Below, one piece after another: positions 1-64,000 of a stretch of 64,000 nt of DNA; position 1 is the first letter of the stretch; each line of letters opens with the position of its first letter. The stretch comes from Rhodothermus profundi (GTDB taxonomy: Bacteria > Bacteroidota > Rhodothermia > Rhodothermales > Rhodothermaceae). The stretch lies in the NCBI RefSeq assembly GCF_900142415.1, contig NZ_FRAU01000001.1:1-64000 (forward strand), read 5' to 3'. Position numbers and translations under genes: made by a program. A model generated the notes under the pieces. The model did not search any database. It was not told the origin of the DNA and worked only from the letters and a program-made list of their open reading frames with translations.

Positions 1-3000
1 AGAACGTCTCGGTGACGATGCCCTGGCTCAGGCAGACCAGTTCGGCCCAGCTGCGGAGTTCTTCGGGCAGGTCTTCGACGGTGAAGAGATTGTTGGGGTC
101 GGGGAAGAGTGGATCGTACAGATCTGGTCCTTGGCTGAAGAGGCTTTCGTCGGAGCCGAAGGGAATGCGCCAGTCTTCGCGGAAGGTGGTCAGGTAGAGG
201 TCGCGTTCGAGTGGGTTGTTCAGGACTGTGCCGTCCTGCAGGCGCAGGTCGTTGGAGGGGTTGCCGTCGGCGTCGCCCAGGAGGCCGATGAGGTGGCCCC
301 GCCGAAAACCACTGACCAACACCCGGTAGTCCAGGATGCTGCCGCGGCGACGGACGGTCAGCGCCGAGCCGTCCTTCCAGGAAATAATCACCTGTGTGCC
401 CTGGGCCACGACGCTACCTCCTCCGCTGAGCGGCTGCGTAAAGTGGGCCCCCTGCATGCGCTGGCCGTTGATCCAGATGGCCAGGAGGTTTGTGGCCGAG
501 TCGGGGTAGACCTCCACGCGGTGGCCGTCGACGTTGGCGGCCAGGGCGGCGTTGACCGAGACGCGGTTGCTGTTGGCCCAGGGTTTATGGCGGACCTGGA
601 TTTCGAACAGGTCGCCGGGCAGCGTTGAGCGCACGGCCAGGTAGTCGCCAATGGCATGGAAGTCGTAGCCCAGGCGGTCGAAGGTGGTGATGTGCGGATC
701 GCCCCAACTGCCACCGCGGGCCGGCGGACGATCACCCGCAATGGGTGGATTGTCGTTGGGATTGTCTGCGTCCTGGCAGGAGAGCGACAGCGAGAGTGTG
801 CGTTGGACCTGTTTGGCGTCAGTGGTGAAGGTGAACGTAGCGCTGCCGGTCAGGCGCTGGCCGAGGCGCTCGTCGGTGCACGCGGTCTGGACGGTGAAGG
901 TGGCGGCAGAATCTGGAGGGGTGATGGTGGCCTGTGTGGGGGTGAGGGTAAACGGTCCCTGCGTGTTAGAGACCGAGACGGTTACGGTGCCGGCGTCTTT
1001 GGCGATGGCCCGTACGGTCTGTTGCAGGCGGTCGCCTTTTTGGCCGATGAATTCAAGATGAGAAGGCTGAATGCTGAACTCCGGATTACACAAATCCACC
1101 TCTCCCAGATAGGAGAAGCCGAGCGGTAAGCGCAGGGAGAGCACGGGAATGTCGACCGAACTTACCAGGTGGGCTTTGCCGCCGTCAGGTGTGCTACAGT
1201 CAAGCTGGGCTGGATCGTAAGATACCTGAAACGTCTTGCCCCGGGGAGCGGCTTCGCCTAGCTTGTATAACTGATTGCTTTGCAGCTGGTAGAGCAAGAT
1301 GGCTTCCGCCCATCGGTAGTAGCCTTTGAGCGTTCCAGAGACCAGATGCCGGGTGCGATCCACATAGGCCGGTTGCTCAAGTGCAATGTCGCCGATGTTT
1401 GTCTGCCAGAATTTGAAATCTTTTAGATCAATTTTGCCATTTTTGATTATATTCTGAAGTTTTGAAATCAGGTCTGACGAAGGCATCTGTTCGAGGATTT
1501 TTGAGACAAAGTCGACCAGTTCGCCCTGAAATACCAGTTCGGCAGAGGTACCCGTATTTACCGCAATACGACTTTTCGTGAGGTCCTGCTTTCCACCGAT
1601 TGTGTTGACAATGGTGCCGTAGTCGGTAACGCCTTGGGGCGATATGGTCAGATAGGGGCGTAATCCTAAGCCCAGAAGGAATAGCACTTTGGTTTCTTCC
1701 GCGAAAAGCGGCGCAATGGTCGATCGTCTGGTCTGGACGAAGCCTAGGATGGGGCCGATGGTAAAGGGTGAGAGTTTGAAGTTGGCTTTGTAGTAGTTCA
1801 GAACATCTGTTTCAGCTTGATAGGAGATCAGGTCGAGCACCTTCATAGAGAAGGATCCTGAAATGTCTGCCTGTACAGCATCGCTCTGTAAGCGGATAAG
1901 CTTACCAATATTTGCGGAAGTATTCAGCGCGGCTTTTAGCTCGGCCGATAGTATTTCAAGGGTTTTAGATGATTGAGAGGGGGAGCTTCCAAGAATTTCT
2001 TCCTTGATGCCATCAAGAATACCATCAATGATGGTTATTCTGATAGCCAGTCCGACAGTATAAGTAAACAGTTGATGTGAATAGATCCCTAATCCGATGG
2101 GAATCAAATAAGTAGGTCCTTTTGTGGGCAGGTCAAGCTGGTAGGCTATTGAGACGCTGCCTTTTGCGTTAGCCGCAATGCCTGAGTTGAATTGAACTTT
2201 TTCGAGTAGCTGCGACAGGGTGTTGTAATCCAGGGTAACAAGCGCACGATAGAAATCCTGGGAATCTTTTACGATGTCCCATTGAGAGACATGCAGGGCT
2301 CCAGAGATATCGAGAGAGAATTCAGCTTCGATACTTCCTCCTGTTGCTTTCCATTCACACGTTACCTCAAAGGTATATCCCAGGCCTATTGTGCCGCTTC
2401 CGATGCCCGGGCGTTCCAGTTTACCGCTTAGCTTGCCGCTCAGCTTAACTTTGTAGTTGCACGGGGCTTTTTGAGGTTCACCGGTTTTGAACAGTTGCTC
2501 TTTTAGCTCGTCAGGCCAGATTGTGCGCATTGCATTGGGATTCACAGGGGAGATACCCTTGCGGGCGAGTTGTATCAGATCGGGGAAGGGATAGCTTACG
2601 TAGAGGGCTTCCAGGGGGAGCAGGCGAACGCCTAGCAGGACATAGCCATTTCGCCGGGCAATGACGTGTTCAATCTGTCCGCCGAGGCTAAAGCCTTCGC
2701 CTTTGCTGACAATTTTCTGCCCCGCCTGATACTGGCCCAGAGTGTCTTCCTGGAGGGCTACACCGATCATGAGGCCAGGTGGATCGAGCAGGGGACGTTC
2801 TGCCTGGTTCCATTCAAGATCTGTGAAGAGACTGCGTCGCCGGGCGATTGCTTCCGCGTGTAGCGGATAATTTACTGGCCAGACCACCTTTTCTTCCGGT
2901 ACGACCACCACATCTGAACGGACCTGCACCAGGCGTATCAGGGCCTGCCCTGCATAGTAGGTGCTGTCTGGAAGCAACCGCGACCGCACTTCAAGGACCA

Positions 3001-4645
3001 GGAGACTGTCTTCGACGGCATGAGCAGCTGGGGCCTCTATATGTAGTTTACCGGTCCCTGCCCACTGCACCGACCAGCCCGATCCGACAGTGACCAGCTC
3101 CAGATAATCGGAGCTGCCGGCAAAGCGATTTCCTCTGGTATCTTCAACCCATACGTCCAGCGTGCGCACCTCGCCCGGTTCCATCGTCAGTTCCTGCGGG
3201 GCGATGATAATCGCTACAGCTCCGTCATGCTCAACCAGCGTCTGGCCCTGCAGCGGAGGGCCCAGCTTGATCGGTTGACGGGGCAGGTCGCCCCCGCTGC
3301 GCGGGCCTTCGGCCTGATAGGGCGAGGCCTGTGGTACCGCCGTTACTTCGTTGGACTCGCGCGACTCGCCGCGCACTCCTACGGCGGTTACGACAAAGTA
3401 GTAGGTCCGGTCGTTTTGCAGACCTGTGATGACCAGGGGCGAATTGACTGCCTCTAACTTGCGGCCTTCGAGCTTATTCTGCCAATTGTCTTTGTTGACG
3501 CCGGCTTCGGCTGCCAGATAGACATTGTAGGAGACGGCTCCACGAGCAGCAGCCCAGGTCAACACGACCGAACCGTCGCCGGGTACAGCAGCCACTTGGG
3601 TGGGAATCTCGGCAGTCAGCGGCCAGAGAAAACAGAGGGCCTCCTGGGAGACAGAAAGTCCCAGGCAGATCTCAGGAGGAGCGCCTACTTCCGCATTAAA
3701 GTACAGAGCAGTGGTCAGGGGACGTTGAGCGATCCTGCGTTCAAGCGTGTCGGTAGCAATTGTTTTGCCTAGGGCGTCCAGGCGTCGGAGCACATAGCGT
3801 GTGCTGTCGAAGCGTTGTAGCTCGAAGCGGACCGCCTCCCCTAACCGGCGTCCGGGATACTTGCGAGCGGCGATAAGAACGGCAAAAGAGACTCCCTGCC
3901 GAAGCGCTTCGTCTGTGAGGAGATCAAGGCCAGGTTCAAGCGCTCCAGCCAGCACAACGTTATCGGTCGAGACAATCAGCGTACGCGTGGTGTCAATCTG
4001 AGGGCTCAGTCGGCGTAATTGAGCAACGGTTTGCAATAAAGCCCGGCGAGAGAGCGCTTCGATGGTATCAGCCTGCGTAGTAGAAGGTGCTGTAGCAGCA
4101 CGTGGAATGTGAAAGCGTAATAGACGATCATTTCCCAGACGGATCATTAGCTCAAGGGCGTCCCTGGAGGCAACAAGACCGACCCGAAGGGCAGCATCAT
4201 CGGGACTAGGCGGGCGCGTAGTGTCCAGCGTGGCTGGTACGCTCAGGCTATGGCCCTTATTGTCGTCAAGTTCAACGGTTAACGTTGTGTTATCCGAAAA
4301 AACTCGGAGTCGATACCATCCGGGGGGTAATTCAGGATTGAGCCCCTGGGGAGTGCCCTGTTGGTCGTATTGGGTCACATAAAGTAAGCCAAGGGTTGCT
4401 GGATGAGCGAAGTTGTCAGGGAGGGGATCGATGGGGGCAAAGAGAGTGGTCAGTCTGGGGTCAAGATAGAGGACTATGGAAGCGGTATCGATGGCAACCT
4501 GAAGTTGGGCGGCCGCTTGCTGCAACAGCGCACTGCGTTGAGCAAGTGCTAGCGAGCAGGTGCTCCACAGAGCTATCCAGAGGAACGACTGCACCAGAAA
4601 AGTTCTGCGTTCTGCACGCATTCCTGGAGACAGCCGCACCATCAT
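1..4645 (-). CDS. Giant secreted protein with FnIII and C-terminal VWD-like domain (3' end off window)
   Basis: Open on the minus strand from the ATG at 4645 to the left edge without a stop, giving 1548 visible residues; the C-terminus is missing. An ATG nine codons in (4621) heads a clean signal peptide (MRAERRTFLVQSF...LALAQ), so that may be the true start; AGGA lies directly before it. A fibronectin type III module sits near residues 350-435 (VVLTWAAARGAVSYNVYLA, then TYYFVVTAVG). Residues about 1315-1455 match a von Willebrand factor type D domain: GDPHITTFDRLGYDF near the start and GLLGDADGNPSNDL near the end. The VWD cysteines of animal proteins are nearly absent. The middle (about 640-1200) is unrecognised, beta-rich by eye. 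It follows the LuxR regulator by 71 bases in the same direction. Likely an exported surface or adhesion protein; the function is inference. Confidence 0.85.
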   Translation of the reverse strand, partial: MMVRLSPGMRAERRTFLVQSFLWIALWSTCSLALAQRSALLQQAAAQLQVAIDTASIVLYLDPRLTTLFAPIDPLPDNFAHPATLGLLYVTQYDQQGTPQGLNPELPPGWYRLRVFSDNTTLTVELDDNKGHSLSVPATLDTTRPPSPDDAALRVGLVASRDALELMIRLGNDRLLRFHIPRAATAPSTTQADTIEALSRRALLQTVAQLRRLSPQIDTTRTLIVSTDNVVLAGALEPGLDLLTDEALRQGVSFAVLIAARKYPGRRLGEAVRFELQRFDSTRYVLRRLDALGKTIATDTLERRIAQRPLTTALYFNAEVGAPPEICLGLSVSQEALCFLWPLTAEIPTQVAAVPGDGSVVLTWAAARGAVSYNVYLAAEAGVNKDNWQNKLEGRKLEAVNSPLVITGLQNDRTYYFVVTAVGVRGESRESNEVTAVPQASPYQAEGPRSGGDLPRQPIKLGPPLQGQTLVEHDGAVAIIIAPQELTMEPGEVRTLDVWVEDTRGNRFAGSSDYLELVTVGSGWSVQWAGTGKLHIEAPAAHAVEDSLLVLEVRSRLLPDSTYYAGQALIRLVQVRSDVVVVPEEKVVWPVNYPLHAEAIARRRSLFTDLEWNQAERPLLDPPGLMIGVALQEDTLGQYQAGQKIVSKGEGFSLGGQIEHVIARRNGYVLLGVRLLPLEALYVSYPFPDLIQLARKGISPVNPNAMRTIWPDELKEQLFKTGEPQKAPCNYKVKLSGKLSGKLERPGIGSGTIGLGYTFEVTCEWKATGGSIEAEFSLDISGALHVSQWDIVKDSQDFYRALVTLDYNTLSQLLEKVQFNSGIAANAKGSVSIAYQLDLPTKGPTYLIPIGLGIYSHQLFTYTVGLAIRITIIDGILDGIKEEILGSSPSQSSKTLEILSAELKAALNTSANIGKLIRLQSDAVQADISGSFSMKVLDLISYQAETDVLNYYKANFKLSPFTIGPILGFVQTRRSTIAPLFAEETKVLFLLGLGLRPYLTISPQGVTDYGTIVNTIGGKQDLTKSRIAVNTGTSAELVFQGELVDFVSKILEQMPSSDLISKLQNIIKNGKIDLKDFKFWQTNIGDIALEQPAYVDRTRHLVSGTLKGYYRWAEAILLYQLQSNQLYKLGEAAPRGKTFQVSYDPAQLDCSTPDGGKAHLVSSVDIPVLSLRLPLGFSYLGEVDLCNPEFSIQPSHLEFIGQKGDRLQQTVRAIAKDAGTVTVSVSNTQGPFTLTPTQATITPPDSAATFTVQTACTDERLGQRLTGSATFTFTTDAKQVQRTLSLSLSCQDADNPNDNPPIAGDRPPARGGSWGDPHITTFDRLGYDFHAIGDYLAVRSTLPGDLFEIQVRHKPWANSNRVSVNAALAANVDGHRVEVYPDSATNLLAIWINGQRMQGAHFTQPLSGGGSVVAQGTQVIISWKDGSALTVRRRGSILDYRVLVSGFRRGHLIGLLGDADGNPSNDLRLQDGTVLNNPLERDLYLTTFREDWRIPFGSDESLFSQGPDLYDPLFPDPNNLFTVEDLPEELRSWAELVCLSQGIVTETF

Positions 4646-4714
4646 TGGTTTCAGACGAATGACTGACCGTACAGAGCAGATGCTCTTATTCTATAGGGAG
4701 GCTCGAATCGACAC

Positions 4715-4734
4715 AATCACCCGCTTGGGGGATT
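4715..4734. repeat. Imperfect palindrome AATCACCC-N4-GGGGGATT
   Basis: Eight-base arms with one mismatch, centre GCTT, overlapping the stop codon of the LuxR-type regulator. It shares arms and spacing with the sites at 5405-5422 and 22656-22675. It could fold as a weak hairpin at the 3' end of the regulator mRNA, but no T-tract follows on the minus strand. Confidence 0.4.
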
Positions 4735-5352
4735 TTGCAGGAGGCGGCTGACGGCTTCGGCGCGGTTGCGCGCCTGGAGCTTGCGATAGATATGGCGAAT
4801 GTGCGTGCGGACGGTTTCCACGCTGATGTGCAAGCGATCCGCAATTTCTGCGTTCGACAGGCCCTGAGCCAACAGGTGCAGGATTTCGCGCTCTCGGGGC
4901 GTGAGCGTCTGTAATCCAGCAGCCGGGGCAAGCTGACGCCGGAACAGTTCTAAGGCGCGGCGGGCCACACCGGCCGACATCCAGGAGCCGCCCTGGTGCA
5001 CAGTGCGAAGAGCAGTAATGAGATGTTCAGGTAAATCGCGCTTAACCAGATAGCCCGATGCACCGGCCTGAATGGCTTCTACAATGTGCTGATCATCGTC
5101 AAACACCGTTAGCACCAGGAATTCGGTGCGCGGTAACTGGGGGCGCACCGTACGAATCAGGGCAAGACCGGACTCGTCCGGTAACCCAATATCAACCAGC
5201 ACAATATCGGGATGGAGCCGCCCAAGGGATTGACGAGCTTCTTCGACGTTGGCAAAGCTGCCAACCAGCACCAGGTCGTCGGTAGCTTCCAGGAGAAAGG
5301 ATACTGTATCACGGACAATTGCTTCGTCTTCGACCAGGGCGATGCGAATCAT
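4717..5352 (-). CDS. LuxR/NarL-family response regulator
   Basis: Cytoplasmic two-component response regulator, 211 residues from the start chosen at 5352. The receiver domain (about 1-120) begins MIRIALVEDE, has phospho-acceptor Asp54 in VLVDIGLP and the switch lysine in GYLVKRD. The C-terminal LuxR-type helix-turn-helix spans about 145-205 (LTPREREILHLLAQG, then SVETVRTHI). An upstream in-frame ATG at 5379 would add nine residues and nearly abut the stop of the kinase at 5381; the 5352 start fits the family better. It is the obvious partner of the kinase encoded just upstream, and probably regulates nearby genes, though no target is proven. The last codons overlap an imperfect palindrome (4715-4734). 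Confidence 0.93.
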   Translation of the reverse strand: MIRIALVEDEAIVRDTVSFLLEATDDLVLVGSFANVEEARQSLGRLHPDIVLVDIGLPDESGLALIRTVRPQLPRTEFLVLTVFDDDQHIVEAIQAGASGYLVKRDLPEHLITALRTVHQGGSWMSAGVARRALELFRRQLAPAAGLQTLTPREREILHLLAQGLSNAEIADRLHISVETVRTHIRHIYRKLQARNRAEAVSRLLQNPPSG

Positions 5353-5380
5353 AGCAACACGAAGCTGCTCAAAAAACATG

Positions 5381-8293
5381 CTACGTTGTTTGTAGGGCTT
5401 CGTCAATCCCCCGATCGGGGGAAAGCGGTAGCCGTAATTCCAGGCAGGTACCCCGGCCCGCAACGGAGTGGATCTGGAGCTGTCCCTGCAGGCGGGCGGC
5501 CCGCTCTTCCATAAAGCGCAGTCCGCGGCGCTGCACGGTTTGCGGATCGAACCCTTTGCCATCGTCGCAGAGGCGGAGGTGCAGGAAGTTATCCTTCAGT
5601 TGGACCTGCAGGGTAACGGTGGTAGCCTGCGCGTGTTGAAGCACATTACGCAGTCCTTCTTTGACAATGCGCACGACATGCAGGCGGCGTTCTGCGTCGA
5701 TGGCCCGTTCGGGAATAGATTCCGGCAGGTCGAATCGGGCCTGTAGCCCACCGGCTTCGGCCATCTGGCGCACGGTTTCGCGCAGGTAGCCAAGCAGGAT
5801 GGGTAGCTGGTCGTTGGCAGGATCAGTAGACCATAGCAGGAGCCGGAGTTGATCGAGCGCTGTGCGTGCCAGTTCGGCTGCCTGACGCAGGCGTTGCGTC
5901 AGTGCTTCTGGGGTGGGCAACTGACGCAGCGAAGTGGTGAGCAGAAAGTAGATGCTGGTCAGGGTAGCGCCTACTTCGTCGTGCAGGTCGCGGCTCAGGC
6001 GACGCCGTTCCTGTTCGAGTACCTGACGGGCCAGTAGCAGCCGTCGATATCGCTCTGAGAGTACAAAAAAGACCAGGCCGGCCGTCAACGCCAGGGCCAG
6101 CACCAACACGGCCAACCGAAAGCCATCGGTTTCCCATAGATAGGGCTGAAGCGTAAAGCGGACCGGTTGCGGCAAGCGGCCTGGCTGCCCATCAGGGCCA
6201 ATCACCTCCAGGTAGAGTCGATACGTGCCAGGTTGAAGGCCGCTGAGCAGCAGTTGAGGGCTTGCGCCCAGATCGATCACCTCACGTCGTTTGCCTTCGA
6301 GGGTAACCCGGTAGCGCACGCCCTGCGGATAGGAAAGAAACAGGCCCCGAAAGACAAAGCCCAGCGTGCGCTCGGAAGGGGGAAGCACCAGGGGCTCTCC
6401 ATAGTAAGGAAGCTCTTTCAGGCGCAGACTGCGGAGGCGCAGCACCGAGAGCACCACCGGACGTGGCGCAAACGGGTAGGGACGAATAGCCTGGGGATCG
6501 AACCAGACCAGTCCGTGGGTGCCTCCAAAATACACGTGGCCTTCGGTATCGGTGGCATAAGCGCCGCGGTTGAACTCGGTCATCCCAACGCCTTCTGCAG
6601 CGCTGTACACTCTAAAATGTACATGCGGCAGACTGTCGAGCGCAGCGCGCACGAGGCCTCGGTTGGTACTGAGCCAGAGATGGTTGTCGGTGCGGACAAG
6701 GCCGTAAACGGTACGAGAGGGCAGACCGTCCGATTCGTCCCAGCGGTCCCACTGGCCTGCATGGTGGCGCCAGAGTCCCTGGTTGGTACCCAGCCAGTGA
6801 CCGTCTGCATCGTAATGCTGCCCCCATACGGCAAGTCGGGTAGGAAGCGGTACCGGATGCGCTTCGCGGATCTGGCCGCGCGCATCAAGATGCAGGCGAA
6901 AAAGCCCCTGTCCAGTCCCTACCCAGAGCGTGTCGCCAGCGCGCAGCAAGCTTCGGATGGGCGCATCGATCTGATAACGAGGCTGGAGAGCGCGGTCCTG
7001 CGCCTCCACGTAATAGAGCGTGCCATCGTAGCTACCGGCCCAAAGCCCTGCACCGTCCCGTAGCAGCGCTGTAAACGTATTTGGACCGGGAGTGCGGGAG
7101 GATGAAGGGAGGGGCAGCAATAGCTGCGGGCAGTCCACACAAACCAGGCCGTAGTCTGTGCCGGCCCAGATCTGGCCATTCGGATCTTCGGCGAGGGCCC
7201 AGACAAACGCGTTGGCAAGCGGAATGGTGCGTTCCAGGTGCCAGTCTTCATCCTGCCAGCGAAACTGATAGAGACCGCCGCCAATGGTCCCCACCCATAA
7301 CCGACCGACGCGGTCTCGTAGAATGGCAGATACGTAGCCGCTGGTTAGCCCCTGGTTTCGATCAAGCAGGCGGAAATCAGGACGCCAGGGGTCCCATACA
7401 TACACGCCGCCAAGCGTTCCGATCCAGATCCGCCCCTGTGCGTCGGCGGTAAGCGACAGGACGTAGCGCGTAAGCTGGGTTCGATAGGGAAAAGGAACGG
7501 TGAGCTGCTGAATCTTTCCGTCTGGTGTAATAATCCAGGCTCCCTCTTCCGTAGCAACCCATAGGCGCTGGGCATGATCGAGCGCCATTCCCCGGATCGG
7601 GGCGGGAAGAGGATAAGCACCCAGTGGATAGATCCGACAGAAAGCTGCCGTGCGATAGACATGGAGGCGCCCCTGGTAATACAGCCAGAGACGATGGTGG
7701 CGGTCTAGATGAAGGTAGGTAGCGCCCGGCGCGCTCATCAGCGCCAGCGCCGTAGTGTCGGGAGGGCGGCACCAGAGCGTATCCGTCTGTACCCACCAGA
7801 TGGTGCCGTCAGAGGCGACCTGCCAGGCCTCCGAGGCAGGTGGTGCCGTGGTATCGGAGCAGGGAAAAGGGGTATTCGGTCGGTAGAGACGCGGACCGCA
7901 AGCCGTCCAGATCCAGGCTTCCCCATTGGGCGCTACCTTCAGCGAATAGGAGGCGAGCGCCCGAAACGTGTCGGCATCCGCGGGCTTTACCAGCAGGTGA
8001 GCGCCCAGACGGGCCCATATTCGTTGATAGCGGTCAACGTATAGCGCTGGAGCAAAGACCAGTGGCTGCAACGTGCCATCGGGTAGGCGGTATTCCTTCC
8101 AGGTTCGAACCGTTATGCCATCCCAGCGCGCAACGCCGTCCAGGGTACCCATCCAGAGAAAGCCCGTGCTGTCGGCTGCGAGTCCGTAAACCGAAAGCTG
8201 CGGCAACAGGCCTTCTAATGGCACCTCGCGAAGGCGGAGCGTATCGCCTGCTGCCAGCAGCCAGCCTGCCAGCACTAATAACCAGACCCCCAT
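5381..8293 (-). CDS. Propeller-sensor histidine kinase (Reg_prop, Y_Y_Y, HisKA_3)
   Basis: Sensor kinase of 970 residues. A short signal/anchor sequence (MGVWLLVLAGWLLAAG) leads to a periplasmic double beta-propeller made of repeated LWVGT/IWIGT-type blades (about 20-625), a Y_Y_Y immunoglobulin-like domain (about 640-705), one membrane helix (about 715-740), a HisKA_3 dimerisation domain with phospho-acceptor His771 in RDLHDEVGATL, and a C-terminal HATPase with DDGKGFD. This architecture is common in Bacteroidota, where the propeller often senses polysaccharides or other external ligands; here the ligand is unknown. It is followed by its LuxR-type regulator (gap 28 bases), so the two form a classic NarL-type pair. 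A perfect 16-base palindrome lies in the last codons (5407-5422). Confidence 0.93.
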   Translation of the reverse strand: MGVWLLVLAGWLLAAGDTLRLREVPLEGLLPQLSVYGLAADSTGFLWMGTLDGVARWDGITVRTWKEYRLPDGTLQPLVFAPALYVDRYQRIWARLGAHLLVKPADADTFRALASYSLKVAPNGEAWIWTACGPRLYRPNTPFPCSDTTAPPASEAWQVASDGTIWWVQTDTLWCRPPDTTALALMSAPGATYLHLDRHHRLWLYYQGRLHVYRTAAFCRIYPLGAYPLPAPIRGMALDHAQRLWVATEEGAWIITPDGKIQQLTVPFPYRTQLTRYVLSLTADAQGRIWIGTLGGVYVWDPWRPDFRLLDRNQGLTSGYVSAILRDRVGRLWVGTIGGGLYQFRWQDEDWHLERTIPLANAFVWALAEDPNGQIWAGTDYGLVCVDCPQLLLPLPSSSRTPGPNTFTALLRDGAGLWAGSYDGTLYYVEAQDRALQPRYQIDAPIRSLLRAGDTLWVGTGQGLFRLHLDARGQIREAHPVPLPTRLAVWGQHYDADGHWLGTNQGLWRHHAGQWDRWDESDGLPSRTVYGLVRTDNHLWLSTNRGLVRAALDSLPHVHFRVYSAAEGVGMTEFNRGAYATDTEGHVYFGGTHGLVWFDPQAIRPYPFAPRPVVLSVLRLRSLRLKELPYYGEPLVLPPSERTLGFVFRGLFLSYPQGVRYRVTLEGKRREVIDLGASPQLLLSGLQPGTYRLYLEVIGPDGQPGRLPQPVRFTLQPYLWETDGFRLAVLVLALALTAGLVFFVLSERYRRLLLARQVLEQERRRLSRDLHDEVGATLTSIYFLLTTSLRQLPTPEALTQRLRQAAELARTALDQLRLLLWSTDPANDQLPILLGYLRETVRQMAEAGGLQARFDLPESIPERAIDAERRLHVVRIVKEGLRNVLQHAQATTVTLQVQLKDNFLHLRLCDDGKGFDPQTVQRRGLRFMEERAARLQGQLQIHSVAGRGTCLELRLPLSPDRGIDEALQTT
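5407..5422. repeat. Perfect palindrome, one of a CCCCC/GGGGG motif family
   Basis: TCCCCCGATCGGGGGA is self-complementary over 16 bases and lies inside the last codons of the kinase gene. Flanked by AA on the left it reads AATCCCCC-GATC-GGGGGA. Related sites are at 4715-4734 and 22656-22675. It could be a regulator site or chance in GC-rich coding DNA. Confidence 0.5.
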
Positions 8294-8442
8294 TACACTA
8301 ACACGTAACGATGTAAGGTTTTACCCCACATAAGAATCAGGGACTTGCCGCAACGGAAAATATAACCTTCCTGTCGCGATCTCTCTGTCTTTTTTGCGTA
8401 TATCTCGGTAGAACTAACGGAAAGTCAACGATGGAGGGCGCC

Positions 8443-9405
8443 ATGCTGGAGATTCGACGCATCTTGTTTGCTGATGACTTTTCAGCGTGCGCAGAGAAAG
8501 CGCTGCCTATTGCACTGGCACTGGCCCGGGAACATGAGGCAGCGTTGCATCTGCTGCATGTGGTGGTCCCTTATGAGGATGCGCGTGGCCTTTCTGCATT
8601 GACCGACGAGCAGGAAGCGCAGCTCAAGCAGCAGTTGCAGGAGCGGCTGGCTGTTGCCCGTAAAGGGCAATCCCAGGAAGCAGCAGGAGCCCTGAAAACT
8701 GTCGTGGCCATTGAACGAGACATCGCACCGGCACCTGGAATTCTGGGATATGCTGAAGACCATGATATCGACGTGATTGTGATGGGGACGCACGGCCGCC
8801 GCGGCTTTCGCCACTTCCTGATGGGCAGCGTCGCGGAGGAGGTCGTGCGCCTGGCCCGGTGTCCTGTGATTACCACGCGCCAGCAGGTAGATCCGTGGCA
8901 CGTGCATCCTCCACGCCGCATCCTGGTACCGGTAGATTTCTCTGAGCATAGCCGCACAGCGCTGCGCTATGGCCGGGAGCTAGCTGCGGCTTTTGGGGGG
9001 CAGATCACTGTGCTTTATGTGATTGAGGAGATCCTGCATCCCGCTTTCTATAACACAGGCGTCTTCTCCATTTACGATGTCATGCCCGACATTGAGGAGC
9101 GCTCGAAGAAGGCGCTGGAAGAGTTTGTCGTGCGCACCGACGGGCCGGAGGTGTCGGTCAGCTATCGGGTGGTGCATGGCCGGGCTGTGCGGGAGATTCT
9201 GCACGAAGCCGAACGCGAACCGGCGGATCTGATTGTGATGTCAACGCACGGGCTGACCGGCCTGCAACACCTGTTGCTGGGCAGCGTGACGGAACGGGTT
9301 ATCCGGCAGGCGCCCTGCCCGGTGTTCGTTGTCAAGGCTTTTGGCAAGTCGTTGCTGCGCCCGGCTCAGGCCGCAGCTCCTGAAAAAGTAAAGACCACAA
9401 CCTGA
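8443..9405 (+). CDS. Tandem universal stress protein (UspA x2)
   Basis: Cytoplasmic stress protein of 320 residues with two UspA domains (about 1-150 and 160-305). Each begins with a typical first strand (RRILFADDFS and RRILVPVDFS) and ends with an ATP-binding loop, GTHGRRGFRHFLMGS and STHGLTGLQHLLLGS, fitting the G-2X-G-9X-G(S/T) pattern, so ATP binding is likely. The start is set at 8443 because GGAGGG ends five bases before that ATG; the ATG at 8431 lies upstream of the ribosome site. It is followed by TonB and a second tandem Usp, a stress-type cluster. Usp proteins help survival under starvation or low oxygen; the exact job here is not shown. Confidence 0.93.
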   Translation: MLEIRRILFADDFSACAEKALPIALALAREHEAALHLLHVVVPYEDARGLSALTDEQEAQLKQQLQERLAVARKGQSQEAAGALKTVVAIERDIAPAPGILGYAEDHDIDVIVMGTHGRRGFRHFLMGSVAEEVVRLARCPVITTRQQVDPWHVHPPRRILVPVDFSEHSRTALRYGRELAAAFGGQITVLYVIEEILHPAFYNTGVFSIYDVMPDIEERSKKALEEFVVRTDGPEVSVSYRVVHGRAVREILHEAEREPADLIVMSTHGLTGLQHLLLGSVTERVIRQAPCPVFVVKAFGKSLLRPAQAAAPEKVKTTT

Positions 9406-9439
9406 CCTGCAGGCTTCAGAAGAAGCCGGGAGGTGGGCC

Positions 9440-10219
9440 ATGACAGCACGTGTTCAGAACAAATGGCGGGTATCCCGGTCGCGATCCGAGCGGACGGCCC
9501 CCGTCGCAAAGGAGCCAGAGCGCCTGCGGCGCCGGGCTCCTTACAAGCTGCCTGAGGCAGATCTGCGGCCGTACTACCGGCTCTTCATCATGCTGGGGTT
9601 GACGCTCGCGCTTGCCCTGCTGATTGTACTGTTCCACATTCCATGGCGGCCCGAAACGGAAGTGGCGCTGGCTGTTACTGAACAGGAGGTGGTCCAACTG
9701 GAGGAAATCGTACAGACGCGTCAGGAGCTGCCTCCACCGCCTCCGCCACGTCCTGCTGTTCCGATAGCCGTGCCTGACGAGACCATCCTGGAAGAAGAGC
9801 AGGTAAGCTTTGACGTGTCGCTGGACATTAATGAGGCGATTACGGAGCTGCCGCCGCCTCCGCCGCCTCCTGAGCCTGAAAAAGAGCAGCCTGCTGAGGA
9901 AGAGCAAGAGATCTTTGTGGTGGTGGAAGAGATGCCCGAACTCATCGGGGGCATTGAACGGCTTTATGAATTGCTGGAGTATCCAGAGCTGGCGCGGAAA
10001 GCCGGCATGGAGGGACTGGTGGTGGTTCAGTTTGTCGTGGAGCCTGATGGAAGCGTGAGCAACATCCAGGTAGTGCGCTCAGCCGGGCGATTGCTGGACG
10101 AGGCCGCTGTCCGGGCCGTCAGGCAACTGCGCTTCAAGCCCGGGCGGCAACGGGGGCGCCCCGTGCGCGTCCGGTACGCCCTGCCCATCCGGTTCAGGTT
10201 GAAGGAGGCGCAGTCGTAA
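9440..10219 (+). CDS. TonB family energy transducer
   Basis: TonB-type protein of 259 residues. A basic cytoplasmic N-terminus is followed by one membrane helix (about 49-68, LFIMLGLTLALALLIVLF), a periplasmic proline-rich stretch (PPPPPPRP, PPPPPPPEPEKEQ) and a C-terminal TonB domain (about 175-255) with YPELARKAGMEGLVVVQF and DEAAVRAVRQLRFKPG. It links the proton-motive complex ExbB/ExbD to outer-membrane receptors. No exbB or exbD sits beside it; the pair at 49-50 kb is on the other strand far away. GGGAGGTG precedes the ATG. Its place between two universal stress genes is unusual and suggests co-expression under stress. Confidence 0.92.
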   Translation: MTARVQNKWRVSRSRSERTAPVAKEPERLRRRAPYKLPEADLRPYYRLFIMLGLTLALALLIVLFHIPWRPETEVALAVTEQEVVQLEEIVQTRQELPPPPPPRPAVPIAVPDETILEEEQVSFDVSLDINEAITELPPPPPPPEPEKEQPAEEEQEIFVVVEEMPELIGGIERLYELLEYPELARKAGMEGLVVVQFVVEPDGSVSNIQVVRSAGRLLDEAAVRAVRQLRFKPGRQRGRPVRVRYALPIRFRLKEAQS

Positions 10220-10225
10220 CAACCC

Positions 10226-11155
10226 ATGAATAGCAAAGCAATGTGGCGTAACATCCTGGTTCCTACAGACTTTTCGGGAGCCGCACGACAGGCGCTGCAA
10301 CTGGCGGTGCGGCTGGCCGCACCAGACTGCACGGTCCATGTGATGCATGTGATCACACCGACCGAAAGCGATCCGTATAGCCCAGTGCGACTGCGGCCCG
10401 AAGAGCAAGCGCGGCAGCGGCTTCCGGAAGAAGTTACCGACGAGCTGTTACAACAGCTCATTCAGGATGTGGCGTCGGAGCATGCCTCAATCGCTCGCGC
10501 CTGGCGGCGCGCTTCGGATGTGGTGGGCGCTATTCTGGATTATGCCGATACGGTGGAGGCCGAACTGATCGTGCTGGGAACGCACGGCCGGCGAGGACTG
10601 CGGCGTTTTCTCTTAGGAAGCGTGGCAGAGGCTATCCTGCGTCGGGCTTCTGTGCCGGTACTGACCGTGCGCGAACAGGCCCGCGTTCCGGAAGGCATTC
10701 GGCATATTCTGGTGCCTACTGACTTTTCCAATGATGCTCGCATGGTGTTGCGCGAGGCGGCCCGCTGGGCTGCCCATTTTCAGGCACGGTTGACCTTGCT
10801 GCACGTGCTGGCCCCAGCCGTTGTGCCGGTCTCGGTTACTGAAGTAGCTGCTGTCTATGAGGTAATGCCAGGGTTGCAGCAGCGACTGGAGGAAGAGCTG
10901 GCGCGCTGGCTTGAGGTAGAAGTGCCCCCTTCGGTGCAGGCTGACTATCGAGTAGAGGAAGGACCGGTGGACCTGACGATCCTGGAACAGGCCCGTCAGC
11001 AACAGACCGATCTGATTGCCATTGCCACGCATGGACGTTCCGGCGTGGCTCGTTGGCTGCTGGGGAGTGTGACCGAACGGGTGCTGCGCCAGGCCCCTTG
11101 CCCGGTCCTTACCCTGCGCCATCAACCTGTGCCTGCAACGTCTGCCATGTACTAG
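10226..11155 (+). CDS. Tandem universal stress protein (UspA x2)
   Basis: Second two-domain universal stress protein of the island, 309 residues. Both domains keep the ATP loop: [15 protein letters not shown] and [15 protein letters not shown]. The strand-1 motifs are [10 protein letters not shown] and [10 protein letters not shown]. The gene starts six bases after the TonB stop, so it is almost surely in the same transcript. It resembles the first Usp clearly, suggesting an old duplication with TonB between the copies. A second ATG at codon 6 ([11 protein letters not shown]) is a possible alternative start. Confidence 0.93.
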
Positions 11156-11174
11156 AGCGCCGATCGTTTTAGCA

Positions 11175-11195
11175 TTGTAGGGGAATCCCCTACAA
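11175..11195. promoter_or_regulatory. Perfect 10-bp palindrome, likely operator
   Basis: Arms TTGTAGGGGA and TCCCCTACAA flank a single A, a perfect inverted repeat of 21 bases, in the 200-base gap between the second Usp gene and the nitroreductase, about 160 bases before the nitroreductase ATG. The GGG...CCC layout recalls boxes bound by LuxR-family regulators such as DosR, but no binding is shown. The short one-base centre makes a transcription terminator unlikely, and no T-run follows. Confidence 0.6.
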
Positions 11196-11355
11196 CTGCG
11201 GTCAGGAATTTACGTCAGGGGGGATGGTTTTTTGCTGATAGCCAGGCGGCTCGTACGCTCCTAGACTAGGAAGGCCTCCCATTGCGCCCGCATGGACGAC
11301 AGAACAAGCGTAATCGCAGCAGCACTTGGCAGATACGGGTAGACGCAAACGGCAT

Positions 11356-12399
11356 ATGACAACGGCCTGGAAGGAGGACCCGTGGCAGGTGGTTGAGCAT
11401 GATTTTCCGCGCTACGCCACGTCCGAAGTACAGTTACGTTTTCTGCTAAACTATGCCGTACTGGCGCCTTCGGTCCATAACACACAGCCCTGGCGGTTTC
11501 GCATTGTGGGCAGCGAAGTGGAACTCTATGCCGACCGCACCCGTGCGCTGGCTGTTGCCGATCCTGAAGATCGCCAGCTCATTATCAGTTGCGGGGCTGC
11601 GCTGTTTCATCTGCAGGTAGCCATACGACACTTTGGCTATCAACCCCAGGTGCGGCTGCTGCCCGATCCTGACGATCCAGATCTGCTGGCTTTCATTCAG
11701 CTAGGTCCCCCTGAGCCTGCCACGCTTCTGGATCACCGACTATTTCAGGCTATCAAAAAGCGGCACACGAACCGCCTGCCCTTTGAAGACCGCCCCGTGC
11801 CTGAAGCGGAACTACGCGCGCTGGAGCGAGCGGTTGAACAAGAAGGGGGGCATTTGATGGTGGTGCAGCAAAAGGAAAAACGCTATGAACTGGCCGAATT
11901 GATCGCCGAAGCAGATCGAAAACAGATCTCAGATCCCCGCTTCCGTCGTGAGCTAGCCGCCTGGACGCACCCTGCGCGTCGTGAGAGTAAGGATGGTCTT
12001 CCCCTTACAGCTAGAGGATTGCATGAATGGTTGGGACCTGCCGGACCGCTCGTGCTGCGCACTTTTCTATGGGCACGTGGCCAGGTAGCCCGCGACCGAC
12101 AACTGGCTGAGGGCTCTCCCGTACTCCTGGTGTTGCTGACCGACCAGGACGATCCTCGGGCCTGGCTGCAGGCCGGACAGGCACTGGACCGACTGCTGCT
12201 GCAGGCCGCCGATTATGGGCTTTCAGCCTCTTTTCTGAATCAACCCATTGAAGTCCCTGAGGTGCGGGAGAAGCTGCGCACCTGGCTCTCCACCCAGGCG
12301 TGGCCGCAGACCATCCTTCGGCTGGGGTACGGTCCGCCGGTTCCCCCTACACCCCGACGGCCCGTCCACGAAGTGCTGCTCCAGAGTCGCTACGTTTAA
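11356..12399 (+). CDS. Acg-like nitroreductase family protein
   Basis: Nitroreductase-fold protein of 347 residues, probably FMN-binding. Near the N-terminus it has LNYAVLAPSVHNTQPWRF, the hallmark of the Acg/Rv2032 subgroup, and further on KKRHTNRLPFEDRPVP and a C-terminal LRLGYGPPVPPTPRRPV. The start is the ATG at 11356 (MTTAWKEDPW); an in-frame TTG at 11326 is less likely. In mycobacteria Acg proteins are induced with universal stress proteins by the dormancy regulator DosR; some members seem to sequester flavin rather than reduce nitro compounds. Here too it follows two Usp genes, with a palindrome upstream. The substrate is unknown. Confidence 0.85.
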   Translation: MTTAWKEDPWQVVEHDFPRYATSEVQLRFLLNYAVLAPSVHNTQPWRFRIVGSEVELYADRTRALAVADPEDRQLIISCGAALFHLQVAIRHFGYQPQVRLLPDPDDPDLLAFIQLGPPEPATLLDHRLFQAIKKRHTNRLPFEDRPVPEAELRALERAVEQEGGHLMVVQQKEKRYELAELIAEADRKQISDPRFRRELAAWTHPARRESKDGLPLTARGLHEWLGPAGPLVLRTFLWARGQVARDRQLAEGSPVLLVLLTDQDDPRAWLQAGQALDRLLLQAADYGLSASFLNQPIEVPEVREKLRTWLSTQAWPQTILRLGYGPPVPPTPRRPVHEVLLQSRYV

Positions 12400-12544
12400 G
12401 CAGGCGGCAACAAAGCGCTGCCGTCCGGGTACATGCTTCTAACAGATGGCCTTGTGGCATCTCAACACGTCAGGAATGGCCCGCACAGTATCATCGGTTT
12501 CCTCCGAAACCATTCAGGGCGACGGGCGCCCGCTGGAGCAGTCT

Positions 12545-14665
12545 ATGTTTGTCATTCCGCAGGCAACTCGTCCGCGCCCCGTTCCACCGGGCCGCCCGTT
12601 AGACGATCCACGTCTGTATTTCAACCGAGAGCTGAGCTGGATCGATTTCAACTGGCGCGTACTGTATCAGGCGCTTGATCCACGCGTTCCGCTGTTGGAG
12701 CGCGTGCGCTTTCTGGCCATTACGTCGTCAAACCTTGATGAGTTTTTTCGCAAACGCTACGGTGGACTGAAACGGCAAGAAGCCGCAGGGGTGCGCCAGC
12801 TCTCGCCTGACGGACGCACGCCGACCGAGCAGCTTCGGCTGATTCGAGAAGCACTTCGGCCGATGTACACCTGCATGTACCGCCTGTGGTGCGAAGAACT
12901 GCGACCTCTGCTGGCCCGGGAGGCTGGAGTGCACGTGCTCGACTATGCGCAGCTCACCAGAGCCCAGCGTCGCTACCTGGCCCGCTACTTCGAAGAACAG
13001 ATCTTTCCGGTACTTACGCCGCTCGCTGTTGATCCAGGGCATCCGTTTCCGCTTATCTCGAACCTGAGCCTGTCGCTGGCCGTGCTGCTGCGCCATCCCA
13101 AACAGGGGGGCGAACACTTCGCCCGCGTCAAAGTGCCTACAGATCGGGGACGCTGGGTACCGCTTCCGCAGCCCCTGCACTTTGTGCCTCTTGAAGAAGT
13201 CGTGCGGCACCATCTGCCTGAGGTGTTTCGCGGCATGGAAGTGCAGGGCGCCTGGGCTTTTCGCATCACGCGCAACGCCGACGTGCGTCGCGCCGAGGAG
13301 GAGGCCGAGGACCTGATTGCCATGATTGCGGAGGAGCTGCGCGAGCGGCGTTTTGCACCGGTTGTGCGCATGGAGGTCGAACGCAGCATGCCCGAGCGGG
13401 TGCGAAAGCTCCTGATGGAAGAGCTGGAACTTGACCCGGACGATCTGTTCGAGGTCGATGGTCCGATTGATCTCAGCGACTGCCTGGCGCTGGCTGCTCT
13501 GGATCTGCCGGCCTTCCGCTATGAACCCTGGGAACCTGTCATTCCGCCGGCACTCGCGCATGAGGGCGAAACGCAGGATCAACGCACGATCTTTGACATC
13601 CTGCGACAGCGCGATGTGCTCGTGCACCATCCCTACGAGTCGTTCGCGGCCAGCGTGCAACGCTTCCTGGAGGAAGCTGCCGACGATCCGCATGTGCTGG
13701 CCATCAAACAAACGCTCTACCGCACCTCCAGCGACTCGCCCATCATGAAAGCGCTCATGCGGGCGGCCGAACATGGCAAACAGGTCGCCGTGCTCGTGGA
13801 AGTTAAAGCGCGCTTTGATGAGGAAAACAATATCGAATGGGGACAGCAACTGGAACGGGCCGGGGTGCACGTCACGTACGGACTGGTGGGGTTGAAGACG
13901 CACGCTAAAGTAACCCTGGTGGTGCGTGAAGAAGACGGACGGCTGCGCACCTACGGCCACATTGGAACGGGCAACTATAACCCCGAAACTGCGCGCCAGT
14001 ATGCCGATCTAGGACTGCTGACAGGGCGCGAAGACATTGGCCGCGACCTTGTCAACCTGTTCCATTTTCTAACAGGCTATGCACCTGAGCAGCAATATGA
14101 AAAATTACTGGTAGCACCGCGCGATCTGCGGCCAGCTCTGGTGCAGCTCATCCGTCAGGAAGTGCGCCACCACCAGCAGCACGGTAACGGCCGCATTATC
14201 GCTAAAATGAACGGTCTTGACGATGTAGGCATTATTCAAGAACTCTATCGCGCGTCGCAGGCAGGCGTGCGCATTGATCTGATCGTGCGCGGCCCCTGCC
14301 GGCTACGACCCGGGCTCAAGGGGTACAGCGAAACCATCCGGGTGCTCAGCATTGTCGGCCGTTTTCTGGAACACAGTCGCGTCTATTACTTTCACAACAA
14401 CGGAAATCCGCTCGTCTATATCGGCAGCGCCGATTGGATGCGGCGCAATCTAGATGATCGGGTCGAAGTACTGGTGCCTGTCGAAGAGCCGCGGCTTCGG
14501 CAGCGGTTGATACATATCCTGCAACTGGCGTTGGAAGATTATCGAACGGCCTGGGAGCTTCAACCCGACGGTCGATACGTGCTGCGGACGCCCCGAAGCG
14601 AACAGGAAGCTCAGGGCTTTCAAGAACGCCTGATGGAGCTGGCCCGAAGCCGCGCCCGGACCTGA
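12545..14665 (+). CDS. ppk: Polyphosphate kinase 1
   Basis: Makes inorganic polyphosphate from ATP, reversibly. The start chosen (MFVIPQATRP) has GGAG six bases upstream and gives 706 residues, normal for the family; in-frame ATGs at 12446 and 12476 would add 33 or 23 residues that do not look like PPK. The N-terminal domain starts with YFNRELSWIDFNWRVL; the PLD-like catalytic domains carry the phosphorylated histidine in RTYGHIGTGNYNPETAR and the second conserved histidine in RVYYFHNNGNP. Arginine-rich sites that bind ATP (FDEENNIEW, KARFDEE) are present. It closes the stress island of Usp and nitroreductase genes, in line with polyphosphate's role in starvation and heat survival. Confidence 0.95.
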   Translation: MFVIPQATRPRPVPPGRPLDDPRLYFNRELSWIDFNWRVLYQALDPRVPLLERVRFLAITSSNLDEFFRKRYGGLKRQEAAGVRQLSPDGRTPTEQLRLIREALRPMYTCMYRLWCEELRPLLAREAGVHVLDYAQLTRAQRRYLARYFEEQIFPVLTPLAVDPGHPFPLISNLSLSLAVLLRHPKQGGEHFARVKVPTDRGRWVPLPQPLHFVPLEEVVRHHLPEVFRGMEVQGAWAFRITRNADVRRAEEEAEDLIAMIAEELRERRFAPVVRMEVERSMPERVRKLLMEELELDPDDLFEVDGPIDLSDCLALAALDLPAFRYEPWEPVIPPALAHEGETQDQRTIFDILRQRDVLVHHPYESFAASVQRFLEEAADDPHVLAIKQTLYRTSSDSPIMKALMRAAEHGKQVAVLVEVKARFDEENNIEWGQQLERAGVHVTYGLVGLKTHAKVTLVVREEDGRLRTYGHIGTGNYNPETARQYADLGLLTGREDIGRDLVNLFHFLTGYAPEQQYEKLLVAPRDLRPALVQLIRQEVRHHQQHGNGRIIAKMNGLDDVGIIQELYRASQAGVRIDLIVRGPCRLRPGLKGYSETIRVLSIVGRFLEHSRVYYFHNNGNPLVYIGSADWMRRNLDDRVEVLVPVEEPRLRQRLIHILQLALEDYRTAWELQPDGRYVLRTPRSEQEAQGFQERLMELARSRART

Positions 14666-14725
14666 TCAGTAGGAATGGCTTTTGCTAAATCGCTGACAAA
14701 TTGATAGGATATAAGTAAACGCTGT

Positions 14726-17700
14726 ATGGAAGTGCACGAGGCGCCGGCTCTGAAGCAGGAGGCGTTGTACCGGGCCCTGTTCGAGACCACCCAGGACGCC
14801 GTTCTGATTGCAGACGCTAAGACCGGCCAGATTCTGGAGGCCAATCCAGCAGCCGAACGGCTTTTTGGCTACGACCGCGCCAGGCTCTGCCGGATGCACC
14901 AGACCGAGCTGCATCCGGCCGAACTTGCCACCTCCTATCGAAAAAAATTCCGGCGTTTTGTAGAAGCCGGTGCCTTTCGGGAGCGTGGCCTGATCGTGCA
15001 GCACGCCGACGGCAGTTGGATCCCTGTGGAACTCTCCGGACAGGTACTGGAAGTAGGCGGCAGAAAATTACTCCAGAGCGTCTTTCGTGACCTGCGTGAA
15101 CTGCAACGTCTGACAGAAACCGAAGCGCTCTATCGCACGCTTTTCGAAACCAGCCTGGCCGGCATCTACCTGCTGCAGGACGGACGCATCGTGGTGGCCA
15201 ACCCGCAGGCAGCAGCCATCTTTGGCTACACGCCAGAGGAAATTATCGGGTTGCCTGTTGCAGCCGTTGTGGCCGAAGAAGATCGGGAGCTGGTAGCTGA
15301 AAACATTCGCCGTCGAATGACCGGCGAAGTGGAGGAGATTCGTTACCGGTTCCGAGGGCGACGCAAAGATGGCAGCCGGTTCTGGGTGGAAGTGCGGGGG
15401 CGACGCATCCTCTACAATGGGCGTCCGGCTATTCTGGGGACGGTGCTGGACGTCGATGAACAGGTGCGCACAATGGAACAACTGGCCCAGAGCGAAGCCC
15501 GCTATCGCCGGTTGTTCGAACATCACGTGGCTGGCTTTTATCGGACCACTGTCGATGGAAAAATCCTGCGCGTCAATCCGGCGCTGGCCCATATGCTGGG
15601 CTACGACGATCCCGCTGAGCTGGAAGGGCAGCCGGCCAGCATGCTTTATATGGAAGAAGCAGATCGGGTGCAGTTTCTGGAGGCGTTGCGTCGAGAAGGG
15701 CGACTTGTCAACTATGAAGTCCGCCTGCGGCGAAAGGATGGCCGCGTGCTCTGGGGCCTCGAAAACGTGCTGCTGGTCCAAGAGCCGGATGGCACAGAGT
15801 GCGTTGAAGGCACGCTGATCAACCTGACCGAGCTGCTGGAGCAGCGCCGGCGCTATCTGGGCTTGTATGAACATACAGAAGATGCCATTTTCTGGGTGCG
15901 GGTCACCGAAGACGGACAATTTTTAATTGAGGCAACCAACCCATCGCATCAGCGCAAAACCGGGCTGACGCCCGAGCAGCTCTGGAATCGCCCGCTGGAT
16001 GAGGTCTTGCCTCCCGACATTGTGGCTCACGTAACCGGTAACTATCGCCGTTGCCTGGAAGCCGGGCATCCTATTGAATACGAAGAGACCCTGGATTTAC
16101 CTGCAGGCCGTCGCACCTGGCTCACGCAGCTTGTACCCATCCCCGATCCCGATGGCCGCATCCGGCTGATTGCTGGCATTGCACGGGACATTACCGAACT
16201 GCGACGGCTGCAGGCATTGCTGGAGGAAGAAGGACTGTTTCTGGAACAGTTTGTCTCGGGCGCTTCTCGCAAAACCCTCTGCGTGCGGCTCTGTCGCGTA
16301 GCTGAACGATTCATTGAAGGGGCCCGCGCCTCGGTATGGCAATATGCGGAAGGTAGACTGCATCTATGTGCTGCCCCAGCACTGCCCGAAGCGTTTCAGA
16401 CGCTCTTTGATGGACAACTCATTGGGTCCAATCAAGGATCGCTGGGCGCAGCCGCCTTCAGTAGACAGCCCGTCTGGGTTTCCGACATTGCGAAGGATCC
16501 CCGATGGAGTGCCTTCCGCGAGCAGGCGCTGGCCCAGGGACTGCGTGCCTGCTGGGGGGTGCCTTTCTTTGGACGACAGGGAGAACTGCTGGGCGTGTTG
16601 GGGCTGTGCTTCGATCAAGTGCGCGCTCCGACGCCTGATGAACAGGCCGTTGTAGCCCGTCTGGCCCATCTGGCCGGCGTAGGGCTGGCTAAAGTCCAAC
16701 TGCAGGAAGAACGGGAACGGCTGGCCCGTGTTGTGGCGCAGATTTCCGAAGGCGTAGTGCTGACCGACACCGTAGGTACGGTAGTATGGATCAACGAAGC
16801 CTTCACCCGCCTGACCGGATACCGGCCTGATGAAGTGCTGGGCAAAAACATTGAACAGCTTCTGCACGGCCCGGAAACCGACCGCGACACGCTCCGACGC
16901 ATGCGGCTGCGTCTGCTACGCGGGCGACCAGCGCATGCTCGTCTCTACCATTATCGAAAGGATCGATCGGGCTTCTGGGATGAGGTGCACATTGATCTGC
17001 TCTATGACGAGCATGGGCAGCATATCGGCTACATCGGGCTCATGGCCGATGTTACCGAACTGGTAGAAGCCGAGCAGCAACTGAAAACGGCGAAAGAGCG
17101 GGCAGAAGAAGCCAGTCGGCTGAAGTCGGCATTTCTGGCCAACATGAGCCATGAAATTCGCACGCCCTTGACCGGCATCCTGGGGTTCGCTGAATTGCTC
17201 GATGAAGAGCTGGGAGCACGCAAGCAAGAAGACTTGCGTGAGTTTACGCAGATCATCGACCGCTCCGCTCGGCGCCTGCTGACGCTATTGAATGACTTGC
17301 TGGACCTGAGCAAGATCGAAGCCAACCGCCTGGAACTGCAGTTGCAAGCCACCGATGTGGTAGAGGTTGCCCGGCAGGCCGTGCAGCTTATGCAACCGCT
17401 GGCCGAGGAAAAGGGCGTGCAGTTAAAACTGCAGGTCAGGCGCCCGCCATTAGCCTGGGCTGATCCCAACCGGGTGCATCAGATCCTGGTTAATCTCCTC
17501 TCCAATGCGATCAAGTTTACCGACGAAGGCCACGTGCAGGTGCAAATAGGACGAAAGCAAGGACGAGTGTGGCTAGCGGTCGAAGATACCGGCTGTGGTA
17601 TCAATCCCTCGTTTTTGCCCCATCTGTTCGAGCCATTCCGGCAGGAACACGAAGGGCTGACGCAGACGCATCATGGCGTGGGGCTGGGACTGGCTATCGT

Positions 17701-17824
17701 GAAACGATTGGTCGATCTGATGGACGGCCAGATTGCGGTGCACTCTACGCCGGGGCAGGGAACATGCTTCGAAGTGCTCCTGCCACGCGCCCCTGACCAG
17801 GCATGCCACAGCTCATCCCGGTAA
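14726..17824 (+). CDS. Multi-PAS/GAF sensor histidine kinase
   Basis: Soluble sensor kinase of 1032 residues without any membrane segment. I see four PAS domains in a row (about 8-125, 133-250, 258-375, 380-500), a GAF domain (about 510-660, with AFSRQPVWVSDI), a fifth PAS (about 665-790, VVWINEAFTRLTGYRPDEV), a HisKA domain with the phospho-acceptor near residue 809 in NMSHEIRTPLTGILGF, and a HATPase with NLLSNAIKF, DTGCGI and GVGLGLAIV. There is no receiver domain and no response regulator next to it, so the partner is elsewhere. It stands alone between ppk and the convergent protease operon. The signal is unknown; multiple PAS/GAF units suggest redox, light or small-molecule sensing. Confidence 0.93.
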   Translation: MEVHEAPALKQEALYRALFETTQDAVLIADAKTGQILEANPAAERLFGYDRARLCRMHQTELHPAELATSYRKKFRRFVEAGAFRERGLIVQHADGSWIPVELSGQVLEVGGRKLLQSVFRDLRELQRLTETEALYRTLFETSLAGIYLLQDGRIVVANPQAAAIFGYTPEEIIGLPVAAVVAEEDRELVAENIRRRMTGEVEEIRYRFRGRRKDGSRFWVEVRGRRILYNGRPAILGTVLDVDEQVRTMEQLAQSEARYRRLFEHHVAGFYRTTVDGKILRVNPALAHMLGYDDPAELEGQPASMLYMEEADRVQFLEALRREGRLVNYEVRLRRKDGRVLWGLENVLLVQEPDGTECVEGTLINLTELLEQRRRYLGLYEHTEDAIFWVRVTEDGQFLIEATNPSHQRKTGLTPEQLWNRPLDEVLPPDIVAHVTGNYRRCLEAGHPIEYEETLDLPAGRRTWLTQLVPIPDPDGRIRLIAGIARDITELRRLQALLEEEGLFLEQFVSGASRKTLCVRLCRVAERFIEGARASVWQYAEGRLHLCAAPALPEAFQTLFDGQLIGSNQGSLGAAAFSRQPVWVSDIAKDPRWSAFREQALAQGLRACWGVPFFGRQGELLGVLGLCFDQVRAPTPDEQAVVARLAHLAGVGLAKVQLQEERERLARVVAQISEGVVLTDTVGTVVWINEAFTRLTGYRPDEVLGKNIEQLLHGPETDRDTLRRMRLRLLRGRPAHARLYHYRKDRSGFWDEVHIDLLYDEHGQHIGYIGLMADVTELVEAEQQLKTAKERAEEASRLKSAFLANMSHEIRTPLTGILGFAELLDEELGARKQEDLREFTQIIDRSARRLLTLLNDLLDLSKIEANRLELQLQATDVVEVARQAVQLMQPLAEEKGVQLKLQVRRPPLAWADPNRVHQILVNLLSNAIKFTDEGHVQVQIGRKQGRVWLAVEDTGCGINPSFLPHLFEPFRQEHEGLTQTHHGVGLGLAIVKRLVDLMDGQIAVHSTPGQGTCFEVLLPRAPDQACHSSSR

Positions 17825-17866
17825 TAGGGACAGCGCAACACCAGCATGCGTACCGAACCGGCATAC

Positions 17867-20800
17867 TTAATGCGGACCGACCACCAGGGTGCGACGCACA
17901 ACATGAGACTGCTGCTGCAACTCTAAGTAATAGCGACCCGCCGCCAGCGTTGGAAGATGCAGGCGTAGTTGCTGCCAGCCCTGTCCTATCAAGCGCGTCT
18001 CTTGCCAGACAAGACGGCCCAGCAGATCATATACCCGGATGTGCAGGGGAGCAGCGGTAGGACTCCCCAGACGCAGTATCAATCGTTGGCGCGAGGGCTG
18101 CGGATACAGGGTTGCTAAGGTCAGCGAAGTGGGCAGCGGCCGCACCGCTTCTGCGTTCGTAAACGCCTGGCGCACCTCAATGGCTACCGAGTCGTAGGCG
18201 ACGGCCCCCCAGGCGTCCACCACAGCCAGCCAGACTGTGTAGCGGCCAGGAGTCTGGAAGGTGTGACGGGTGCGCTGACCGCTGCCGGTCGTCCCATCGC
18301 CAAACTCCCAGTAAAAGTTCAGGGCATCGCCATCAGGATCGGAAGAAGCAGACGCATCGAACGTGACTGTCAGCGGGGCCAGCCCCACGGTAGTGTCCAC
18401 GCGCAGCGAAGCAACCGGAGGACGGTTTTGACGCGCTTCGCCCAACTGGCCCAGCCAGACCCCATTGAATGGCACGCCACCAAACATCTGAATAATATTG
18501 GCAAACGTCAGTTGCTGGCCATCATCAAACACGAGCCATCCATTTTGAGGGCTGGTTACCATGAGCTGCGTCCCATCCGGAGAAAAGACCGGTCGCAAAG
18601 GATCCAGCACCTGGCCTCCCGTACGCTCCGGAATACCCGCAGCAACCAGGCGTCCCTCCTCATAGTCAACTATGACAACATCTGTGGTGTCGTTTACCAC
18701 CAGATTAAAGGCCACGATATCTGGATTCGTCGGGAAATAGATGGGATTGCCAATACTGACCTGAGGGGTCTGGGCTGGAATGAGGCTGTAAATTTCGAAG
18801 TTTTTCGCAAAGTCTACCTCGTATGCTGACCAGTAACGGAACTGTTGACCACCCAGTTGGATGCGGTTGAGTGCGTCGAACACAATGCGCGGGACGGCCG
18901 GATTGGGTGACCAGTTCACTACATCGGGAAACGCTATGGTTTTGATCTTCACGTACATTGTGCTGGTTGGCTCCAGCGGAAGCTGGTAAACCTGCTCGCC
19001 GTCCCAGAAGTACAGCGTGGCGTCATTTTTATAAGCCGAAACAATAGCGGCCACGCTACCGTCCGGGCTGATCGAAGCGTTCCAGAGGTCACCGGGCTGG
19101 TTCAGATAAAAATCAAAACGGTAAAGCTGACCGCTTCCAAGGTCTATAGCGGTCAGATACCCCTCAGCATCCACAAACCAGAGCGACCGTCCATCACGCG
19201 TACCCGAAAGCTGCGCTACATCTAAACGACCATCCTCGTATTGCGTAAAGCGTGCCCGGACCGTGTTGATCAGGGTGGCCTGCACGTTACTGGGATCCGT
19301 AACGTCCAGCACGCCTATTTCGCCGGCATACTGAGCGTACCACGGATCCCATAGCACGAAGAAAATTGCAGAAGCCTGCACTTGAGGAGCAGGAATGTCG
19401 TTTCCTTGATCGCTTCCCTGACCAACGGTCGGGCTGATGCCTACCGCGTCAAATGCCTGTTCTACCGCCTGCAACTCAGCTCCTTCACCGTAGAGGTCGC
19501 GTGCAGATTGTTCAAGGGCCTGCCGCAGGTCGCCAAACTGACTATTACGCGTCAGGTACTGGCTCAGCGCGCGGTAGTAGATCTGGCCGGCTTTTTCTGC
19601 ACCAATCTGTTCGATAAGCAATGCTGCCGCTCGGTTAGGAATGCCGCTGTTGATATGCACGCCGCCATTGTCCGTGGTAATATCCAGGGTGCGGTACTCG
19701 GACATATGAGCTGGTTGCGGAGCCAGCACGTGGTTGCCGCCGGGGTTTTTCAGGTCGCGCAGCGCCTGTTTGCCGGTTTCCGGGCGGACAATGCCTTCGC
19801 CGATTTGAAAGTCACCGGTTGCCAGCACCGCAAAAACGTCGGCAAAAGACTCATTGAGCGCTCCTGGCTGAAATTGATAGACCAGATTCGCCGTGTGCTC
19901 GATGACGCCGTGGGCCATTTCATGTACGCCCACGTCCGGATTGCCGGCCAGTGGCAGGAAATCCCGCGCACCATCTCCGTAGGCCATAACTCGGCCGTTC
20001 CAAAACGCATTGTCTATGGGACGGCCATTTTCCGTTACGTGGATTACCGATAAAATCGTGCTGCCCTGATTATCGATAGCGTTTCGGTTAAACTGGGTAT
20101 GGAAGAAGGTGAAGGCCAGATAATGATTCCAGTGCGCTGAGACAGCCACAGGATCGCGCCAGACATTGTCGGCCGACGAAACCAGCAGCACACTGGTGTT
20201 GCGGCTAAGGTCTTGCTGCTGCGCGTCTAGCACTACTGCGCCGCCCTGGGGTTCATAGGGAAGACGCGAACGGCTGAGGTCCAGCGAAGGAAGGTCCCAG
20301 ATCATGTAGTAGCCAGAAGCTGGATCATGGTAGACCCGCAGGGTGCGGCTGTTGCCGCGCAGATCCTGCGCCCGGGCGTCTACAAAGTTACCCTGAAGGG
20401 GAGACAGGGCCGGAGATGCAAGGATTGGTTCATCTGGGATGGCCCCGGGTTCAACCGGCTTCAGCGAACAATGGGTGGCAAAGGCATGCAAAAGCGTGCC
20501 CGTCTGAGCGTCCACCAGGTAGGTGTACCGCTCGATCCAGTTAGGTCGAATGTCCACCTCATAAGCAAGCCGCCACCCGAGCTGCTCATGGCGAAACAGT
20601 ACGAGCCGGGGAGACTGCTCGTCGAGTTTGAGCACGTTGCGCAGGAACGGACCAGGTGGTTGCCAGCGTCCCTGCTTACGCAGATCCTGAGCAGCCCGCT
20701 CATAGGCGTCGGTGGCTGTCAGACGAGGCGTAAGATCGGCAAGATCGGCAGGCGTTGGTTCATAGCTGCCGTTCAGAGCGTAGATTCGCCCGGCGTTATC

Positions 20801-21343
20801 TAGGTGCACACGTAGCTCTGCGGCCCAGACGGGATAGCCCTGGTACTGCTGCGCGTAGCGCAGGTGCGTGTATCCCAGAGCGTCTCGGCTGATTTTGACC
20901 AGCCGAAGTTCTTCCCGAGGGTTGTCCAACTGCAGCAGCCGGCGATTGCGATAGAGAAAATCGGCTACCTGATGGGCCAGGTCCTGGGGACGTTTGCCGG
21001 CTACCTGTTCCAGCTGGCCGATCAGCCATCGAACCGTTCCGTTGGGGGCCCGGTAAAGCCGGGGACTTTCTAACTCCTGCAACCGCAGTGGTTTTTTAAA
21101 GAGGAGCGGGGTGCGTGCCAGTTCTCCTACGGGACGACCATAGCGCAGCAGGGATCCGTGTCGTTGGCGGAACGCCTGCGAAAGCGCCTGAGGCGTTTTC
21201 AGAATGGGAAAATTCAGGCGCTTGGAAAGCGACGGAAGTGGTCGGCGGTCTTCGGGTGCTTTGAGCGATTGTGCCTGCAGGGGAAGCGCAAGTGTACCGA
21301 TCAGGACACCTATCAGGAAAAGTCTCCGGCGGAGGCGCATCAT
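17867..21343 (-). CDS. Secreted M4 (thermolysin-family) metalloprotease with PKD and T9SS sorting domain
   Basis: Exported zinc protease of 1158 residues. Order: signal peptide (ends ALPLQAQ), FTP/PepSY-type propeptide (about 100-300), M4 catalytic domain with the zinc motif HEMAHG near residue 470 and the third ligand in ALNESFADVF about 25 residues on, a TolB/propeller-like stretch (about 680-960), a PKD domain (about 970-1057, FDASASSDPDGD, then WEFGDGTTGSG), and a C-terminal type A sorting domain (about 1075-1158, LYPQPSRQRL, VYDLLGRLVW). The last directs secretion by the type IX system. Its ATG overlaps the stop of the 137-residue gene upstream (ATGA), so the two are translationally coupled. 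Probably degrades external protein. Confidence 0.93.
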   Translation of the reverse strand: MMRLRRRLFLIGVLIGTLALPLQAQSLKAPEDRRPLPSLSKRLNFPILKTPQALSQAFRQRHGSLLRYGRPVGELARTPLLFKKPLRLQELESPRLYRAPNGTVRWLIGQLEQVAGKRPQDLAHQVADFLYRNRRLLQLDNPREELRLVKISRDALGYTHLRYAQQYQGYPVWAAELRVHLDNAGRIYALNGSYEPTPADLADLTPRLTATDAYERAAQDLRKQGRWQPPGPFLRNVLKLDEQSPRLVLFRHEQLGWRLAYEVDIRPNWIERYTYLVDAQTGTLLHAFATHCSLKPVEPGAIPDEPILASPALSPLQGNFVDARAQDLRGNSRTLRVYHDPASGYYMIWDLPSLDLSRSRLPYEPQGGAVVLDAQQQDLSRNTSVLLVSSADNVWRDPVAVSAHWNHYLAFTFFHTQFNRNAIDNQGSTILSVIHVTENGRPIDNAFWNGRVMAYGDGARDFLPLAGNPDVGVHEMAHGVIEHTANLVYQFQPGALNESFADVFAVLATGDFQIGEGIVRPETGKQALRDLKNPGGNHVLAPQPAHMSEYRTLDITTDNGGVHINSGIPNRAAALLIEQIGAEKAGQIYYRALSQYLTRNSQFGDLRQALEQSARDLYGEGAELQAVEQAFDAVGISPTVGQGSDQGNDIPAPQVQASAIFFVLWDPWYAQYAGEIGVLDVTDPSNVQATLINTVRARFTQYEDGRLDVAQLSGTRDGRSLWFVDAEGYLTAIDLGSGQLYRFDFYLNQPGDLWNASISPDGSVAAIVSAYKNDATLYFWDGEQVYQLPLEPTSTMYVKIKTIAFPDVVNWSPNPAVPRIVFDALNRIQLGGQQFRYWSAYEVDFAKNFEIYSLIPAQTPQVSIGNPIYFPTNPDIVAFNLVVNDTTDVVIVDYEEGRLVAAGIPERTGGQVLDPLRPVFSPDGTQLMVTSPQNGWLVFDDGQQLTFANIIQMFGGVPFNGVWLGQLGEARQNRPPVASLRVDTTVGLAPLTVTFDASASSDPDGDALNFYWEFGDGTTGSGQRTRHTFQTPGRYTVWLAVVDAWGAVAYDSVAIEVRQAFTNAEAVRPLPTSLTLATLYPQPSRQRLILRLGSPTAAPLHIRVYDLLGRLVWQETRLIGQGWQQLRLHLPTLAAGRYYLELQQQSHVVRRTLVVGPH

Positions 21344-21753
21344 GGCCGTTGAAGCTTCTGGTTAAGGGTTTCATACAGCGTTTGAAGCGCCCGAGCCGTC
21401 GCGTGCGTGTCAGCTACACCCCAGGCCCAGCGCAGCGTGTCGCGCGACGCGTACAGCACGATAAAGCGGGTATAGTTGGCGGGAGAGGTATAGGCAGGTA
21501 GCCCCTGCAACTGCTGGTAGACGGTTTCCAGGAATTGCTGCTGGGAGGCGTTCAGCTTCCATCGTCGTTGCAGGTGACGCGCCTGGCCGGGACGTTGCGC
21601 CCATGCTTCGACGGTACCGTTGGTATAGACGGTATATCCATGCTGCGCTCCGGTAAAGCCACCCCCTTCGCCCCAACTGAGCCAGGGCGCGTGGGAACGA
21701 CAACGAACGCCGGTTAACAGCAACGCCAGACTGAAATAGTACATGAACTTCAT
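21340..21753 (-). CDS. Exported protein of unknown function, coupled to the M4 protease
   Basis: 137 residues with an N-terminal hydrophobic segment (MKFMYYFSLALLLTGV) and cysteine soon after; the lipobox is imperfect, so a lipoprotein is possible but not clear. The start of the mature part has a glycine-rich GEGGGFTG followed by GYTVYTNGTVEAW, then a helical C-terminal half. I do not recognise the family. Both ends overlap neighbours by four bases (ATGA), upstream with the sorting-domain protein and downstream with the protease, so it is the middle gene of a coupled operon. A role as protease inhibitor, chaperone or accessory is a guess. Confidence 0.8.
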   Translation of the reverse strand: MKFMYYFSLALLLTGVRCRSHAPWLSWGEGGGFTGAQHGYTVYTNGTVEAWAQRPGQARHLQRRWKLNASQQQFLETVYQQLQGLPAYTSPANYTRFIVLYASRDTLRWAWGVADTHATARALQTLYETLNQKLQRP

Positions 21754-22592
21754 CGCCAGACCACGCTGTGGACGATCTGCTGTCCGTCAAACTGCATGCG
21801 TAGTAGATAAAGACCAGAGGGCCAGCTGCCGCGTGGAACCATCCAGAACGAAACACCGGCTGGCGCCTGAACGGTCTGGCGCCAGCACAGACGGCCCAGC
21901 AGGTCGTAAAGGGTAAGGGTAACGGCCGTAGCCCGCGGAAGAGTTAGCTGCACGATCAACCGCTCTTGAGCCGGTCGGGGGTAGAGCGCTAGCTCTGGTC
22001 GAGGGAGCGTGGAGGCTTCACGAGACACCAGACCAATAAGGTTGCCCTGCGCTTCTACCTGTACCACAAAAACATACAGGTAGGGAATGGCGTCCGTGCG
22101 ATAGGCTACGTATTTCAGGGTGCCATCTGGATGATAGGCGACCAGAAAAAAAGCATTGTCTCCGTAAAGATAGGTATAGCCCTTTTCCCCCTCAACACCA
22201 TCCTGGTCCAGGTCTACGTCAATAATGGTAGGTTGCAGGAAAAACGGCTGGCCTCCTCCAAGATAAGCCCAGAACCCGTTTTCGCGTTGTGGATCGTAAG
22301 GACAGGTCGCCAGGTGGACGCTGGGGTCGTTCACAAATCGGCAGTAGGGATCAATCAGGGCGGTGCTGCCGTCTGCCAGCGTTGTCTGGTAGGCCGTTCC
22401 CTGCCACTCCAATTGCAAAAAAGTCTGAGCTGGAAGGGAGCGGCATTCGCCAGATCGGAGATCGCAGGTATAGCTGCCTTCTACCTGCCGGATCAGATAG
22501 CGCTCACGGTTTAGCGGAAGCTGGGCTTGGCTGGAGACGATCAGAAACAGCGCGTGCACTAGCAGCACGCTGATCCATCGAACGCCCCGCAT
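21750..22592 (-). CDS. Secreted protein with T9SS type A sorting domain, unknown function
   Basis: 280 residues: signal peptide (ends VSSQAQ), an unrecognised core (about 25-200) with DVDLDQDGVEGEKGY, a possible calcium-type acidic loop, and four cysteines (CDLRSGEC; CRF; CPYD) that could form disulfides. The last 75 residues are a type IX sorting domain (ALYPRPAQERLIVQL, LYDLLGRLCW, GLYLLRMQFDGQ). It is the first gene of the coupled operon with the 137-residue protein and the M4 protease. A strong palindrome lies 64 bases before its ATG (22656-22675). Likely a secreted or surface-attached partner of the protease. Confidence 0.85.
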   Translation of the reverse strand: MRGVRWISVLLVHALFLIVSSQAQLPLNRERYLIRQVEGSYTCDLRSGECRSLPAQTFLQLEWQGTAYQTTLADGSTALIDPYCRFVNDPSVHLATCPYDPQRENGFWAYLGGGQPFFLQPTIIDVDLDQDGVEGEKGYTYLYGDNAFFLVAYHPDGTLKYVAYRTDAIPYLYVFVVQVEAQGNLIGLVSREASTLPRPELALYPRPAQERLIVQLTLPRATAVTLTLYDLLGRLCWRQTVQAPAGVSFWMVPRGSWPSGLYLLRMQFDGQQIVHSVVWR

Positions 22593-22983
22593 GACCGGCC
22601 TGTGGCGTGGATTATTGATACCACCCTAACAGTAGGGTGAGAAGGCGAAGGATACAATCCCCCGTCCGGGGGATTTTGGAAACAGACAAACGAGCCGGAC
22701 GGGCAAGAATAAAGCAGAATCTACCCGGACATAGCCTGCGGGGACACCTCTCGCAATAAAGAAAGGCAGCAATGCCGGGGTGCCTGAGACCAGAGAACAA
22801 TCCCGGGTAGGGGATAGCTCTGGGGCTGGCAAACAATGCGGCCGAGAACATTGAACGAAGCCGTCTAACACCAGCACTGGACCGGCGATGCATTTTTAAT
22901 TGTTCGTTCATGTTGCAATGCATACCATCCAGGGTCCTCTTCAGAGTAAGGAGCTTCTCTTTAACGCAAACCTGGAAAGAGCC
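22593..22983. promoter_or_regulatory. 391-base divergent intergenic region with stacked inverted repeats
   Basis: Lies between the divergent starts of the secreted-protein operon and the outer-membrane protein gene, so it must hold promoters for both. It carries three inverted repeats: CACCCTA-ACAG-TAGGGTG (22622-22639), the CCCCC/GGGGG palindrome (22656-22675), and a weaker AATCCC-N5-GGGGAT (22799-22815). No convincing open frame, tRNA or transposon end is present; the ORFs that cross it have poor composition and no start signals. Confidence 0.6.
22656..22675. promoter_or_regulatory. Palindrome AATCCCCCG-TC-CGGGGGATT, likely operator
   Basis: Perfect nine-base arms around TC, 64 bases upstream of the minus-strand start at 22592. 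On the minus strand it abuts TATCCTTC, a poor match to the Bacteroidota -7 box, so a bound protein would sit at the promoter. Matching motifs occur at 5405-5422 and 4715-4734. A terminator reading is weaker because only four T residues follow on the plus strand and none on the minus. Confidence 0.5.
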
Positions 22984-23556
22984 ATGAAGACCTCTCTGGT
23001 TGCTACGGTTACGCTGCTCGTCCTCCTGGTACCCTCCGTTCAGGCCCAGAAGACACAGGATGCCACGCAATGGGGGCTGGGGGTTAGCCTGATCGGTGGG
23101 GGAGTAGCCGCCAGCAGTGTCGTCAGTGAGGCGACCGATCTGTTTGTGCCCGTCGGTATTTATGTGCCTATTTATACGGCGCAATTACGGGTGGAGCCAG
23201 AAATCGGACTGCAACGCATCAAGGTCACTTCCGGTGAGACCGTTACCTACACCGTATGGCAGCTTGGCATTGGCATTTTTCAGCCCCAGTTGCCTGCCTC
23301 AGGAGTTCGCATCTATTGGGGCGGCCGCGTTGGCCTGTCTCTGGTTTCTTCTTCCGTTGAGCGTGGAGGGTTGCGTTCCAGCGCTTCGGGCACGGGCCTC
23401 ATTGCCGGACCGGCGACAGGTGGAGAGTATTTTTTCTCGCCGCAATTTTCGCTGGGCGGGGAGCTGCAGTTGATGTACGTGCGCATCAGTATGGAAGGCG
23501 AGACGCTGACTTCACTGCGCACGCGTCCGCTGTTTTTTGTGCGGTGGTATTTTTAG
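22984..23556 (+). CDS. Small outer-membrane beta-barrel protein
   Basis: 190 residues with a signal peptide (MKTSLVATVTLLVLLVPSVQAQ) and a barrel-like body of alternating strands (VGIYVPIYTAQLRVEPEIGL; VRIYWGGRVGLSL; QFSLGGELQLMYVRI), ending RPLFFVRWYF with the aromatic last residue needed for barrel assembly. Length fits an eight-stranded OmpX/OmpW-like barrel. The start is the ATG at 22984 (GAGCC before it, as for several genes here); the frame opens at 22900 but that part is not a signal peptide. It stands alone; no ligand can be inferred. Confidence 0.8.
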   Translation: MKTSLVATVTLLVLLVPSVQAQKTQDATQWGLGVSLIGGGVAASSVVSEATDLFVPVGIYVPIYTAQLRVEPEIGLQRIKVTSGETVTYTVWQLGIGIFQPQLPASGVRIYWGGRVGLSLVSSSVERGGLRSSASGTGLIAGPATGGEYFFSPQFSLGGELQLMYVRISMEGETLTSLRTRPLFFVRWYF

Positions 23557-23572
23557 CGGGTAATCCGCCCGC

Positions 23573-23637
23573 CAATCGCTTGCTTTTGGCGCTGTAACTT
23601 GCGTTTTTTGCGCAGTCAGGCACCAAGCAAGCGATTG
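23573..23637 (+). promoter_or_regulatory. 13-bp inverted repeat hairpin in front of MFS gene
   Basis: CAATCGCTTGCTT (23573-23585) and AAGCAAGCGATTG (23625-23637) pair perfectly across a 39-base loop. The right arm ends four bases before the GTG start at 23642, so folding would bury the ribosome-binding region. The loop holds a second small pairing (GGCGCTG with TGCGCAG). It is not followed by a T-run after the stem, so a simple terminator is less likely than translational control. Confidence 0.55.
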
Positions 23638-23641
23638 ATTC

Positions 23642-24940
23642 GTGAATACAGGCGGGTACCGCCCGCGTGTTGTCTGGGCGTGGGCGCTGTATGACTTTGC
23701 AAATTCAGCGTTTACGACGCTGGTTGTTACCTTCGTCTATGCGGCCTTTTTTACCCAGGCCATTGCGCCAGATCCTGTCTCGGGAACGGCCCTCTGGTCG
23801 CGGGCGGTGACAGCCAGTGGGATCATTGTTGCGCTGCTGTCGCCATACCTGGGAGCGCTGGCCGATCAGGGGGGATATCGCAAACGATTTCTCCTGGCCG
23901 TCACGGTGCTCTGCGTGCTGGCGACCGCAGCGCTGTATTTTCCACTGCCCGGGCAGGTAATGACCGCGCTGGTGCTGTTCACGGTGGCCAATGTTGCCTT
24001 TGAGCTGGGCAATGTGTTCTACAATGCGTTTTTGCCCGACCTTGCGCCGCCGCATCGGATTGGCCGCATTTCGGGATATGGGTGGGCGCTTGGGTATGTG
24101 GGGGGATTGCTCTGCCTGGTTGTAGCCCTGGTGGCGTTTATTCAGCCCGAGGTGCCTCTGTTCGGGTTTTCGCGGGACGATTATGCCAACGTTCGTGCCA
24201 CTAATCTGCTGGTCGCGCTCTGGTATGGCCTGTTTAGCCTGCCCCTGTTTTTCTGGGTACCAGAGCAGCGTCCAGCGGTTCGTCCCGCAGTGCGCACCAT
24301 CTTTCAACAGGCGACGCGCCAACTTGTCGGCACATTTCGCGAAGTGCGGCGCTATCGGCAAGTGATGCGGCTGCTACTGGCCCGGCTGCTGTATAATGAT
24401 GGTCTCCTGACCATTTTTGCTTTTGGGGGGATTTATGCGGCTGGGACGTTCGGGTTTGAGGCTGACGAGCTCATTGTGTTTGGGATCGTAATCAATGTGG
24501 CGGCTGGCCTGGGGGCCTGGCTGTTTGGATTTGTGGATGATTGGCTGGGAGGAAAACGGACCCTTATGCTGAGCTTGCTGGGGCTTTCGGCAGCCTGCCT
24601 GTTGGCTGTGCTGACCACCAGCCGCACCCTTTTCTGGATCGCCGCACTGCTTATAGGCATCTGCGCCGGCCCGAATCAGTCGGCCAGTCGCTCGCTACTG
24701 GGCCGCTTTACGCCGTCTCGCAAGTGCAACGAGTTTTATGGCTTTTTTGCCTTTTCCGGTAAGGCTATTGCTTTTCTTGGACCGTTACTGCTGGGACTGG
24801 TTACCGACTGGACGGGAAGTCAGCGGGTGGGCGTCAGCACGGTGCTCCTGTTTTTTGGAGCAGGAATGGTGCTGCTGGCTCGCGTCGATGAAACCGAAGG
24901 CATGCAGTCTGCCCAAGAGACGGCACCGAACGGAACCTGA
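23642..24940 (+). CDS. MFS transporter, UMF1/Atg22-like family
   Basis: Inner-membrane transporter of 432 residues with about 12 hydrophobic helices. The N-terminus VWAWALYDFANSAFTTLVV is the signature of the UMF1 (Atg22-like) family, and the loop LADQGGYRKRFLLA matches MFS motif A. The start is GTG at 23642; no ATG lies between it and the signature. Fungal Atg22 exports amino acids from vacuoles; bacterial members have no firm substrate. It is preceded by a long inverted repeat and followed after 54 bases by nif3. Confidence 0.88.
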   Translation: MNTGGYRPRVVWAWALYDFANSAFTTLVVTFVYAAFFTQAIAPDPVSGTALWSRAVTASGIIVALLSPYLGALADQGGYRKRFLLAVTVLCVLATAALYFPLPGQVMTALVLFTVANVAFELGNVFYNAFLPDLAPPHRIGRISGYGWALGYVGGLLCLVVALVAFIQPEVPLFGFSRDDYANVRATNLLVALWYGLFSLPLFFWVPEQRPAVRPAVRTIFQQATRQLVGTFREVRRYRQVMRLLLARLLYNDGLLTIFAFGGIYAAGTFGFEADELIVFGIVINVAAGLGAWLFGFVDDWLGGKRTLMLSLLGLSAACLLAVLTTSRTLFWIAALLIGICAGPNQSASRSLLGRFTPSRKCNEFYGFFAFSGKAIAFLGPLLLGLVTDWTGSQRVGVSTVLLFFGAGMVLLARVDETEGMQSAQETAPNGT

Positions 24941-24994
24941 CCGCGGAACCTGGCAAACAAGCTGCACGCTGTAAACGACAGACCACAGAGGACT

Positions 24995-26149
24995 ATGACG
25001 AAGGTCTATCCGACTATTCGTGAAATTGCAGAAGCGCTGGAAGCCTGGGCACCGCCGGGCTCTGCCCAATCTTACGACAATGTCGGGCTGCAGGTGGGCG
25101 ATCCGGAACAAACCGTACAGCGGGCCTTGCTGGCGCTTGATCTGACGCCGCCTGTGCTGGAGGAGGCTCGCGCTGTGAAGGCCGATCTTATCATCACCCA
25201 TCATCCTTTGCTATTTCGACCACTTCGCCAGCTAACGCCAGGCAGCATGGTTTCGGCGCTGGCGCTTCGGCTGGCCGCCTCGGGCATTGCGTTGTATAGC
25301 ATCCACACCAACCTGGATGCAGCGCCCGGCGGCGTATCGTTTGCGCTGGCTACGCATCTGGGGCTGCAGGAGGTACAATTCCTGGCAAAAATGGAGCAGG
25401 CGCTGTACAAGCTGGTGACCTTTGTCCCCGCGTCCCATTTCGACCAGGTGCGTGAGGCGTTGGCCCGGGCAGGAGCCGGACGCATCGGCAACTACGAAGC
25501 GTGTGCGTTTGCTGCGCCAGGGACCGGCTATTTTCGACCCGGGGATATGGCGCGGCCGTTTATTGGGGAGCCCGGCAAGCTGGAGTCGGCCGAGGAATTC
25601 CGCCTGGAAGTGGAAGTGGCCCGCTGGGACCTACCCCGGGTGGTAGCAGCCATGCGGGCGGCCCATCCCTACGAGGAGGTAGCCTACGACGTATATCCCG
25701 TTGAGCAACCGTATACGCGCGCTGGCCTGGGCGCTATTGGACAGCTTGATAAACCGGAGCCGCTGCGTGATTTTCTGCGTCGCGTTGCGGAGCGGCTGCA
25801 TGCTGAAAGTCTGCGGTACGTTGGCGATCCGGAGGCGCCTGTCCAGAAGGTAGCAGTCTGCGGAGGAGCGGGCGCGGATCTGATCGGTCGCGCGCTGGCA
25901 GCCGGAGCCGATGCGTACGTAACCGCTGATCTGAGCTACCATCGCTTTTTTGAAGTGCTGGACAACGAAGGGCGTCCGCGCATGGCCTTGATTGATGCCG
26001 GCCACTACGAAACCGAAGCGCTGACGGAAACGCTGTTGCAGCATTGGCTGCAACAACACTTTCCGGCCGTTGAGTGGCGACGCACTACCGTGCGCACTTC
26101 GCCCGTGCGCACCTTTATTGCGACCAACGTGAGCAAGAAGTTTGCGTAA
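24995..26149 (+). CDS. Nif3-like dinuclear metal centre protein
   Basis: 384 residues, the long Nif3 form with a CutA-like inserted domain in the middle (about 130-235) between the two halves of the metal-binding domain. Metal ligands are visible in DLIITHHPLLF (N-terminal half) and near the C-terminus in IDAGHYETE. Often annotated as GTP cyclohydrolase 1 type 2, but the real reaction of Nif3 proteins is unsettled. It is followed by a coiled-coil/zinc-ribbon protein gene and rnpB, an order seen in other Bacteroidota. Confidence 0.93.
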   Translation: MTKVYPTIREIAEALEAWAPPGSAQSYDNVGLQVGDPEQTVQRALLALDLTPPVLEEARAVKADLIITHHPLLFRPLRQLTPGSMVSALALRLAASGIALYSIHTNLDAAPGGVSFALATHLGLQEVQFLAKMEQALYKLVTFVPASHFDQVREALARAGAGRIGNYEACAFAAPGTGYFRPGDMARPFIGEPGKLESAEEFRLEVEVARWDLPRVVAAMRAAHPYEEVAYDVYPVEQPYTRAGLGAIGQLDKPEPLRDFLRRVAERLHAESLRYVGDPEAPVQKVAVCGGAGADLIGRALAAGADAYVTADLSYHRFFEVLDNEGRPRMALIDAGHYETEALTETLLQHWLQQHFPAVEWRRTTVRTSPVRTFIATNVSKKFA

Positions 26150-26226
26150 AGTCCACCAAACTTTAGCTTGGCGCCAGCGTTTCTTACCAGACAGGGTAAC
26201 AGAGCCACTAAGCCTGGAGATCGCTT

Positions 26227-27015
26227 ATGCCCACCACGATGCAGGAGTCGGCCACCATTGCCGAGCAATTGCGGGCGCTGGTTCGGCTGCAATTGATCGA
26301 CACCCGGATTGATCAATTGGAGAAGTTGCGGGGTGATTTGCCCGATGAAATCCGGGACCTGGAAGATGAGCAGGCCGGGCTGGAGACGCGTCTGGAAAAG
26401 TACAAGCGAGAACTTAAAGAGTATGAGGTTGAGCGTCGGCGGGCTCGGCTGGACATTGAAGAAGCCGAGATGCTGATCAAACGCTACGAAGAGCAGCAGC
26501 TCCACGTGCGCAACAACCGAGAGTACGATGCGCTGACTAAAGAAATTGAAGCGCAGCGCCAGCGCATCGAAGCAGCCAGAGCCCGCCTGGAAGAATTGGA
26601 GCGGCTTTCGGAAGAACGCACTGCAGCGATTCAGGAGGCAGAGGTGCGGATGAAAGAGCTGGAGGAGTTACTGAAAAGCAAGCGAGCCGAGTTGCAAGAA
26701 GTGTTGGAGGATACCAAGCACGAGATGGAAGCGCTGCAGGCTAAGCGGGCTGAAGCGGAAAAGGCAGTCGAGCCGCGCTACCTGCGCGCTTACAGGCGGT
26801 TGCGGGCTCGCTATCGGGATGGCCGGGCGGTGGTGCCGCTGGAGCGTGGCGCAGCCGCCGGCTATGCCGTACCTCCGCAGCAACAGGTGGAGATCCGGCA
26901 GCGCAAGCGCATCATTGCCTGTGAGCATACAGGGCGCATCATCGTGGATAGCGAGCTGTTCCAGGAAGTGAGTCAGGAGCTGGGCTTTGCAAACGGGAAT
27001 TCGGGATCTTCTTAA
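26227..27015 (+). CDS. Coiled-coil protein with degenerate C4-type zinc ribbon
   Basis: 262 residues: a long antiparallel coiled coil (about 10-195, rich in E, R, L heptads) with the family landmark HVRNNREYDALTKEIE, and a C-terminal ribbon region. The family normally has four zinc cysteines (C-x-x-C ... C-x-x-C-G-R-I). Here the first pair is replaced (GAAAGYAVPPQQQVEIR) and only one cysteine of the second pair remains (ACEHTGRII), so zinc binding is probably lost while the PPQ and GRI frame persists. GGAG precedes the ATG by seven bases. The family's role is uncertain; a link to nucleic-acid handling has been proposed. It lies directly before rnpB. Confidence 0.87.
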   Translation: MPTTMQESATIAEQLRALVRLQLIDTRIDQLEKLRGDLPDEIRDLEDEQAGLETRLEKYKRELKEYEVERRRARLDIEEAEMLIKRYEEQQLHVRNNREYDALTKEIEAQRQRIEAARARLEELERLSEERTAAIQEAEVRMKELEELLKSKRAELQEVLEDTKHEMEALQAKRAEAEKAVEPRYLRAYRRLRARYRDGRAVVPLERGAAAGYAVPPQQQVEIRQRKRIIACEHTGRIIVDSELFQEVSQELGFANGNSGSS

Positions 27016-27036
27016 TTCCGTTATGCATTAATGACA

Positions 27037-27502
27037 GCGGTGCGCTGGCCGGACCATCGCGTCGCCCGCTCTTTTGAAGCGCGCGGCGGCGAGGAAAGTC
27101 CGAACACCACAGGGCGCCCCGCCTCCTAACAGGAGGGCACTGCTCGGGTAACCGGGCAGTGACGGAAAGTGCCACAGAAAGCAGACCGGCCGATGGTCCC
27201 GCCGTTGGTGGGACGCAGGCAATGGGTGAAAGGGTGGGGTAAGAGCCCACCAGCGTCGCTGGTAACAGCGGCGGCTGGCAAACCCCGGGGGGTGCAAGGC
27301 CAAGCAGCGCCGCACCACCCACGTGGTGGATAAGGTGGCCCGCCGAAAGGCATCGTCTGCCGGACGATGCGGCGGCGCGGGTAGGCCGCTTGAGGCTGTC
27401 GGTGACGGCAGTCCCAGATAAATGATGGTCTCCCCGGAAAGCGGCATGGCGGCTGTCGCTCCGGGCAGACAGAATTCGGCTTACAGGCCAGCGCACGCCG
27501 CC
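27037..27502 (+). ncRNA. rnpB: RNase P RNA (type A)
   Basis: Catalytic RNA that trims tRNA 5' ends. The conserved blocks are all present: GAGGAAAGTCCGAACACC near the 5' end, ACAGAAAGCAGACCG, GGGTAAGAGCCCACCAGC and the 3' block ACAGAATTCGGCTTACAGG. The ends pair as helix P1: GGTGCGCTGGCC (from 27039) with GGCCAGCGCACGCC (to 27499). The exact 5' and 3' ends are set from this pairing, good to a few bases. A strong terminator follows at 27516. Short minus-strand frames across it are shadows. Confidence 0.96.
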
Positions 27503-27515
27503 ATCTTCAAAAGAT

Positions 27516-27553
27516 GAGGGGCTGTTCCTACCGGAACAGCCCCTCGCCTTTTT
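27516..27553 (+). terminator. Bidirectional rho-independent terminator
   Basis: GAGGGGCTGTTCC (27516-27528) and GGAACAGCCCCTC (27533-27545) form a 13-bp perfect stem with a four-base loop, followed by GCC and TTTTT. On the minus strand the same stem is followed by ATCTTTT, so it likely ends both rnpB and the convergent secG. Confidence 0.9.
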
Positions 27554-27575
27554 CTGAAGCTACGGTTCGCTTAAC

Positions 27576-27941
27576 TCAGTTCTGTTCATTCTGCTGGTTG
27601 CCTGAAGGCGCAGGCGCTTCAGCAGGAGGCACGGCTGGCTGTTCAGCCGGAGGCAACGTAGGCTGGACCCGTTCTTGCTGCGCCCGCTGCTGAATGATGC
27701 TTTCGCGGCGCTCGGTCGTGTCGATCGTAAAGTTCGTCAGAATGCACAGCACAATAAAGAGGACAGCCAGCGTCCAGGTAGTTTTTTCCAGAATGTCGGG
27801 AGCCTGGCGGGCACCCAGCACCTGCTGCGCACCTCCTGCAGCAATACCAGCCAGCCCGCCCCCGCGTCCACTCTGCAGCAGTACGACCAGCACCAGCAGG
27901 ATTGCTATTAGCGTAATTAGAATAATCAAAAACGTAAACAT
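27576..27941 (-). CDS. secG: Protein-export membrane protein SecG
   Basis: 121-residue inner-membrane subunit of the SecYEG translocon. Two helices (about 2-22, LIILITLIAILLVLVVLLQ; and about 52-72, WTLAVLFIVLCILTNFT) are joined by the conserved glycine-rich loop QSGRGGGLAGIAAGG. The C-terminal 45 residues are an acidic, proline- and glutamine-rich tail, common in Bacteroidota. It is transcribed alone from a good Bacteroidota-type promoter and ends at the terminator shared with rnpB. Confidence 0.96.
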   Translation of the reverse strand: MFTFLIILITLIAILLVLVVLLQSGRGGGLAGIAAGGAQQVLGARQAPDILEKTTWTLAVLFIVLCILTNFTIDTTERRESIIQQRAQQERVQPTLPPAEQPAVPPAEAPAPSGNQQNEQN

Positions 27942-27979
27942 AAGCGTACGCGCATATTGCGTCGTGAAAAATGGTCTAG

Positions 27980-28011
27980 CAAAGATACGGTAGCTTCTGC
28001 AGATTATCCAA
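27980..28011 (-). promoter_or_regulatory. Bacteroidota-type promoter of secG
   Basis: On the minus strand TTG (28011-28009), 21 bases, then TATCTTTG (27987-27980), matching the -33/-7 pattern TTG-N17-23-TAnnTTTG of the Bacteroidota primary sigma factor, 38 bases before the secG ATG. The -33 element lies in the last codons of the Nudix gene. Confidence 0.7.
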
Positions 28012-28621
28012 CAACCTTGCCGTTTTTTTGAAGAAAAGCATCAGCGAGCAGCAGGGCTGTTGTTGATTTCATATCGGCAATTTCCCCCTGCCGCGCTTTC
28101 TGAATCGCCTCTTTTAGCGGCATGCGTACGACGTCCAGCCACTCTCCCTCGGCCAGTTGCTGCCGGCCTGGTTCCAGATCGCGTGCCAGGAAAAAATGGA
28201 TGATCTCGTTGCTGTAGCCAATGCAGGGGTAAAGCGAAGCCAGATAAATGAGCGTGCGAGCGCGCCAGCCCGTTTCTTCTTCTAATTCACGGCGCGCTAC
28301 CGCTTCCGGATCTTCGCCCGGGCGGTCTAACTTGCCGGCCGGGACTTCCAGAAAGAAGCGACGAGGTGGGTAGCGAAATTGACGCACCAGTACGGTGGTT
28401 CCGTCTGGAAACAGCGGCACAACGGCAGAAGCGCCCGGATGATTGATCCATTCGCGAACCGAATGGCGGCCGTCTGGCAGGGTTACTTCGTCCCGATAAA
28501 CCTTAAGCAGGCAGCCATCGAAGACCTGTTCAGAGGTACGCGTTTGTTCCTGCACGTCAGGCATAGCTATCAGTGGTTTGGAGGAGGGTTTGCCTTCTAC
28601 CCTGTTGTCTGTGTCGCCCAT
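28004..28621 (-). CDS. Nudix hydrolase (ADP-ribose pyrophosphatase type)
   Basis: 205 residues. The Nudix box is seen as GEDPEAVARRELEEETGW, preceded by the family's EVPAGKLD, so it is of the ADP-ribose pyrophosphatase group (LVRQFRYPPRRFFLEVPAG is typical). It likely cleaves ADP-ribose or related nucleotide sugars to the monophosphates in the cytoplasm. The start at 28621 is two bases after the amidotransferase stop; an internal ATG at 28564 (MPDVQEQTRT) is also possible. It is the last gene of the Lnt-Maf-GATase-Nudix operon. Confidence 0.93.
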   Translation of the reverse strand: MGDTDNRVEGKPSSKPLIAMPDVQEQTRTSEQVFDGCLLKVYRDEVTLPDGRHSVREWINHPGASAVVPLFPDGTTVLVRQFRYPPRRFFLEVPAGKLDRPGEDPEAVARRELEEETGWRARTLIYLASLYPCIGYSNEIIHFFLARDLEPGRQQLAEGEWLDVVRMPLKEAIQKARQGEIADMKSTTALLLADAFLQKNGKVVG

Positions 28622-28623
28622 TG

Positions 28624-29349
28624 TCAGCAGGGGGTTGCGTAGGTCTGCAAAAAGTGATAAATCAGGTTATCCACGGTGGGAGTTGTCTCGGTCTGCATAG
28701 CGCAGCGCAAGCCTTCAGCGCCCAGCACGTCAAGGTACAGATTGTGGTACGCCTGAAGGCGTTTGCGGAGGCGGGACGCGTTCAATTCGCTGTGAAACTG
28801 CGTGCCGTAAACCGGTCGGTCTTTCAGTCGGAACGCCTGAAACGGCTGGGTATTGCGGGCCAGTTCAATGCCGCCGGGAGGAAGTGTAACGACACGGTCG
28901 CGGTGGCCCATGCTTACATAAAAACGCGAGGGTAAGTGGCCGAAGACCGGATCCTGGTGTCCTGCCCGGGTTAGATGGACTTCGCCAACGCCAAACTCGG
29001 CATGTGCCGGGTCGCGCACGACCTGACCCCCAAAGGTAACGGCCAGCATTTGATGGCCCCAGCACGATCCAAACATCGGCAGCTTACGGTCGGCCGCGGC
29101 GCGCAGGAGATGCTGGAGCGCCTCCGTCCATGGATACTGCTCGACGGCTGAAAATTCACCGGATCCCCCAATCAGCACGGCGTCGATGTGGTCGAGCAAC
29201 TCGATGCGCAGCATGTCGCGCGTGACGTTTACGCAGCGAAGCTGGGTCGGATGCAGGCGACCACATTCCAGAAAACACCGCTGTTCCTGCCGCTCGATTT
29301 CAGGAAGGCGGCGTGCCTGGATGAGTAGCACCCGAATGGGAGCCGGCAT
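28624..29349 (-). CDS. Class I glutamine amidotransferase-like protein
   Basis: 241 residues. The glutaminase catalytic triad is visible: nucleophile Cys in FGSCWGHQML and His/Glu in YGTQFHSEL; the oxyanion loop is IGGSGEFS. This is the stand-alone, GMP-synthase-like group; free-standing members may hydrolyse gamma-glutamyl compounds or act with a partner not known here. The gene is three bases downstream of maf and two bases upstream of the Nudix gene, so it is in one operon. Confidence 0.9.
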   Translation of the reverse strand: MPAPIRVLLIQARRLPEIERQEQRCFLECGRLHPTQLRCVNVTRDMLRIELLDHIDAVLIGGSGEFSAVEQYPWTEALQHLLRAAADRKLPMFGSCWGHQMLAVTFGGQVVRDPAHAEFGVGEVHLTRAGHQDPVFGHLPSRFYVSMGHRDRVVTLPPGGIELARNTQPFQAFRLKDRPVYGTQFHSELNASRLRKRLQAYHNLYLDVLGAEGLRCAMQTETTPTVDNLIYHFLQTYATPC

Positions 29350-29352
29350 GGG

Positions 29353-29946
29353 TCAGTCTTCAATCAGGTCTGCAAAATGGTTGCGGAGCATCCGGTAGAG
29401 ACGATGTAGGGGCAGCCCTACTACGTTGTAGTAGTCGCCTTCAATGCGGCGAATGAAGACGGCGCCATAGTCATCCTGAATGCCATAGGCACCGGCTTTG
29501 TCAAGGGGGGAGCCAGTGGCTACATAGGCGTCGATTTCGGCGTCACTCAAGGGAGCGAATGTTACGTGCGTGGCTTCGTAATCTACCAGTTCGCGCTGGC
29601 TGGCGGGATGCACCAGGGCAACGCCGGTGTAGACCGTATGCGTACGGCCGCTCAGGCGGCGCAACATAGCGCGCGCTTCGGCTTCGTCGGCGGGCTTGTT
29701 AAGTACCATGCCATCAAGCACGACAATGGTATCGGCACCCAGCGTGAGGGCCTCTGGAAAACGGGCTGCCACGGTGCGCGCCTTTTCCAGCGCCAGTTGT
29801 TCCACCAGTTGCTCGGGCAATCGGTGATTTGTAGCGTTTTCGTCCAGATCGCTCGGGTGCACCTCAAAGTCGAGTCCGAGCTGCGCAAGCAGCTTCCGGC
29901 GCCGTGGTGACCGCGAAGCGAGAATAAGAGGAACGCGTAGTTTCAT
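29353..29946 (-). CDS. maf: Maf-like nucleotide pyrophosphatase
   Basis: 197 residues. The N-terminal ILASRSPRRRKLL is the Maf substrate loop; other landmarks are GADTIVVLDG, KPADEAEARAML and GAYGIQ (DKAGAYGIQDD). Maf proteins hydrolyse non-canonical or UTP/dTTP-type nucleotides to monophosphates as house-cleaning enzymes. The start is the ATG at 29946, which overlaps the Lnt stop by ATGA; the longer frame from 29970 adds eight residues of Lnt shadow. Confidence 0.95.
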   Translation of the reverse strand: MKLRVPLILASRSPRRRKLLAQLGLDFEVHPSDLDENATNHRLPEQLVEQLALEKARTVAARFPEALTLGADTIVVLDGMVLNKPADEAEARAMLRRLSGRTHTVYTGVALVHPASQRELVDYEATHVTFAPLSDAEIDAYVATGSPLDKAGAYGIQDDYGAVFIRRIEGDYYNVVGLPLHRLYRMLRNHFADLIED

Positions 29947-31451
29947 CGCCGTTTTGGTAAGAAAGTCCACCCGAACAGCAGTAGTAAGCTCAGCAGGAGG
30001 GTGGGCGTCAGCCAGTCGCCGGTTTTTACCAGGGGGGTAACCTGCGCGTAAAGGGGAACCTGGATCAAACGGGCAGCCGCCTGGTGCAGGGGGAGGGAGT
30101 GCCTTATGCGTCCCGAAGGAAGCACCAGGGCTGTCAGGCCATCGGCGCCTACTTGCACGACCGCACGGCCCGTTTCAATAGCGCGCAGGCGGGCAGCCTG
30201 TACATGCTGCCAGTAGACCGGACCGCGCCCCCACCATCCATCCTGCGTGAGCACTACCAGCAGGTTTGCCCCTTCTTCGGCCGAGCGACGGGCAAGGTTC
30301 CCGAAAAAGCTCTCAAAGCAGATAAGTACGCCCGGACGAAGGGGACCTACCCGAAAACGGGCCGGTGCCTGGCCGGGCTGATAGCCGGCTACTCCCCCGG
30401 CAGGTACGGCCAGTACCTGCAGGGTTGGAAAGATATCAACCAGCGGCACTTGCTCGGCAAAGGGCACAAGCCGCTGCTTATCATAGCGCGCAACAGGAGC
30501 ATCTGGCACCAACAGCAAAGCGCTGTTAGTGTACGCAAAGCGAGACGCGGGACTATGAGTCGGTACAATGGCGCCGGTCAGCAAGGGAAGCTGGGTCCGG
30601 GCAACCCAGTTGCGGAGCCGGCCAAGTAGGGTCGTGTCAGGCAAGGCAGTTTCGGGCCAGAGGATCAAAAGCGGTTGCACGGAGGCAGTGTCCAGTGCCG
30701 ATTCGGTCAGATGCAGCAGGTGAGCCAGCCGGTCGGGTCCTGGCATCTCGTCCCAGGCAGGAGCTGGAATGCCATGTTGCACGACCAGTAGCGGCACCAC
30801 TGGAGGTCGAGCAGGCCGAGAAGGGCCGGGAAATAGCAAAGGGAGCACCAGCCATCCCAGCAGCAGGCCCATGCTTAGCAGGCGACGCATGCGCAGCAGG
30901 GCGTAGACCAGAACATTGGTGCCCAGCACCCAGAGCGACAGGCCAGGCGTACCCACCGCAGCGATCAGTCCATCCAGCAAGGGCAAGGGCAGCGTGGCGT
31001 AGCCAAGCTGGAGCCAGGGAAAAGGGAGGGGGCCATAGGTAAGCAGGGCTTCGAGTGCCGCCCAGCTCAGCACAAAGGCCGCCAGGGCAACCGGCTGTCC
31101 TCGGCGCAGCCGAACTGCTGTTGCTATCGCCGCAGGCCCTGCCATGAGCAATGCCAGGCAGATCAGACCAACTGCAGCGGCAAAAGCTGCCGCGGCTATG
31201 GCATGCTTGAGCGTCCAGTGCAGCGCCAGACCGACCCAGACCAACGTGGTTATCATGCCTGCCTGCAGGGCCTGCACGGGCGTGCGCACCCGTTCCAGGG
31301 CAAGCAGAAGCGGCACCAATGCGCTGAGCACCAGCCCGGGCACTGGCACAGGGGGAAAACTGAGCCCCAGGAGCATGCCGCTGAGCAGAGCAAAGCCCCA
31401 GAGGGGACGGTGCGGTATTTGACAGGGCCAGGCCTGAAGCCTAATTTGCAT
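29943..31451 (-). CDS. lnt: Apolipoprotein N-acyltransferase
   Basis: Inner-membrane enzyme of 502 residues that adds the third acyl chain to lipoproteins. The first 200 residues hold about six membrane helices; the nitrilase-type periplasmic domain (about 215-475) has the catalytic Glu in LWPETALP, Lys in YDKQRLVPF and Cys in LICFESFF; a last helix ends the protein (LLLSLLLLFGWTFL). First gene of the operon with maf, the amidotransferase and the Nudix gene. Only 31 bases separate its start from the divergent parA-like start. Confidence 0.95.
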   Translation of the reverse strand: MQIRLQAWPCQIPHRPLWGFALLSGMLLGLSFPPVPVPGLVLSALVPLLLALERVRTPVQALQAGMITTLVWVGLALHWTLKHAIAAAAFAAAVGLICLALLMAGPAAIATAVRLRRGQPVALAAFVLSWAALEALLTYGPLPFPWLQLGYATLPLPLLDGLIAAVGTPGLSLWVLGTNVLVYALLRMRRLLSMGLLLGWLVLPLLFPGPSRPARPPVVPLLVVQHGIPAPAWDEMPGPDRLAHLLHLTESALDTASVQPLLILWPETALPDTTLLGRLRNWVARTQLPLLTGAIVPTHSPASRFAYTNSALLLVPDAPVARYDKQRLVPFAEQVPLVDIFPTLQVLAVPAGGVAGYQPGQAPARFRVGPLRPGVLICFESFFGNLARRSAEEGANLLVVLTQDGWWGRGPVYWQHVQAARLRAIETGRAVVQVGADGLTALVLPSGRIRHSLPLHQAAARLIQVPLYAQVTPLVKTGDWLTPTLLLSLLLLFGWTFLPKRR

Positions 31452-31482
31452 GATCTAAGCAATGTCAGTGAACTGATCGCGC

Positions 31483-32310
31483 ATGATAACCCTGACCGTC
31501 TGCAATCATAAAGGAGGTACCGGCAAAACCACAACAGCGATTCATCTGGCGGCGGCGCTGGGGCTCAGCGGTCGTCGCGTGCTGGTCATTGATCTAGATC
31601 CTCAGGGATTTCTGACGCGGGTCATGGGGGTCCCCGAACCCCCTGAAGAGGATTCGGTGCTCGCCCTCTTCAATCCGTCGATTTCGTTGCGAGAGGTACG
31701 TCGCCATTCGGTAGGGGGATTCGATCTGCTTCCCTCCTCAACGGCTATGACGCGCGTGATGCGTCAGCTCAACCGGCCCACCGATGTGCTCTGGACCAAA
31801 GAGGCATTGGAGCAGAGCGGGCTGGATTATGATGTGGTCATTTTTGACACGGCGGCTGCTATTACGGTTTACAGTTTGAACGCTCTGGTCGCCAGCCAGC
31901 ATGTGCTTGTGCCGGTAACGCCTGAATATCAGCCCGTGCTTGGCGCTGAGCAGACGGCCCAGACCGTACAACTGGTGCGCAAAAAGCTGAACCCGACGCT
32001 TTTCCCACCCCTTTTTCTCTTTACCCAGGTAGATGCCCGTAAACGGGCCCATCTGCTCTACCGGCGTTATCTGCGGCGGCGCTATGGGGATCGCGTGCTG
32101 GAGACAGTTATCCGCACCAGCGCCTCGCTGGCTCGTTCGTTCGAAGACGGCTCTACAGTGTTTACGCGGGAGCCGCACGCCCGCGGCGCACGGGATTACG
32201 CCAATGCTACCGATGAACTCATGCGACGTATCCAGCAGGATCGAGAAGCAGGGGCCGCGCAGATAGCGTGGAACGCGCCAGCGCCGCCTCTTCAGGAAAT
32301 GCGTCCATAA
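31483..32310 (+). CDS. Orphan ParA/Soj-family ATPase
   Basis: 275 residues. The deviant Walker A motif is at the very N-terminus, CNHKGGTGKTTTAIHLA, followed by VIDLDPQG and a Walker B region VVIFDTAAA, where Soj proteins usually have DTPP. No parB or plasmid gene lies nearby, so a role in chromosome partition is not supported; such orphans often position other cargo. It diverges from lnt and converges on the sensor-exonuclease gene, overlapping its end by 19 bases. Confidence 0.9.
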   Translation: MITLTVCNHKGGTGKTTTAIHLAAALGLSGRRVLVIDLDPQGFLTRVMGVPEPPEEDSVLALFNPSISLREVRRHSVGGFDLLPSSTAMTRVMRQLNRPTDVLWTKEALEQSGLDYDVVIFDTAAAITVYSLNALVASQHVLVPVTPEYQPVLGAEQTAQTVQLVRKKLNPTLFPPLFLFTQVDARKRAHLLYRRYLRRRYGDRVLETVIRTSASLARSFEDGSTVFTREPHARGARDYANATDELMRRIQQDREAGAAQIAWNAPAPPLQEMRP

Positions 32311-34148
32311 CGCGTGCGGGCCAGGCGCGTTTGCTGAGAGACGGCGCGCGCCTGGCGCAACGTGTGAATGCCGCGCTGCTCAAGCAGCGGCAGCAGCCGC
32401 AGGAAAAGCTCGGCCGTAATCAGGGCATCTCCCAGAGCAGAGTGGCGCCCGATGGGCTCAATCCCAAAGGTGGCCGCCAGTTCATCGAGCCCGTAGTGCT
32501 GGCGTTCCGGATCGACCACGGCTGCCAGCAGCATGGTGTCGAGCACCGGTTGCTCAAAGCGTATGGCTAACGTCTTTTCTTTCTCGCGAATGAATCGTAA
32601 ATCAAAGGCTACGTTATGCCCGACCAACACCGTGTCCTGAGCAAAGCGATAAAATCGAGGCAGCACCTCTTCAATAGAAGGCTTGTCCTGCAGCAAAGCC
32701 GGTTGGATGCCGTGCACGCGCACCGCGTTCAGCGAAAGGGGACGACGCGGATTAACCAGTTGGTCAAAGGTTTCTTCGCGGCGAATGCGGCCGCCCACAA
32801 TGCGCACAGCGCCAATGGCAACGATTTCATCCCCCTGCTCCGGGTGCAGGCCTGTTGTTTCGGTGTCAAAGACGGTGTAGAGCAGGCTGCGCAGGGGCCG
32901 GTCGTCAAGCGGCGTCGTTGCCGGGGTTTCTAGCAACGAAAAGTCGGCGTAAATGGGGCGGTTGATAATCAGCGGACCGGCCAACAGGGCACGCGCTGCA
33001 CCTGCATGTGAAGGAGCAGCAGCCGGGAAGACCAGATGCAGGGTCTTGTCCTCAACCTGCAAGGTGGCCTGGTGGGTTTGCAGCAGGGTCTGAAACGAAT
33101 CGGCCTGGACATAATCCATCACCCGTTTGGGGTGGAGAAAACTCCCATCAAGCGGCTGAAGCCACAGGTGTACCTGCGCGTTGTCTGACGCAATGCGGGC
33201 GCTTAGCTGCGTGCAGGACGTTTCTTGATGCAATTGATAGACCAGTTGATAGAGCAGCTCAAAGGCATCGGGCAAGCATACGCGCATCCAGGCCGCATGG
33301 GCAGCTCCCTTGAGCTGCAGCGAAACGCCAGCTTCCTGGGCCAAGCGCCTGCGTAAGGCTTGCAGCAGGTCAACGCCGCGGATGGTTTCAAGCGGACGGG
33401 AGGCGGGCGTCAGCGGACGCAGCAGCAGCACAAAGGTATCGAGCCGATGGACTGGGTCCTGAATTGGAGTTGCGCGCCCCTGCACGAAGTGGCCAGATGG
33501 CAAAAAGGTAGCAAAATGCACCGCAGGGTGAGGCTGCGGACGACGGATTTGATAAGCCAGCTCGTCCAGAACAAAGGCGATGAGCTCACGGTCGAGGCAG
33601 TGAAAGATCGAGCGCCCCAGGCCAATGGTCCCCGGCTGCTCAGGTGATTCCAGCAGGCGGCGGGCTGCTTCGTTGTAGAGGAGGATTTGACCGGATGCTC
33701 GGCATACCAGGACGGCTTCGGGCAGGTCTCCCAGTAAGGAGGCCAGCACCTTGCGTTCATGGTGGGCGTAGCTGGAAGAAGAGGCGGACGGCTGAAAGCG
33801 ATGGCGGCGGGCCAGTTCCTCCACAGCCTCCTGCAATTGTTTAAGTTCAGGCGTCGTTGCCGGCGTAAGGGGAGGAAGCGGATGGCCGGCCAGGACCTGA
33901 TGCAATGCGTCTGTAAGCTGCTTGATGGGGCGCACATGCGTCTGATACACATGGAGCCAGAGGGCATAGATGCCTCCCAGGACGAGCACCACCAGTACCA
34001 ACAGGAAAGGATAGCGCGAAAGCAGCCAGGTCCGCTCTGATGGTGTTGCGCTCAGCCACCAGATCACGTTGGGGGCAGCCAGCAGCGATAGCCCCAGCAG
34101 GGCCAGGACAACGTAAGTTTTCCAGAAGCGGCGAGAAAACGGCATCAT
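32292..34148 (-). CDS. Membrane PAS sensor fused to DEDDh 3'-5' exonuclease
   Basis: 618 residues from the ATG at 34148. Two membrane helices (about 10-32 and 45-66) lead to a HAMP-like linker (VRPIKQLTDALHQVLAG), a PAS domain (about 130-245, VLVCRASGQILLYNEAARRL), and a region (about 260-400) that looks like a histidine-kinase core without its catalytic motifs. The C-terminal 190 residues are a DnaQ-like exonuclease: VFDTETTGLHPEQGDE, GHNVAFDLRF and GRHSALGDA give the DEDDh residues, all present. Related sensor-exonucleases occur beside acs and symporter genes in Proteobacteria. It is divergent from the ArsR-like gene across a palindrome, and opens the carboxylate locus. What a membrane signal does to the nuclease is unknown. 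Confidence 0.9.
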   Translation of the reverse strand: MMPFSRRFWKTYVVLALLGLSLLAAPNVIWWLSATPSERTWLLSRYPFLLVLVVLVLGGIYALWLHVYQTHVRPIKQLTDALHQVLAGHPLPPLTPATTPELKQLQEAVEELARRHRFQPSASSSSYAHHERKVLASLLGDLPEAVLVCRASGQILLYNEAARRLLESPEQPGTIGLGRSIFHCLDRELIAFVLDELAYQIRRPQPHPAVHFATFLPSGHFVQGRATPIQDPVHRLDTFVLLLRPLTPASRPLETIRGVDLLQALRRRLAQEAGVSLQLKGAAHAAWMRVCLPDAFELLYQLVYQLHQETSCTQLSARIASDNAQVHLWLQPLDGSFLHPKRVMDYVQADSFQTLLQTHQATLQVEDKTLHLVFPAAAPSHAGAARALLAGPLIINRPIYADFSLLETPATTPLDDRPLRSLLYTVFDTETTGLHPEQGDEIVAIGAVRIVGGRIRREETFDQLVNPRRPLSLNAVRVHGIQPALLQDKPSIEEVLPRFYRFAQDTVLVGHNVAFDLRFIREKEKTLAIRFEQPVLDTMLLAAVVDPERQHYGLDELAATFGIEPIGRHSALGDALITAELFLRLLPLLEQRGIHTLRQARAVSQQTRLARTRYGRIS

Positions 34149-34190
34149 GCCGCCGCATTTGATTTTCGGCCTGTTCCGCTGTAAGATAGA

Positions 34191-34204
34191 AACAAATATT
34201 TGTT
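34191..34204. promoter_or_regulatory. AACAAATATTTGTT palindrome, likely ArsR-family operator
   Basis: Perfect 14-base palindrome in the 83-base gap between the divergent sensor-exonuclease and ArsR-like genes, 27 bases before the regulator's ATG. AT-rich palindromes of this type are usual sites for ArsR/SmtB dimers. It also overlaps an in-frame TTG upstream of the exonuclease start. Confidence 0.6.
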
Positions 34205-34231
34205 GCAAGTAGGAAAGGAAGTCCCCTGATC

Positions 34232-34567
34232 ATGGTGGCAGAGCAGGCTCCACTGGTACCGGAAGCGCTGCTAGAACCGGTAGTTCGTCGGTTACGGGTG
34301 CTGGGCGATCCGGTTCGGCTACGGTTGCTGAACTTGCTGCGCACCCGAGGTGAGCTGAGCGTGCAGGAAATGGTAGATGCTCTGGGGGTTCGGCAGCCCA
34401 GCGTGAGCAAGCATCTAAATCAACTGGCCCGTGAAGGGCTGGTGCATCGGCGGCGGGAAGGGGTGCACGTGCACTACCGCCTTGCCGACCCCTCGCTGGC
34501 GGGCCTGTTTCTGCTGCTGTGCCGAAGCGTAGAAGCTCGCGTAGACGGAGCCATCAAGCAATCATGA
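34232..34567 (+). CDS. ArsR-family transcriptional regulator without metal ligands
   Basis: 111-residue winged-helix regulator. Motifs are VLGDPVRLRLLNLLR, the recognition region GVRQPSVSKHLNQLAREGLV and a wing (RRREGVHVHYRLAD). The alpha-3 metal site ELCVCDL of ArsR is replaced by ELSVQEMV, and only one cysteine is present, so metal sensing is unlikely. The stop overlaps the ATG of the next small membrane protein (ATGA). It probably represses its own operon and the divergent exonuclease through the palindrome at 34191; the ligand is unknown. Confidence 0.9.
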   Translation: MVAEQAPLVPEALLEPVVRRLRVLGDPVRLRLLNLLRTRGELSVQEMVDALGVRQPSVSKHLNQLAREGLVHRRREGVHVHYRLADPSLAGLFLLLCRSVEARVDGAIKQS

Positions 34568-34770
34568 CCCGCGCGCGCCTTGTAGCCCTGTTTGTACTGG
34601 GCCTGCTGCTGATGAATTTTCCCCTGCTTTCGCTCTTTAGCCAGGATCACCTGGTGCTCGGGGTTCCTGTGCTCTACCTGTACCTTTACGGTACATGGGG
34701 GGTGATCATCGGGCTGCTTGTATGGCTGATGGAAGGGCGGCGGTCGCCGCCTACCGAAGAGAATCCCTGA
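34564..34770 (+). CDS. Two-helix small membrane protein, DUF3311-like
   Basis: 68 residues with two membrane helices (about 4-22, LVALFVLGLLLMNFPLLSLF; and about 33-53, PVLYLYLYGTWGVIIGLL) and a short acidic tail. It looks like DUF3311, the small partner found before sodium:solute symporters; in Pseudomonas a small gene (cbrX) likewise precedes and couples to cbrA. Its ATG overlaps the regulator stop and its own stop lies four bases before the symporter-kinase start, so it is surely co-expressed and perhaps a subunit of that protein. Longer reading from 34519 is a regulator shadow. Confidence 0.8.
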   Translation: MTRARLVALFVLGLLLMNFPLLSLFSQDHLVLGVPVLYLYLYGTWGVIIGLLVWLMEGRRSPPTEENP

Positions 34771-34773
34771 GCC

Positions 34774-37533
34774 ATGCTGCCGGGCGGCTACATTTTTCTC
34801 CTTGCGCTGCTGTACATCGGGCTGCTGTTCGCCATTGCTACTTATGGCGACCGGCGCGCCGAGCAGGGGCGAAGCATTATCAGTAGCCCGTACATCTATG
34901 CGCTTTCGCTGGCTGTTTACTGCACGGCCTGGACCTTTTACGGAAGTGTGGGGCGTGCAGCCAGCAGTGGCGTAGGCTATCTCCCGATTTATCTGGGGCC
35001 TACGCTGACGGCCGTGCTGTGGTGGATGGTGCTGCGAAAGATGATACGCATCAGCAAGGTCTATCGCATCACCTCTATTGCCGACTTTATTGCCTCTCGG
35101 TATGGCAAAAGTAGCGGACTGGCCGCCCTGGTTACTGTGATCGCTGTAACGGGCGGGGTCCCTTACATTGCGCTGCAACTCAAAGCCATTTCGGTAAGCT
35201 TCCAGGTGTTGAGCGGGCGTCCTATGCCCGCTCCTACCGAAAGTTTTCTGGATGATACGGCGCTTTACGTAACGTTGGCGCTGGCGCTGTTTTCCATTCT
35301 GTTCGGGACGCGACATCTGGATGCGACGGAGCGGCATGAAGGACTGGTGGCGGCCATAGCCTTTGAATCGCTGGTCAAGCTCCCGGCCTTTGTGGCGGTG
35401 GGCCTGTTTGTAACCTTTGGCCTGTACAATGGACCGGCCGATCTATTTGGCCATGCGCTGGCACGTCCGGAGCTTCGGCGATTGCTGACCATGGAAGAGG
35501 CGCTGGGCCCGGGTGCCTACGGCCAGTGGTTCTGGATGACGCTTCTGGCCATGCTGGCGATTCTGTTTCTGCCGCGCCAGTTTCAGGTGGCCGTAGTTGA
35601 AAATGTAGACGAACGGCATCTTCGTAAAGCGATCTGGTTGTTTCCCCTGTACCTGTGGCTTATTAATCTGTTTGTGTTGCCTATTGCCCTGGCCGGTCTA
35701 ATGGCATTTCCCGGGGGGCAGGTTGATGCCGATATGTTTGTACTGGCGCTGCCGCTGGCTCATGGACAGGAGCTGCTGGCACTGCTGGCGTTCATCGGCG
35801 GGTTTTCGGCCGCTACCAGCATGGTTATTGTGGCCACGGTAGCGCTCAGCACCATGATCAGCAATGATCTGATCATGCCCATTCTACTGCGGATCCGGTT
35901 TTTGCGGTTGGCGCAGCGTGGGCGGCTTACCGGGTTGCTACTGGGTATTCGTCGCGGAGGAATTGTGCTGGTACTGGTGCTGAGCTACCTGTACTTTCAC
36001 GTCATTGCGCATGCTTACGCCCTGGTATCCATTGGGTTGATTTCCTTTGCGGCAGTGGCGCAGTTTGCTCCGGCGATCCTGGGAGGAATGTACTGGCGTC
36101 GCGGAACGCGTGCCGGGGCACTCTGCGGCCTGCTGGCCGGTTTTCTGATCTGGGGCTATACGCTGCCGCTGCCCTCTCTGGTCGATGCCGGGCTGCTGCC
36201 GGTGTCTTTCATTGAAGAAGGGCCCTGGGGAATCGGCTGGCTTCGTCCGTACCAGCTTTTTGGGCTGGAAGGGTTTGATCCGATTGCGCATGCCCTGTTC
36301 TGGAGTTTGCTTTTCAACGTAGGCCTGTATGTAGGCGTATCGTTATTTACGCAGCAGCGGGTAGAAGAGCTGCTGCAGGCGCGGGCTTTTGTGGACGTGT
36401 TCCGGTTGTCCGGGCGTCCCGGCGAGGCTACCTGGCGGGGAACGGCCTACGTGGCCGATTTGCAGCAGTTGCTGCGCCGGTTTCTGGGGAAGCGGCAGGC
36501 TGATGAGGCGCTGCGGCCGGTGCTGGCGCAGGGGGCCAATACGGTGACGGCTACGGCCGAGGTGGTGCAGCACGCTGAGCGCCTGCTGGCCGGTGCGATT
36601 GGATCAGCGTCGGCCCGGGTGCTGATTGCCTCGGTGGTGAAAGAAGAGCCGCTAAGCCTGCGCGAAGTGATGGACATTCTGGACGAGACGCAACAAGTTA
36701 TCGCCTATAGCCATGAACTGGAGCGTAAGTCGGCTGAGCTGGAACGGGCCACGAAGGAGTTGCAGGAAGCCAATGAACGCCTGAAAGAGCTGGACCGACT
36801 CAAAGATGAGTTCATTTCCACCATTACGCATGAGCTGCGCACGCCGCTGACGTCGATTCGGGCCTTCAGTGAGATTATGCATGCCAATCCAGGGTTGCCC
36901 GAAGCGCAGCGGCAGGAGTTTCTGGGAATTATCATCAAAGAAGCGGAGCGGCTAACGCGGTTGATCAATCAGGTGCTGACGTTGCAAAAGCTGGAGTCGG
37001 GTGTGATGGAGCTGAATCTGGAGCCGGTGCGCATGCAGGAGGTGATTGAGGAAGCGGTCGAGGCAATTCAGCCGCACGTGCAATTCAACAGGATTACCCT
37101 GAGGGTTTCGGTGCCGGAGACCCCCTGCTACGTGCTGGGCGACCGTGACCAGTTGGTGCAGGTGGTGCTGAACTTGCTATCAAATGCGGTTAAATTCTGC
37201 AATCCAGAGGAGGGGCGGATTGCTGTTCGGCTGACTGTGGAGCCAGACCGCGTGCAGGTAGACGTAGAAGATAATGGACCGGGCATTGCACCGGAGGATC
37301 AGGCAACGATTTTTGATAAATTCCGGCAGGTGCACACGAGTGCGGGCAAGCGTCCACCAGGAACAGGGCTGGGCCTGGCCATTGCGCAGCGCATTGTGCA
37401 GTATCACCATGGCCGCATCTGGGTGGAAAGCGAACCGGGCGCGGGTGCCACGTTTTCGTTTACGTTGCCGCGTTTGCCGGAATCTGACGGTACGCCCCAA
37501 CGCCTGCAAGATACTTCCAAGCTGGATATTTAA
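34774..37533 (+). CDS. Sodium:solute symporter-histidine kinase fusion (CbrA/CrbS type)
   Basis: 919 residues. Residues about 1-530 are a sodium:solute symporter (about 13 helices; SIADFIASRYGKSSGLAAL), then a STAC domain (about 536-612, TWRGTAYVADLQQLLRRF), a coiled coil (about 640-675), HisKA with the phospho-acceptor near residue 684 in STITHELRTPLTSIRAF, and HATPase (about 760-905) with NLLSNAVKF, DNGPGI and GTGLGLAIA. Such proteins (CbrA in Pseudomonas, CrbS in Vibrio/Shewanella) govern carbon use and acs. It sits directly before a receiver, a pseudo-kinase and acs, so acetate or a related carboxylate is the likely signal. Whether the symporter half carries solute or only senses it is not known. 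Confidence 0.93.
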   Translation: MLPGGYIFLLALLYIGLLFAIATYGDRRAEQGRSIISSPYIYALSLAVYCTAWTFYGSVGRAASSGVGYLPIYLGPTLTAVLWWMVLRKMIRISKVYRITSIADFIASRYGKSSGLAALVTVIAVTGGVPYIALQLKAISVSFQVLSGRPMPAPTESFLDDTALYVTLALALFSILFGTRHLDATERHEGLVAAIAFESLVKLPAFVAVGLFVTFGLYNGPADLFGHALARPELRRLLTMEEALGPGAYGQWFWMTLLAMLAILFLPRQFQVAVVENVDERHLRKAIWLFPLYLWLINLFVLPIALAGLMAFPGGQVDADMFVLALPLAHGQELLALLAFIGGFSAATSMVIVATVALSTMISNDLIMPILLRIRFLRLAQRGRLTGLLLGIRRGGIVLVLVLSYLYFHVIAHAYALVSIGLISFAAVAQFAPAILGGMYWRRGTRAGALCGLLAGFLIWGYTLPLPSLVDAGLLPVSFIEEGPWGIGWLRPYQLFGLEGFDPIAHALFWSLLFNVGLYVGVSLFTQQRVEELLQARAFVDVFRLSGRPGEATWRGTAYVADLQQLLRRFLGKRQADEALRPVLAQGANTVTATAEVVQHAERLLAGAIGSASARVLIASVVKEEPLSLREVMDILDETQQVIAYSHELERKSAELERATKELQEANERLKELDRLKDEFISTITHELRTPLTSIRAFSEIMHANPGLPEAQRQEFLGIIIKEAERLTRLINQVLTLQKLESGVMELNLEPVRMQEVIEEAVEAIQPHVQFNRITLRVSVPETPCYVLGDRDQLVQVVLNLLSNAVKFCNPEEGRIAVRLTVEPDRVQVDVEDNGPGIAPEDQATIFDKFRQVHTSAGKRPPGTGLGLAIAQRIVQYHHGRIWVESEPGAGATFSFTLPRLPESDGTPQRLQDTSKLDI

Positions 37534-37539
37534 CGGACG

Positions 37540-37941
37540 ATGACGACAAGCCGGACGCCCTATGTGTTGATTGTCGAAGACGAGCCCAGCATCGCGCTGT
37601 CTCTGCGCTTTTTGATGGAGCAAGAAGGCTATCGGGTGGAGGTAGTCGAAGACGGTGAAGCTGCCCTGGAAGCCTGTCGGAAGACGCCACCCGATCTGGT
37701 ATTGCTGGACGTCATGCTGCCGGGCATGAGTGGCTTTGAAGTATGCCAGCGGCTGAAAGCGCGGTCGGATAAAAAGGCCATTAAGGTGGTGTTGGTAACA
37801 GCGCGGGGACGAGAGGCTGACCTGGAGAAAGGGCGGGCTGTTGGTGCCGATGCCTACATTGTCAAGCCGTTTGCCATTCGCGACGTCATGCATACGGTGC
37901 ATCACCTGTTGAACCGATCTGGCGAAGCAGGGAAGCCTTGA
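37540..37941 (+). CDS. Stand-alone receiver domain protein (CheY-like)
   Basis: 133 residues, receiver only. Acidic pocket EDEP, phospho-acceptor Asp in LVLLDVMLPGMSG, Thr and Lys of the switch in LVTARG and IVKPFA. No DNA-binding or enzymatic output follows; the stop overlaps the TTG start of the pseudo-kinase gene (TTGA), a coupled arrangement. It starts six bases after the symporter-kinase, so it is the natural phosphate acceptor of that kinase. In the known acs systems the regulator carries a LuxR or NtrC output, so the missing output must be supplied by protein contact. Confidence 0.92.
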   Translation: MTTSRTPYVLIVEDEPSIALSLRFLMEQEGYRVEVVEDGEAALEACRKTPPDLVLLDVMLPGMSGFEVCQRLKARSDKKAIKVVLVTARGREADLEKGRAVGADAYIVKPFAIRDVMHTVHHLLNRSGEAGKP

Positions 37942-38888
37942 AAACACCTGAAACAGATAGACTGGCAGCTGCCCTGGAGGCCCTGCCGGTAGGGGTGGTT
38001 ATTTGTGATGCGGAAGGAAGGGTAGCGTGGGCGAATCAGAGAGCCCGGCAGTGGCTGGCTGTACCGGTAGCAGATCTGTCAGACTGTAGCCTACCGGCGT
38101 TGCTGGCAGGTCTTTCCTGGCCACCTGGGGAGGCCGCGTGTCACGTCCGAGGCGCTACGGGCCAGCTTCTGGCGGTTCAGGCATGGCCGCTGGCCTCGGC
38201 AGGCTTTGTCGTGCAGCTTCAGCCGGTCCATGCGCAGGCAAGCGACTGGCAACCCTTGCTGTTGCGGCAATTGCTGGAAGGGTTGCGCCGGCCGGTGGCG
38301 AACATTCGGGCTGCTATTGAGACGCTCACCGCCTATCCAGATATGGCCCCGGACCTGGCCGCGCAGTTTCAGCACATCATTCTGGAGCAGACAGAAGCGC
38401 TGACCCGGCTGCTGGAGACCACGGTTGCGGCCTATACCCGGTATGTGCAGACCCACTGGCCGCTGGAGTGTATGGCAGTCGGGGAGCTGCTTCAGATGAT
38501 GGCAGACGCTCTGGCGCAGCAGATGCTCAGCGTGCAGATCGAAGCGGGCCATAACCTGCTCATTATGGTGCGGGCAGACCGTCGGCTCTGGCGCCAGCTC
38601 TGGGAGCGCCTGGGACGACAATTGCGTCAGCTTGTTAGAACAGGCGCAAGCTGTTCCCTTTCGGCTACGACGGGTGATGGACTGGTCTGGATTGAGCTGC
38701 AATGGCAGGGACGGCGCCTGCAGCCGGAGCGGTTGCAGCGATGGCTGACGCAGACGCTGTCGCTGGATGAGCAGGGCCTGTCGCTCACGCTTGCCGAAGT
38801 GCTATCCTGGCACGAGGCAGATCTCTGGGTGCAGAGCGAGGCAGACGGCCACCGGCTTCGCCTGGTATTGCCGGCAGTGCGGTCATAG
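37938..38888 (+). CDS. PAS protein with degenerate histidine-kinase core (pseudo-kinase)
   Basis: 316 residues, soluble. An N-terminal PAS domain (about 8-100, GVVICDAEGRVAWANQRAR) is followed by a helical hairpin like HisKA in which the phospho-acceptor block reads LEGLRRPVANIRAA, with Glu where HELRTP has His. The ATPase part lacks the N-box asparagines (RLWRQLWERLGRQL) and the DxGxG motif, but ends like a kinase (EADLWVQSE...LRLVLP). Catalysis is therefore very unlikely; a docking or phosphate-sink role for the receiver just upstream is inferred. The start is TTG at 37938, overlapping the receiver stop. Transcript likely ends or continues into the AT-rich region before acs. Confidence 0.82.
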   Translation: MKTPETDRLAAALEALPVGVVICDAEGRVAWANQRARQWLAVPVADLSDCSLPALLAGLSWPPGEAACHVRGATGQLLAVQAWPLASAGFVVQLQPVHAQASDWQPLLLRQLLEGLRRPVANIRAAIETLTAYPDMAPDLAAQFQHIILEQTEALTRLLETTVAAYTRYVQTHWPLECMAVGELLQMMADALAQQMLSVQIEAGHNLLIMVRADRRLWRQLWERLGRQLRQLVRTGASCSLSATTGDGLVWIELQWQGRRLQPERLQRWLTQTLSLDEQGLSLTLAEVLSWHEADLWVQSEADGHRLRLVLPAVRS

Positions 38889-39043
38889 CTATTATATTCC
38901 CTTAAAAGAATATAATATTCCCTCTTGCATTTCTTGCAAAAATTTTTTATTACATCTCACAGATCCTTCAAGGGGAGCAGGGCGGCGGAGTCAGGATGAA
39001 ATTGCTATTTATTCTTCTACGGGAATAAAAAGTGCAAGGAGCC
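38889..39043 (+). promoter_or_regulatory. AT-rich upstream region of acs with two inverted repeats
   Basis: The lowest-GC stretch of the locus, 155 bases. ATTATATTC (38891-38899) and GAATATAAT (38908-38916) form a perfect nine-base repeat around eight bases, and TTGCA-N5-TGCAA lies at 38925-38939, followed by an A/T tract. A clear Bacteroidota promoter box was not found. Probably the acs promoter and a binding site for an unknown regulator; the first repeat may also stop the upstream transcript, but no T-run follows. Confidence 0.5.
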
Positions 39044-41029
39044 ATGGGTGTTCAGGAACCGGTCAACGCTACAGCAGCCTATTCGGGGCGCGGGTTGGTC
39101 TTCGAGCCACCGGAAGCGTTTCGCAAAAGGGCTTTCATCAGCTCAATGGAGCAGTATCGGGAACTTTACGAGCGCTCCATTAAAGATCCCGAAGGCTTCT
39201 GGCGCGAGCAGGCGCAACGCATTACCTGGTTCGAGCCGTTTCATACGGTCAAAAACACCTCGTTTGATCCCTCGAATCTCTACATTCGCTGGTTCGAGGG
39301 CGGCAAGCTAAATGCCGCGTACAACTGTATTGACCGGCATCTGGAAAAACGGGCCGACCAGGTGGCCTTCTACTGGGAGCCGGACAATCCGGATGAGGAG
39401 GGCAAGGCAATCACGTACCGCCAGCTTTATGAAGAAGTCTGCCGGCTGGCCAACGTGCTGAAAAAGCATGGCGTCAAGAAAGGCGACCGCGTAACGATCT
39501 ATCTGCCCATGATCCCGGAGGCCATCTATGCGATGCTGGCCTGCGCGCGGATCGGGGCCATCCATTCGGTGGTCTTTGCCGGTTTCTCCCCCGATTCCCT
39601 GGCTGACCGCATCCTGGATGGCGAAGCCACCTACCTGATCACAGCGGACGAAGGGCTGCGGGCCGGACGGCGCGTGCCCCTGAAGCGCAATGCCGACCAG
39701 GCGCTGGAACGCTGCCCGGATGTCAAGACAGTGCTGGTGGTGCGCCGCACCGGGGGCGACATCAACTGGGTGGAAGGCCGGGATCGGTGGTATCATGAAG
39801 AGATTCAGACGGTCTCGGCCGAGTGCCCTCCCGAAGTGATGGATGCGGAAGACCCCCTCTTTTTCCTCTACACGTCGGGCTCGACCGGTAAACCGAAAGG
39901 CGTGGTGCATACAACCGGTGGATATCTGGTCTATGCTTCGCTCACGCATCAGTTTGTCTTCGACTATCACGAGGGCGACATCTACTGGTGTGCAGCTGAC
40001 ATTGGCTGGATCACGGGGCACAGCTACATTGTCTATGGTCCCCTGGCCAATGGCGTAACGGAAGTGCTTTTTGAAGGAACGCCCACCTATCCAGATCCCT
40101 CGCGCATCTGGCAGGTGGTGGACAAGTACCAGGTGAACATTCTGTACACTTCGCCCACAGCTATTCGGGCGCTCATGCGCGAAGGAGATGAGTGGGTGAA
40201 AAAAACAAGTCGAAAGTCGCTTCGGTTGCTGGGAACGGTCGGAGAACCGATCAATCCGGAAGCCTGGCTCTGGTATTACCGCGTGGTGGGCGAAGAGCGC
40301 TGCCCGATTGTGGACACCTGGTGGCAGACCGAAACGGGCGGAATTATGATCACGCCACTGCCCGGTGCTACGCCGCTCAAGCCGGGTTCGGCTACGTTGC
40401 CGTTCTTTGGGGTGCAGCCGGCCATCGTGGACAACGACGGAAATATCTTGGAAGGCACAGCCGATGGCATGCTGGTCATTCTTGACTCGTGGCCAGGCCA
40501 GATGCGCACCGTCTACAGGGCGCATGATCGATTTGTGCAGACCTACTTCACGCGTTTCCCGGGCAAGTACTTTACGGGAGACGGAGCGCGTCGGGACGAG
40601 GACGGCTACTACTGGATCGTAGGCCGGGTCGATGACGTGATTAACGTGTCCGGCCACCGACTGGGTACGGCTGAAATCGAAAGTGCGCTTGTGCTGCACG
40701 AGGCGGTGGCCGAAGCAGCCGTGGTAGGCTATCCGCACGAAATCAAAGGGCAGGGCATTTATGCCTTTGTAACGCTCAAAGCAGGCTATGCGGCAAGTGA
40801 CCAGCTCCGCCAGGAATTGATTCAGCATGTGCGGAAGGTGCTGGGGCCCATTTTCACGATTGATTTGCTGCAGTTTACCCCAGCGCTTCCCAAAACGCGC
40901 TCCGGTAAGATCATGCGCCGCATCCTGCGCAAGATTGCCGCGAACGAATACCAGGACCTGGGGGATACGTCCACACTGGCCGATCCGTCGGTCGTTGAGG
41001 AACTGGTGCAGAATCGGCTCAACCGCTGA
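39044..41029 (+). CDS. acs: Acetyl-CoA synthetase
   Basis: Cytoplasmic AMP-forming ligase of 661 residues that makes acetyl-CoA from acetate, ATP and CoA. Motifs: the P-loop [15 protein letters not shown], the acetate/adenylate region [13 protein letters not shown], the hinge [16 protein letters not shown] and the C-terminal acetylatable lysine in [15 protein letters not shown]. The start is the ATG at 39044, with AAGGAG just before it; a GTG at 39032 is less likely. It is the metabolic output of the locus: porin and symporter genes for carboxylate entry follow, and the symporter-kinase lies before it. Upstream is an AT-rich control region. Confidence 0.96.
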
Positions 41030-41041
41030 GGGGGCACGTAA

Positions 41042-41163
41042 AACGGCGCCCGGTTGCGAGGCCGCCAACCGTCGAACCGGGCGCCGTTAGGTAGGTGCAC
41101 GGACTCCGCATCCTGGTGGCCGCCCTATGGGGGAGGGGGGCGGCCACCCGCGGAGCGCCGTGC
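41042..41163 (+). ncRNA. Two strong hairpins between acs and the porin gene
   Basis: AACGGCGCCCGGTT (41042-41055) pairs perfectly with AACCGGGCGCCGTT (41075-41088). Next, a longer composite stem: GCACGG/CCGTGC (41097-41102, 41158-41163), CTCCGC/GCGGAG (41104-41109, 41150-41155) and GGTGGCCGCCC/GGGCGGCCACC (41115-41125, 41138-41148). Neither is followed by a T-run; AAGGAGGTG and the porin ATG lie 40 bases on. It fits an mRNA-processing or attenuation element setting different levels of acs and transport genes. The first stem could also be a rho-independent terminator lacking its U-tract. Confidence 0.65.
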
Positions 41164-41210
41164 GTTTAGACGAGTCCCTCCCCGCGAGAACCAAACCAAG
41201 GAGGTGACTC

Positions 41211-42440
41211 ATGAGACGCTTCAAACATCGTACGCCAGGCAGAAGCCGGGGTTTCAGCCTGCTTCTGGTGTTTCTGGCAACCCCACTGACCCTCTGGGCC
41301 CAGTCGTTCAAACTCAGCGGGTTCATTAAAGCAGAGTATCTGTACGACACGCGGCAGGTAGCTGCGGCCCGCGAAGGAGAATTTCACCTGTTTCCGCTGC
41401 CCCGATCCGAGGCCACAGAAACGGACAACTTTGGGGCGTTTGTGTTCTTTTCGCGCCTGCGGCTGAATATAGGGGAGCTCCCACAGGCGCTGGGAGCGCA
41501 GGTGACAGGCTATTTTGAGGCCGACTTCTTCGGGCCCAATAATGGGCTTGAAAGCACCTTCCGCCTGCGGCGCGGCTTCGTGCGGCTTATCTGGGATCAG
41601 GCTGAACTGCTGTTCGGCCAGGAGTGGTCCCCTCTGTTTACGCTGGCGGCTTTTCCACGAACGGTAGCTACGACAACCGGCGCTCCCTTCCAACCTTTCG
41701 CCCGCCAGCCGCAGATTCGAGCTACGCTGAAAGGACAGGGCGTTCGCTTCATCGGCGCCCTGGCCTGGCAGCGCGATGCGTTCCGGGACATTAGCTTTAA
41801 TGGCATTTCCGGAGTCAAGCAGCAGCAGATGGCCGCGCTGCCGGCGGTGCACGCGCATCTCCAACTGCTCGGCCAGCGAGGCAGTGTTATAGGAGCCGGC
41901 ACCTACCTGAAGTCATTACGGCCCGTAGCAACCGGCGACCGCTTCTTTGCATGGGCCGCGCAAGCTTACTTCACGCTAGCAGGGAAAAATGCAATGCTGC
42001 GGGGCAAGGTAACCTACGGCGGCGATCTGACCGATCATCTGATGACAGGCGGATACGTGTATGCCCCCAGTGCGCAGCGACAGGGGGATTACTACGCCGG
42101 AGCCTTCAAACCACTGCAGGTGCTCTCAGGCTGGATAGACATTGATGGGACCGGACAGGTCGCCCCGGGCCTGTTCGTGGGCTATCTCGTCAACCAGGGA
42201 GCCAACGGGGACCTGGACGGACCCGTGATGGCTACAGCCGTGCGTGGACCGAACATAAAACAACTCTGGCGGCTGGCGCCCCGCCTGAACCTGAATCACG
42301 GAGCGGTTCGCTTTGCCTTTGAGCTGGAAATAACCTCGGCGGCCTATGCCCGCCGCTTTGACGCGCGCTACAAACCCATAGGCGATACGGAGACCGTTAC
42401 GAACGTTCGAGGCAATTTCACCGTGTTCCTGTTTTTCTAA
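41211..42440 (+). CDS. Porin-like outer-membrane protein of the carboxylate locus
   Basis: 409 residues. A signal peptide (about 15-30, LLLVFLATPLTLWAQ) precedes a beta-barrel body that opens SFKLSGFIKAEYLYDTRQ and ends with TVFLFF, with the terminal phenylalanine for barrel insertion. It resembles trimeric-porin-like proteins of the same gene order in other bacteria, where they let small organic acids pass. AAGGAGGTG seven bases ahead of the ATG is one of the strongest ribosome sites in the window. DUF4212 and the symporter follow within 35 bases each, so the three act as an outer-to-inner membrane route. Confidence 0.85.
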   Translation: MRRFKHRTPGRSRGFSLLLVFLATPLTLWAQSFKLSGFIKAEYLYDTRQVAAAREGEFHLFPLPRSEATETDNFGAFVFFSRLRLNIGELPQALGAQVTGYFEADFFGPNNGLESTFRLRRGFVRLIWDQAELLFGQEWSPLFTLAAFPRTVATTTGAPFQPFARQPQIRATLKGQGVRFIGALAWQRDAFRDISFNGISGVKQQQMAALPAVHAHLQLLGQRGSVIGAGTYLKSLRPVATGDRFFAWAAQAYFTLAGKNAMLRGKVTYGGDLTDHLMTGGYVYAPSAQRQGDYYAGAFKPLQVLSGWIDIDGTGQVAPGLFVGYLVNQGANGDLDGPVMATAVRGPNIKQLWRLAPRLNLNHGAVRFAFELEITSAAYARRFDARYKPIGDTETVTNVRGNFTVFLFF

Positions 42441-42461
42441 CCAACCTCTGGGGAGGAAGCC

Positions 42462-42752
42462 ATGGAGCAAATGGATCGCAAAACGTACTGGCGGGAAGTG
42501 CGCAAGCGTACCGCCTGGCTACTGGTTGTCTGGTTTTTCGTCGGGTACGTGCTCAGCATCTTCCTCGTCGAGCCGCTCAACACGCTGAAAATTGCGGGCG
42601 TCCCGATGGGGTTCTGGATGGCGCAGCAGGGAAGCATCATGATTTTCATCCTGCTGATTCTGGCTTACGCCATCATGATGAGCAAGCTGGACCGAGCTGC
42701 AGGGGTCGAGGAAGAGGCGGGTACGACCGCACCGCCTTCGCAGGCGCACTGA
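42462..42752 (+). CDS. DUF4212 symporter small subunit
   Basis: 96 residues with two helices (about 19-38, WLLVVWFFVGYVLSIFLV; and about 52-71, FWMAQQGSIMIFILLILAYA) and a charged tail. The phrase VPMGFWMAQQGS is typical of DUF4212 (putative sodium/substrate symporter small subunit), always found beside a VC_2705-type symporter. It lies 21 bases after the porin gene and 35 before the symporter. Probably required for assembly or activity of the larger subunit in the inner membrane. Confidence 0.93.
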   Translation: MEQMDRKTYWREVRKRTAWLLVVWFFVGYVLSIFLVEPLNTLKIAGVPMGFWMAQQGSIMIFILLILAYAIMMSKLDRAAGVEEEAGTTAPPSQAH

Positions 42753-42787
42753 AAGGCTCCCGTTGAACCAATCCGGAGACACGAGCC

Positions 42788-44464
42788 ATGAGCATTATCG
42801 GTTGGACTTTCTTCTGGGTGGCGATTACATTCGCCGTCTATATCGGAATCGCCATCTGGAGCCGCGTAAAGGACACAGCCGGCTTTTACGTAGCTGGCCA
42901 GGGAATTCCCAGCATTGCGAACGGCGCTGCCGTTGCCGCCGACTGGATGAGTGCGGCCAGCTTTATCTCCATGGCCGGGCTGATTTCGTTCATGGGCTAT
43001 GACGGAGCGGTCTACCTTATGGGATGGACCGGAGGCTATGTGTTGCTGGCCGTGCTGCTGGCACCGTTCCTGCGCAAGTTTGGCAAGTTTACGGTGCCCG
43101 ACTTTGTCGGCGAGCGCTACTACTCCAATGCGGCCCGTGTGGTAGCCGCTATTGCTGCCCTGTTCGTTTCCTTCACGTACGTGGCCGGGCAAATGCGCGG
43201 CGTGGGCGTGGTCTTTAGCCGTTTCCTGCAGGTGGATATCGTCTGGGGGGTCATCATTGGAATGGCGATTGTCTCGCTCTATGCCGTGCTGGGCGGCATG
43301 AAAGGGATCACCTGGACCCAGGTAGCCCAGTATACCGTACTGATCATCGCCTACTTGATCCCGGCCTTCGCCATTGCCTACACGCTCACGGGCATTCCGC
43401 TGCCCCAGTTGGCGCTGGGAAAGGTGTTGCCTCAGTTGGACCAGCTTCAGTATGAACTCGTTGGCAACCTCTACAGCCAGCCGTTCAAGGGAAGCTGGGA
43501 CATGCTGAACGTCTTCTGCGTGACGTTTGCGCTGATGACAGGAACGGCTGGCCTGCCGCACGTCATTGTACGCTTTTACACCGTGCGGCGCGTGGTAGAC
43601 GCGCGCTGGTCGGCTTTCTGGGCGCTGTTCTTCATTGGACTGCTGTATCTGACAGCGCCAGCCGTGGCCATGTTTGCACGCTACTACATTCTGAACGCGT
43701 TTAGTGAGCTGGGGCCGACCGGCATGCTCGACCTGAGCTGGGTTCAGAACTGGGCGCAAACAGGGCTGATTCGCACGAGCGAGTGGAGCGAAGGCATGAC
43801 AGCAGCCGCGCTGCTCAGCACCATTGACCGTGATATCATTGTGCTGGCCACGCCAGAAATCGCCAACCTGTCGGCCTGGGTGGTCGGATTAGTGGCAGCC
43901 GGTGGACTGGCCGCAGCGCTTTCGACCGCTTCGGGACTGCTGCTGGTCATCGGCTCGGCCATGGCGCATGACATCTATGGCCAGATCATCAACCCCAGCG
44001 CACCCGATCACGTGAAGCTGACAGTTGCCCGGGTCATGATCTTTGTAGGTGTCGTGATTGCTGGACTGCTGGGCATCTTCCCACCGGGCTTTGTGGCGGA
44101 GGTTGTGGCCTTTGCCTTTGGGCTGGCTTGCTCCAGCTTCTTCCCGATTATTGTGCTGGGCGTGTTCTGGAAACGGTGCACCAAGGAAGGGGCCATCGCG
44201 GGCATGCTGACCGGCCTGATCTTTACCTTCACGCTGATTGTGCTGATGCGCGCCGACCGGGTGCTGGGGCTCGAAGAGCCTATTTTGAGCACCTTCCTGG
44301 GCATCAATGCGCAGGGTGTGGGCACGATTGGCATGATTCTGAACTTTATCGTGACGATTCTGGTCTCGCTGCGCACGCCGCCTCCGCCGAAGGAGGTGCA
44401 GACGCTCGTGGAGCAGATTCGCTATCCACGGGTGCTGCGGGCCGAAGAGCTGGAATCGGCCTGA
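42788..44464 (+). CDS. Sodium:solute symporter, VC_2705-like (acetate/carboxylate)
   Basis: 558-residue inner-membrane transporter with about 13 helices. The N-terminal DWMSAASFISMAGLISFMG and KFTVPDFVGERYYSNAA mark the sodium:solute symporter superfamily, near ActP but of the subgroup paired with DUF4212. It is expected to drive uptake of acetate, pyruvate or another short carboxylate with sodium. Neighbours acs, porin and DUF4212 back an acetate role; the substrate is inferred. A strong terminator follows the stop. Confidence 0.92.
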   Translation: MSIIGWTFFWVAITFAVYIGIAIWSRVKDTAGFYVAGQGIPSIANGAAVAADWMSAASFISMAGLISFMGYDGAVYLMGWTGGYVLLAVLLAPFLRKFGKFTVPDFVGERYYSNAARVVAAIAALFVSFTYVAGQMRGVGVVFSRFLQVDIVWGVIIGMAIVSLYAVLGGMKGITWTQVAQYTVLIIAYLIPAFAIAYTLTGIPLPQLALGKVLPQLDQLQYELVGNLYSQPFKGSWDMLNVFCVTFALMTGTAGLPHVIVRFYTVRRVVDARWSAFWALFFIGLLYLTAPAVAMFARYYILNAFSELGPTGMLDLSWVQNWAQTGLIRTSEWSEGMTAAALLSTIDRDIIVLATPEIANLSAWVVGLVAAGGLAAALSTASGLLLVIGSAMAHDIYGQIINPSAPDHVKLTVARVMIFVGVVIAGLLGIFPPGFVAEVVAFAFGLACSSFFPIIVLGVFWKRCTKEGAIAGMLTGLIFTFTLIVLMRADRVLGLEEPILSTFLGINAQGVGTIGMILNFIVTILVSLRTPPPPKEVQTLVEQIRYPRVLRAEELESA

Positions 44465-44475
44465 GCGAACAGATC

Positions 44476-44513
44476 AGGGCGGCGGTGCCCTCTGATGCCG
44501 CCGCCCTTTTTTT
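44476..44513 (+). terminator. Rho-independent terminator after the carboxylate locus
   Basis: AGGGCGGCGG (44476-44485) pairs with CCGCCGCCCT (44498-44507) and is followed by a run of seven T. It closes the acs-porin-DUF4212-symporter transcript. Confidence 0.93.
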
Positions 44514-44546
44514 ACTTTAGCCAGCAGCGATGGTAGATTTAGCAGC

Positions 44547-45680
44547 ATGACCGGAATCAATCTGAAGCGGCACCTGCTCATTGCCAGCGGACTGCTCGTG
44601 CTGGCGATCGCCTTTGTTGTACTGCGCTACCGGGATACGTTTAGCGTTATGCTGGAAAACCTGCGCGCCATGCGCGAAGGGCGCGCGCTGGCTGAAACGC
44701 TACGCAGTCCCCAGGATCTGGTTGACTACCTGGCCGGGCAGCCGCATACGGTTTCTCTGGTAGCATTCGACCTGGAGGCGCCAGATTCCGGGCTGTACTT
44801 TCAGGCAGACGTGGCGCGGCCCGTCGCCGGACTGCCACGTTTGCTGCTGCTGGCCGGATATGTGCAAGCCGTCCAACAGGGAAAACTGAATCCAGAGGAA
44901 CGGGTAGCTCGCCGCACACTTGATCGGTACGTGCTGCCGTCGCTGGGCGCACAGATCCACCAGCATGCGCTGACACTCCTGGCAGCAGACGATTCGTTGC
45001 GCCTGGAGCAGGTCATGCACCTTTTGCTGCAAGGAAATGACCCGGCTGCCCACGACTATCTGCTGCTGCGGCTGGGGCCGTCTGCCCTGTCGAAATTACC
45101 AGAACGACTGGGCGTACCTGCCCTTGAACCGCCGCTGCCTGTGCTCGGGTTGTTTCTAAGCTGGCATGCCCTTCCAGTGGTGCAGCAATACGGCAGGGCC
45201 CCCTACAGATTAACCCGGCAAGTGGTGCGCGATACAATGCTGCATCGCACTCTGGCGCAACAGTTTGAACAGCAGGGATCCGGGCTCAGTCTGTGGGACC
45301 AACGTGACCGGGCGCAGGCGACCTATCCCAGAGGGACGGCGCAGGCCTACGCCCTGCTGCTGCAACGCATTGCGACCGATACCTCGACCTGGGGGCGCAA
45401 CATGCGCCGCTATCTGGAACGCCCCCTGCCTGACACCCTGCAGGTTAACCTGAAGACACTGGCGGTCGAAAGTGGCTTATTTCCGGGACTGGTCAGTGTG
45501 GCGGCTTATGCTCGGCGACATGATCGTTCGGGCGTGCGTATTGTGGTCCTCTTGATGGAGCAAGTGCCTATGGCTGTGCTTTACCATCTGGCTCAAACGC
45601 GCCTGGAACAAGGTCTGGTATTGCAATTGCTGGGCGATGACGTTTTCTTTAAGCAGGTGCGCAGACGATTGCCGTCGTGA
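44547..45680 (+). CDS. Membrane-anchored beta-lactamase-like protein without catalytic residues
   Basis: 377 residues with an N-terminal membrane helix (about 8-26, LLIASGLLVLAIAFVVL). The rest aligns by eye with class A-like serine hydrolases: RPVAGLPRLLLLAGYVQAV where the SxxK motif should be, QGNDPAAHDYLL at the place of SDN, and LAVESGLFPG at the place of KTG. The catalytic Ser and Lys are replaced (Gly and Arg), so it probably binds rather than cuts. Fold assignment is moderate; if wrong, it is an anchored protein of unknown role. It stands alone after the symporter terminator. Confidence 0.65.
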   Translation: MTGINLKRHLLIASGLLVLAIAFVVLRYRDTFSVMLENLRAMREGRALAETLRSPQDLVDYLAGQPHTVSLVAFDLEAPDSGLYFQADVARPVAGLPRLLLLAGYVQAVQQGKLNPEERVARRTLDRYVLPSLGAQIHQHALTLLAADDSLRLEQVMHLLLQGNDPAAHDYLLLRLGPSALSKLPERLGVPALEPPLPVLGLFLSWHALPVVQQYGRAPYRLTRQVVRDTMLHRTLAQQFEQQGSGLSLWDQRDRAQATYPRGTAQAYALLLQRIATDTSTWGRNMRRYLERPLPDTLQVNLKTLAVESGLFPGLVSVAAYARRHDRSGVRIVVLLMEQVPMAVLYHLAQTRLEQGLVLQLLGDDVFFKQVRRRLPS

Positions 45681-45848
45681 TGATGCTGCACCGGGATAGG
45701 TGAGGGGAAGGGAAAATTTTAGCTTTTCTTTAGAAAAGCGCTTGTAGCATGCAAGGTAACCGACAGGGCGGCAACTTTTGAAAGCATGCCCTATCTTATA
45801 ATCCGTCTCCTGAACAGAAGGCCGTTCTCCAACTTATCAGGAAGCGTC

Positions 45849-46142
45849 ATGATCGAAAAAAAGCAAACCCGTCGCGGCATCAGCGTAACCTTCAAGTTGC
45901 CAGCCGAGGTTGCGCGCGAAAGTGTGGCTGTCGTAGGCGATTTTAACAACTGGGATCCGGCTGCCCATCGCATGCGCCTGTACCGGAATAAAGGATATTG
46001 GAGTAAAACGATTGTGCTCAAGCCCGGCACATATCAGTTTCGCTATCTGGTAGACGGCGAACGTTGGATCAACGATGATCAAGCGGACGGCTATACGCCC
46101 AGCCCCTTTTTCAGCGAGAATTGTTTGCTGCACATAAGATAG
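45849..46142 (+). CDS. Stand-alone CBM48 (glycogen-binding) domain protein
   Basis: 97 residues from ATG 45849, the whole protein being one AMPK/isoamylase N-terminal type carbohydrate-binding module: VAVVGDFNNWDPAAHRM, then PGTYQFRYLVDGERW and the tail INDDQADGYTPSPF. These modules bind alpha-glucans such as glycogen and normally sit on an enzyme; here no enzyme is attached. It may regulate or localise glycogen. A frame opens at 45786 but codons before 45849 look non-coding. A weak hairpin plus TTTTTT follows at about 46139-46190. Confidence 0.88.
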   Translation: MIEKKQTRRGISVTFKLPAEVARESVAVVGDFNNWDPAAHRMRLYRNKGYWSKTIVLKPGTYQFRYLVDGERWINDDQADGYTPSPFFSENCLLHIR

Positions 46143-46289
46143 CATACCCGGTAGATGTTTAACCAGGTAGCTATTCTATTTTTTGTTGGGCACTTTGACT
46201 TCAAACGCTGACGGCAATTGACTGAACGCTCGATAAGGGGGGAGTAGATAGAGTTAGAAAAGTAAGTGTTGAAACAGTATAAAATCGCG

Positions 46290-46333
46290 TAAACAAAAAT
46301 AGCATAGCCTCACCCACATGGTGAGGCTATGCT
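46290..46333 (-). terminator. Rho-independent terminator of tRNA-Phe
   Basis: On the minus strand AGCATAGCCTCACC pairs with GGTGAGGCTATGCT (14 bp, five-base loop; plus coordinates 46301-46333), followed by ATTTTTG. It lies 12 bases after the tRNA 3' end. Confidence 0.9.
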
Positions 46334-46345
46334 GCCACGTCCAAG

Positions 46346-46418
46346 TGGTCAGGGGCGGAATCGAACCGCCGACACCGGGATTTTCAGTCCCGTGCTCTAC
46401 CAACTGAGCTACCTGACC
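46346..46418 (-). tRNA. tRNA-Phe (GAA)
   Basis: Cloverleaf read on the minus strand: acceptor GGTCAGG with CCTGACC, D-arm GCTC...GAGC, anticodon stem CGGGA with loop CTGAAAA, giving anticodon GAA (Phe), T-arm GGCGG-TTCGATT-CCGCC. Discriminator A at 46346. CCA is not encoded. A Bacteroidota promoter precedes it and a terminator follows. Confidence 0.97.
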
Positions 46419-46430
46419 CTCTGCAGCGGC

Positions 46431-46462
46431 CAAATATACACTGCTTACCGCACCAGAAGCAA
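46431..46462 (-). promoter_or_regulatory. Bacteroidota-type promoter of tRNA-Phe
   Basis: Minus strand: TTG (46462-46460), 21 bases, TATATTTG (46438-46431), a full TAnnTTTG match with the same spacing as the secG promoter, 12 bases before the tRNA 5' end. Confidence 0.75.
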
Positions 46463-46654
46463 CAAACGTCGGGCAGGCGTGCGGGTTTCACGAAGGTTTG
46501 AAAGCATCTTTTCCGCGTTTGCATGCGAGCAGCATGCGCTCCGATCAGGTCCGACCACAATGGACAATTAAGAGCGCAAACCCTCTGCTGGAGAAGACCA
46601 GAGGGCGCCCTTTCCTGCCCATGCTGCTACCGCGCCTTTCCTGTCCGTTGCGGC

Positions 46655-47527
46655 TTACCGCGCCCCCCACATCAGTTTGGTGCGTAGCGTTTGAAAATAA
46701 TGCCGGCCTGGCAGTTTGACCAGGTTAACGGTGTGCTGGGCTTTCCGGATCGTGATGCGCTGGCCTTCGCGATGGATAAGCTGGCTGTGGCCGTCAGCAG
46801 CCAGCACATATGGCTGGCCGCCTGTGTACACCCGCACGTCAATCTCGACCGAAGCCGGCAGCACTATAGGGCGCAGCGTCAGCGTATGCGGAGCAATAGG
46901 CGTCAGGATTACCACTTCACAGTTCGGGGAAACAATGGGCCCCCCTGCCGACAGCGAGTAGGCTGTTGAACCGGTGGGCGTAGCAAAGATGAGTCCATCG
47001 GCCCAGTAGCGATTCAGCGGTACGCCATCGACGGTGACCTCAATGGTGATCAGCCCCGCCAGCCCGCTGCGGTCGATTACAAATTCGTTCAGAGCCCAGG
47101 GGAGGGCCGGGGTGGATCCATCTTCCAGCTCGGCTTCGAGAACCATGCGGGCTTCCAGGTGGAAATCGCCCGCCTCAATGGTGCGAATAGCCTCGCGTAC
47201 CTGCTCAACTTCTACATCGGCCAGAAAGCCCATGCGGCCGATGTTAACGCCCAGCACAGGGGTACCCCGGCGGCCTGCCAGATGAGCACTCTGCAGCAAC
47301 GTACCATCGCCTCCAAAAGAGAGCAGCACGTCCACTTCGGCCGCCAGATCATGTGCGGTCAGCGCTGCTGCTTTACTATCGGAAAGCAGCTTGCGTGCAA
47401 CCAGACCGCGCGCTACGGCCGGGTGAAGGCGGGCCTCCAATCCCTGCGCCTCCAGCCAACGAACCAGCGAAGCAACGGGCTCCCAGAGCTGTTCTTTCTG
47501 CGTATTGCCGGTAATGCCGTAGATCAT
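46655..47527 (-). CDS. nadK: NAD kinase
   Basis: 290-residue cytoplasmic enzyme that phosphorylates NAD to NADP. Diagnostic motifs: LLSFGGDGTLL (the catalytic GGDG), NIGRMGFL, ALNEFVIDR and ATPTGSTAYSLSAGGP. The frame starts at ATG 47527 (MIYGITGNT), as in other Bacteroidota. It is a single gene, divergent from comM, with 150 bases between. Confidence 0.96.
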   Translation of the reverse strand: MIYGITGNTQKEQLWEPVASLVRWLEAQGLEARLHPAVARGLVARKLLSDSKAAALTAHDLAAEVDVLLSFGGDGTLLQSAHLAGRRGTPVLGVNIGRMGFLADVEVEQVREAIRTIEAGDFHLEARMVLEAELEDGSTPALPWALNEFVIDRSGLAGLITIEVTVDGVPLNRYWADGLIFATPTGSTAYSLSAGGPIVSPNCEVVILTPIAPHTLTLRPIVLPASVEIDVRVYTGGQPYVLAADGHSQLIHREGQRITIRKAQHTVNLVKLPGRHYFQTLRTKLMWGAR

Positions 47528-47679
47528 TGGCAGGTGACGGGTTCGATTCCCTTAAAAAGTACAGGCATCGAAGGTGATTGCAGATATTGCGCTGAATTTT
47601 TCGGCAAAAGTTTATTCAAAAAAATCAGATGTTGCAAAAAATAGGTCGTGGTGTCTTATCTCGAAAAAACATTTCTATC

Positions 47680-49221
47680 ATGCTGAGCCGAGTCTGGAGC
47701 AGCACAACGCTGGGGATCGACGCCATTCCCGTTGAGATTGAGACGCACATCGAGCCCGGCATGCCGCGTTACACAGTGGTGGGGTTGCCTGACGGAGCGG
47801 TGCGAGAAAGCCGTGATCGCATTCAGGCGGCACTGCGTAACAGTGGGCTGCCGATACCTCGCGGGGTTATCACCGTGAATCTGGCACCAGCGGACCTGCG
47901 CAAGGAAGGAGCTGCCTTTGATCTGCCGATGGCGCTGGGATTGCTGGCGGCCGGTGAAGGAAGTCCGAGTCCAGAAGCCTTAGATCCGTTCGTGATTGTC
48001 GGGGAGCTGGCGCTGGACGGCAAAGTGCGGCCGGTGCGAGGCGTACTGCCCATTGCCATGCAGGCCCGGCGTGATGGTCGTAAAGGTATCATTGTGCCTC
48101 GAGACAACGCCGAAGAAGCGGCGCTGGTGGAAGGACTGGACGTGTATCCGGTTACCTCACTCCAGGAAGCCGTAGAGCTGTTGACCGGTGCAGCGCCGCG
48201 CAAGCCATTTCAACAGGATCTCCAGTTGCTGTTTGCCGAAGCGCAGACGTACGAGGTGGACTTTGCGGAGGTGCGGGGACAGGAAAATGTTAAGCGGGCG
48301 CTGGAAGTGGCAGCAGCCGGCGGACACAACGTGCTAATGGTAGGGCCGCCGGGCGCCGGTAAAACAATGCTGGCTAAACGATTACCTACGATCCTGCCGC
48401 CCATGACCCCGGAGGAAGCGCTGGAAACCACTAAAATTCATTCGGTAGGTGGCAAGTTGAATGGGGCAGGATTGGTGGCCCGGCGGCCTTTCCGTGCACC
48501 GCATCATACGATTTCGGATGCCGGGCTCTGCGGGGGAGGCGCACATCCGATGCCGGGAGAAATTTCTCTGGCCCATAATGGCGTACTGTTTCTGGATGAG
48601 TTGCCCGAGTTCAAACGCCAGGTTCTTGAAGTGCTTCGCCAGCCGCTTGAGTCGGGGCAAATTACAATCAGCCGGGCGCGTTTTACGGTCGAATATCCCG
48701 CGCGATTCATGCTGGTGGCCAGTATGAATCCCTGTCCGTGCGGGCATCTGAATGATCCGCGGCGCACCTGCGTGTGCACGCCTCCTCAGGTGCAGCGCTA
48801 TTTATCAAAAATCAGCGGACCACTGCTGGACCGTATTGACCTGCACATTGAAGTGACGCCTGTGCCCTTTGAGGAGCTCAGTCGCAAGCAGGAGGGAGAG
48901 TCATCCGCATCCATTCGGGCTCGGGTGGTAGCCGCGCGAGAGCGACAGGCTGCGCGGTTTCAGGACGTGCCCGGGATTTATTGCAACGCACAGATGCCAG
49001 CGCGTCTGGTGCGCCGTTACTGCACGTTGGACGCCGAAGGGCAGCAGCTTATGAAAATGGCCATTCACCGACTGGGATTAAGCGCCCGGGCCTATGATCG
49101 CATCCTGAAAGTGGCCCGAACCATCGCAGACCTGGCCGGCAGCGCCACAATTCGGCCGGAGCACCTGTCGGAAGCGATCCAGTATCGCTCCCTGGATCGG
49201 GAATCATGGTTTATGCCGTGA
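47680..49221 (+). CDS. comM: ComM/YifB-family Mg-chelatase-like ATPase
   Basis: 513 residues from the ATG at 47680 ([18 protein letters not shown]); the frame extends to 47629 but the earlier part is not typical. Lon-like N-terminal domain (about 1-180), Walker [16 protein letters not shown], Walker B FLDELPEF, and a C-terminal zinc-finger-like stretch ([17 protein letters not shown]). ComM is a hexameric helicase that promotes branch migration during natural transformation. It converges with exbD, whose stop begins at the next base. Confidence 0.95.
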
Positions 49222-49635
49222 TCAGCGACGTGGACTTACGTCGGGCCGCTCCGTAGCCATCAAGATCGTCATGCCGAGCGCTTTAGCTGTGCTGGCCACG
49301 TACGCAAACTGTTCCACCGTGGCTTTTCGGTCGGCCCGGAGCACCAGGGTATTACGGTCACCTTTAACAGTGCGAAGCGTGCTCAGCAGGTCTTCGCGTG
49401 CGACCTGCTGCTGCTCAACGTAAAAACGGCCATCTTCCGTAATCACAACTGTCACATAACGGGCCTGGGTAGGAGCTCCGGCCTCGACGCGGGGTAAGTT
49501 GACGCGAATGCCAAACTGAGGAATGAAGCTGGAAGTAAGCAGAAAGAAAATCAACAGCAACAGCACAATATCGGCCAGTCCGGCCAATGCAAAGGAGGTC
49601 AGGGGCTTGCGCGAGGTGGAGAAATTCAGGGGCAT
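49222..49635 (-). CDS. exbD: ExbD/TolR biopolymer transport protein
   Basis: 137 residues with one N-terminal membrane helix (about 19-36, LADIVLLLLIFFLLTSSF) that keeps the proton-path aspartate in LADIVLL, and a periplasmic ExbD fold (VNLPRVEA, then YVTVVITEDGRFYV and VLRADRKATVEQF). Together with ExbB it forms the proton-driven motor for TonB or Tol. Last gene of a six-gene envelope operon; 14 bases after exbB. Confidence 0.94.
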   Translation of the reverse strand: MPLNFSTSRKPLTSFALAGLADIVLLLLIFFLLTSSFIPQFGIRVNLPRVEAGAPTQARYVTVVITEDGRFYVEQQQVAREDLLSTLRTVKGDRNTLVLRADRKATVEQFAYVASTAKALGMTILMATERPDVSPRR

Positions 49636-49649
49636 GGCCTGATGCAGAC

Positions 49650-50366
49650 TTAAAGGAGGGTTTCAGGTTGACGGCGCGGGCGTGGTACCGGCTCCTGCAA
49701 TAGATCAATGAAATCGGTTGCGGACCGCTCCATGTCGTTAACAAGGCGGTTGATGCGCGTCAGCAGAAAATTATGGCCAAACAGGGCCAGAATCCCGACC
49801 ACCAGACCAAAAGCGGTGGTGAGCAGAGCTTCCCAGATGCCACCAGCCAGCACGCTGGGGTTTACGTTACCCTGCAGATTCTGGATCTGCTGGAAGGCTT
49901 CAATCATGCCGGTAACCGTGCCGAGAAAGCCCAGCATTGGAGCAATGCCTGCGATGCTGGCCAGAATGTCCATGCGTTTTTCCAGCTCAAAGGCCTCATA
50001 CTTGCCGGCTGCCTCTACCGCGTCGCGGATCTCTGCAATCGGACGCCCCAGGCGCTCCAGCCCCCGCCGTAGAATGCGGGTGATAGGCTTGTCTTGCGCC
50101 TCACAGTAAGCCAGGGCACCGCGAATGTCGCCCGCCTCTACGTAGTCGCGCACGCGATCCATAATCTGACGCGGGTCAATCTGGGCCCGCTGCAGGGTTA
50201 TGAGCCGCTCGACAAATAAATAGATGGTAAGGAGCGACAGGAGCCCGATGGGAAGCATAACCCACCCCCCCTGAACCAGAATGTCCAGCAGCGACATGGA
50301 TGAGGCAGGTGGGGCCAGGGCGCTTAACGTATCGGCTGGCAGCGAGACAGCTTGCAACAGCACCAT
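49650..50366 (-). CDS. exbB: ExbB/TolQ/MotA family proton channel
   Basis: 238 residues, three membrane helices (about 32-52, 132-152, 170-190 by eye). Motifs are LQGGWVMLPIGLLS-like N-terminal helix, IASIAGIAPMLGFLGTVTGMIEAF and WEALLTTAFGLVVGILAL. A second in-frame ATG at 50297 (MSLLDILVQGG) is the alternative start. It pairs with exbD downstream to power TonB- or Tol-type work; the TonB at 9.4 kb is a possible partner. It is 12 bases after the SPOR gene stop. Confidence 0.93.
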   Translation of the reverse strand: MVLLQAVSLPADTLSALAPPASSMSLLDILVQGGWVMLPIGLLSLLTIYLFVERLITLQRAQIDPRQIMDRVRDYVEAGDIRGALAYCEAQDKPITRILRRGLERLGRPIAEIRDAVEAAGKYEAFELEKRMDILASIAGIAPMLGFLGTVTGMIEAFQQIQNLQGNVNPSVLAGGIWEALLTTAFGLVVGILALFGHNFLLTRINRLVNDMERSATDFIDLLQEPVPRPRRQPETLL

Positions 50367-50378
50367 AACAGACGTCGG

Positions 50379-51449
50379 TTATTGGATTGTGGAAGGTAGG
50401 CGTAGCACCCAGGCATCCGGAGGCAGCACGTTGCTAAGCTGACGTTTAGCCGCCAGCGCTTCCTCCGGTGAACCATACCGTCCAACCGCCACGCGGTACC
50501 GAGTGGTTCCGTTCATTGGAGTGGCCACGACCGTTACGGGTAGATCCTGGTTTGCCAGGGCGCGACGATAACGATCGGCCAGCCGCTCGGCGGCTGCCTG
50601 GCTTGTCACCGAACCAACAATCAGTGCGTAGCTTCCTGTAGGAGGCCGGGCAGGAGGTGCCTCCGTAGTCGGAGTCTCGGGTTCGGCCACAGCCGTATCG
50701 ACTGGAGGAGGCAGGGCGGCGACAGTCGTTTCAGGGGGAGCCAGCCTTTCCGTTTCAGTCTGGGGAGGAGCTGGGGGGGGCACTTCTGGTTCTGATGGAC
50801 GAGAAAACAGCAGGAACCAGACCGCCACCGCGCCAAGCATCACCACCAGCAGCGCAGCAGGAACCCATATTGGAAGACCACGACGGCGCTCTTCTTCAAC
50901 CCGAATGCGAGGAGGACGGGGAGGCCGCAGGGGCGGTTCTGGAGGCGAAGCAGGAGGGGGTTCGGGTGCCGCTTCAGTGGGTGTTGGTTCGGGCTCGGCC
51001 TCCGAAGTGACTTCCGGAGACGGGGTAGGTTGCGCTTCAGCTTCATGAGGAGGTTCCTCAGGGGCGGCTTCTTCAGCCGGAGTTTCCTGGGATTCGGCAG
51101 GGCCTTCTACTTCATAAAAAGGAGAAGTAGGGGCTGCAACTTCTTCCGAGGTACTTTCTTCTGGCGGGATAACCTCAGTTTTGCGATAGGACTGGGCTGC
51201 AGGTGGCTCTACGGTAACCGGTTCCAACCCGGCGAAACGGTGGTTGACGGCCTGGGCCAGCGCTGCGTCTGGTTCAAACCGCAGCCCTTCTTCACTCCGG
51301 ATGAGATGGCCCAGCCCGGGCAAGCTAGTCTGGCCTTCCTGTTCCAGTTGCTGCTGGAGCTGGGCAACCAACTGACGCAGAGCCGCTTCGGCGGCTTCTG
51401 GAGCGCAACCAAGTCGTTCGGCCAATTGATTAATCAGAGGCTCAGACAT
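50379..51449 (-). CDS. HU-like domain, transmembrane helix and SPOR domain protein
   Basis: 356 residues. The N-terminus (about 1-75) resembles an HU-type DNA-binding fold as in HU-CCDC81 proteins (LINQLAERLGCAPEAAEAAL, LPGLGHLIRSEEG). A long acidic/proline linker follows, then one membrane helix (about 196-216, WVPAALLVVMLGAVAVWFLL), another P/E-rich linker and a C-terminal SPOR domain (about 285-350, SYALIVGSVTSQAAAERLAD) that binds peptidoglycan at division sites. The topology puts the HU fold in the cytoplasm and SPOR in the periplasm, so it could link DNA or other partners to septal wall. Known in Bacteroidota; function not proven. Confidence 0.87.
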   Translation of the reverse strand: MSEPLINQLAERLGCAPEAAEAALRQLVAQLQQQLEQEGQTSLPGLGHLIRSEEGLRFEPDAALAQAVNHRFAGLEPVTVEPPAAQSYRKTEVIPPEESTSEEVAAPTSPFYEVEGPAESQETPAEEAAPEEPPHEAEAQPTPSPEVTSEAEPEPTPTEAAPEPPPASPPEPPLRPPRPPRIRVEEERRRGLPIWVPAALLVVMLGAVAVWFLLFSRPSEPEVPPPAPPQTETERLAPPETTVAALPPPVDTAVAEPETPTTEAPPARPPTGSYALIVGSVTSQAAAERLADRYRRALANQDLPVTVVATPMNGTTRYRVAVGRYGSPEEALAAKRQLSNVLPPDAWVLRLPSTIQ

Positions 51450-51473
51450 GCGACCGTTCAGGGTTGGTGTAGG

Positions 51474-51680
51474 TCAGGAGGTTTCAGGAGTAAAGGCAGG
51501 CAGATCGCGCGGTGGATGCAGCACGACCCGTCCATCCGGCAGCCGCTCGGTCGTGCTGCTGCGATGGTCCACGTAAAAGGTTCCCAGACCGGGAACGTGT
51601 ACCGACTCGCCGCGCATCAGCGCATCTTGCACCAGCTCAGCCAGCGCTTGCGCTACTTGTTCCGGGGTAGGCGTTTCCAT
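51474..51680 (-). CDS. Short HU-like DNA-binding protein
   Basis: 68 residues from ATG 51680. The helical start (PEQVAQALAELVQDALMRGE) is followed by VHVPGLGTFYVDHRSS, the HU beta-start, and a shortened arm ending PAFTPETS like HU's KPG end. It is shorter than HU (about 90), so DNA wrapping may be altered. It lies between the barrel and HU-SPOR genes, both in the same direction. The longer frame from 51890 overlaps the barrel gene and is not real. Confidence 0.8.
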   Translation of the reverse strand: METPTPEQVAQALAELVQDALMRGESVHVPGLGTFYVDHRSSTTERLPDGRVVLHPPRDLPAFTPETS

Positions 51681-51741
51681 AGGGCCTCGCGTTAACCGTT
51701 CGTTTCCTAAAACTACAACCAAAATTGTACAGAATCCAAGA

Positions 51742-53472
51742 CTACCAGCGAATTCGCATACCCGCGCTGAGGACGGCAGAGGGCTCCGGATAATGGAGCC
51801 AGCGAGTGCGGTAGCGACGAGGGGCCAGGTTCTCCAGGCGAACAACCAGGCCAATCGAAGGCGTAAGCTGATAGCTGGCTTGTAGGTCAAGATCCAGGTA
51901 GGGCGATAGTCGCTGCTGCCGGTTTAAGGAAGCATAACGCACGCCTTCGTAGCGTCCCATCCACTGAATGAAGCCGCGTTGCTGCGCAAACCGGTAACTG
52001 AGCAGCACAAGCGCCTGCCAGGTTGGTTCATAGGGAGTTCGTTGATTGATTTCGGATAGGCGTATCTGCTGATAGCGCAGGCTTACGGTTCCCTGCAGGC
52101 CGGAGGGCAACGTCAATGCGGCTCCGGCGCGGAGGTACCAGTGACGCTGCTTCGCATAGCTCAGTCGCGTTACGGAAGCAATCGGCGGAAAGGATCGCCG
52201 GGTCTGGTAGACGTAACGCTCCAGCGGCGCATGGACGAATCCTGCCGCCGTCTGCAACCGGATGGTTCCAAGGAAAAACTCGCTGCCCACTTCCAGGTCG
52301 ATGCTGCGCAGAGCAGGCTGAGGAACCACCTGGTCGTCCAGCACAGGCGTTTCCTGCAGCAGGAGGTCCAGGCGATAGGCCTGCAAGGAGGGTTGCTGGC
52401 GCAGGTACAGGCGCGTGCCCGGGGCCGGGAACAGAGTCAGCTCCAGTACAGGTGACAGGTACAGCGCCCGGGTTGTGGTAGGGTCGGCTTGCAGACCCAG
52501 CACACGACTGCCCACCGTCAGGTGCAGGGCGGGTGAAAAATTAAACTGCCAGGCGATGCCCACAGCGACCGAGCGCACCTGAGCGGCGGTTGCTGGAGTA
52601 AGGGTGGCCAGGTGACCCTGAAGATCAAAATGGAGAGTCCCCGAAGCAAAAGGAGCACGTAGCGTGCTGCGCAGGTCCAGACGTTGCTCGCGGCGGTCGA
52701 CTTCAGGCGAAGGTGGTGCGCTTCCACCCAAAAAGCCCGTTGGATACAGCGTTGCGTAGCGATTACTGCTCAGGCGAAGCTGCAGATAGCCTTCGAAGTC
52801 TTCCTGGGCAGCGGGAGCTATGCGCAACAGGGCGTAGCCAGCCTGGATTTCCCGTCGGGGGGCGCTGTAGGGAAGATCGCGGACCAGCCCGTACAGGCGA
52901 TAAGTGTCGAACGTGCCGCCCAGCTCCAGGCTGGCCTGGAGCCGTCCGAAGTAGGTAAAACCTGCTTGAAGGTCGAGCAAGTCGTAGGGAGTTTCTAATT
53001 CGGGGCGTTCGGTAAACGGCCGAAATCCACTGCTTCCAGTGTAAACCAGCGATCCATAAGCAGTGAGCGTATGGGTAAGCGGATGTTCCAGGAAACCGTT
53101 GAACGAGCGGGTCAGGTAGCGTCCCAGCGTGCTTTCAAAAAGCCCCCGGGCTGGATTGCCGCGACCTATTGTGGCAATGGCAGGAGGCTCTGGTCGCTGC
53201 AGGGATACCGGGGTCAGCGAAGCGGCGGCCTGACGGTAGGGTTCCACGTAAGGCTGGCGATCCGGGGGAATCTGGGGAATCAGCGGAGGCGGATTAAAGC
53301 CAATGAGCGGTTGACGTTGCAGGGAAGGAAACGAGATTTCCAGCGTACCTCGAATCTCCACTTCGCGCGGAGCCAGGTCCGGTAGCATAATCCGGGCCGT
53401 ATCAGACACCTGGGCTACGGCCGAAGCAGTGGCCATCCAACCCAGCAACAGCATACCCAGCGTGCGGTGCAT
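51742..53472 (-). CDS. Outer-membrane beta-barrel (TonB-receptor-like, no plug)
   Basis: 576 residues with a signal peptide (MHRTLGMLLLGWMATASAVAQ). Residues from about 95 on are rich in alternating-strand segments of the TonB-dependent-receptor barrel type (RLQASLELGGTFDTYRLYGL; WYLRAGAALTLPSGLQGTVS), ending SAVLSAGMRIRW with a terminal aromatic. No plug domain or TonB box is visible and the barrel is short. It is next to a TPR protein and upstream of HU-SPOR-ExbB-ExbD; probably an envelope-structure protein rather than a nutrient receptor. Confidence 0.85.
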   Translation of the reverse strand: MHRTLGMLLLGWMATASAVAQVSDTARIMLPDLAPREVEIRGTLEISFPSLQRQPLIGFNPPPLIPQIPPDRQPYVEPYRQAAASLTPVSLQRPEPPAIATIGRGNPARGLFESTLGRYLTRSFNGFLEHPLTHTLTAYGSLVYTGSSGFRPFTERPELETPYDLLDLQAGFTYFGRLQASLELGGTFDTYRLYGLVRDLPYSAPRREIQAGYALLRIAPAAQEDFEGYLQLRLSSNRYATLYPTGFLGGSAPPSPEVDRREQRLDLRSTLRAPFASGTLHFDLQGHLATLTPATAAQVRSVAVGIAWQFNFSPALHLTVGSRVLGLQADPTTTRALYLSPVLELTLFPAPGTRLYLRQQPSLQAYRLDLLLQETPVLDDQVVPQPALRSIDLEVGSEFFLGTIRLQTAAGFVHAPLERYVYQTRRSFPPIASVTRLSYAKQRHWYLRAGAALTLPSGLQGTVSLRYQQIRLSEINQRTPYEPTWQALVLLSYRFAQQRGFIQWMGRYEGVRYASLNRQQRLSPYLDLDLQASYQLTPSIGLVVRLENLAPRRYRTRWLHYPEPSAVLSAGMRIRW

Positions 53473-53475
53473 GGT

Positions 53476-56400
53476 TTACAGCGTGGCTTTTTCCTGGGCG
53501 GCAATACGGGCGAACGACGTATTCGGAAATTCAGCAATAACCAGTTCATAGAGTCGGGCAGCCTCTCCTCGTTGACCCAGAGTGAGGAAAGCCCGAGCCT
53601 GCGTCAGGTACCCTCGGGCCAGCCATTCGGCATAGCCCGGAAAGAGGGTGGGCAGTCGGCTCAGCTCTTCAATGGCCCGGTGGGGATCGCCCCGTCGTAG
53701 CAGCAGCGCACCGAGACGATAGAGCGCCTCAGCTCCCGTTTCGTCCTGGGCGCGGCTAACAACCCTCCGGTACAGGCGTTCGGCTTCGTCGAATTGGCCC
53801 GCGGCGTCAGCCAGCCGAGCGTGCGCAAGCAGCAATACAGGTGGCAATGCATTTGCGGCAAAGTGCGTTTGCGCCTGCGTCAGGACCTGACGCGCTTCGT
53901 CCAGGCGTCCGAGCTCCAGCAAGGCAACGATCTGGCCATAGAAGGCACGGGCCATCAAGTCTGAGCGTTGCGCAGCCAGCGTTACCAGCCGTTGATAGCT
54001 CTGCAGGGCAGCTTCGTAGCGTTCCTGTTTTAGCTGCGCCGCGCCTAGCAGCAGCCAGGCCTCGGGCACGCGTGGGTGTTCTGCGTAGGTAGCCAGTAGT
54101 TGTTGCAGCGTGCGTTCGGCCTGATCATACAGCTCCTGTTCCATGTAGAGCGTGGCCAGATAGTACAGGGCCTCGCCCATGAGATCGGGTGCATGATCAC
54201 CGCGCACGAAGGTTTCGAGAGCCTGCATGGCTTCTTCAGAGCGGCCGCTGCGGTAGAGCGCTTCCGCTCGCCGGAAGCGCAGCTCATCCACGATGCGCGT
54301 GTTCGGATAGGCCGTGGCGAATGAGTCGATCAGGGCTTCGGCTCGCGCCTCCTTGCCGGCTGCAATGAGCGCGAAGTGAATGCTGGTAGCCGCATCGGCG
54401 ACGAACGGACTCCGGGGGTAGCGCTCCAGCACGCGTTTGTAGGCGTTGATGGCTGCTTCCAGTCGGCCTGCATTGAACAGGGCATCTCCAATGCCATACT
54501 GGGCTTTAGCAGCCAGCGGGTCGTCGGGGGCCAGTTCGATAAGACGACGATAGGCCGCGATGGCCTGATCGTACTCCTGATTCAGGAAATGGATGTAGCC
54601 GATCTGGTAGAGGGCTTCTTCGCGCCATGTGCTCTCTGGATGCTCTGCAAGCAATTGGTTAAAGGTGCGCAGCGCTTCCTCATAGTTCCCTGCGTTATAG
54701 TATGCCTGTCCGATCTGATAGCGGGCATAATCGCTTGCTCCTTCGGTAGCGGCCTGCTGGTAATAGCGAATGGCTTCAGGATAACGCTTGAGCGCGTAGT
54801 AACTGTCGGCCAGGCGAAGCAGCGCGTCGAGCCGGTAGGGAATGGCTTCGTCAGCGCGACGGTACGCCTGCAGAAACCGCTGAAAGGACTGGATCGCGGC
54901 TTCGTAGCGTTGCTGTCGGAAATAGACCCAACCGAGCGCGTAGTGCGCTGCTTCGACGTGCGCACCATTGGGAAAATGGCGCAGATACTCCTGAAAGAGG
55001 GCCTCGGCGCGTTCCAGTTGATCCAACTGATAGAAACTTTCGGCCGCCCAGAAAAGCGCATCGCCTGCTTTCGGACCGCGTGGATCCTGCTGGTAAAGCT
55101 CCATGAATGCGCTGCTGGCTGCCGCATAGTTCTGCTGACGGTAATGCAGCCAGGCTTTTTGAAAAGCAATTTCAGTGCGCAGCCGGGGCGAGGCAGCTTG
55201 CAGCGCGATCGCGCGGTCGAAACTTTCCAGCGCTTCATCAAACCGGCCGAGCGCTATAGCCGTGTAGCCACGCATGCGAAGCGCATCCCCTAACAACTCG
55301 CTGTCGGCATAGGTACGCACCAGAAAATCGAAGGCGTCATGCGCTGCCTCCCAGCGACGCATCTCGTACAGGAGAAGCGCCCGCTCAAACTGGGCATGCG
55401 GCGCCAGGGGACTGTCGGGCCATTCGAGCACTACGGTTTTGAAAAGCTCAAGGGCCTGCTGCGGTTCGTGGGCCAGTTTTCGACAGACGGCTTCGTAGTA
55501 GGTGGCCTTCATGGCCAGCGTATCGCGCTGTCCTTCGCGGACCTGCTGGAAGTGGTCAGCGGCCCACTGGTACACTCCTTCGAAGTAATAATTCCAGGCC
55601 AGACCATAGAGCGCCTGGCGGTAATAGGGGCTGGCCGGGTTTTCCAGAACCCGCCGGTAGTAGACAATAGCATTTTCGCTATCGCGAAGCTGATTGTAGG
55701 ATTCAGCCAGGAGCAACCAGGCTTGCTGGCGTGCCTGGCCATGCAAATCGGGAAGCCGGCGTTCTACCTCTTCGATGGTGCGGCGATAGTCCCCTAATTC
55801 ATAGTACACCTGAGCCAGCGCCAGCCCCAGATGTCGGGCTTCAGGAGCATTGGGGTAGCGGGCGGCCAGTACTTCAAACGTGCGCGCAGCTTCGTCGTAG
55901 GCCCCTGTTTCCACTTGCGTATAGGCGAGTGCCAGCAGGGCCTGTGGTGCCAGACGGGTGTGCGGGTAGGTGTCGGCAAGCCGACGATAGTAGCCCATGG
56001 CTTCGGACGGACGTGCCAGCCGTTGAGCGGCTTCGGCCATCCAGAACAGGGCGCGGGCGGCCTGCGCGTCGGGCACGCCGGGGCGCAGGGCCTGGCGGAA
56101 GGCCTGGCGCGCCTGCTCATACTGTCCCATGTCGAAAAAGTACTTACCCAGAGCAAGCTGAGCTTCGTAGACCAGCGGATGCGTTGGATAGCGCGCAGCA
56201 AATAGACGGAGCAGGGCGGCAGCCTCGTCGGTCTGGCCAAGAGCCAGACGCGCCTCCGCTTCATAAAAAAGAGCCTCAGCCGTGCGGGTGTCGTTCGGAT
56301 AAATGCTGCGAAATTGAGCAAAAGCCTGGGCTGCCTGCGTGTAAAAACCATCGCTGTGAAGGGCCAGCGCATGGGCAAAGGAAGCCTCTGGGCCCGGTGG

Positions 56401-56478
56401 AGCCGGCTGGGCGTAGAGTATAACCGGTACGGACAATAGAACGCTCAGAAAACTGAGCCACCCGGCAGTGCGCAACAT
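53476..56478 (-). CDS. Large periplasmic TPR protein
   Basis: 1000 residues, a signal peptide (ends PVILYAQPAPPG) followed by about 25 TPR units covering nearly the full length: repeated A-L-Y-x-x-G-x-A and Y-P-x-(S/T)-P motifs such as RAEALYRSGRSEEAMQALE and ARLYELVIAEFPNTSFA. It resembles YbgF/BamD-like tetratricopeptide proteins and probably scaffolds envelope complexes. First gene of the envelope operon; its stop lies three bases before the barrel's ATG. Confidence 0.9.
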   Translation of the reverse strand: MLRTAGWLSFLSVLLSVPVILYAQPAPPGPEASFAHALALHSDGFYTQAAQAFAQFRSIYPNDTRTAEALFYEAEARLALGQTDEAAALLRLFAARYPTHPLVYEAQLALGKYFFDMGQYEQARQAFRQALRPGVPDAQAARALFWMAEAAQRLARPSEAMGYYRRLADTYPHTRLAPQALLALAYTQVETGAYDEAARTFEVLAARYPNAPEARHLGLALAQVYYELGDYRRTIEEVERRLPDLHGQARQQAWLLLAESYNQLRDSENAIVYYRRVLENPASPYYRQALYGLAWNYYFEGVYQWAADHFQQVREGQRDTLAMKATYYEAVCRKLAHEPQQALELFKTVVLEWPDSPLAPHAQFERALLLYEMRRWEAAHDAFDFLVRTYADSELLGDALRMRGYTAIALGRFDEALESFDRAIALQAASPRLRTEIAFQKAWLHYRQQNYAAASSAFMELYQQDPRGPKAGDALFWAAESFYQLDQLERAEALFQEYLRHFPNGAHVEAAHYALGWVYFRQQRYEAAIQSFQRFLQAYRRADEAIPYRLDALLRLADSYYALKRYPEAIRYYQQAATEGASDYARYQIGQAYYNAGNYEEALRTFNQLLAEHPESTWREEALYQIGYIHFLNQEYDQAIAAYRRLIELAPDDPLAAKAQYGIGDALFNAGRLEAAINAYKRVLERYPRSPFVADAATSIHFALIAAGKEARAEALIDSFATAYPNTRIVDELRFRRAEALYRSGRSEEAMQALETFVRGDHAPDLMGEALYYLATLYMEQELYDQAERTLQQLLATYAEHPRVPEAWLLLGAAQLKQERYEAALQSYQRLVTLAAQRSDLMARAFYGQIVALLELGRLDEARQVLTQAQTHFAANALPPVLLLAHARLADAAGQFDEAERLYRRVVSRAQDETGAEALYRLGALLLRRGDPHRAIEELSRLPTLFPGYAEWLARGYLTQARAFLTLGQRGEAARLYELVIAEFPNTSFARIAAQEKATL

Positions 56479-56671
56479 GGTCGGTGTGGTTATTTCCCGC
56501 GTCGCTTAACCAACGCAAAACGTGTGGTCAAAATTATGTTGGTGAACCAACGCGCTACTGTTAACAATGTTGTAATTGTCCCTTATCTACTGGAACGTTC
56601 GGCCTTCTCTCAGGAAAAATACAGCAAAGCTGGGGCAAAAAGCGGATTCATCTTAAAACAGGAGGAGATCT

Positions 56672-56875
56672 ATGGTTGAGCAGGCTGATAAGGTGCGGAA
56701 ACCGCAGGCGGAGACGACGGGCGCTCAGGAACGCCCTACTCCTCTGGAGGCGCTGGAGCAAACATCCACTTCAGGAATAGCGGCGCTGAAGCAGTGGGTG
56801 CAAGAAAACCAGGGAATGGCCATGGCTATAGCTTTTGCTGTGGGCGTGTTTCTGGGCGTGCTCTGGCGGCGATAA
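56672..56875 (+). CDS. YqjD/ElaB-like small membrane anchor protein
   Basis: 67 residues. A polar, helical N-terminal part (about 1-45, ALEQTSTSGIAALKQWVQE) and a C-terminal glycine-zipper helix (MAIAFAVGVFLGVLWRR) as in the DUF883/YqjD group, which bind ribosomes and dock them to the inner membrane in stationary phase in E. coli. GGAGGAG precedes the ATG. It is followed by a larger relative after 37 bases. Assignment rests on the C-terminal helix; function here is inferred. Confidence 0.75.
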   Translation: MVEQADKVRKPQAETTGAQERPTPLEALEQTSTSGIAALKQWVQENQGMAMAIAFAVGVFLGVLWRR

Positions 56876-56912
56876 TTCTGGAAGGTGAACCCTAAACTGG
56901 GAGGAGGTAGCC

Positions 56913-57614
56913 GTGGTAACGCAGAAAAAACGCGCGCAGACTGCTTCTTCCGCTCCCGAAGCCAAGGAGGGGCGGCGCGAGCCTGATGAAACGACGCGCC
57001 AGGAACTGATCGATACGTATGAGAAAATGCGCCAGGAGTTAAACGAGGCCTTGCAGCGTTTGCGGGAACAGTTGGCCCGTCTGGATACGCAGGCGGCTGC
57101 GCAACGCGCGCGCGACTGGATTGCTGAGAATCCTACCGTGGCGGTGTTGCTGGCTATGGGAGTGGGCGTGCTGGCCGGTCGTCTGGCGACTATCGCCATG
57201 CAACCTGCCCCACCGCCTCTGAGCGAGCGGGCGCGCCGCCAGGCGGAACGGCTGGCGCGTCAGGCCCGCAAGCGGGCGCGCCGGTTGCGTCGACAGCTTG
57301 CGGAGCAGGTGGAAGATCTGAGTGAAACGGTGGTCGAACGAGCCCGCACGTTACGGAAAGAATTGCCTGAACAAGCTGCCGAACTGAGCGAACGTATCCG
57401 AATGCAGGCGGAGACGCTCAGCAAGCTGCTGGCTGAGCAGGCCTCGGAGGCGGCGGAATCACTCGAGGCTACCGCCCGTCACACCTCCAAACGCCTGAAG
57501 CTGGAAGCGCGCCGCGGATTGGAGACCGCTGAAACGCTTCTGGGAGCAGCGACAACCGCTGTCGCTGTTGCTGCTTTGAAAAAGCTGAACGACTGGATGC
57601 GGCGCCTTCGCTAA
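56913..57614 (+). CDS. Coiled-coil membrane protein, DUF883-like
   Basis: 233 residues starting at GTG 56913, with GGGAGGAGG before it. Acidic-basic coiled coil (about 25-70), a central helix with glycine zipper (ENPTVAVLLAMGVGVLAGRLA, given here only in part: AVLLAMGVGVLAG), then a second very basic coiled coil (about 105-195, ERARRQAERLARQARKR) and a hydrophobic patch near the end. It shares the ENP-x4-helix with the 67-residue neighbour; the two seem to be a short and a long version. It could attach nucleic acid or ribosomes to the membrane; this is inference. Confidence 0.75.
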   Translation: MVTQKKRAQTASSAPEAKEGRREPDETTRQELIDTYEKMRQELNEALQRLREQLARLDTQAAAQRARDWIAENPTVAVLLAMGVGVLAGRLATIAMQPAPPPLSERARRQAERLARQARKRARRLRRQLAEQVEDLSETVVERARTLRKELPEQAAELSERIRMQAETLSKLLAEQASEAAESLEATARHTSKRLKLEARRGLETAETLLGAATTAVAVAALKKLNDWMRRLR

Positions 57615-57673
57615 TTTGCCAAAAAAATCTGTTCGGATTACACGCAGTCGGCACAATTGCTGTATCTTTGCAG

Positions 57674-57712
57674 AGCGTTCGGGGGCAACAGTCGTTGTCC
57701 TCGAACGCTTTT
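57674..57712 (+). terminator. Strong hairpin before the PfkB gene
   Basis: AGCGTTCG-GGGGCAAC (57674-57689) pairs with GTTGTCCT-CGAACGCT (57694-57709), followed by TTTTG. It fits a terminator of the anchor-protein operon. But TATCTTTG (57663-57670), a match to the -7 promoter box, lies just upstream, so it may instead be in the 5' leader of the pfkB mRNA. No good -33 box is seen. Confidence 0.65.
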
Positions 57713-57743
57713 GTGAGTATAGAAGCTTACTTGTGGACAAACA

Positions 57744-58703
57744 GTGAGTATTCTAGTTGTTGGAACGGTTGCGCTCGATTCGGTCGAGACGCCCTTCGGT
57801 GCTGCGCATCGGCTGCTAGGAGGTAGTGCTACCTATATCGCGCTGGCTGCCAGCTATTTCTGGGCTGACGTGCGCTTGGTAGCAGTGGTCGGGCGCGATT
57901 TCCCGGCAGCCTATCGGCAGGTGCTCCAGCGGGCCGGTATTGACCTGGAAGGATTGCGCCTCAACGAGGAAGAAGATACCTTTGCCTGGGGTGGACGCTA
58001 TCATTATGATCTGAATGACCGCGACACGCTTTACACGCACCTCAATGCGCTGGCCTCGTTCGATCCCGTTTTGCCCGCCACCTACCGCAATAGCCAGATC
58101 ATCTGTCTGGGCAATCTGGATCCGCGGCTGCAGCAGCGGGTGCTCGATCAGGTGTCCAGTCCGGCTTTTGTAATCTGTGACACGATGAACTATTGGATCG
58201 AGCACACGCCTGAAGCGTTGCACGCAGTGTTGCGTCGCGTCGATTGCCTGGTGGTCAACGATGCCGAGGCGCGCCAACTGGCCGCGGAGCCCAATCTGAT
58301 TCGGGCAGCCCGTAAGATTCAGACAATGGGCCCGCGCATTGTGATCATCAAAAAAGGCGAGCACGGTGCGCTGTTGTTCTTCGAAGAGGCGATCTTCAGC
58401 GCGCCGGCTTATCCACTGGAGGATGTGTTCGATCCGACGGGGGCCGGTGATACATTTGCGGGGGCGATGGCGGGTTTTCTGGCCACGCAGCGGCGTTTTG
58501 ATGAGGCCGCGCTCCGGCAGGCGGTAGTATACGGCAGTGCACTTGCCTCTTTTGTGGTGGAGCGTTTTGGACCGGAGCGCTTGTTGGCACTCACGCCAGA
58601 AGAGATTGCGCAACGGGTGGCTGCTTTGCGGCAGCTGACCGCGTTCCCGGAATGCGATCTCCGGCCGTTGCTCGTGCAGTCCGGACTCAATCATGCAACC
58701 TGA
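57744..58703 (+). CDS. PfkB-family sugar or nucleoside kinase
   Basis: 319 residues, GTG start (MSILVVGTVALDSVETPFG). N-terminal HRLLGGSATYIALAA and VAVVGRDFP, C-terminal PfkB signature DPTGAGDTFAGAMAG with the catalytic Asp. The variant lacks clear ribokinase or adenosine kinase substrate motifs, so the sugar is open. It overlaps folB by 11 bases and opens a short operon with folB and an HDOD gene. Confidence 0.9.
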   Translation: MSILVVGTVALDSVETPFGAAHRLLGGSATYIALAASYFWADVRLVAVVGRDFPAAYRQVLQRAGIDLEGLRLNEEEDTFAWGGRYHYDLNDRDTLYTHLNALASFDPVLPATYRNSQIICLGNLDPRLQQRVLDQVSSPAFVICDTMNYWIEHTPEALHAVLRRVDCLVVNDAEARQLAAEPNLIRAARKIQTMGPRIVIIKKGEHGALLFFEEAIFSAPAYPLEDVFDPTGAGDTFAGAMAGFLATQRRFDEAALRQAVVYGSALASFVVERFGPERLLALTPEEIAQRVAALRQLTAFPECDLRPLLVQSGLNHAT

Positions 58704-59121
58704 ACCCATCCACCTGGCTCATACAACGATTCCGGTGGCGCCGGGCCGGTCACGCGGCATCGTGCGTCTGGTGAATGCTGTCTTCTACGCGCACCACGGC
58801 GTAACGCAGGAAGAACATCGCATTGGTGGACGCTACGAAGTGGACGTCGCGATGGAACTGAACGTGGACGAAGCGGCCAAAGCCGATGCCCTGGAAAAGA
58901 CAGTGGATTATGAAGGAGTGTACCGCCTGGTGCGCGAGGTTGTGACCGGCAATAAATTTTATCTGATCGAACGATTAGCTTACAAGATCGCGCACCGTGT
59001 GTTGGAAGTCTATCCCATCGTGGAAGCGATAGAAGTGACGGTGCGTAAGCCAAATCCGCCGGTAGGAGGGGCCTGCGACCGGGCAGAGGTGACGTACAGC
59101 TACCGGCGGGGCAAATCCTGA
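58693..59121 (+). CDS. folB: Dihydroneopterin aldolase
   Basis: 142 residues; converts dihydroneopterin to hydroxymethyl-dihydropterin and glycolaldehyde in folate synthesis. Motifs: LVNAVFYAHHGVTQEEHRIGGRYEVDV near the start, in part VFYAHHGVTQEEH, the NKFYLIERLAYKIA helix with the Glu-Arg, and the C-terminal VRKPNPPVGG. The N-terminal extension of about 20 residues is not typical; an internal start is not obvious. Its ATG lies within the end of the pfkB-like gene. Confidence 0.93.
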   Translation: MQPEPIHLAHTTIPVAPGRSRGIVRLVNAVFYAHHGVTQEEHRIGGRYEVDVAMELNVDEAAKADALEKTVDYEGVYRLVREVVTGNKFYLIERLAYKIAHRVLEVYPIVEAIEVTVRKPNPPVGGACDRAEVTYSYRRGKS

Positions 59122-59128
59122 CAGAGCT

Positions 59129-60010
59129 ATGGCTGCGGAAACGACGCTGACGCTGGATGCACAGCGGGCGCTGGACGTTGCGCAGACCGAAAAGCTGTTG
59201 CGAGGGGTGCTGATTCCACCGCGTCCTGCCTTACTGGTTGCCGTACTGGAGGAGCAGGGAAGGCCAGAGCCTGACCTAGAGCGCATCGCCAGGCTTATCA
59301 GCGAGGACGTCGCGCTGGCTGCCAGCACGCTCAAACTGGTCAATTCTCCACTTTTTGGCCTGGCGCGTCCGGTGGTAGATATCCAGCATGCCGTGCGGAT
59401 GCTGGGCCTGAGGAACATCACCAGTCTGATTACCGGATTGCTCCTGCACCAGGCGTTTCGCAATCAGCGCGGCGCCTTTATGGAGCGTTTCTGGCGAAAA
59501 GCGGAGCGCATGGCGTACACAACTGCACTCATTGCGCGCTGGTGTGCTCGGGTAGCGTCTGAAGAAGCGTATGCGCTGGGGCTTTTCTGCGATTGCGGCG
59601 TGCCCCTGCTGTTGCAACAATTCCCGGCCTATCCCGGCATCTATGCAGCAGCAGAGCGGGAGGCCCATACGCGTCCCTTTATCGAGGTAGAGCATGAACG
59701 CCTGGGGACCGATCACGCAGCCGCCGGATTTCTGCTGGCGCGTTCCTGGAAACTGCCGGCCGATCTTTGCCAGGCGATTCTGCGCCACCATGACGCGATC
59801 GATTATTACCAGCGAGAAGCGCCCGATCCGACCGTCGATAAGCTGGCGCTGCTGCTGACCGCTCAGCATGTGTTGCGGCTTTATGCAGAGCAGCCTCCTG
59901 CCGCCGAGTGGCAGACCGTAGGTGCCTCGGTCCTGGCCTACCTGGGCATAGAGGAGGCAGCTCTGTTCCAGTTGATTCGCCTGCTGCGTGAATCAAACGA
60001 AAAGGCCTGA
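59129..60010 (+). CDS. HDOD-domain protein
   Basis: 293 residues. The HDOD fold, a relative of the HD phosphohydrolase without its metal pair, is recognised by LIPPRPALLVAVLEEQG and LARLISEDVALAASTLKLVNSPLFG-like text (SEDVALAASTLKLVNSPLFG), and NITSLITGLLLHQAF. HDOD proteins act in signalling as non-enzymatic scaffolds. No GGDEF, EAL or receiver domain is attached. It is co-directional with folB and converges with the agmatine deiminase, four bases apart. Confidence 0.9.
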   Translation: MAAETTLTLDAQRALDVAQTEKLLRGVLIPPRPALLVAVLEEQGRPEPDLERIARLISEDVALAASTLKLVNSPLFGLARPVVDIQHAVRMLGLRNITSLITGLLLHQAFRNQRGAFMERFWRKAERMAYTTALIARWCARVASEEAYALGLFCDCGVPLLLQQFPAYPGIYAAAEREAHTRPFIEVEHERLGTDHAAAGFLLARSWKLPADLCQAILRHHDAIDYYQREAPDPTVDKLALLLTAQHVLRLYAEQPPAAEWQTVGASVLAYLGIEEAALFQLIRLLRESNEKA

Positions 60011-60014
60011 TTAC

Positions 60015-61094
60015 TTACAGGGCAGGTACCTGCTGCGTCAGGCAGTGCAGAGCCCCCAGGCCTCGAATGATGGCGCGGCAGTCGATGGGCACAACAGTTC
60101 GATCTGGAAAGCATTGCTGCAAAAGCTGCTGCGCTTTTTCATCGTGCACGTCGCCGTAGGCAGGCATGAGCACGAGCTCATTGGCAATGTAGAAGTTCGC
60201 ATAGGTGGCTGGTACGCGTTCGCCCGCTATTTCCAGAGGGGCGGGCATGGGCAGTTCCACGATCTGCAGGGGCCGGCCGTCTGAAAAACGAAAAGCGCGC
60301 AGCCGCTCCAGATTGTCCTGGAGGGGGTCATAGTTTGGATCCTGAGGATTGGTTTCAACGACGGTTACGACGACGTCTTCCGCAACAAAACGCGTCAGGT
60401 CGTCCACGTGTCCGTCGGTGTCGTCGCCTGCAAGGCCTTGTCCCAGCCAGAGAATCTGGCGGATTCCCAGAAAGTCTTGCAGCCGTTGTTCGATGGCGCT
60501 GCGGTTAAGATGCGGGTTGCGGTTCGGATTCAGCAGGCACTGCTCTGTGGTCAGCAGGACGCCGGCACCGTTCGTGTCGATAGAGCCGCCTTCAAGGATC
60601 ATGGCCCCTTCGAAAATGGGGACATTGAGCGCTTCTGCCATGCGTCGCGCTACCCGGGCATCTCGATCCCAGGGCGGATACTTGCCCCCCCAGCTATTGA
60701 AGCCCCACACGGTGGCTGCCAGTGTGCGTTGTTGCGGGTGCACCACAAAGAGGGCTCCGTAATCACGAATCCAGGCATCATCCGTAGGGATGTGGAAAAA
60801 CCGTACCGGTCCGCAGACCCCTGCTTCGTCCAGCAGTCGCCGCACGTGCTGCTCGTGCGCTGCGTCATTGACGTTGATGTAGACAGCCTCGCGGCGGCTG
60901 AGCAGGCGCACCACCTGGGCTATGGTGCGTTCGACTTGCTCCAGTTCGTCGGGCCAGGTTTCGCGGTTGTGGGGCCAGGAGAGCCAGGTAGCGCGGTGCG
61001 GGGCCCACTCCGGGGGCATCCGAAACCCCCGGGCTGCCGGTGTGGGTTCAACCGTCGGGGTCCAGGAAGCGGCGGGTAAGTGCGGCATAGGCAT
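60015..61094 (-). CDS. aguA: Agmatine deiminase
   Basis: Hydrolyses agmatine to N-carbamoylputrescine and ammonia. From ATG 61094 the protein is 359 residues. Key motifs: RMPPEWAPHRATWLSWPHN, FNSWGGKYPP, MILEGGSIDTNG, DDTDGHVDDLTRF and the catalytic Cys in GALHCLTQQ. The start is uncertain; ATGs at 61088 and 61019 are alternatives. Its beginning overlaps the end of the upstream amidohydrolase gene, its partner enzyme, by 47 bases. Confidence 0.93.
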   Translation of the reverse strand: MPMPHLPAASWTPTVEPTPAARGFRMPPEWAPHRATWLSWPHNRETWPDELEQVERTIAQVVRLLSRREAVYINVNDAAHEQHVRRLLDEAGVCGPVRFFHIPTDDAWIRDYGALFVVHPQQRTLAATVWGFNSWGGKYPPWDRDARVARRMAEALNVPIFEGAMILEGGSIDTNGAGVLLTTEQCLLNPNRNPHLNRSAIEQRLQDFLGIRQILWLGQGLAGDDTDGHVDDLTRFVAEDVVVTVVETNPQDPNYDPLQDNLERLRAFRFSDGRPLQIVELPMPAPLEIAGERVPATYANFYIANELVLMPAYGDVHDEKAQQLLQQCFPDRTVVPIDCRAIIRGLGALHCLTQQVPAL

Positions 61095-61947
61095 CGGTCC
61101 GTCGGTCCCGTAAAAACGGCCAGGTCGTGCGAAAACGTTCGATAAAGGCAAGGTCCAGTTCGACCACCAGCACAGCTTCTTCATCCACGGGCGCGCGGGC
61201 CAGCACGGTACCGTCCGGGGCTGCTACGAAACTCTGCCCCCAGAAATGGATACCCTGAGATGAGGCGCCCGGTGGGGCAGGCTCAAACCCGGTTCGGTTG
61301 ACGGCCACAACGTAGCAGCCGTTCGTGACAGCATGGGCGCGTTGGACCAGCTCCCACGCCTCATGCTGGGCTGCCCTTTCGGTTGTTTCTTCTTCTGGAA
61401 GCCAGCCAATGGCTGTCGGATAGAAAAGAATCTGAGCTCCCTGCAGGGCGGTCAGACGAGCAGCTTCCGGAAACCACTGATCCCAGCAGATGAGGGTGCC
61501 AATGCGCACACCCGCTGTGTCAAATACGCGAAAGCCCAGATCGCCGGGCGCGAAATAATACTTTTCTTCAAAAAGAGGGTCGTGAGGAATGTGCATCTTG
61601 CGATATTTTCCCAGATACCCCTGCTCTGGATCAAGCACAACGAGCGTGTTGTGATACAGCCCATCCGTGCGCTTTTCAAACACGCTGGCCAGGATAGAGA
61701 CGTTTTGCTCGGCTGCCAGCGCTGCCAGGTATTCGGTCGTCGGGCCTGGGATGGGCTCAGCCAACTGAAAGTGCTGTGGATCTTCGTGTTTGCAGAAGTA
61801 AGGTGTGCGAAACAGCTCGGGCAGGCAGACAATGCGAGCGCCCTGCCGGACGGCCTCCCGGATGCCAGCCGCAGCCCGCTGCAGGTTCTGCGCCGGATCT
61901 TCACTGCAGCGCATCTGGACAAGCCCGACGTTCAGCGTGTTCGCCAT
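61048..61947 (-). CDS. aguB: N-carbamoylputrescine amidohydrolase
   Basis: Nitrilase-family enzyme of 299 residues from ATG 61947 (MANTLNVGLVQM). The triad is Glu in VCLPELFRTPYF, Lys in YRKMHIPHDP and Cys in LICWDQWFPEAARL; WGQSFVAAPDG is typical of AguB. It takes N-carbamoylputrescine to putrescine, carbon dioxide and ammonia. The two genes thus make putrescine from agmatine. An apparent longer frame to 62193 runs through tRNA-Leu and is not coding. Confidence 0.95.
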   Translation of the reverse strand: MANTLNVGLVQMRCSEDPAQNLQRAAAGIREAVRQGARIVCLPELFRTPYFCKHEDPQHFQLAEPIPGPTTEYLAALAAEQNVSILASVFEKRTDGLYHNTLVVLDPEQGYLGKYRKMHIPHDPLFEEKYYFAPGDLGFRVFDTAGVRIGTLICWDQWFPEAARLTALQGAQILFYPTAIGWLPEEETTERAAQHEAWELVQRAHAVTNGCYVVAVNRTGFEPAPPGASSQGIHFWGQSFVAAPDGTVLARAPVDEEAVLVVELDLAFIERFRTTWPFLRDRRTDAYAALTRRFLDPDG

Positions 61948-62078
61948 GGCGCGCAGGTAGCATGGGTGCGGGCTGCTCAATGCGCAACGGCCTGTAGGGT
62001 TTCCGTAGGCCCTGTTGGAGTAGCAAGGCAAGCGGAAAGAGCGGGGCGTCGAAGCCTGGCGCTTCAGAAAAAGCGAAT

Positions 62079-62107
62079 AAAAAAAGCCCCTGCCTGCTGG
62101 CAGGGAC
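62079..62107 (-). terminator. Rho-independent terminator of tRNA-Leu
   Basis: On the minus strand GTCCCTGCC and GGCAGGGGC pair around AGCA and are followed by TTTTTTATT, nine bases after the tRNA 3' end. Confidence 0.88.
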
Positions 62108-62115
62108 TTACGCTG

Positions 62116-62199
62116 TGCGAAAGGGGGGACTCGAACCCCCACGGCCTTACGGCCACGAGATCCTAAGTCTCGCGCGTCTACCAGTTCCGCCACTTTCGC
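62116..62199 (-). tRNA. tRNA-Leu (TAG)
   Basis: Minus strand: acceptor GCGAAAG with CTTTCGC, class II long variable arm (GTGGCCGTAAGGCCGT), anticodon loop CTTAGGA giving TAG, T-arm GGGGG-TTCGAGT-CCCCC. Discriminator A at 62116; CCA is not encoded. The AT-rich stretch 62201-62232 upstream (TATATTTA) is a likely promoter core. Confidence 0.96.
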
Positions 62200-62317
62200 A
62201 CATTCTCCACGGACGTCTTAAATATATTGCGGAGCGAAGAGAGGTTCCAGAGGCAGGTGCGCGGTAAACCCAAAAATCGCTATTTTTGAAACGGACTTTA
62301 AACGACAGGCGAGTCCC

Positions 62318-64000
62318 ATGAAACGAACGCTGCGCTTGCTCCCGTTGCTGAGCCTGGTGCTCTTTTTCGGATGCGCAACCGGCCGGCCTGCCACTACGGT
62401 ACAGGCTCCTGCTGCGCCACCTCCTCCCCAGACAGTACCTGAAGCACCGCTTGCGCCTCGTGCCATGCCGACACTGGACACGGTGCGCGCCGGGCGCTTC
62501 GACAACGGTAAAATGTGGACATTTGACGATCCTCCCATTGATTACTTCGCTGAGGCCTACGGTTTTCGGCCCGATTCGGCCTGGTTCCGGCGGGCGCGGC
62601 TGGGAGCCCTGCGTATTCCAGGCTGTTCGGCGTCGTTCGTCTCGCCCAATGGGTTGGTCATGACCAATCATCATTGCGGGCGGGAAGCGATCGTAGCCGT
62701 TAGCCGTCCGGGCGAAAACTTGCTGGACAACGGCTTTTATGCCCGTTCGCTTGGCGAAGAGCGCCGCGTCGAAGACTACTACGCCGATCAACTCATCGAA
62801 ATCCGAGATGTGACCGATGAGGTCTATGCTGCATTGGCCGGTGCGGAGACGGATGCCGAGCGGGCTATGGCACGCCAACAGGCTATTGATGCGATTGAAA
62901 AACGATTGTTGGAAGAAAAAGGGGGAGAAGAGGCAGGCTATGTGGTCGAAGTCATTGCGCTTTACAATGGCGCTAAATATTCGGCCTACATCTTCAAGCG
63001 CTATCATGACCTGCGGTTGGTGATGGCGCCGGAGTTGCAGATGGGGTACTTCGGAGGGGATCCGGACAACTTCACCTATCCGCGCTATGCACTTGACGTA
63101 ACGTTCTTCCGCATTTATGATGAAAACGGTGCACCTCTGCGCACGACCCACTACTTCCGCTGGAGCCGTGACGGGGTTGAAGAAGGTGATGTCGTCTTTG
63201 TTATTGGCAATCCTGGATCGACCAGTCGGCTGCAAACCGTCGCGCAGCTTGAGTTTCGGCGCGACATACTTGAACCAGCCATCCTGCGGCTGATCCAGAC
63301 GCGCATGGCTGCGCTGCAGGACTACCTGCGCGAGTTGCCTGAAGGACCTGAACGGGAGGAAATTCGCAACGAAGTCTTCGGTCTCAGCAATGCAGAGAAG
63401 CTTTACACCGGCCGCGTCAAAGGACTGCGGGACCCCTACATTATCGCGCGCCGCCGCGACGCAGAGCGGCGTTTCCGAGAGGCGCTGCGCCGCGACTCGA
63501 CGCTGGCGCGTACGTACGATCCCCTCTTTGAGCGTATGGCCGAGCTGGTGGCGCAGCAGCGGGACTATGCAGCCGAGTTGCAAGCATTTCTGGCCTTCAA
63601 CCCGAACAGTGGGCTGAGCAGTACAACCGTGCGCCGCGCCATCCTGGCCTATCTCTACGTAAATCAACAGCAGGCCGGTGCTTCCGACGAGCAGCTTGCA
63701 GAATTGCGGGACGAAATGCTGGGGATCGCGGATCAACCCGTAGGGGTGCAGTGGCGCTACCTGAAGGCGCGTCTGGAAGACTTTGTGCGCTACTTTGGCG
63801 AGGATAGTCGACTCGTGCAACAACTGCTGCAAGGACGTTCGCCCGAGGAAGTGGCCCGCCATATCATTCACAACTCGGTGCTACGGGACTCGGCGCAGAC
63901 CGCGCAAGCGCTGGCCCAGGGCACACTGACCATGGAGGATCCAGCGGTGCAACTGGTGGCAACTGTATGGCCGCGTTTTCAGGCGTTCCAGAGTGCCTGG
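62318..64000 (+). CDS. S46-family dipeptidyl peptidase (3' end off window)
   Basis: 561 visible residues; the gene runs off the right edge. N-terminus MKRTLRLLPLLSLVLFFGC looks like a lipoprotein signal (cysteine after FFG), then a proline-rich spacer. The S46 hallmark comes next: NGKMWTFDDPPIDYF, then SASFVSPNGLVMTNHHC, with the catalytic His of the chymotrypsin-like fold; NFTYPRYALDVTFFRIY follows. The serine would lie past the window. DPP7/DPP11-type enzymes remove dipeptides in the periplasm for peptide use. A TATTTTTG (62281-62288) 30 bases ahead is a possible -7 box. It is monocistronic as far as seen. Confidence 0.93.
   Translation, partial: MKRTLRLLPLLSLVLFFGCATGRPATTVQAPAAPPPPQTVPEAPLAPRAMPTLDTVRAGRFDNGKMWTFDDPPIDYFAEAYGFRPDSAWFRRARLGALRIPGCSASFVSPNGLVMTNHHCGREAIVAVSRPGENLLDNGFYARSLGEERRVEDYYADQLIEIRDVTDEVYAALAGAETDAERAMARQQAIDAIEKRLLEEKGGEEAGYVVEVIALYNGAKYSAYIFKRYHDLRLVMAPELQMGYFGGDPDNFTYPRYALDVTFFRIYDENGAPLRTTHYFRWSRDGVEEGDVVFVIGNPGSTSRLQTVAQLEFRRDILEPAILRLIQTRMAALQDYLRELPEGPEREEIRNEVFGLSNAEKLYTGRVKGLRDPYIIARRRDAERRFREALRRDSTLARTYDPLFERMAELVAQQRDYAAELQAFLAFNPNSGLSSTTVRRAILAYLYVNQQQAGASDEQLAELRDEMLGIADQPVGVQWRYLKARLEDFVRYFGEDSRLVQQLLQGRSPEEVARHIIHNSVLRDSAQTAQALAQGTLTMEDPAVQLVATVWPRFQAFQSAW

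Follow-up and report, generated by a model that had tools for sequence, protein, structure and literature searches.

A predicted pseudo-histidine kinase-exonuclease family recurrent beside organic-acid uptake and sensing genes

Why would a bacterium tie a complete exonuclease to the membrane, join it to a degenerate histidine kinase and keep it beside genes for carbon uptake? The question is raised by a gene of Rhodothermus profundi, located in the 64,000-nucleotide stretch of DNA analyzed here (hereafter, the window). We analyzed the predicted structure of its product, the relatives of this protein in other bacteria and the genes that surround them.

The fusion protein and its locus

The gene and the domains of its product are as follows:

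32292 to 34148, reverse strand: pseudokinase-exonuclease fusion gene (ORF of 618 aa, ATG at 34148, stop at 32292)
34050 to 34139, reverse strand: transmembrane helix 1, residues 4-33 (AF2 model; hydropathy peak at 13)
33891 to 34013, reverse strand: transmembrane helix 2 leading into a HAMP-like helix, residues 46-86 (AF2 model; HAMP 16.1 bits, below cut-off)
33405 to 33746, reverse strand: PAS domain, residues 135-248 (family HMM, 2e-34)
32991 to 33398, reverse strand: pseudo CA (histidine-kinase ATPase-like) domain, residues 251-386 (family HMM, 6e-25)
32403 to 32873, reverse strand: DEDDh exonuclease domain, residues 426-582 (RNase_T PF00929, E 3.4e-39, 135.5 bits, cut-off 24)

The full-length AF2 model, built with 56 natural sequences (mean pLDDT 86), places in order helices 4-33 and 46-86 with a short loop between them, coiled helices, the PAS domain, an alpha/beta sandwich and the exonuclease. 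The two membrane helices of the original prediction are recovered. Its HAMP domain survives as a HAMP-like helix only, the Pfam score falling under the cut-off, and its PAS domain is upheld by the family HMM and the AF2 model, though the Pfam score (15.0 bits) is again below cut-off. As the loop between the helices counts only about 12 residues, the fusion has no extracytoplasmic sensor domain, and any direct sensing must therefore be cytoplasmic or intramembrane. 'Membrane-anchored' is thus a more accurate description than the 'membrane sensor' initially proposed; the regulatory part of the fusion is the cytoplasmic PAS domain with the pseudokinase.

When the sandwich was modelled separately with AF2 (pLDDT 90.8), all of the top 50 Foldseek matches were histidine-kinase proteins or CA domains (probability 1.00, TM 0.6-0.75), with PrrB as the best (TM 0.75) and CpxA, PhoQ, HK853 and DivL (4q20) also matched. 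Together with the CA family HMM, this bears out the degenerate kinase core that had been suspected; the DHp helices, including the histidine site, were sought in the fusion by family HMM and alignment and are missing altogether. The DnaQ-type exonuclease was likewise read correctly, all five catalytic residues (D428, E430, D516, H569 and D574) being present. In Foldseek comparisons the exonuclease part resembles PolC, epsilon, DnaQ and DinG, and the N-terminal part resembles sensor kinases; among solved structures the nearest are PolC 2p1j, at about 40% identity, and DnaQ domains, with TM up to 0.88. The structure prediction proposed at the outset has in this way recovered both a CA fold and a PolC/DnaQ-like exonuclease. 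No NCBIfam equivalog fits the window exonuclease, which scores 108 bits against dnaQ_proteo (cut-off 223) and 137 bits against PolC (cut-off 873).

The genes beyond the start of the fusion gene are:

34232 to 34567, forward strand: ArsR-type regulator gene, oriented divergently to the exonuclease gene (PF01022, 2.7e-12)
34519 to 34770, forward strand: small membrane protein before the symporter-kinase, kept in congeners
34774 to 37533, forward strand: symporter-histidine kinase, CbrA/CrbS-like (SSF 1.6e-5, HisKA 2.7e-18, HATPase_c 5e-33)
37540 to 37941, forward strand: stand-alone receiver with no output domain, D57 (PF00072, 6.2e-30, 133 aa)
37938 to 38888, forward strand: soluble PAS-pseudokinase, 316 aa (family HMMs, DHp 3e-19, CA 4e-19)
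39032 to 41029, forward strand: acetyl-CoA synthetase, acs (PF00501, PF16177, PF13193)
42462 to 42752, forward strand: symporter small subunit, DUF4212 type (TIGR03647, 92 bits, cut-off 26)
42788 to 44464, forward strand: VC_2705-family sodium/solute symporter, ActP-like (TIGR03648, 751 bits, cut-off 321)

The locus thus runs from ParA through the exonuclease fusion to the divergent ArsR gene, the small membrane protein, the symporter-kinase and the receiver, and onward to the PAS-pseudokinase, acs, a porin, DUF4212 and the VC_2705 symporter. Full-length orthologues of the fusion, 71-74% identical, occupy the same locus in four congeners, and across the genus (n = 7) the symporter-kinase and the fusion are both present in five genomes and both absent from two. 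As in CrbS/CbrA-like modules, an SSF domain is fused to HisKA and HATPase_c beside a response regulator and acs/symporter genes; the DNA-binding response regulator of such modules is lacking in the window, where the 133-aa receiver stands alone. The H box of the symporter-kinase is intact (ITHELRTPL), and library models gave no match to a STAC domain at its symporter/kinase junction. The small membrane protein matched no family among the Pfam and NCBIfam models; its place corresponds to that of CbrX.

The 83-bp gap between the exonuclease gene and the divergent ArsR-type gene (34149-34231) could hold an operator from which this regulator controls both directions. At its other end, the exonuclease gene overlaps the ParA-like ATPase gene tail-to-tail by 19 bases (32292-32310), and the ParA-like gene adjoins the fusion in congeners as well. 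Scanning the window start for rRNA or another RNA family returned none.

The family and its gene neighbourhood

Relatives were sought in genome contigs with the exonuclease-domain alignment alone, making no use of neighbour information. While a whole-protein scan gave no matches in these contigs, the exonuclease domain retrieved 80 loci at 37-57% identity in many phyla, with relatives in Pseudomonadota, Thermodesulfobacteriota, Bacteroidota, Chloroflexota, Nitrospirota and Acidobacteriota. The 64 members with at least 380 residues upstream of the exonuclease were aligned as membrane-fused members. All five DEDDh residues are intact in 64/64, a count of which H and the third D form the unbiased part, since the search patterns demanded exo I or exo II; they are likewise invariant in 56 aligned members. 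Loss of a DEDDh residue in relatives, named beforehand as an observation that would speak against the original prediction, was therefore seen in none.

The kinase part has followed another course. At the column of the phospho-acceptor His, the 64 fused members include 31 with Glu, 18 with Asp and six with a gap, and none with His. Where ATP-binding N and G boxes would be expected, these members have no conserved Asn but a W-x-G signature (W in 56/64, G in 57/64). Furthermore, homology links the pseudokinase region with the kinase core of the symporter-kinases encoded next to it (hhalign 98.9%, E 1.4e-17). With five nuclease residues kept and the phospho-acceptor lost in the same proteins, we conclude that the nuclease is maintained and the kinase dead, and that the family is, judging from its sequences, a conserved pseudo-histidine kinase-exonuclease.

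The commonest architecture is 2TM-PAS-DHp-CA-exo, and the family has its own linker motif, RPEYYDFDLF. Shorter forms comprise 2TM-PAS-CA-exo (the window genus, L062, L065 and L079), 2TM-PAS-exo (L090, L096, L101, L109 and L118), 2TM-exo with neither PAS nor kinase (L041 and L106) and soluble exonucleases (L115, L119 and L124). Such a natural series, from full pseudokinase to CA only, PAS only, anchor only and soluble, offers a means of probing what a dead kinase does after the loss of catalysis. In a Rhodospirillaceae MAG (L121:9100-10582), a family exonuclease lies in a putative reading frame that is predicted to hold about seven membrane segments upstream of it.

Neighbour genes were mapped by tblastn. 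Symporter-histidine kinase, receiver, DUF294 nucleotidyltransferase, DUF4212/VC_2705-type symporter and acs genes recur, and a symporter-kinase, a symporter or DUF294 lies in the fetched flanks of 78 of the 86 family loci. DUF294 occurs within 4.5 kb in 61 loci and is a commoner neighbour than the receiver or the kinase; an ActP-like gene is found within 7.5 kb in 48 and acs within 10.5 kb in 23, so that the association with acs and symporter genes does extend to other genomes. Kinase, receiver and exonuclease follow each other in this order on one strand at 24 loci, and the order is receiver, exonuclease, kinase at four. The more specific partners of the fusion are the stand-alone receiver, the symporter-histidine kinase and DUF294. 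In three Desulfuromonas-like and deltaproteobacterial loci (L074, L078 and L081), DHp, CA and DEDDh are kept and no receiver, symporter, DUF294 or acs is nearby.

The controls were 20 further RNase_T loci, drawn from 12 genomes that also carry family loci. Symporter, symporter-kinase and DUF294 are absent from 16 of them. The four exceptions (L206, L210, L211 and L212), from Pseudomonas and Marinobacterium, are short genes for distant DEDDh exonucleases, each immediately adjoining DUF294; at the Pseudomonas locus L206, ActP and DUF4212 are further neighbours, in the arrangement described for P. aeruginosa PA3232-PA3235 (PMC9765439). Two further loci considered as phylum controls (L155 and L156) were discarded, both being short DEDDh genes with DUF294. 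Partners are thus present at 78/86 family loci and at 0/16 unrelated RNase_T loci: the carbon-uptake link first noticed in the window, that is, the link of the fusion gene to organic-acid uptake and sensing genes, is real and recurrent.

Receiver, pseudokinase and a possible chain of control

The regulator adjacent to the fusion is stand-alone in 45/45 loci, ending at most 18 residues past the receiver domain. Adjacent receivers conserve D57, K109 and the acidic pair, with the phospho-site present in 46/46. Having no output domain, such a receiver must act by binding something, and receivers are known to dock on DHp domains. A receiver adjoins 45 of 57 DHp-bearing members (12 being without one) versus none of 23 DHp-less members (Fisher 1.2e-11, uncorrected for kinship). 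On a quick exonuclease tree, which gives a kinship test of low power, we count at least seven DHp changes and two well-supported independent pairs, with none contrary, a result not significant alone. As independent events on the tree are few, the link between DHp and receiver is consistent but may still reflect shared ancestry.

In the window, the DHp absent from the exonuclease gene is present in the pseudokinase gene directly after the receiver. This gene (37938-38888) keeps the family DHp and CA, has Glu in place of the phospho-acceptor His and carries no exonuclease:

LLEGLRRPVANIRAA

Its sequence gives the impression of a pseudokinase half that was split off from the fusion or duplicated.

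We propose, with about even confidence in the full model, that the fusion is a membrane-anchored, signal-regulated 3'-5' exonuclease and serves as an effector in a CrbS/CbrA-like module by which short-chain organic acids would be sensed and imported. In its general form, the symporter-histidine kinase would phosphorylate the stand-alone receiver, which would then bind the membrane-bound exonuclease at its pseudo-DHp/CA core and alter the activity of the enzyme, much as DivK~P acts on DivL, another pseudokinase. A second input, metabolic or redox, may come through the cytoplasmic PAS domain. In the window genome, the receiver-docking half (DHp and CA) would reside on the separate gene, the exonuclease protein retaining anchor, PAS and CA, so that the signal may pass from receiver to soluble pseudokinase to exonuclease, or enter by PAS alone. 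Phosphotransfer, docking, control of nuclease activity and the effector role are all steps that we infer. Most likely, the enzyme would work at the membrane, shortening cytoplasmic nucleic acids from their 3' ends, probably RNA from transport and carbon-metabolism genes; we would give RNA an even chance of being the substrate, and DNA and oligo- or signalling nucleotides each a clearly smaller one. The nearest solved relatives act in DNA proofreading and the recurrent gene neighbours in transport and signalling, and the trimming of RNA or small nucleotides, as first suggested, is a candidate activity.

More tentatively, the arrangement may represent a two-component output distinct from both transcription and cyclic dinucleotides: from symporter-kinase to receiver to a pseudokinase gating a fused membrane DEDDh exonuclease, nucleic acid would be degraded, in at least six phyla. 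Should the receiver indeed gate the nuclease, trimming of RNA or DNA would form a new class of two-component output, and the expression of transporters and carbon metabolism could shift faster than through transcription. In many bacterial groups, the sensing of acetate-like nutrients may have nucleic-acid trimming among its outputs, hitherto unrecognised.

This model assigns no role to DUF294, although DUF294 is a commoner neighbour than receiver or kinase. We may also hypothesize, with distinctly less confidence, that the DUF294 nucleotidyltransferase, which also has cNMP-binding and CBS sensor domains, attaches nucleotides to some target (a protein, the end of an RNA or a short messenger oligonucleotide), from which the membrane-bound DEDDh enzyme takes them off again, so that writer and eraser together tune the symporter or kinase. 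Besides the frequency of DUF294 at family loci, this is suggested by the four short DEDDh controls directly beside DUF294 and by the PP_0354/PP_0353 operon (PMC9927547), which indicate that the pairing survives changes in exonuclease subfamily and in the membrane part. However, the cNMP-CBS-DUF294 gene of the window genome lies away from the exonuclease (L142:8326-10317, G000:C4), beside another transporter type, a neurotransmitter-type sodium symporter, and one congener (G151) has DUF294 and no exonuclease fusion.

Still less probable is a membrane-tethered mRNA-decay exonuclease set by PAS and localisation alone, in which the pseudokinase persists as an evolutionary relic and the receiver acts on something else. 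The PAS domain and the two helices do survive loss of DHp and CA in the five 2TM-PAS-exo members, and Henriquez et al. speculate on mRNA decay for PP_0353 (PMC9927547). Yet the receiver adjoins DHp-bearing forms only, and the retained W and G of the pseudo-CA signature point to selection on this domain, against the view of a relic.

An accessory exonuclease for DNA proofreading or repair, its N-terminal fusion being incidental, would agree with the closest solved exonucleases (PolC, epsilon, DinG and ExoX), but we hold it to be quite improbable, in line with the original prediction that DNA repair alone explains the gene poorly: recurrent neighbours are transport and signalling genes rather than replication genes (those outside the partner set being unclassified), scores fall far under the DnaQ and PolC equivalog cut-offs, and the genomes hold additional RNase_T genes of DnaQ-like length. 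Mere hitch-hiking in the neighbourhood with no functional link, which the eight partnerless family loci (some on short contigs) might suggest, deserves almost no credence, as the partners recur in at least six phyla and are lacking at the unrelated RNase_T loci of the same genomes. An anti-phage role was rejected: the PADLOC match concerns the generic DEDDh domain only, and the neighbours are metabolic.

Relation to known systems

Like CrbS/CrbR (MxtR/ErdR) and CbrA/CbrB, the module combines a symporter-fused histidine kinase and a response regulator with acs, an actP-type symporter and its small subunit, and in those systems too the regulon counts a DEDDh exonuclease and a cNMP/CBS/DUF294 protein among its members (PMC9927547, PMC5715377). 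It differs in having a stand-alone receiver instead of a transcription factor, and an exonuclease that is membrane-anchored and fused to PAS and pseudokinase. The fused protein was not found described in the literature searched, whose coverage excludes most subscription papers. We class the module as a variant of the CrbS/CbrA type with an unrecognised enzymatic output.

The proofreading exonucleases PolC and epsilon share fold and catalytic residues with the fusion, which is set apart by the lack of a polymerase context, by its own linker and by its sensory fusion. DivL of Caulobacter offers another parallel: a histidine kinase-like core without phospho-acceptor His, a matching CA fold and a stand-alone receiver as likely ligand. 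In DivL, a Tyr occupies the phospho-acceptor position, where the fusion family has Glu, Asp or a deletion, and the output of the fusion is a fused enzyme, a nuclease, rather than another kinase. Binding of the receiver as in DivL is suggested in the fusion family by gene adjacency and co-loss only. Membrane-associated HEPN RNases embody a similar idea, being membrane-tethered nucleases that have been proposed to answer a stimulus by cleaving RNA (Anantharaman et al. 2013, PMC3710099); their nuclease fold is unrelated and they have no two-component partner.

In P. putida, the MxtR/ErdR (CrbS/R) regulon includes a DUF294/CBS gene and the soluble putative RNase_T exonuclease PP_0353, whose deletion leaves growth on acetate normal and impairs growth on pyruvate (PMC9927547). 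The fusion may give a physical form to this genetic puzzle. PP_0353/PA3232-type proteins resemble it in their RNase_T domain, their pairing with DUF294 and their proximity to, or co-regulation with, actP/acs, but are soluble. The syntenic Pseudomonas gene at L206, taken as a proxy for PP_0353, is about 31% identical in the exonuclease domain and its NCBIfam ranking differs; PP_0353 would be no more than distantly related to the fused exonuclease domain. Both types, fused and PP_0353/PA3232-like, occur together in one Pseudomonas genome (L054).
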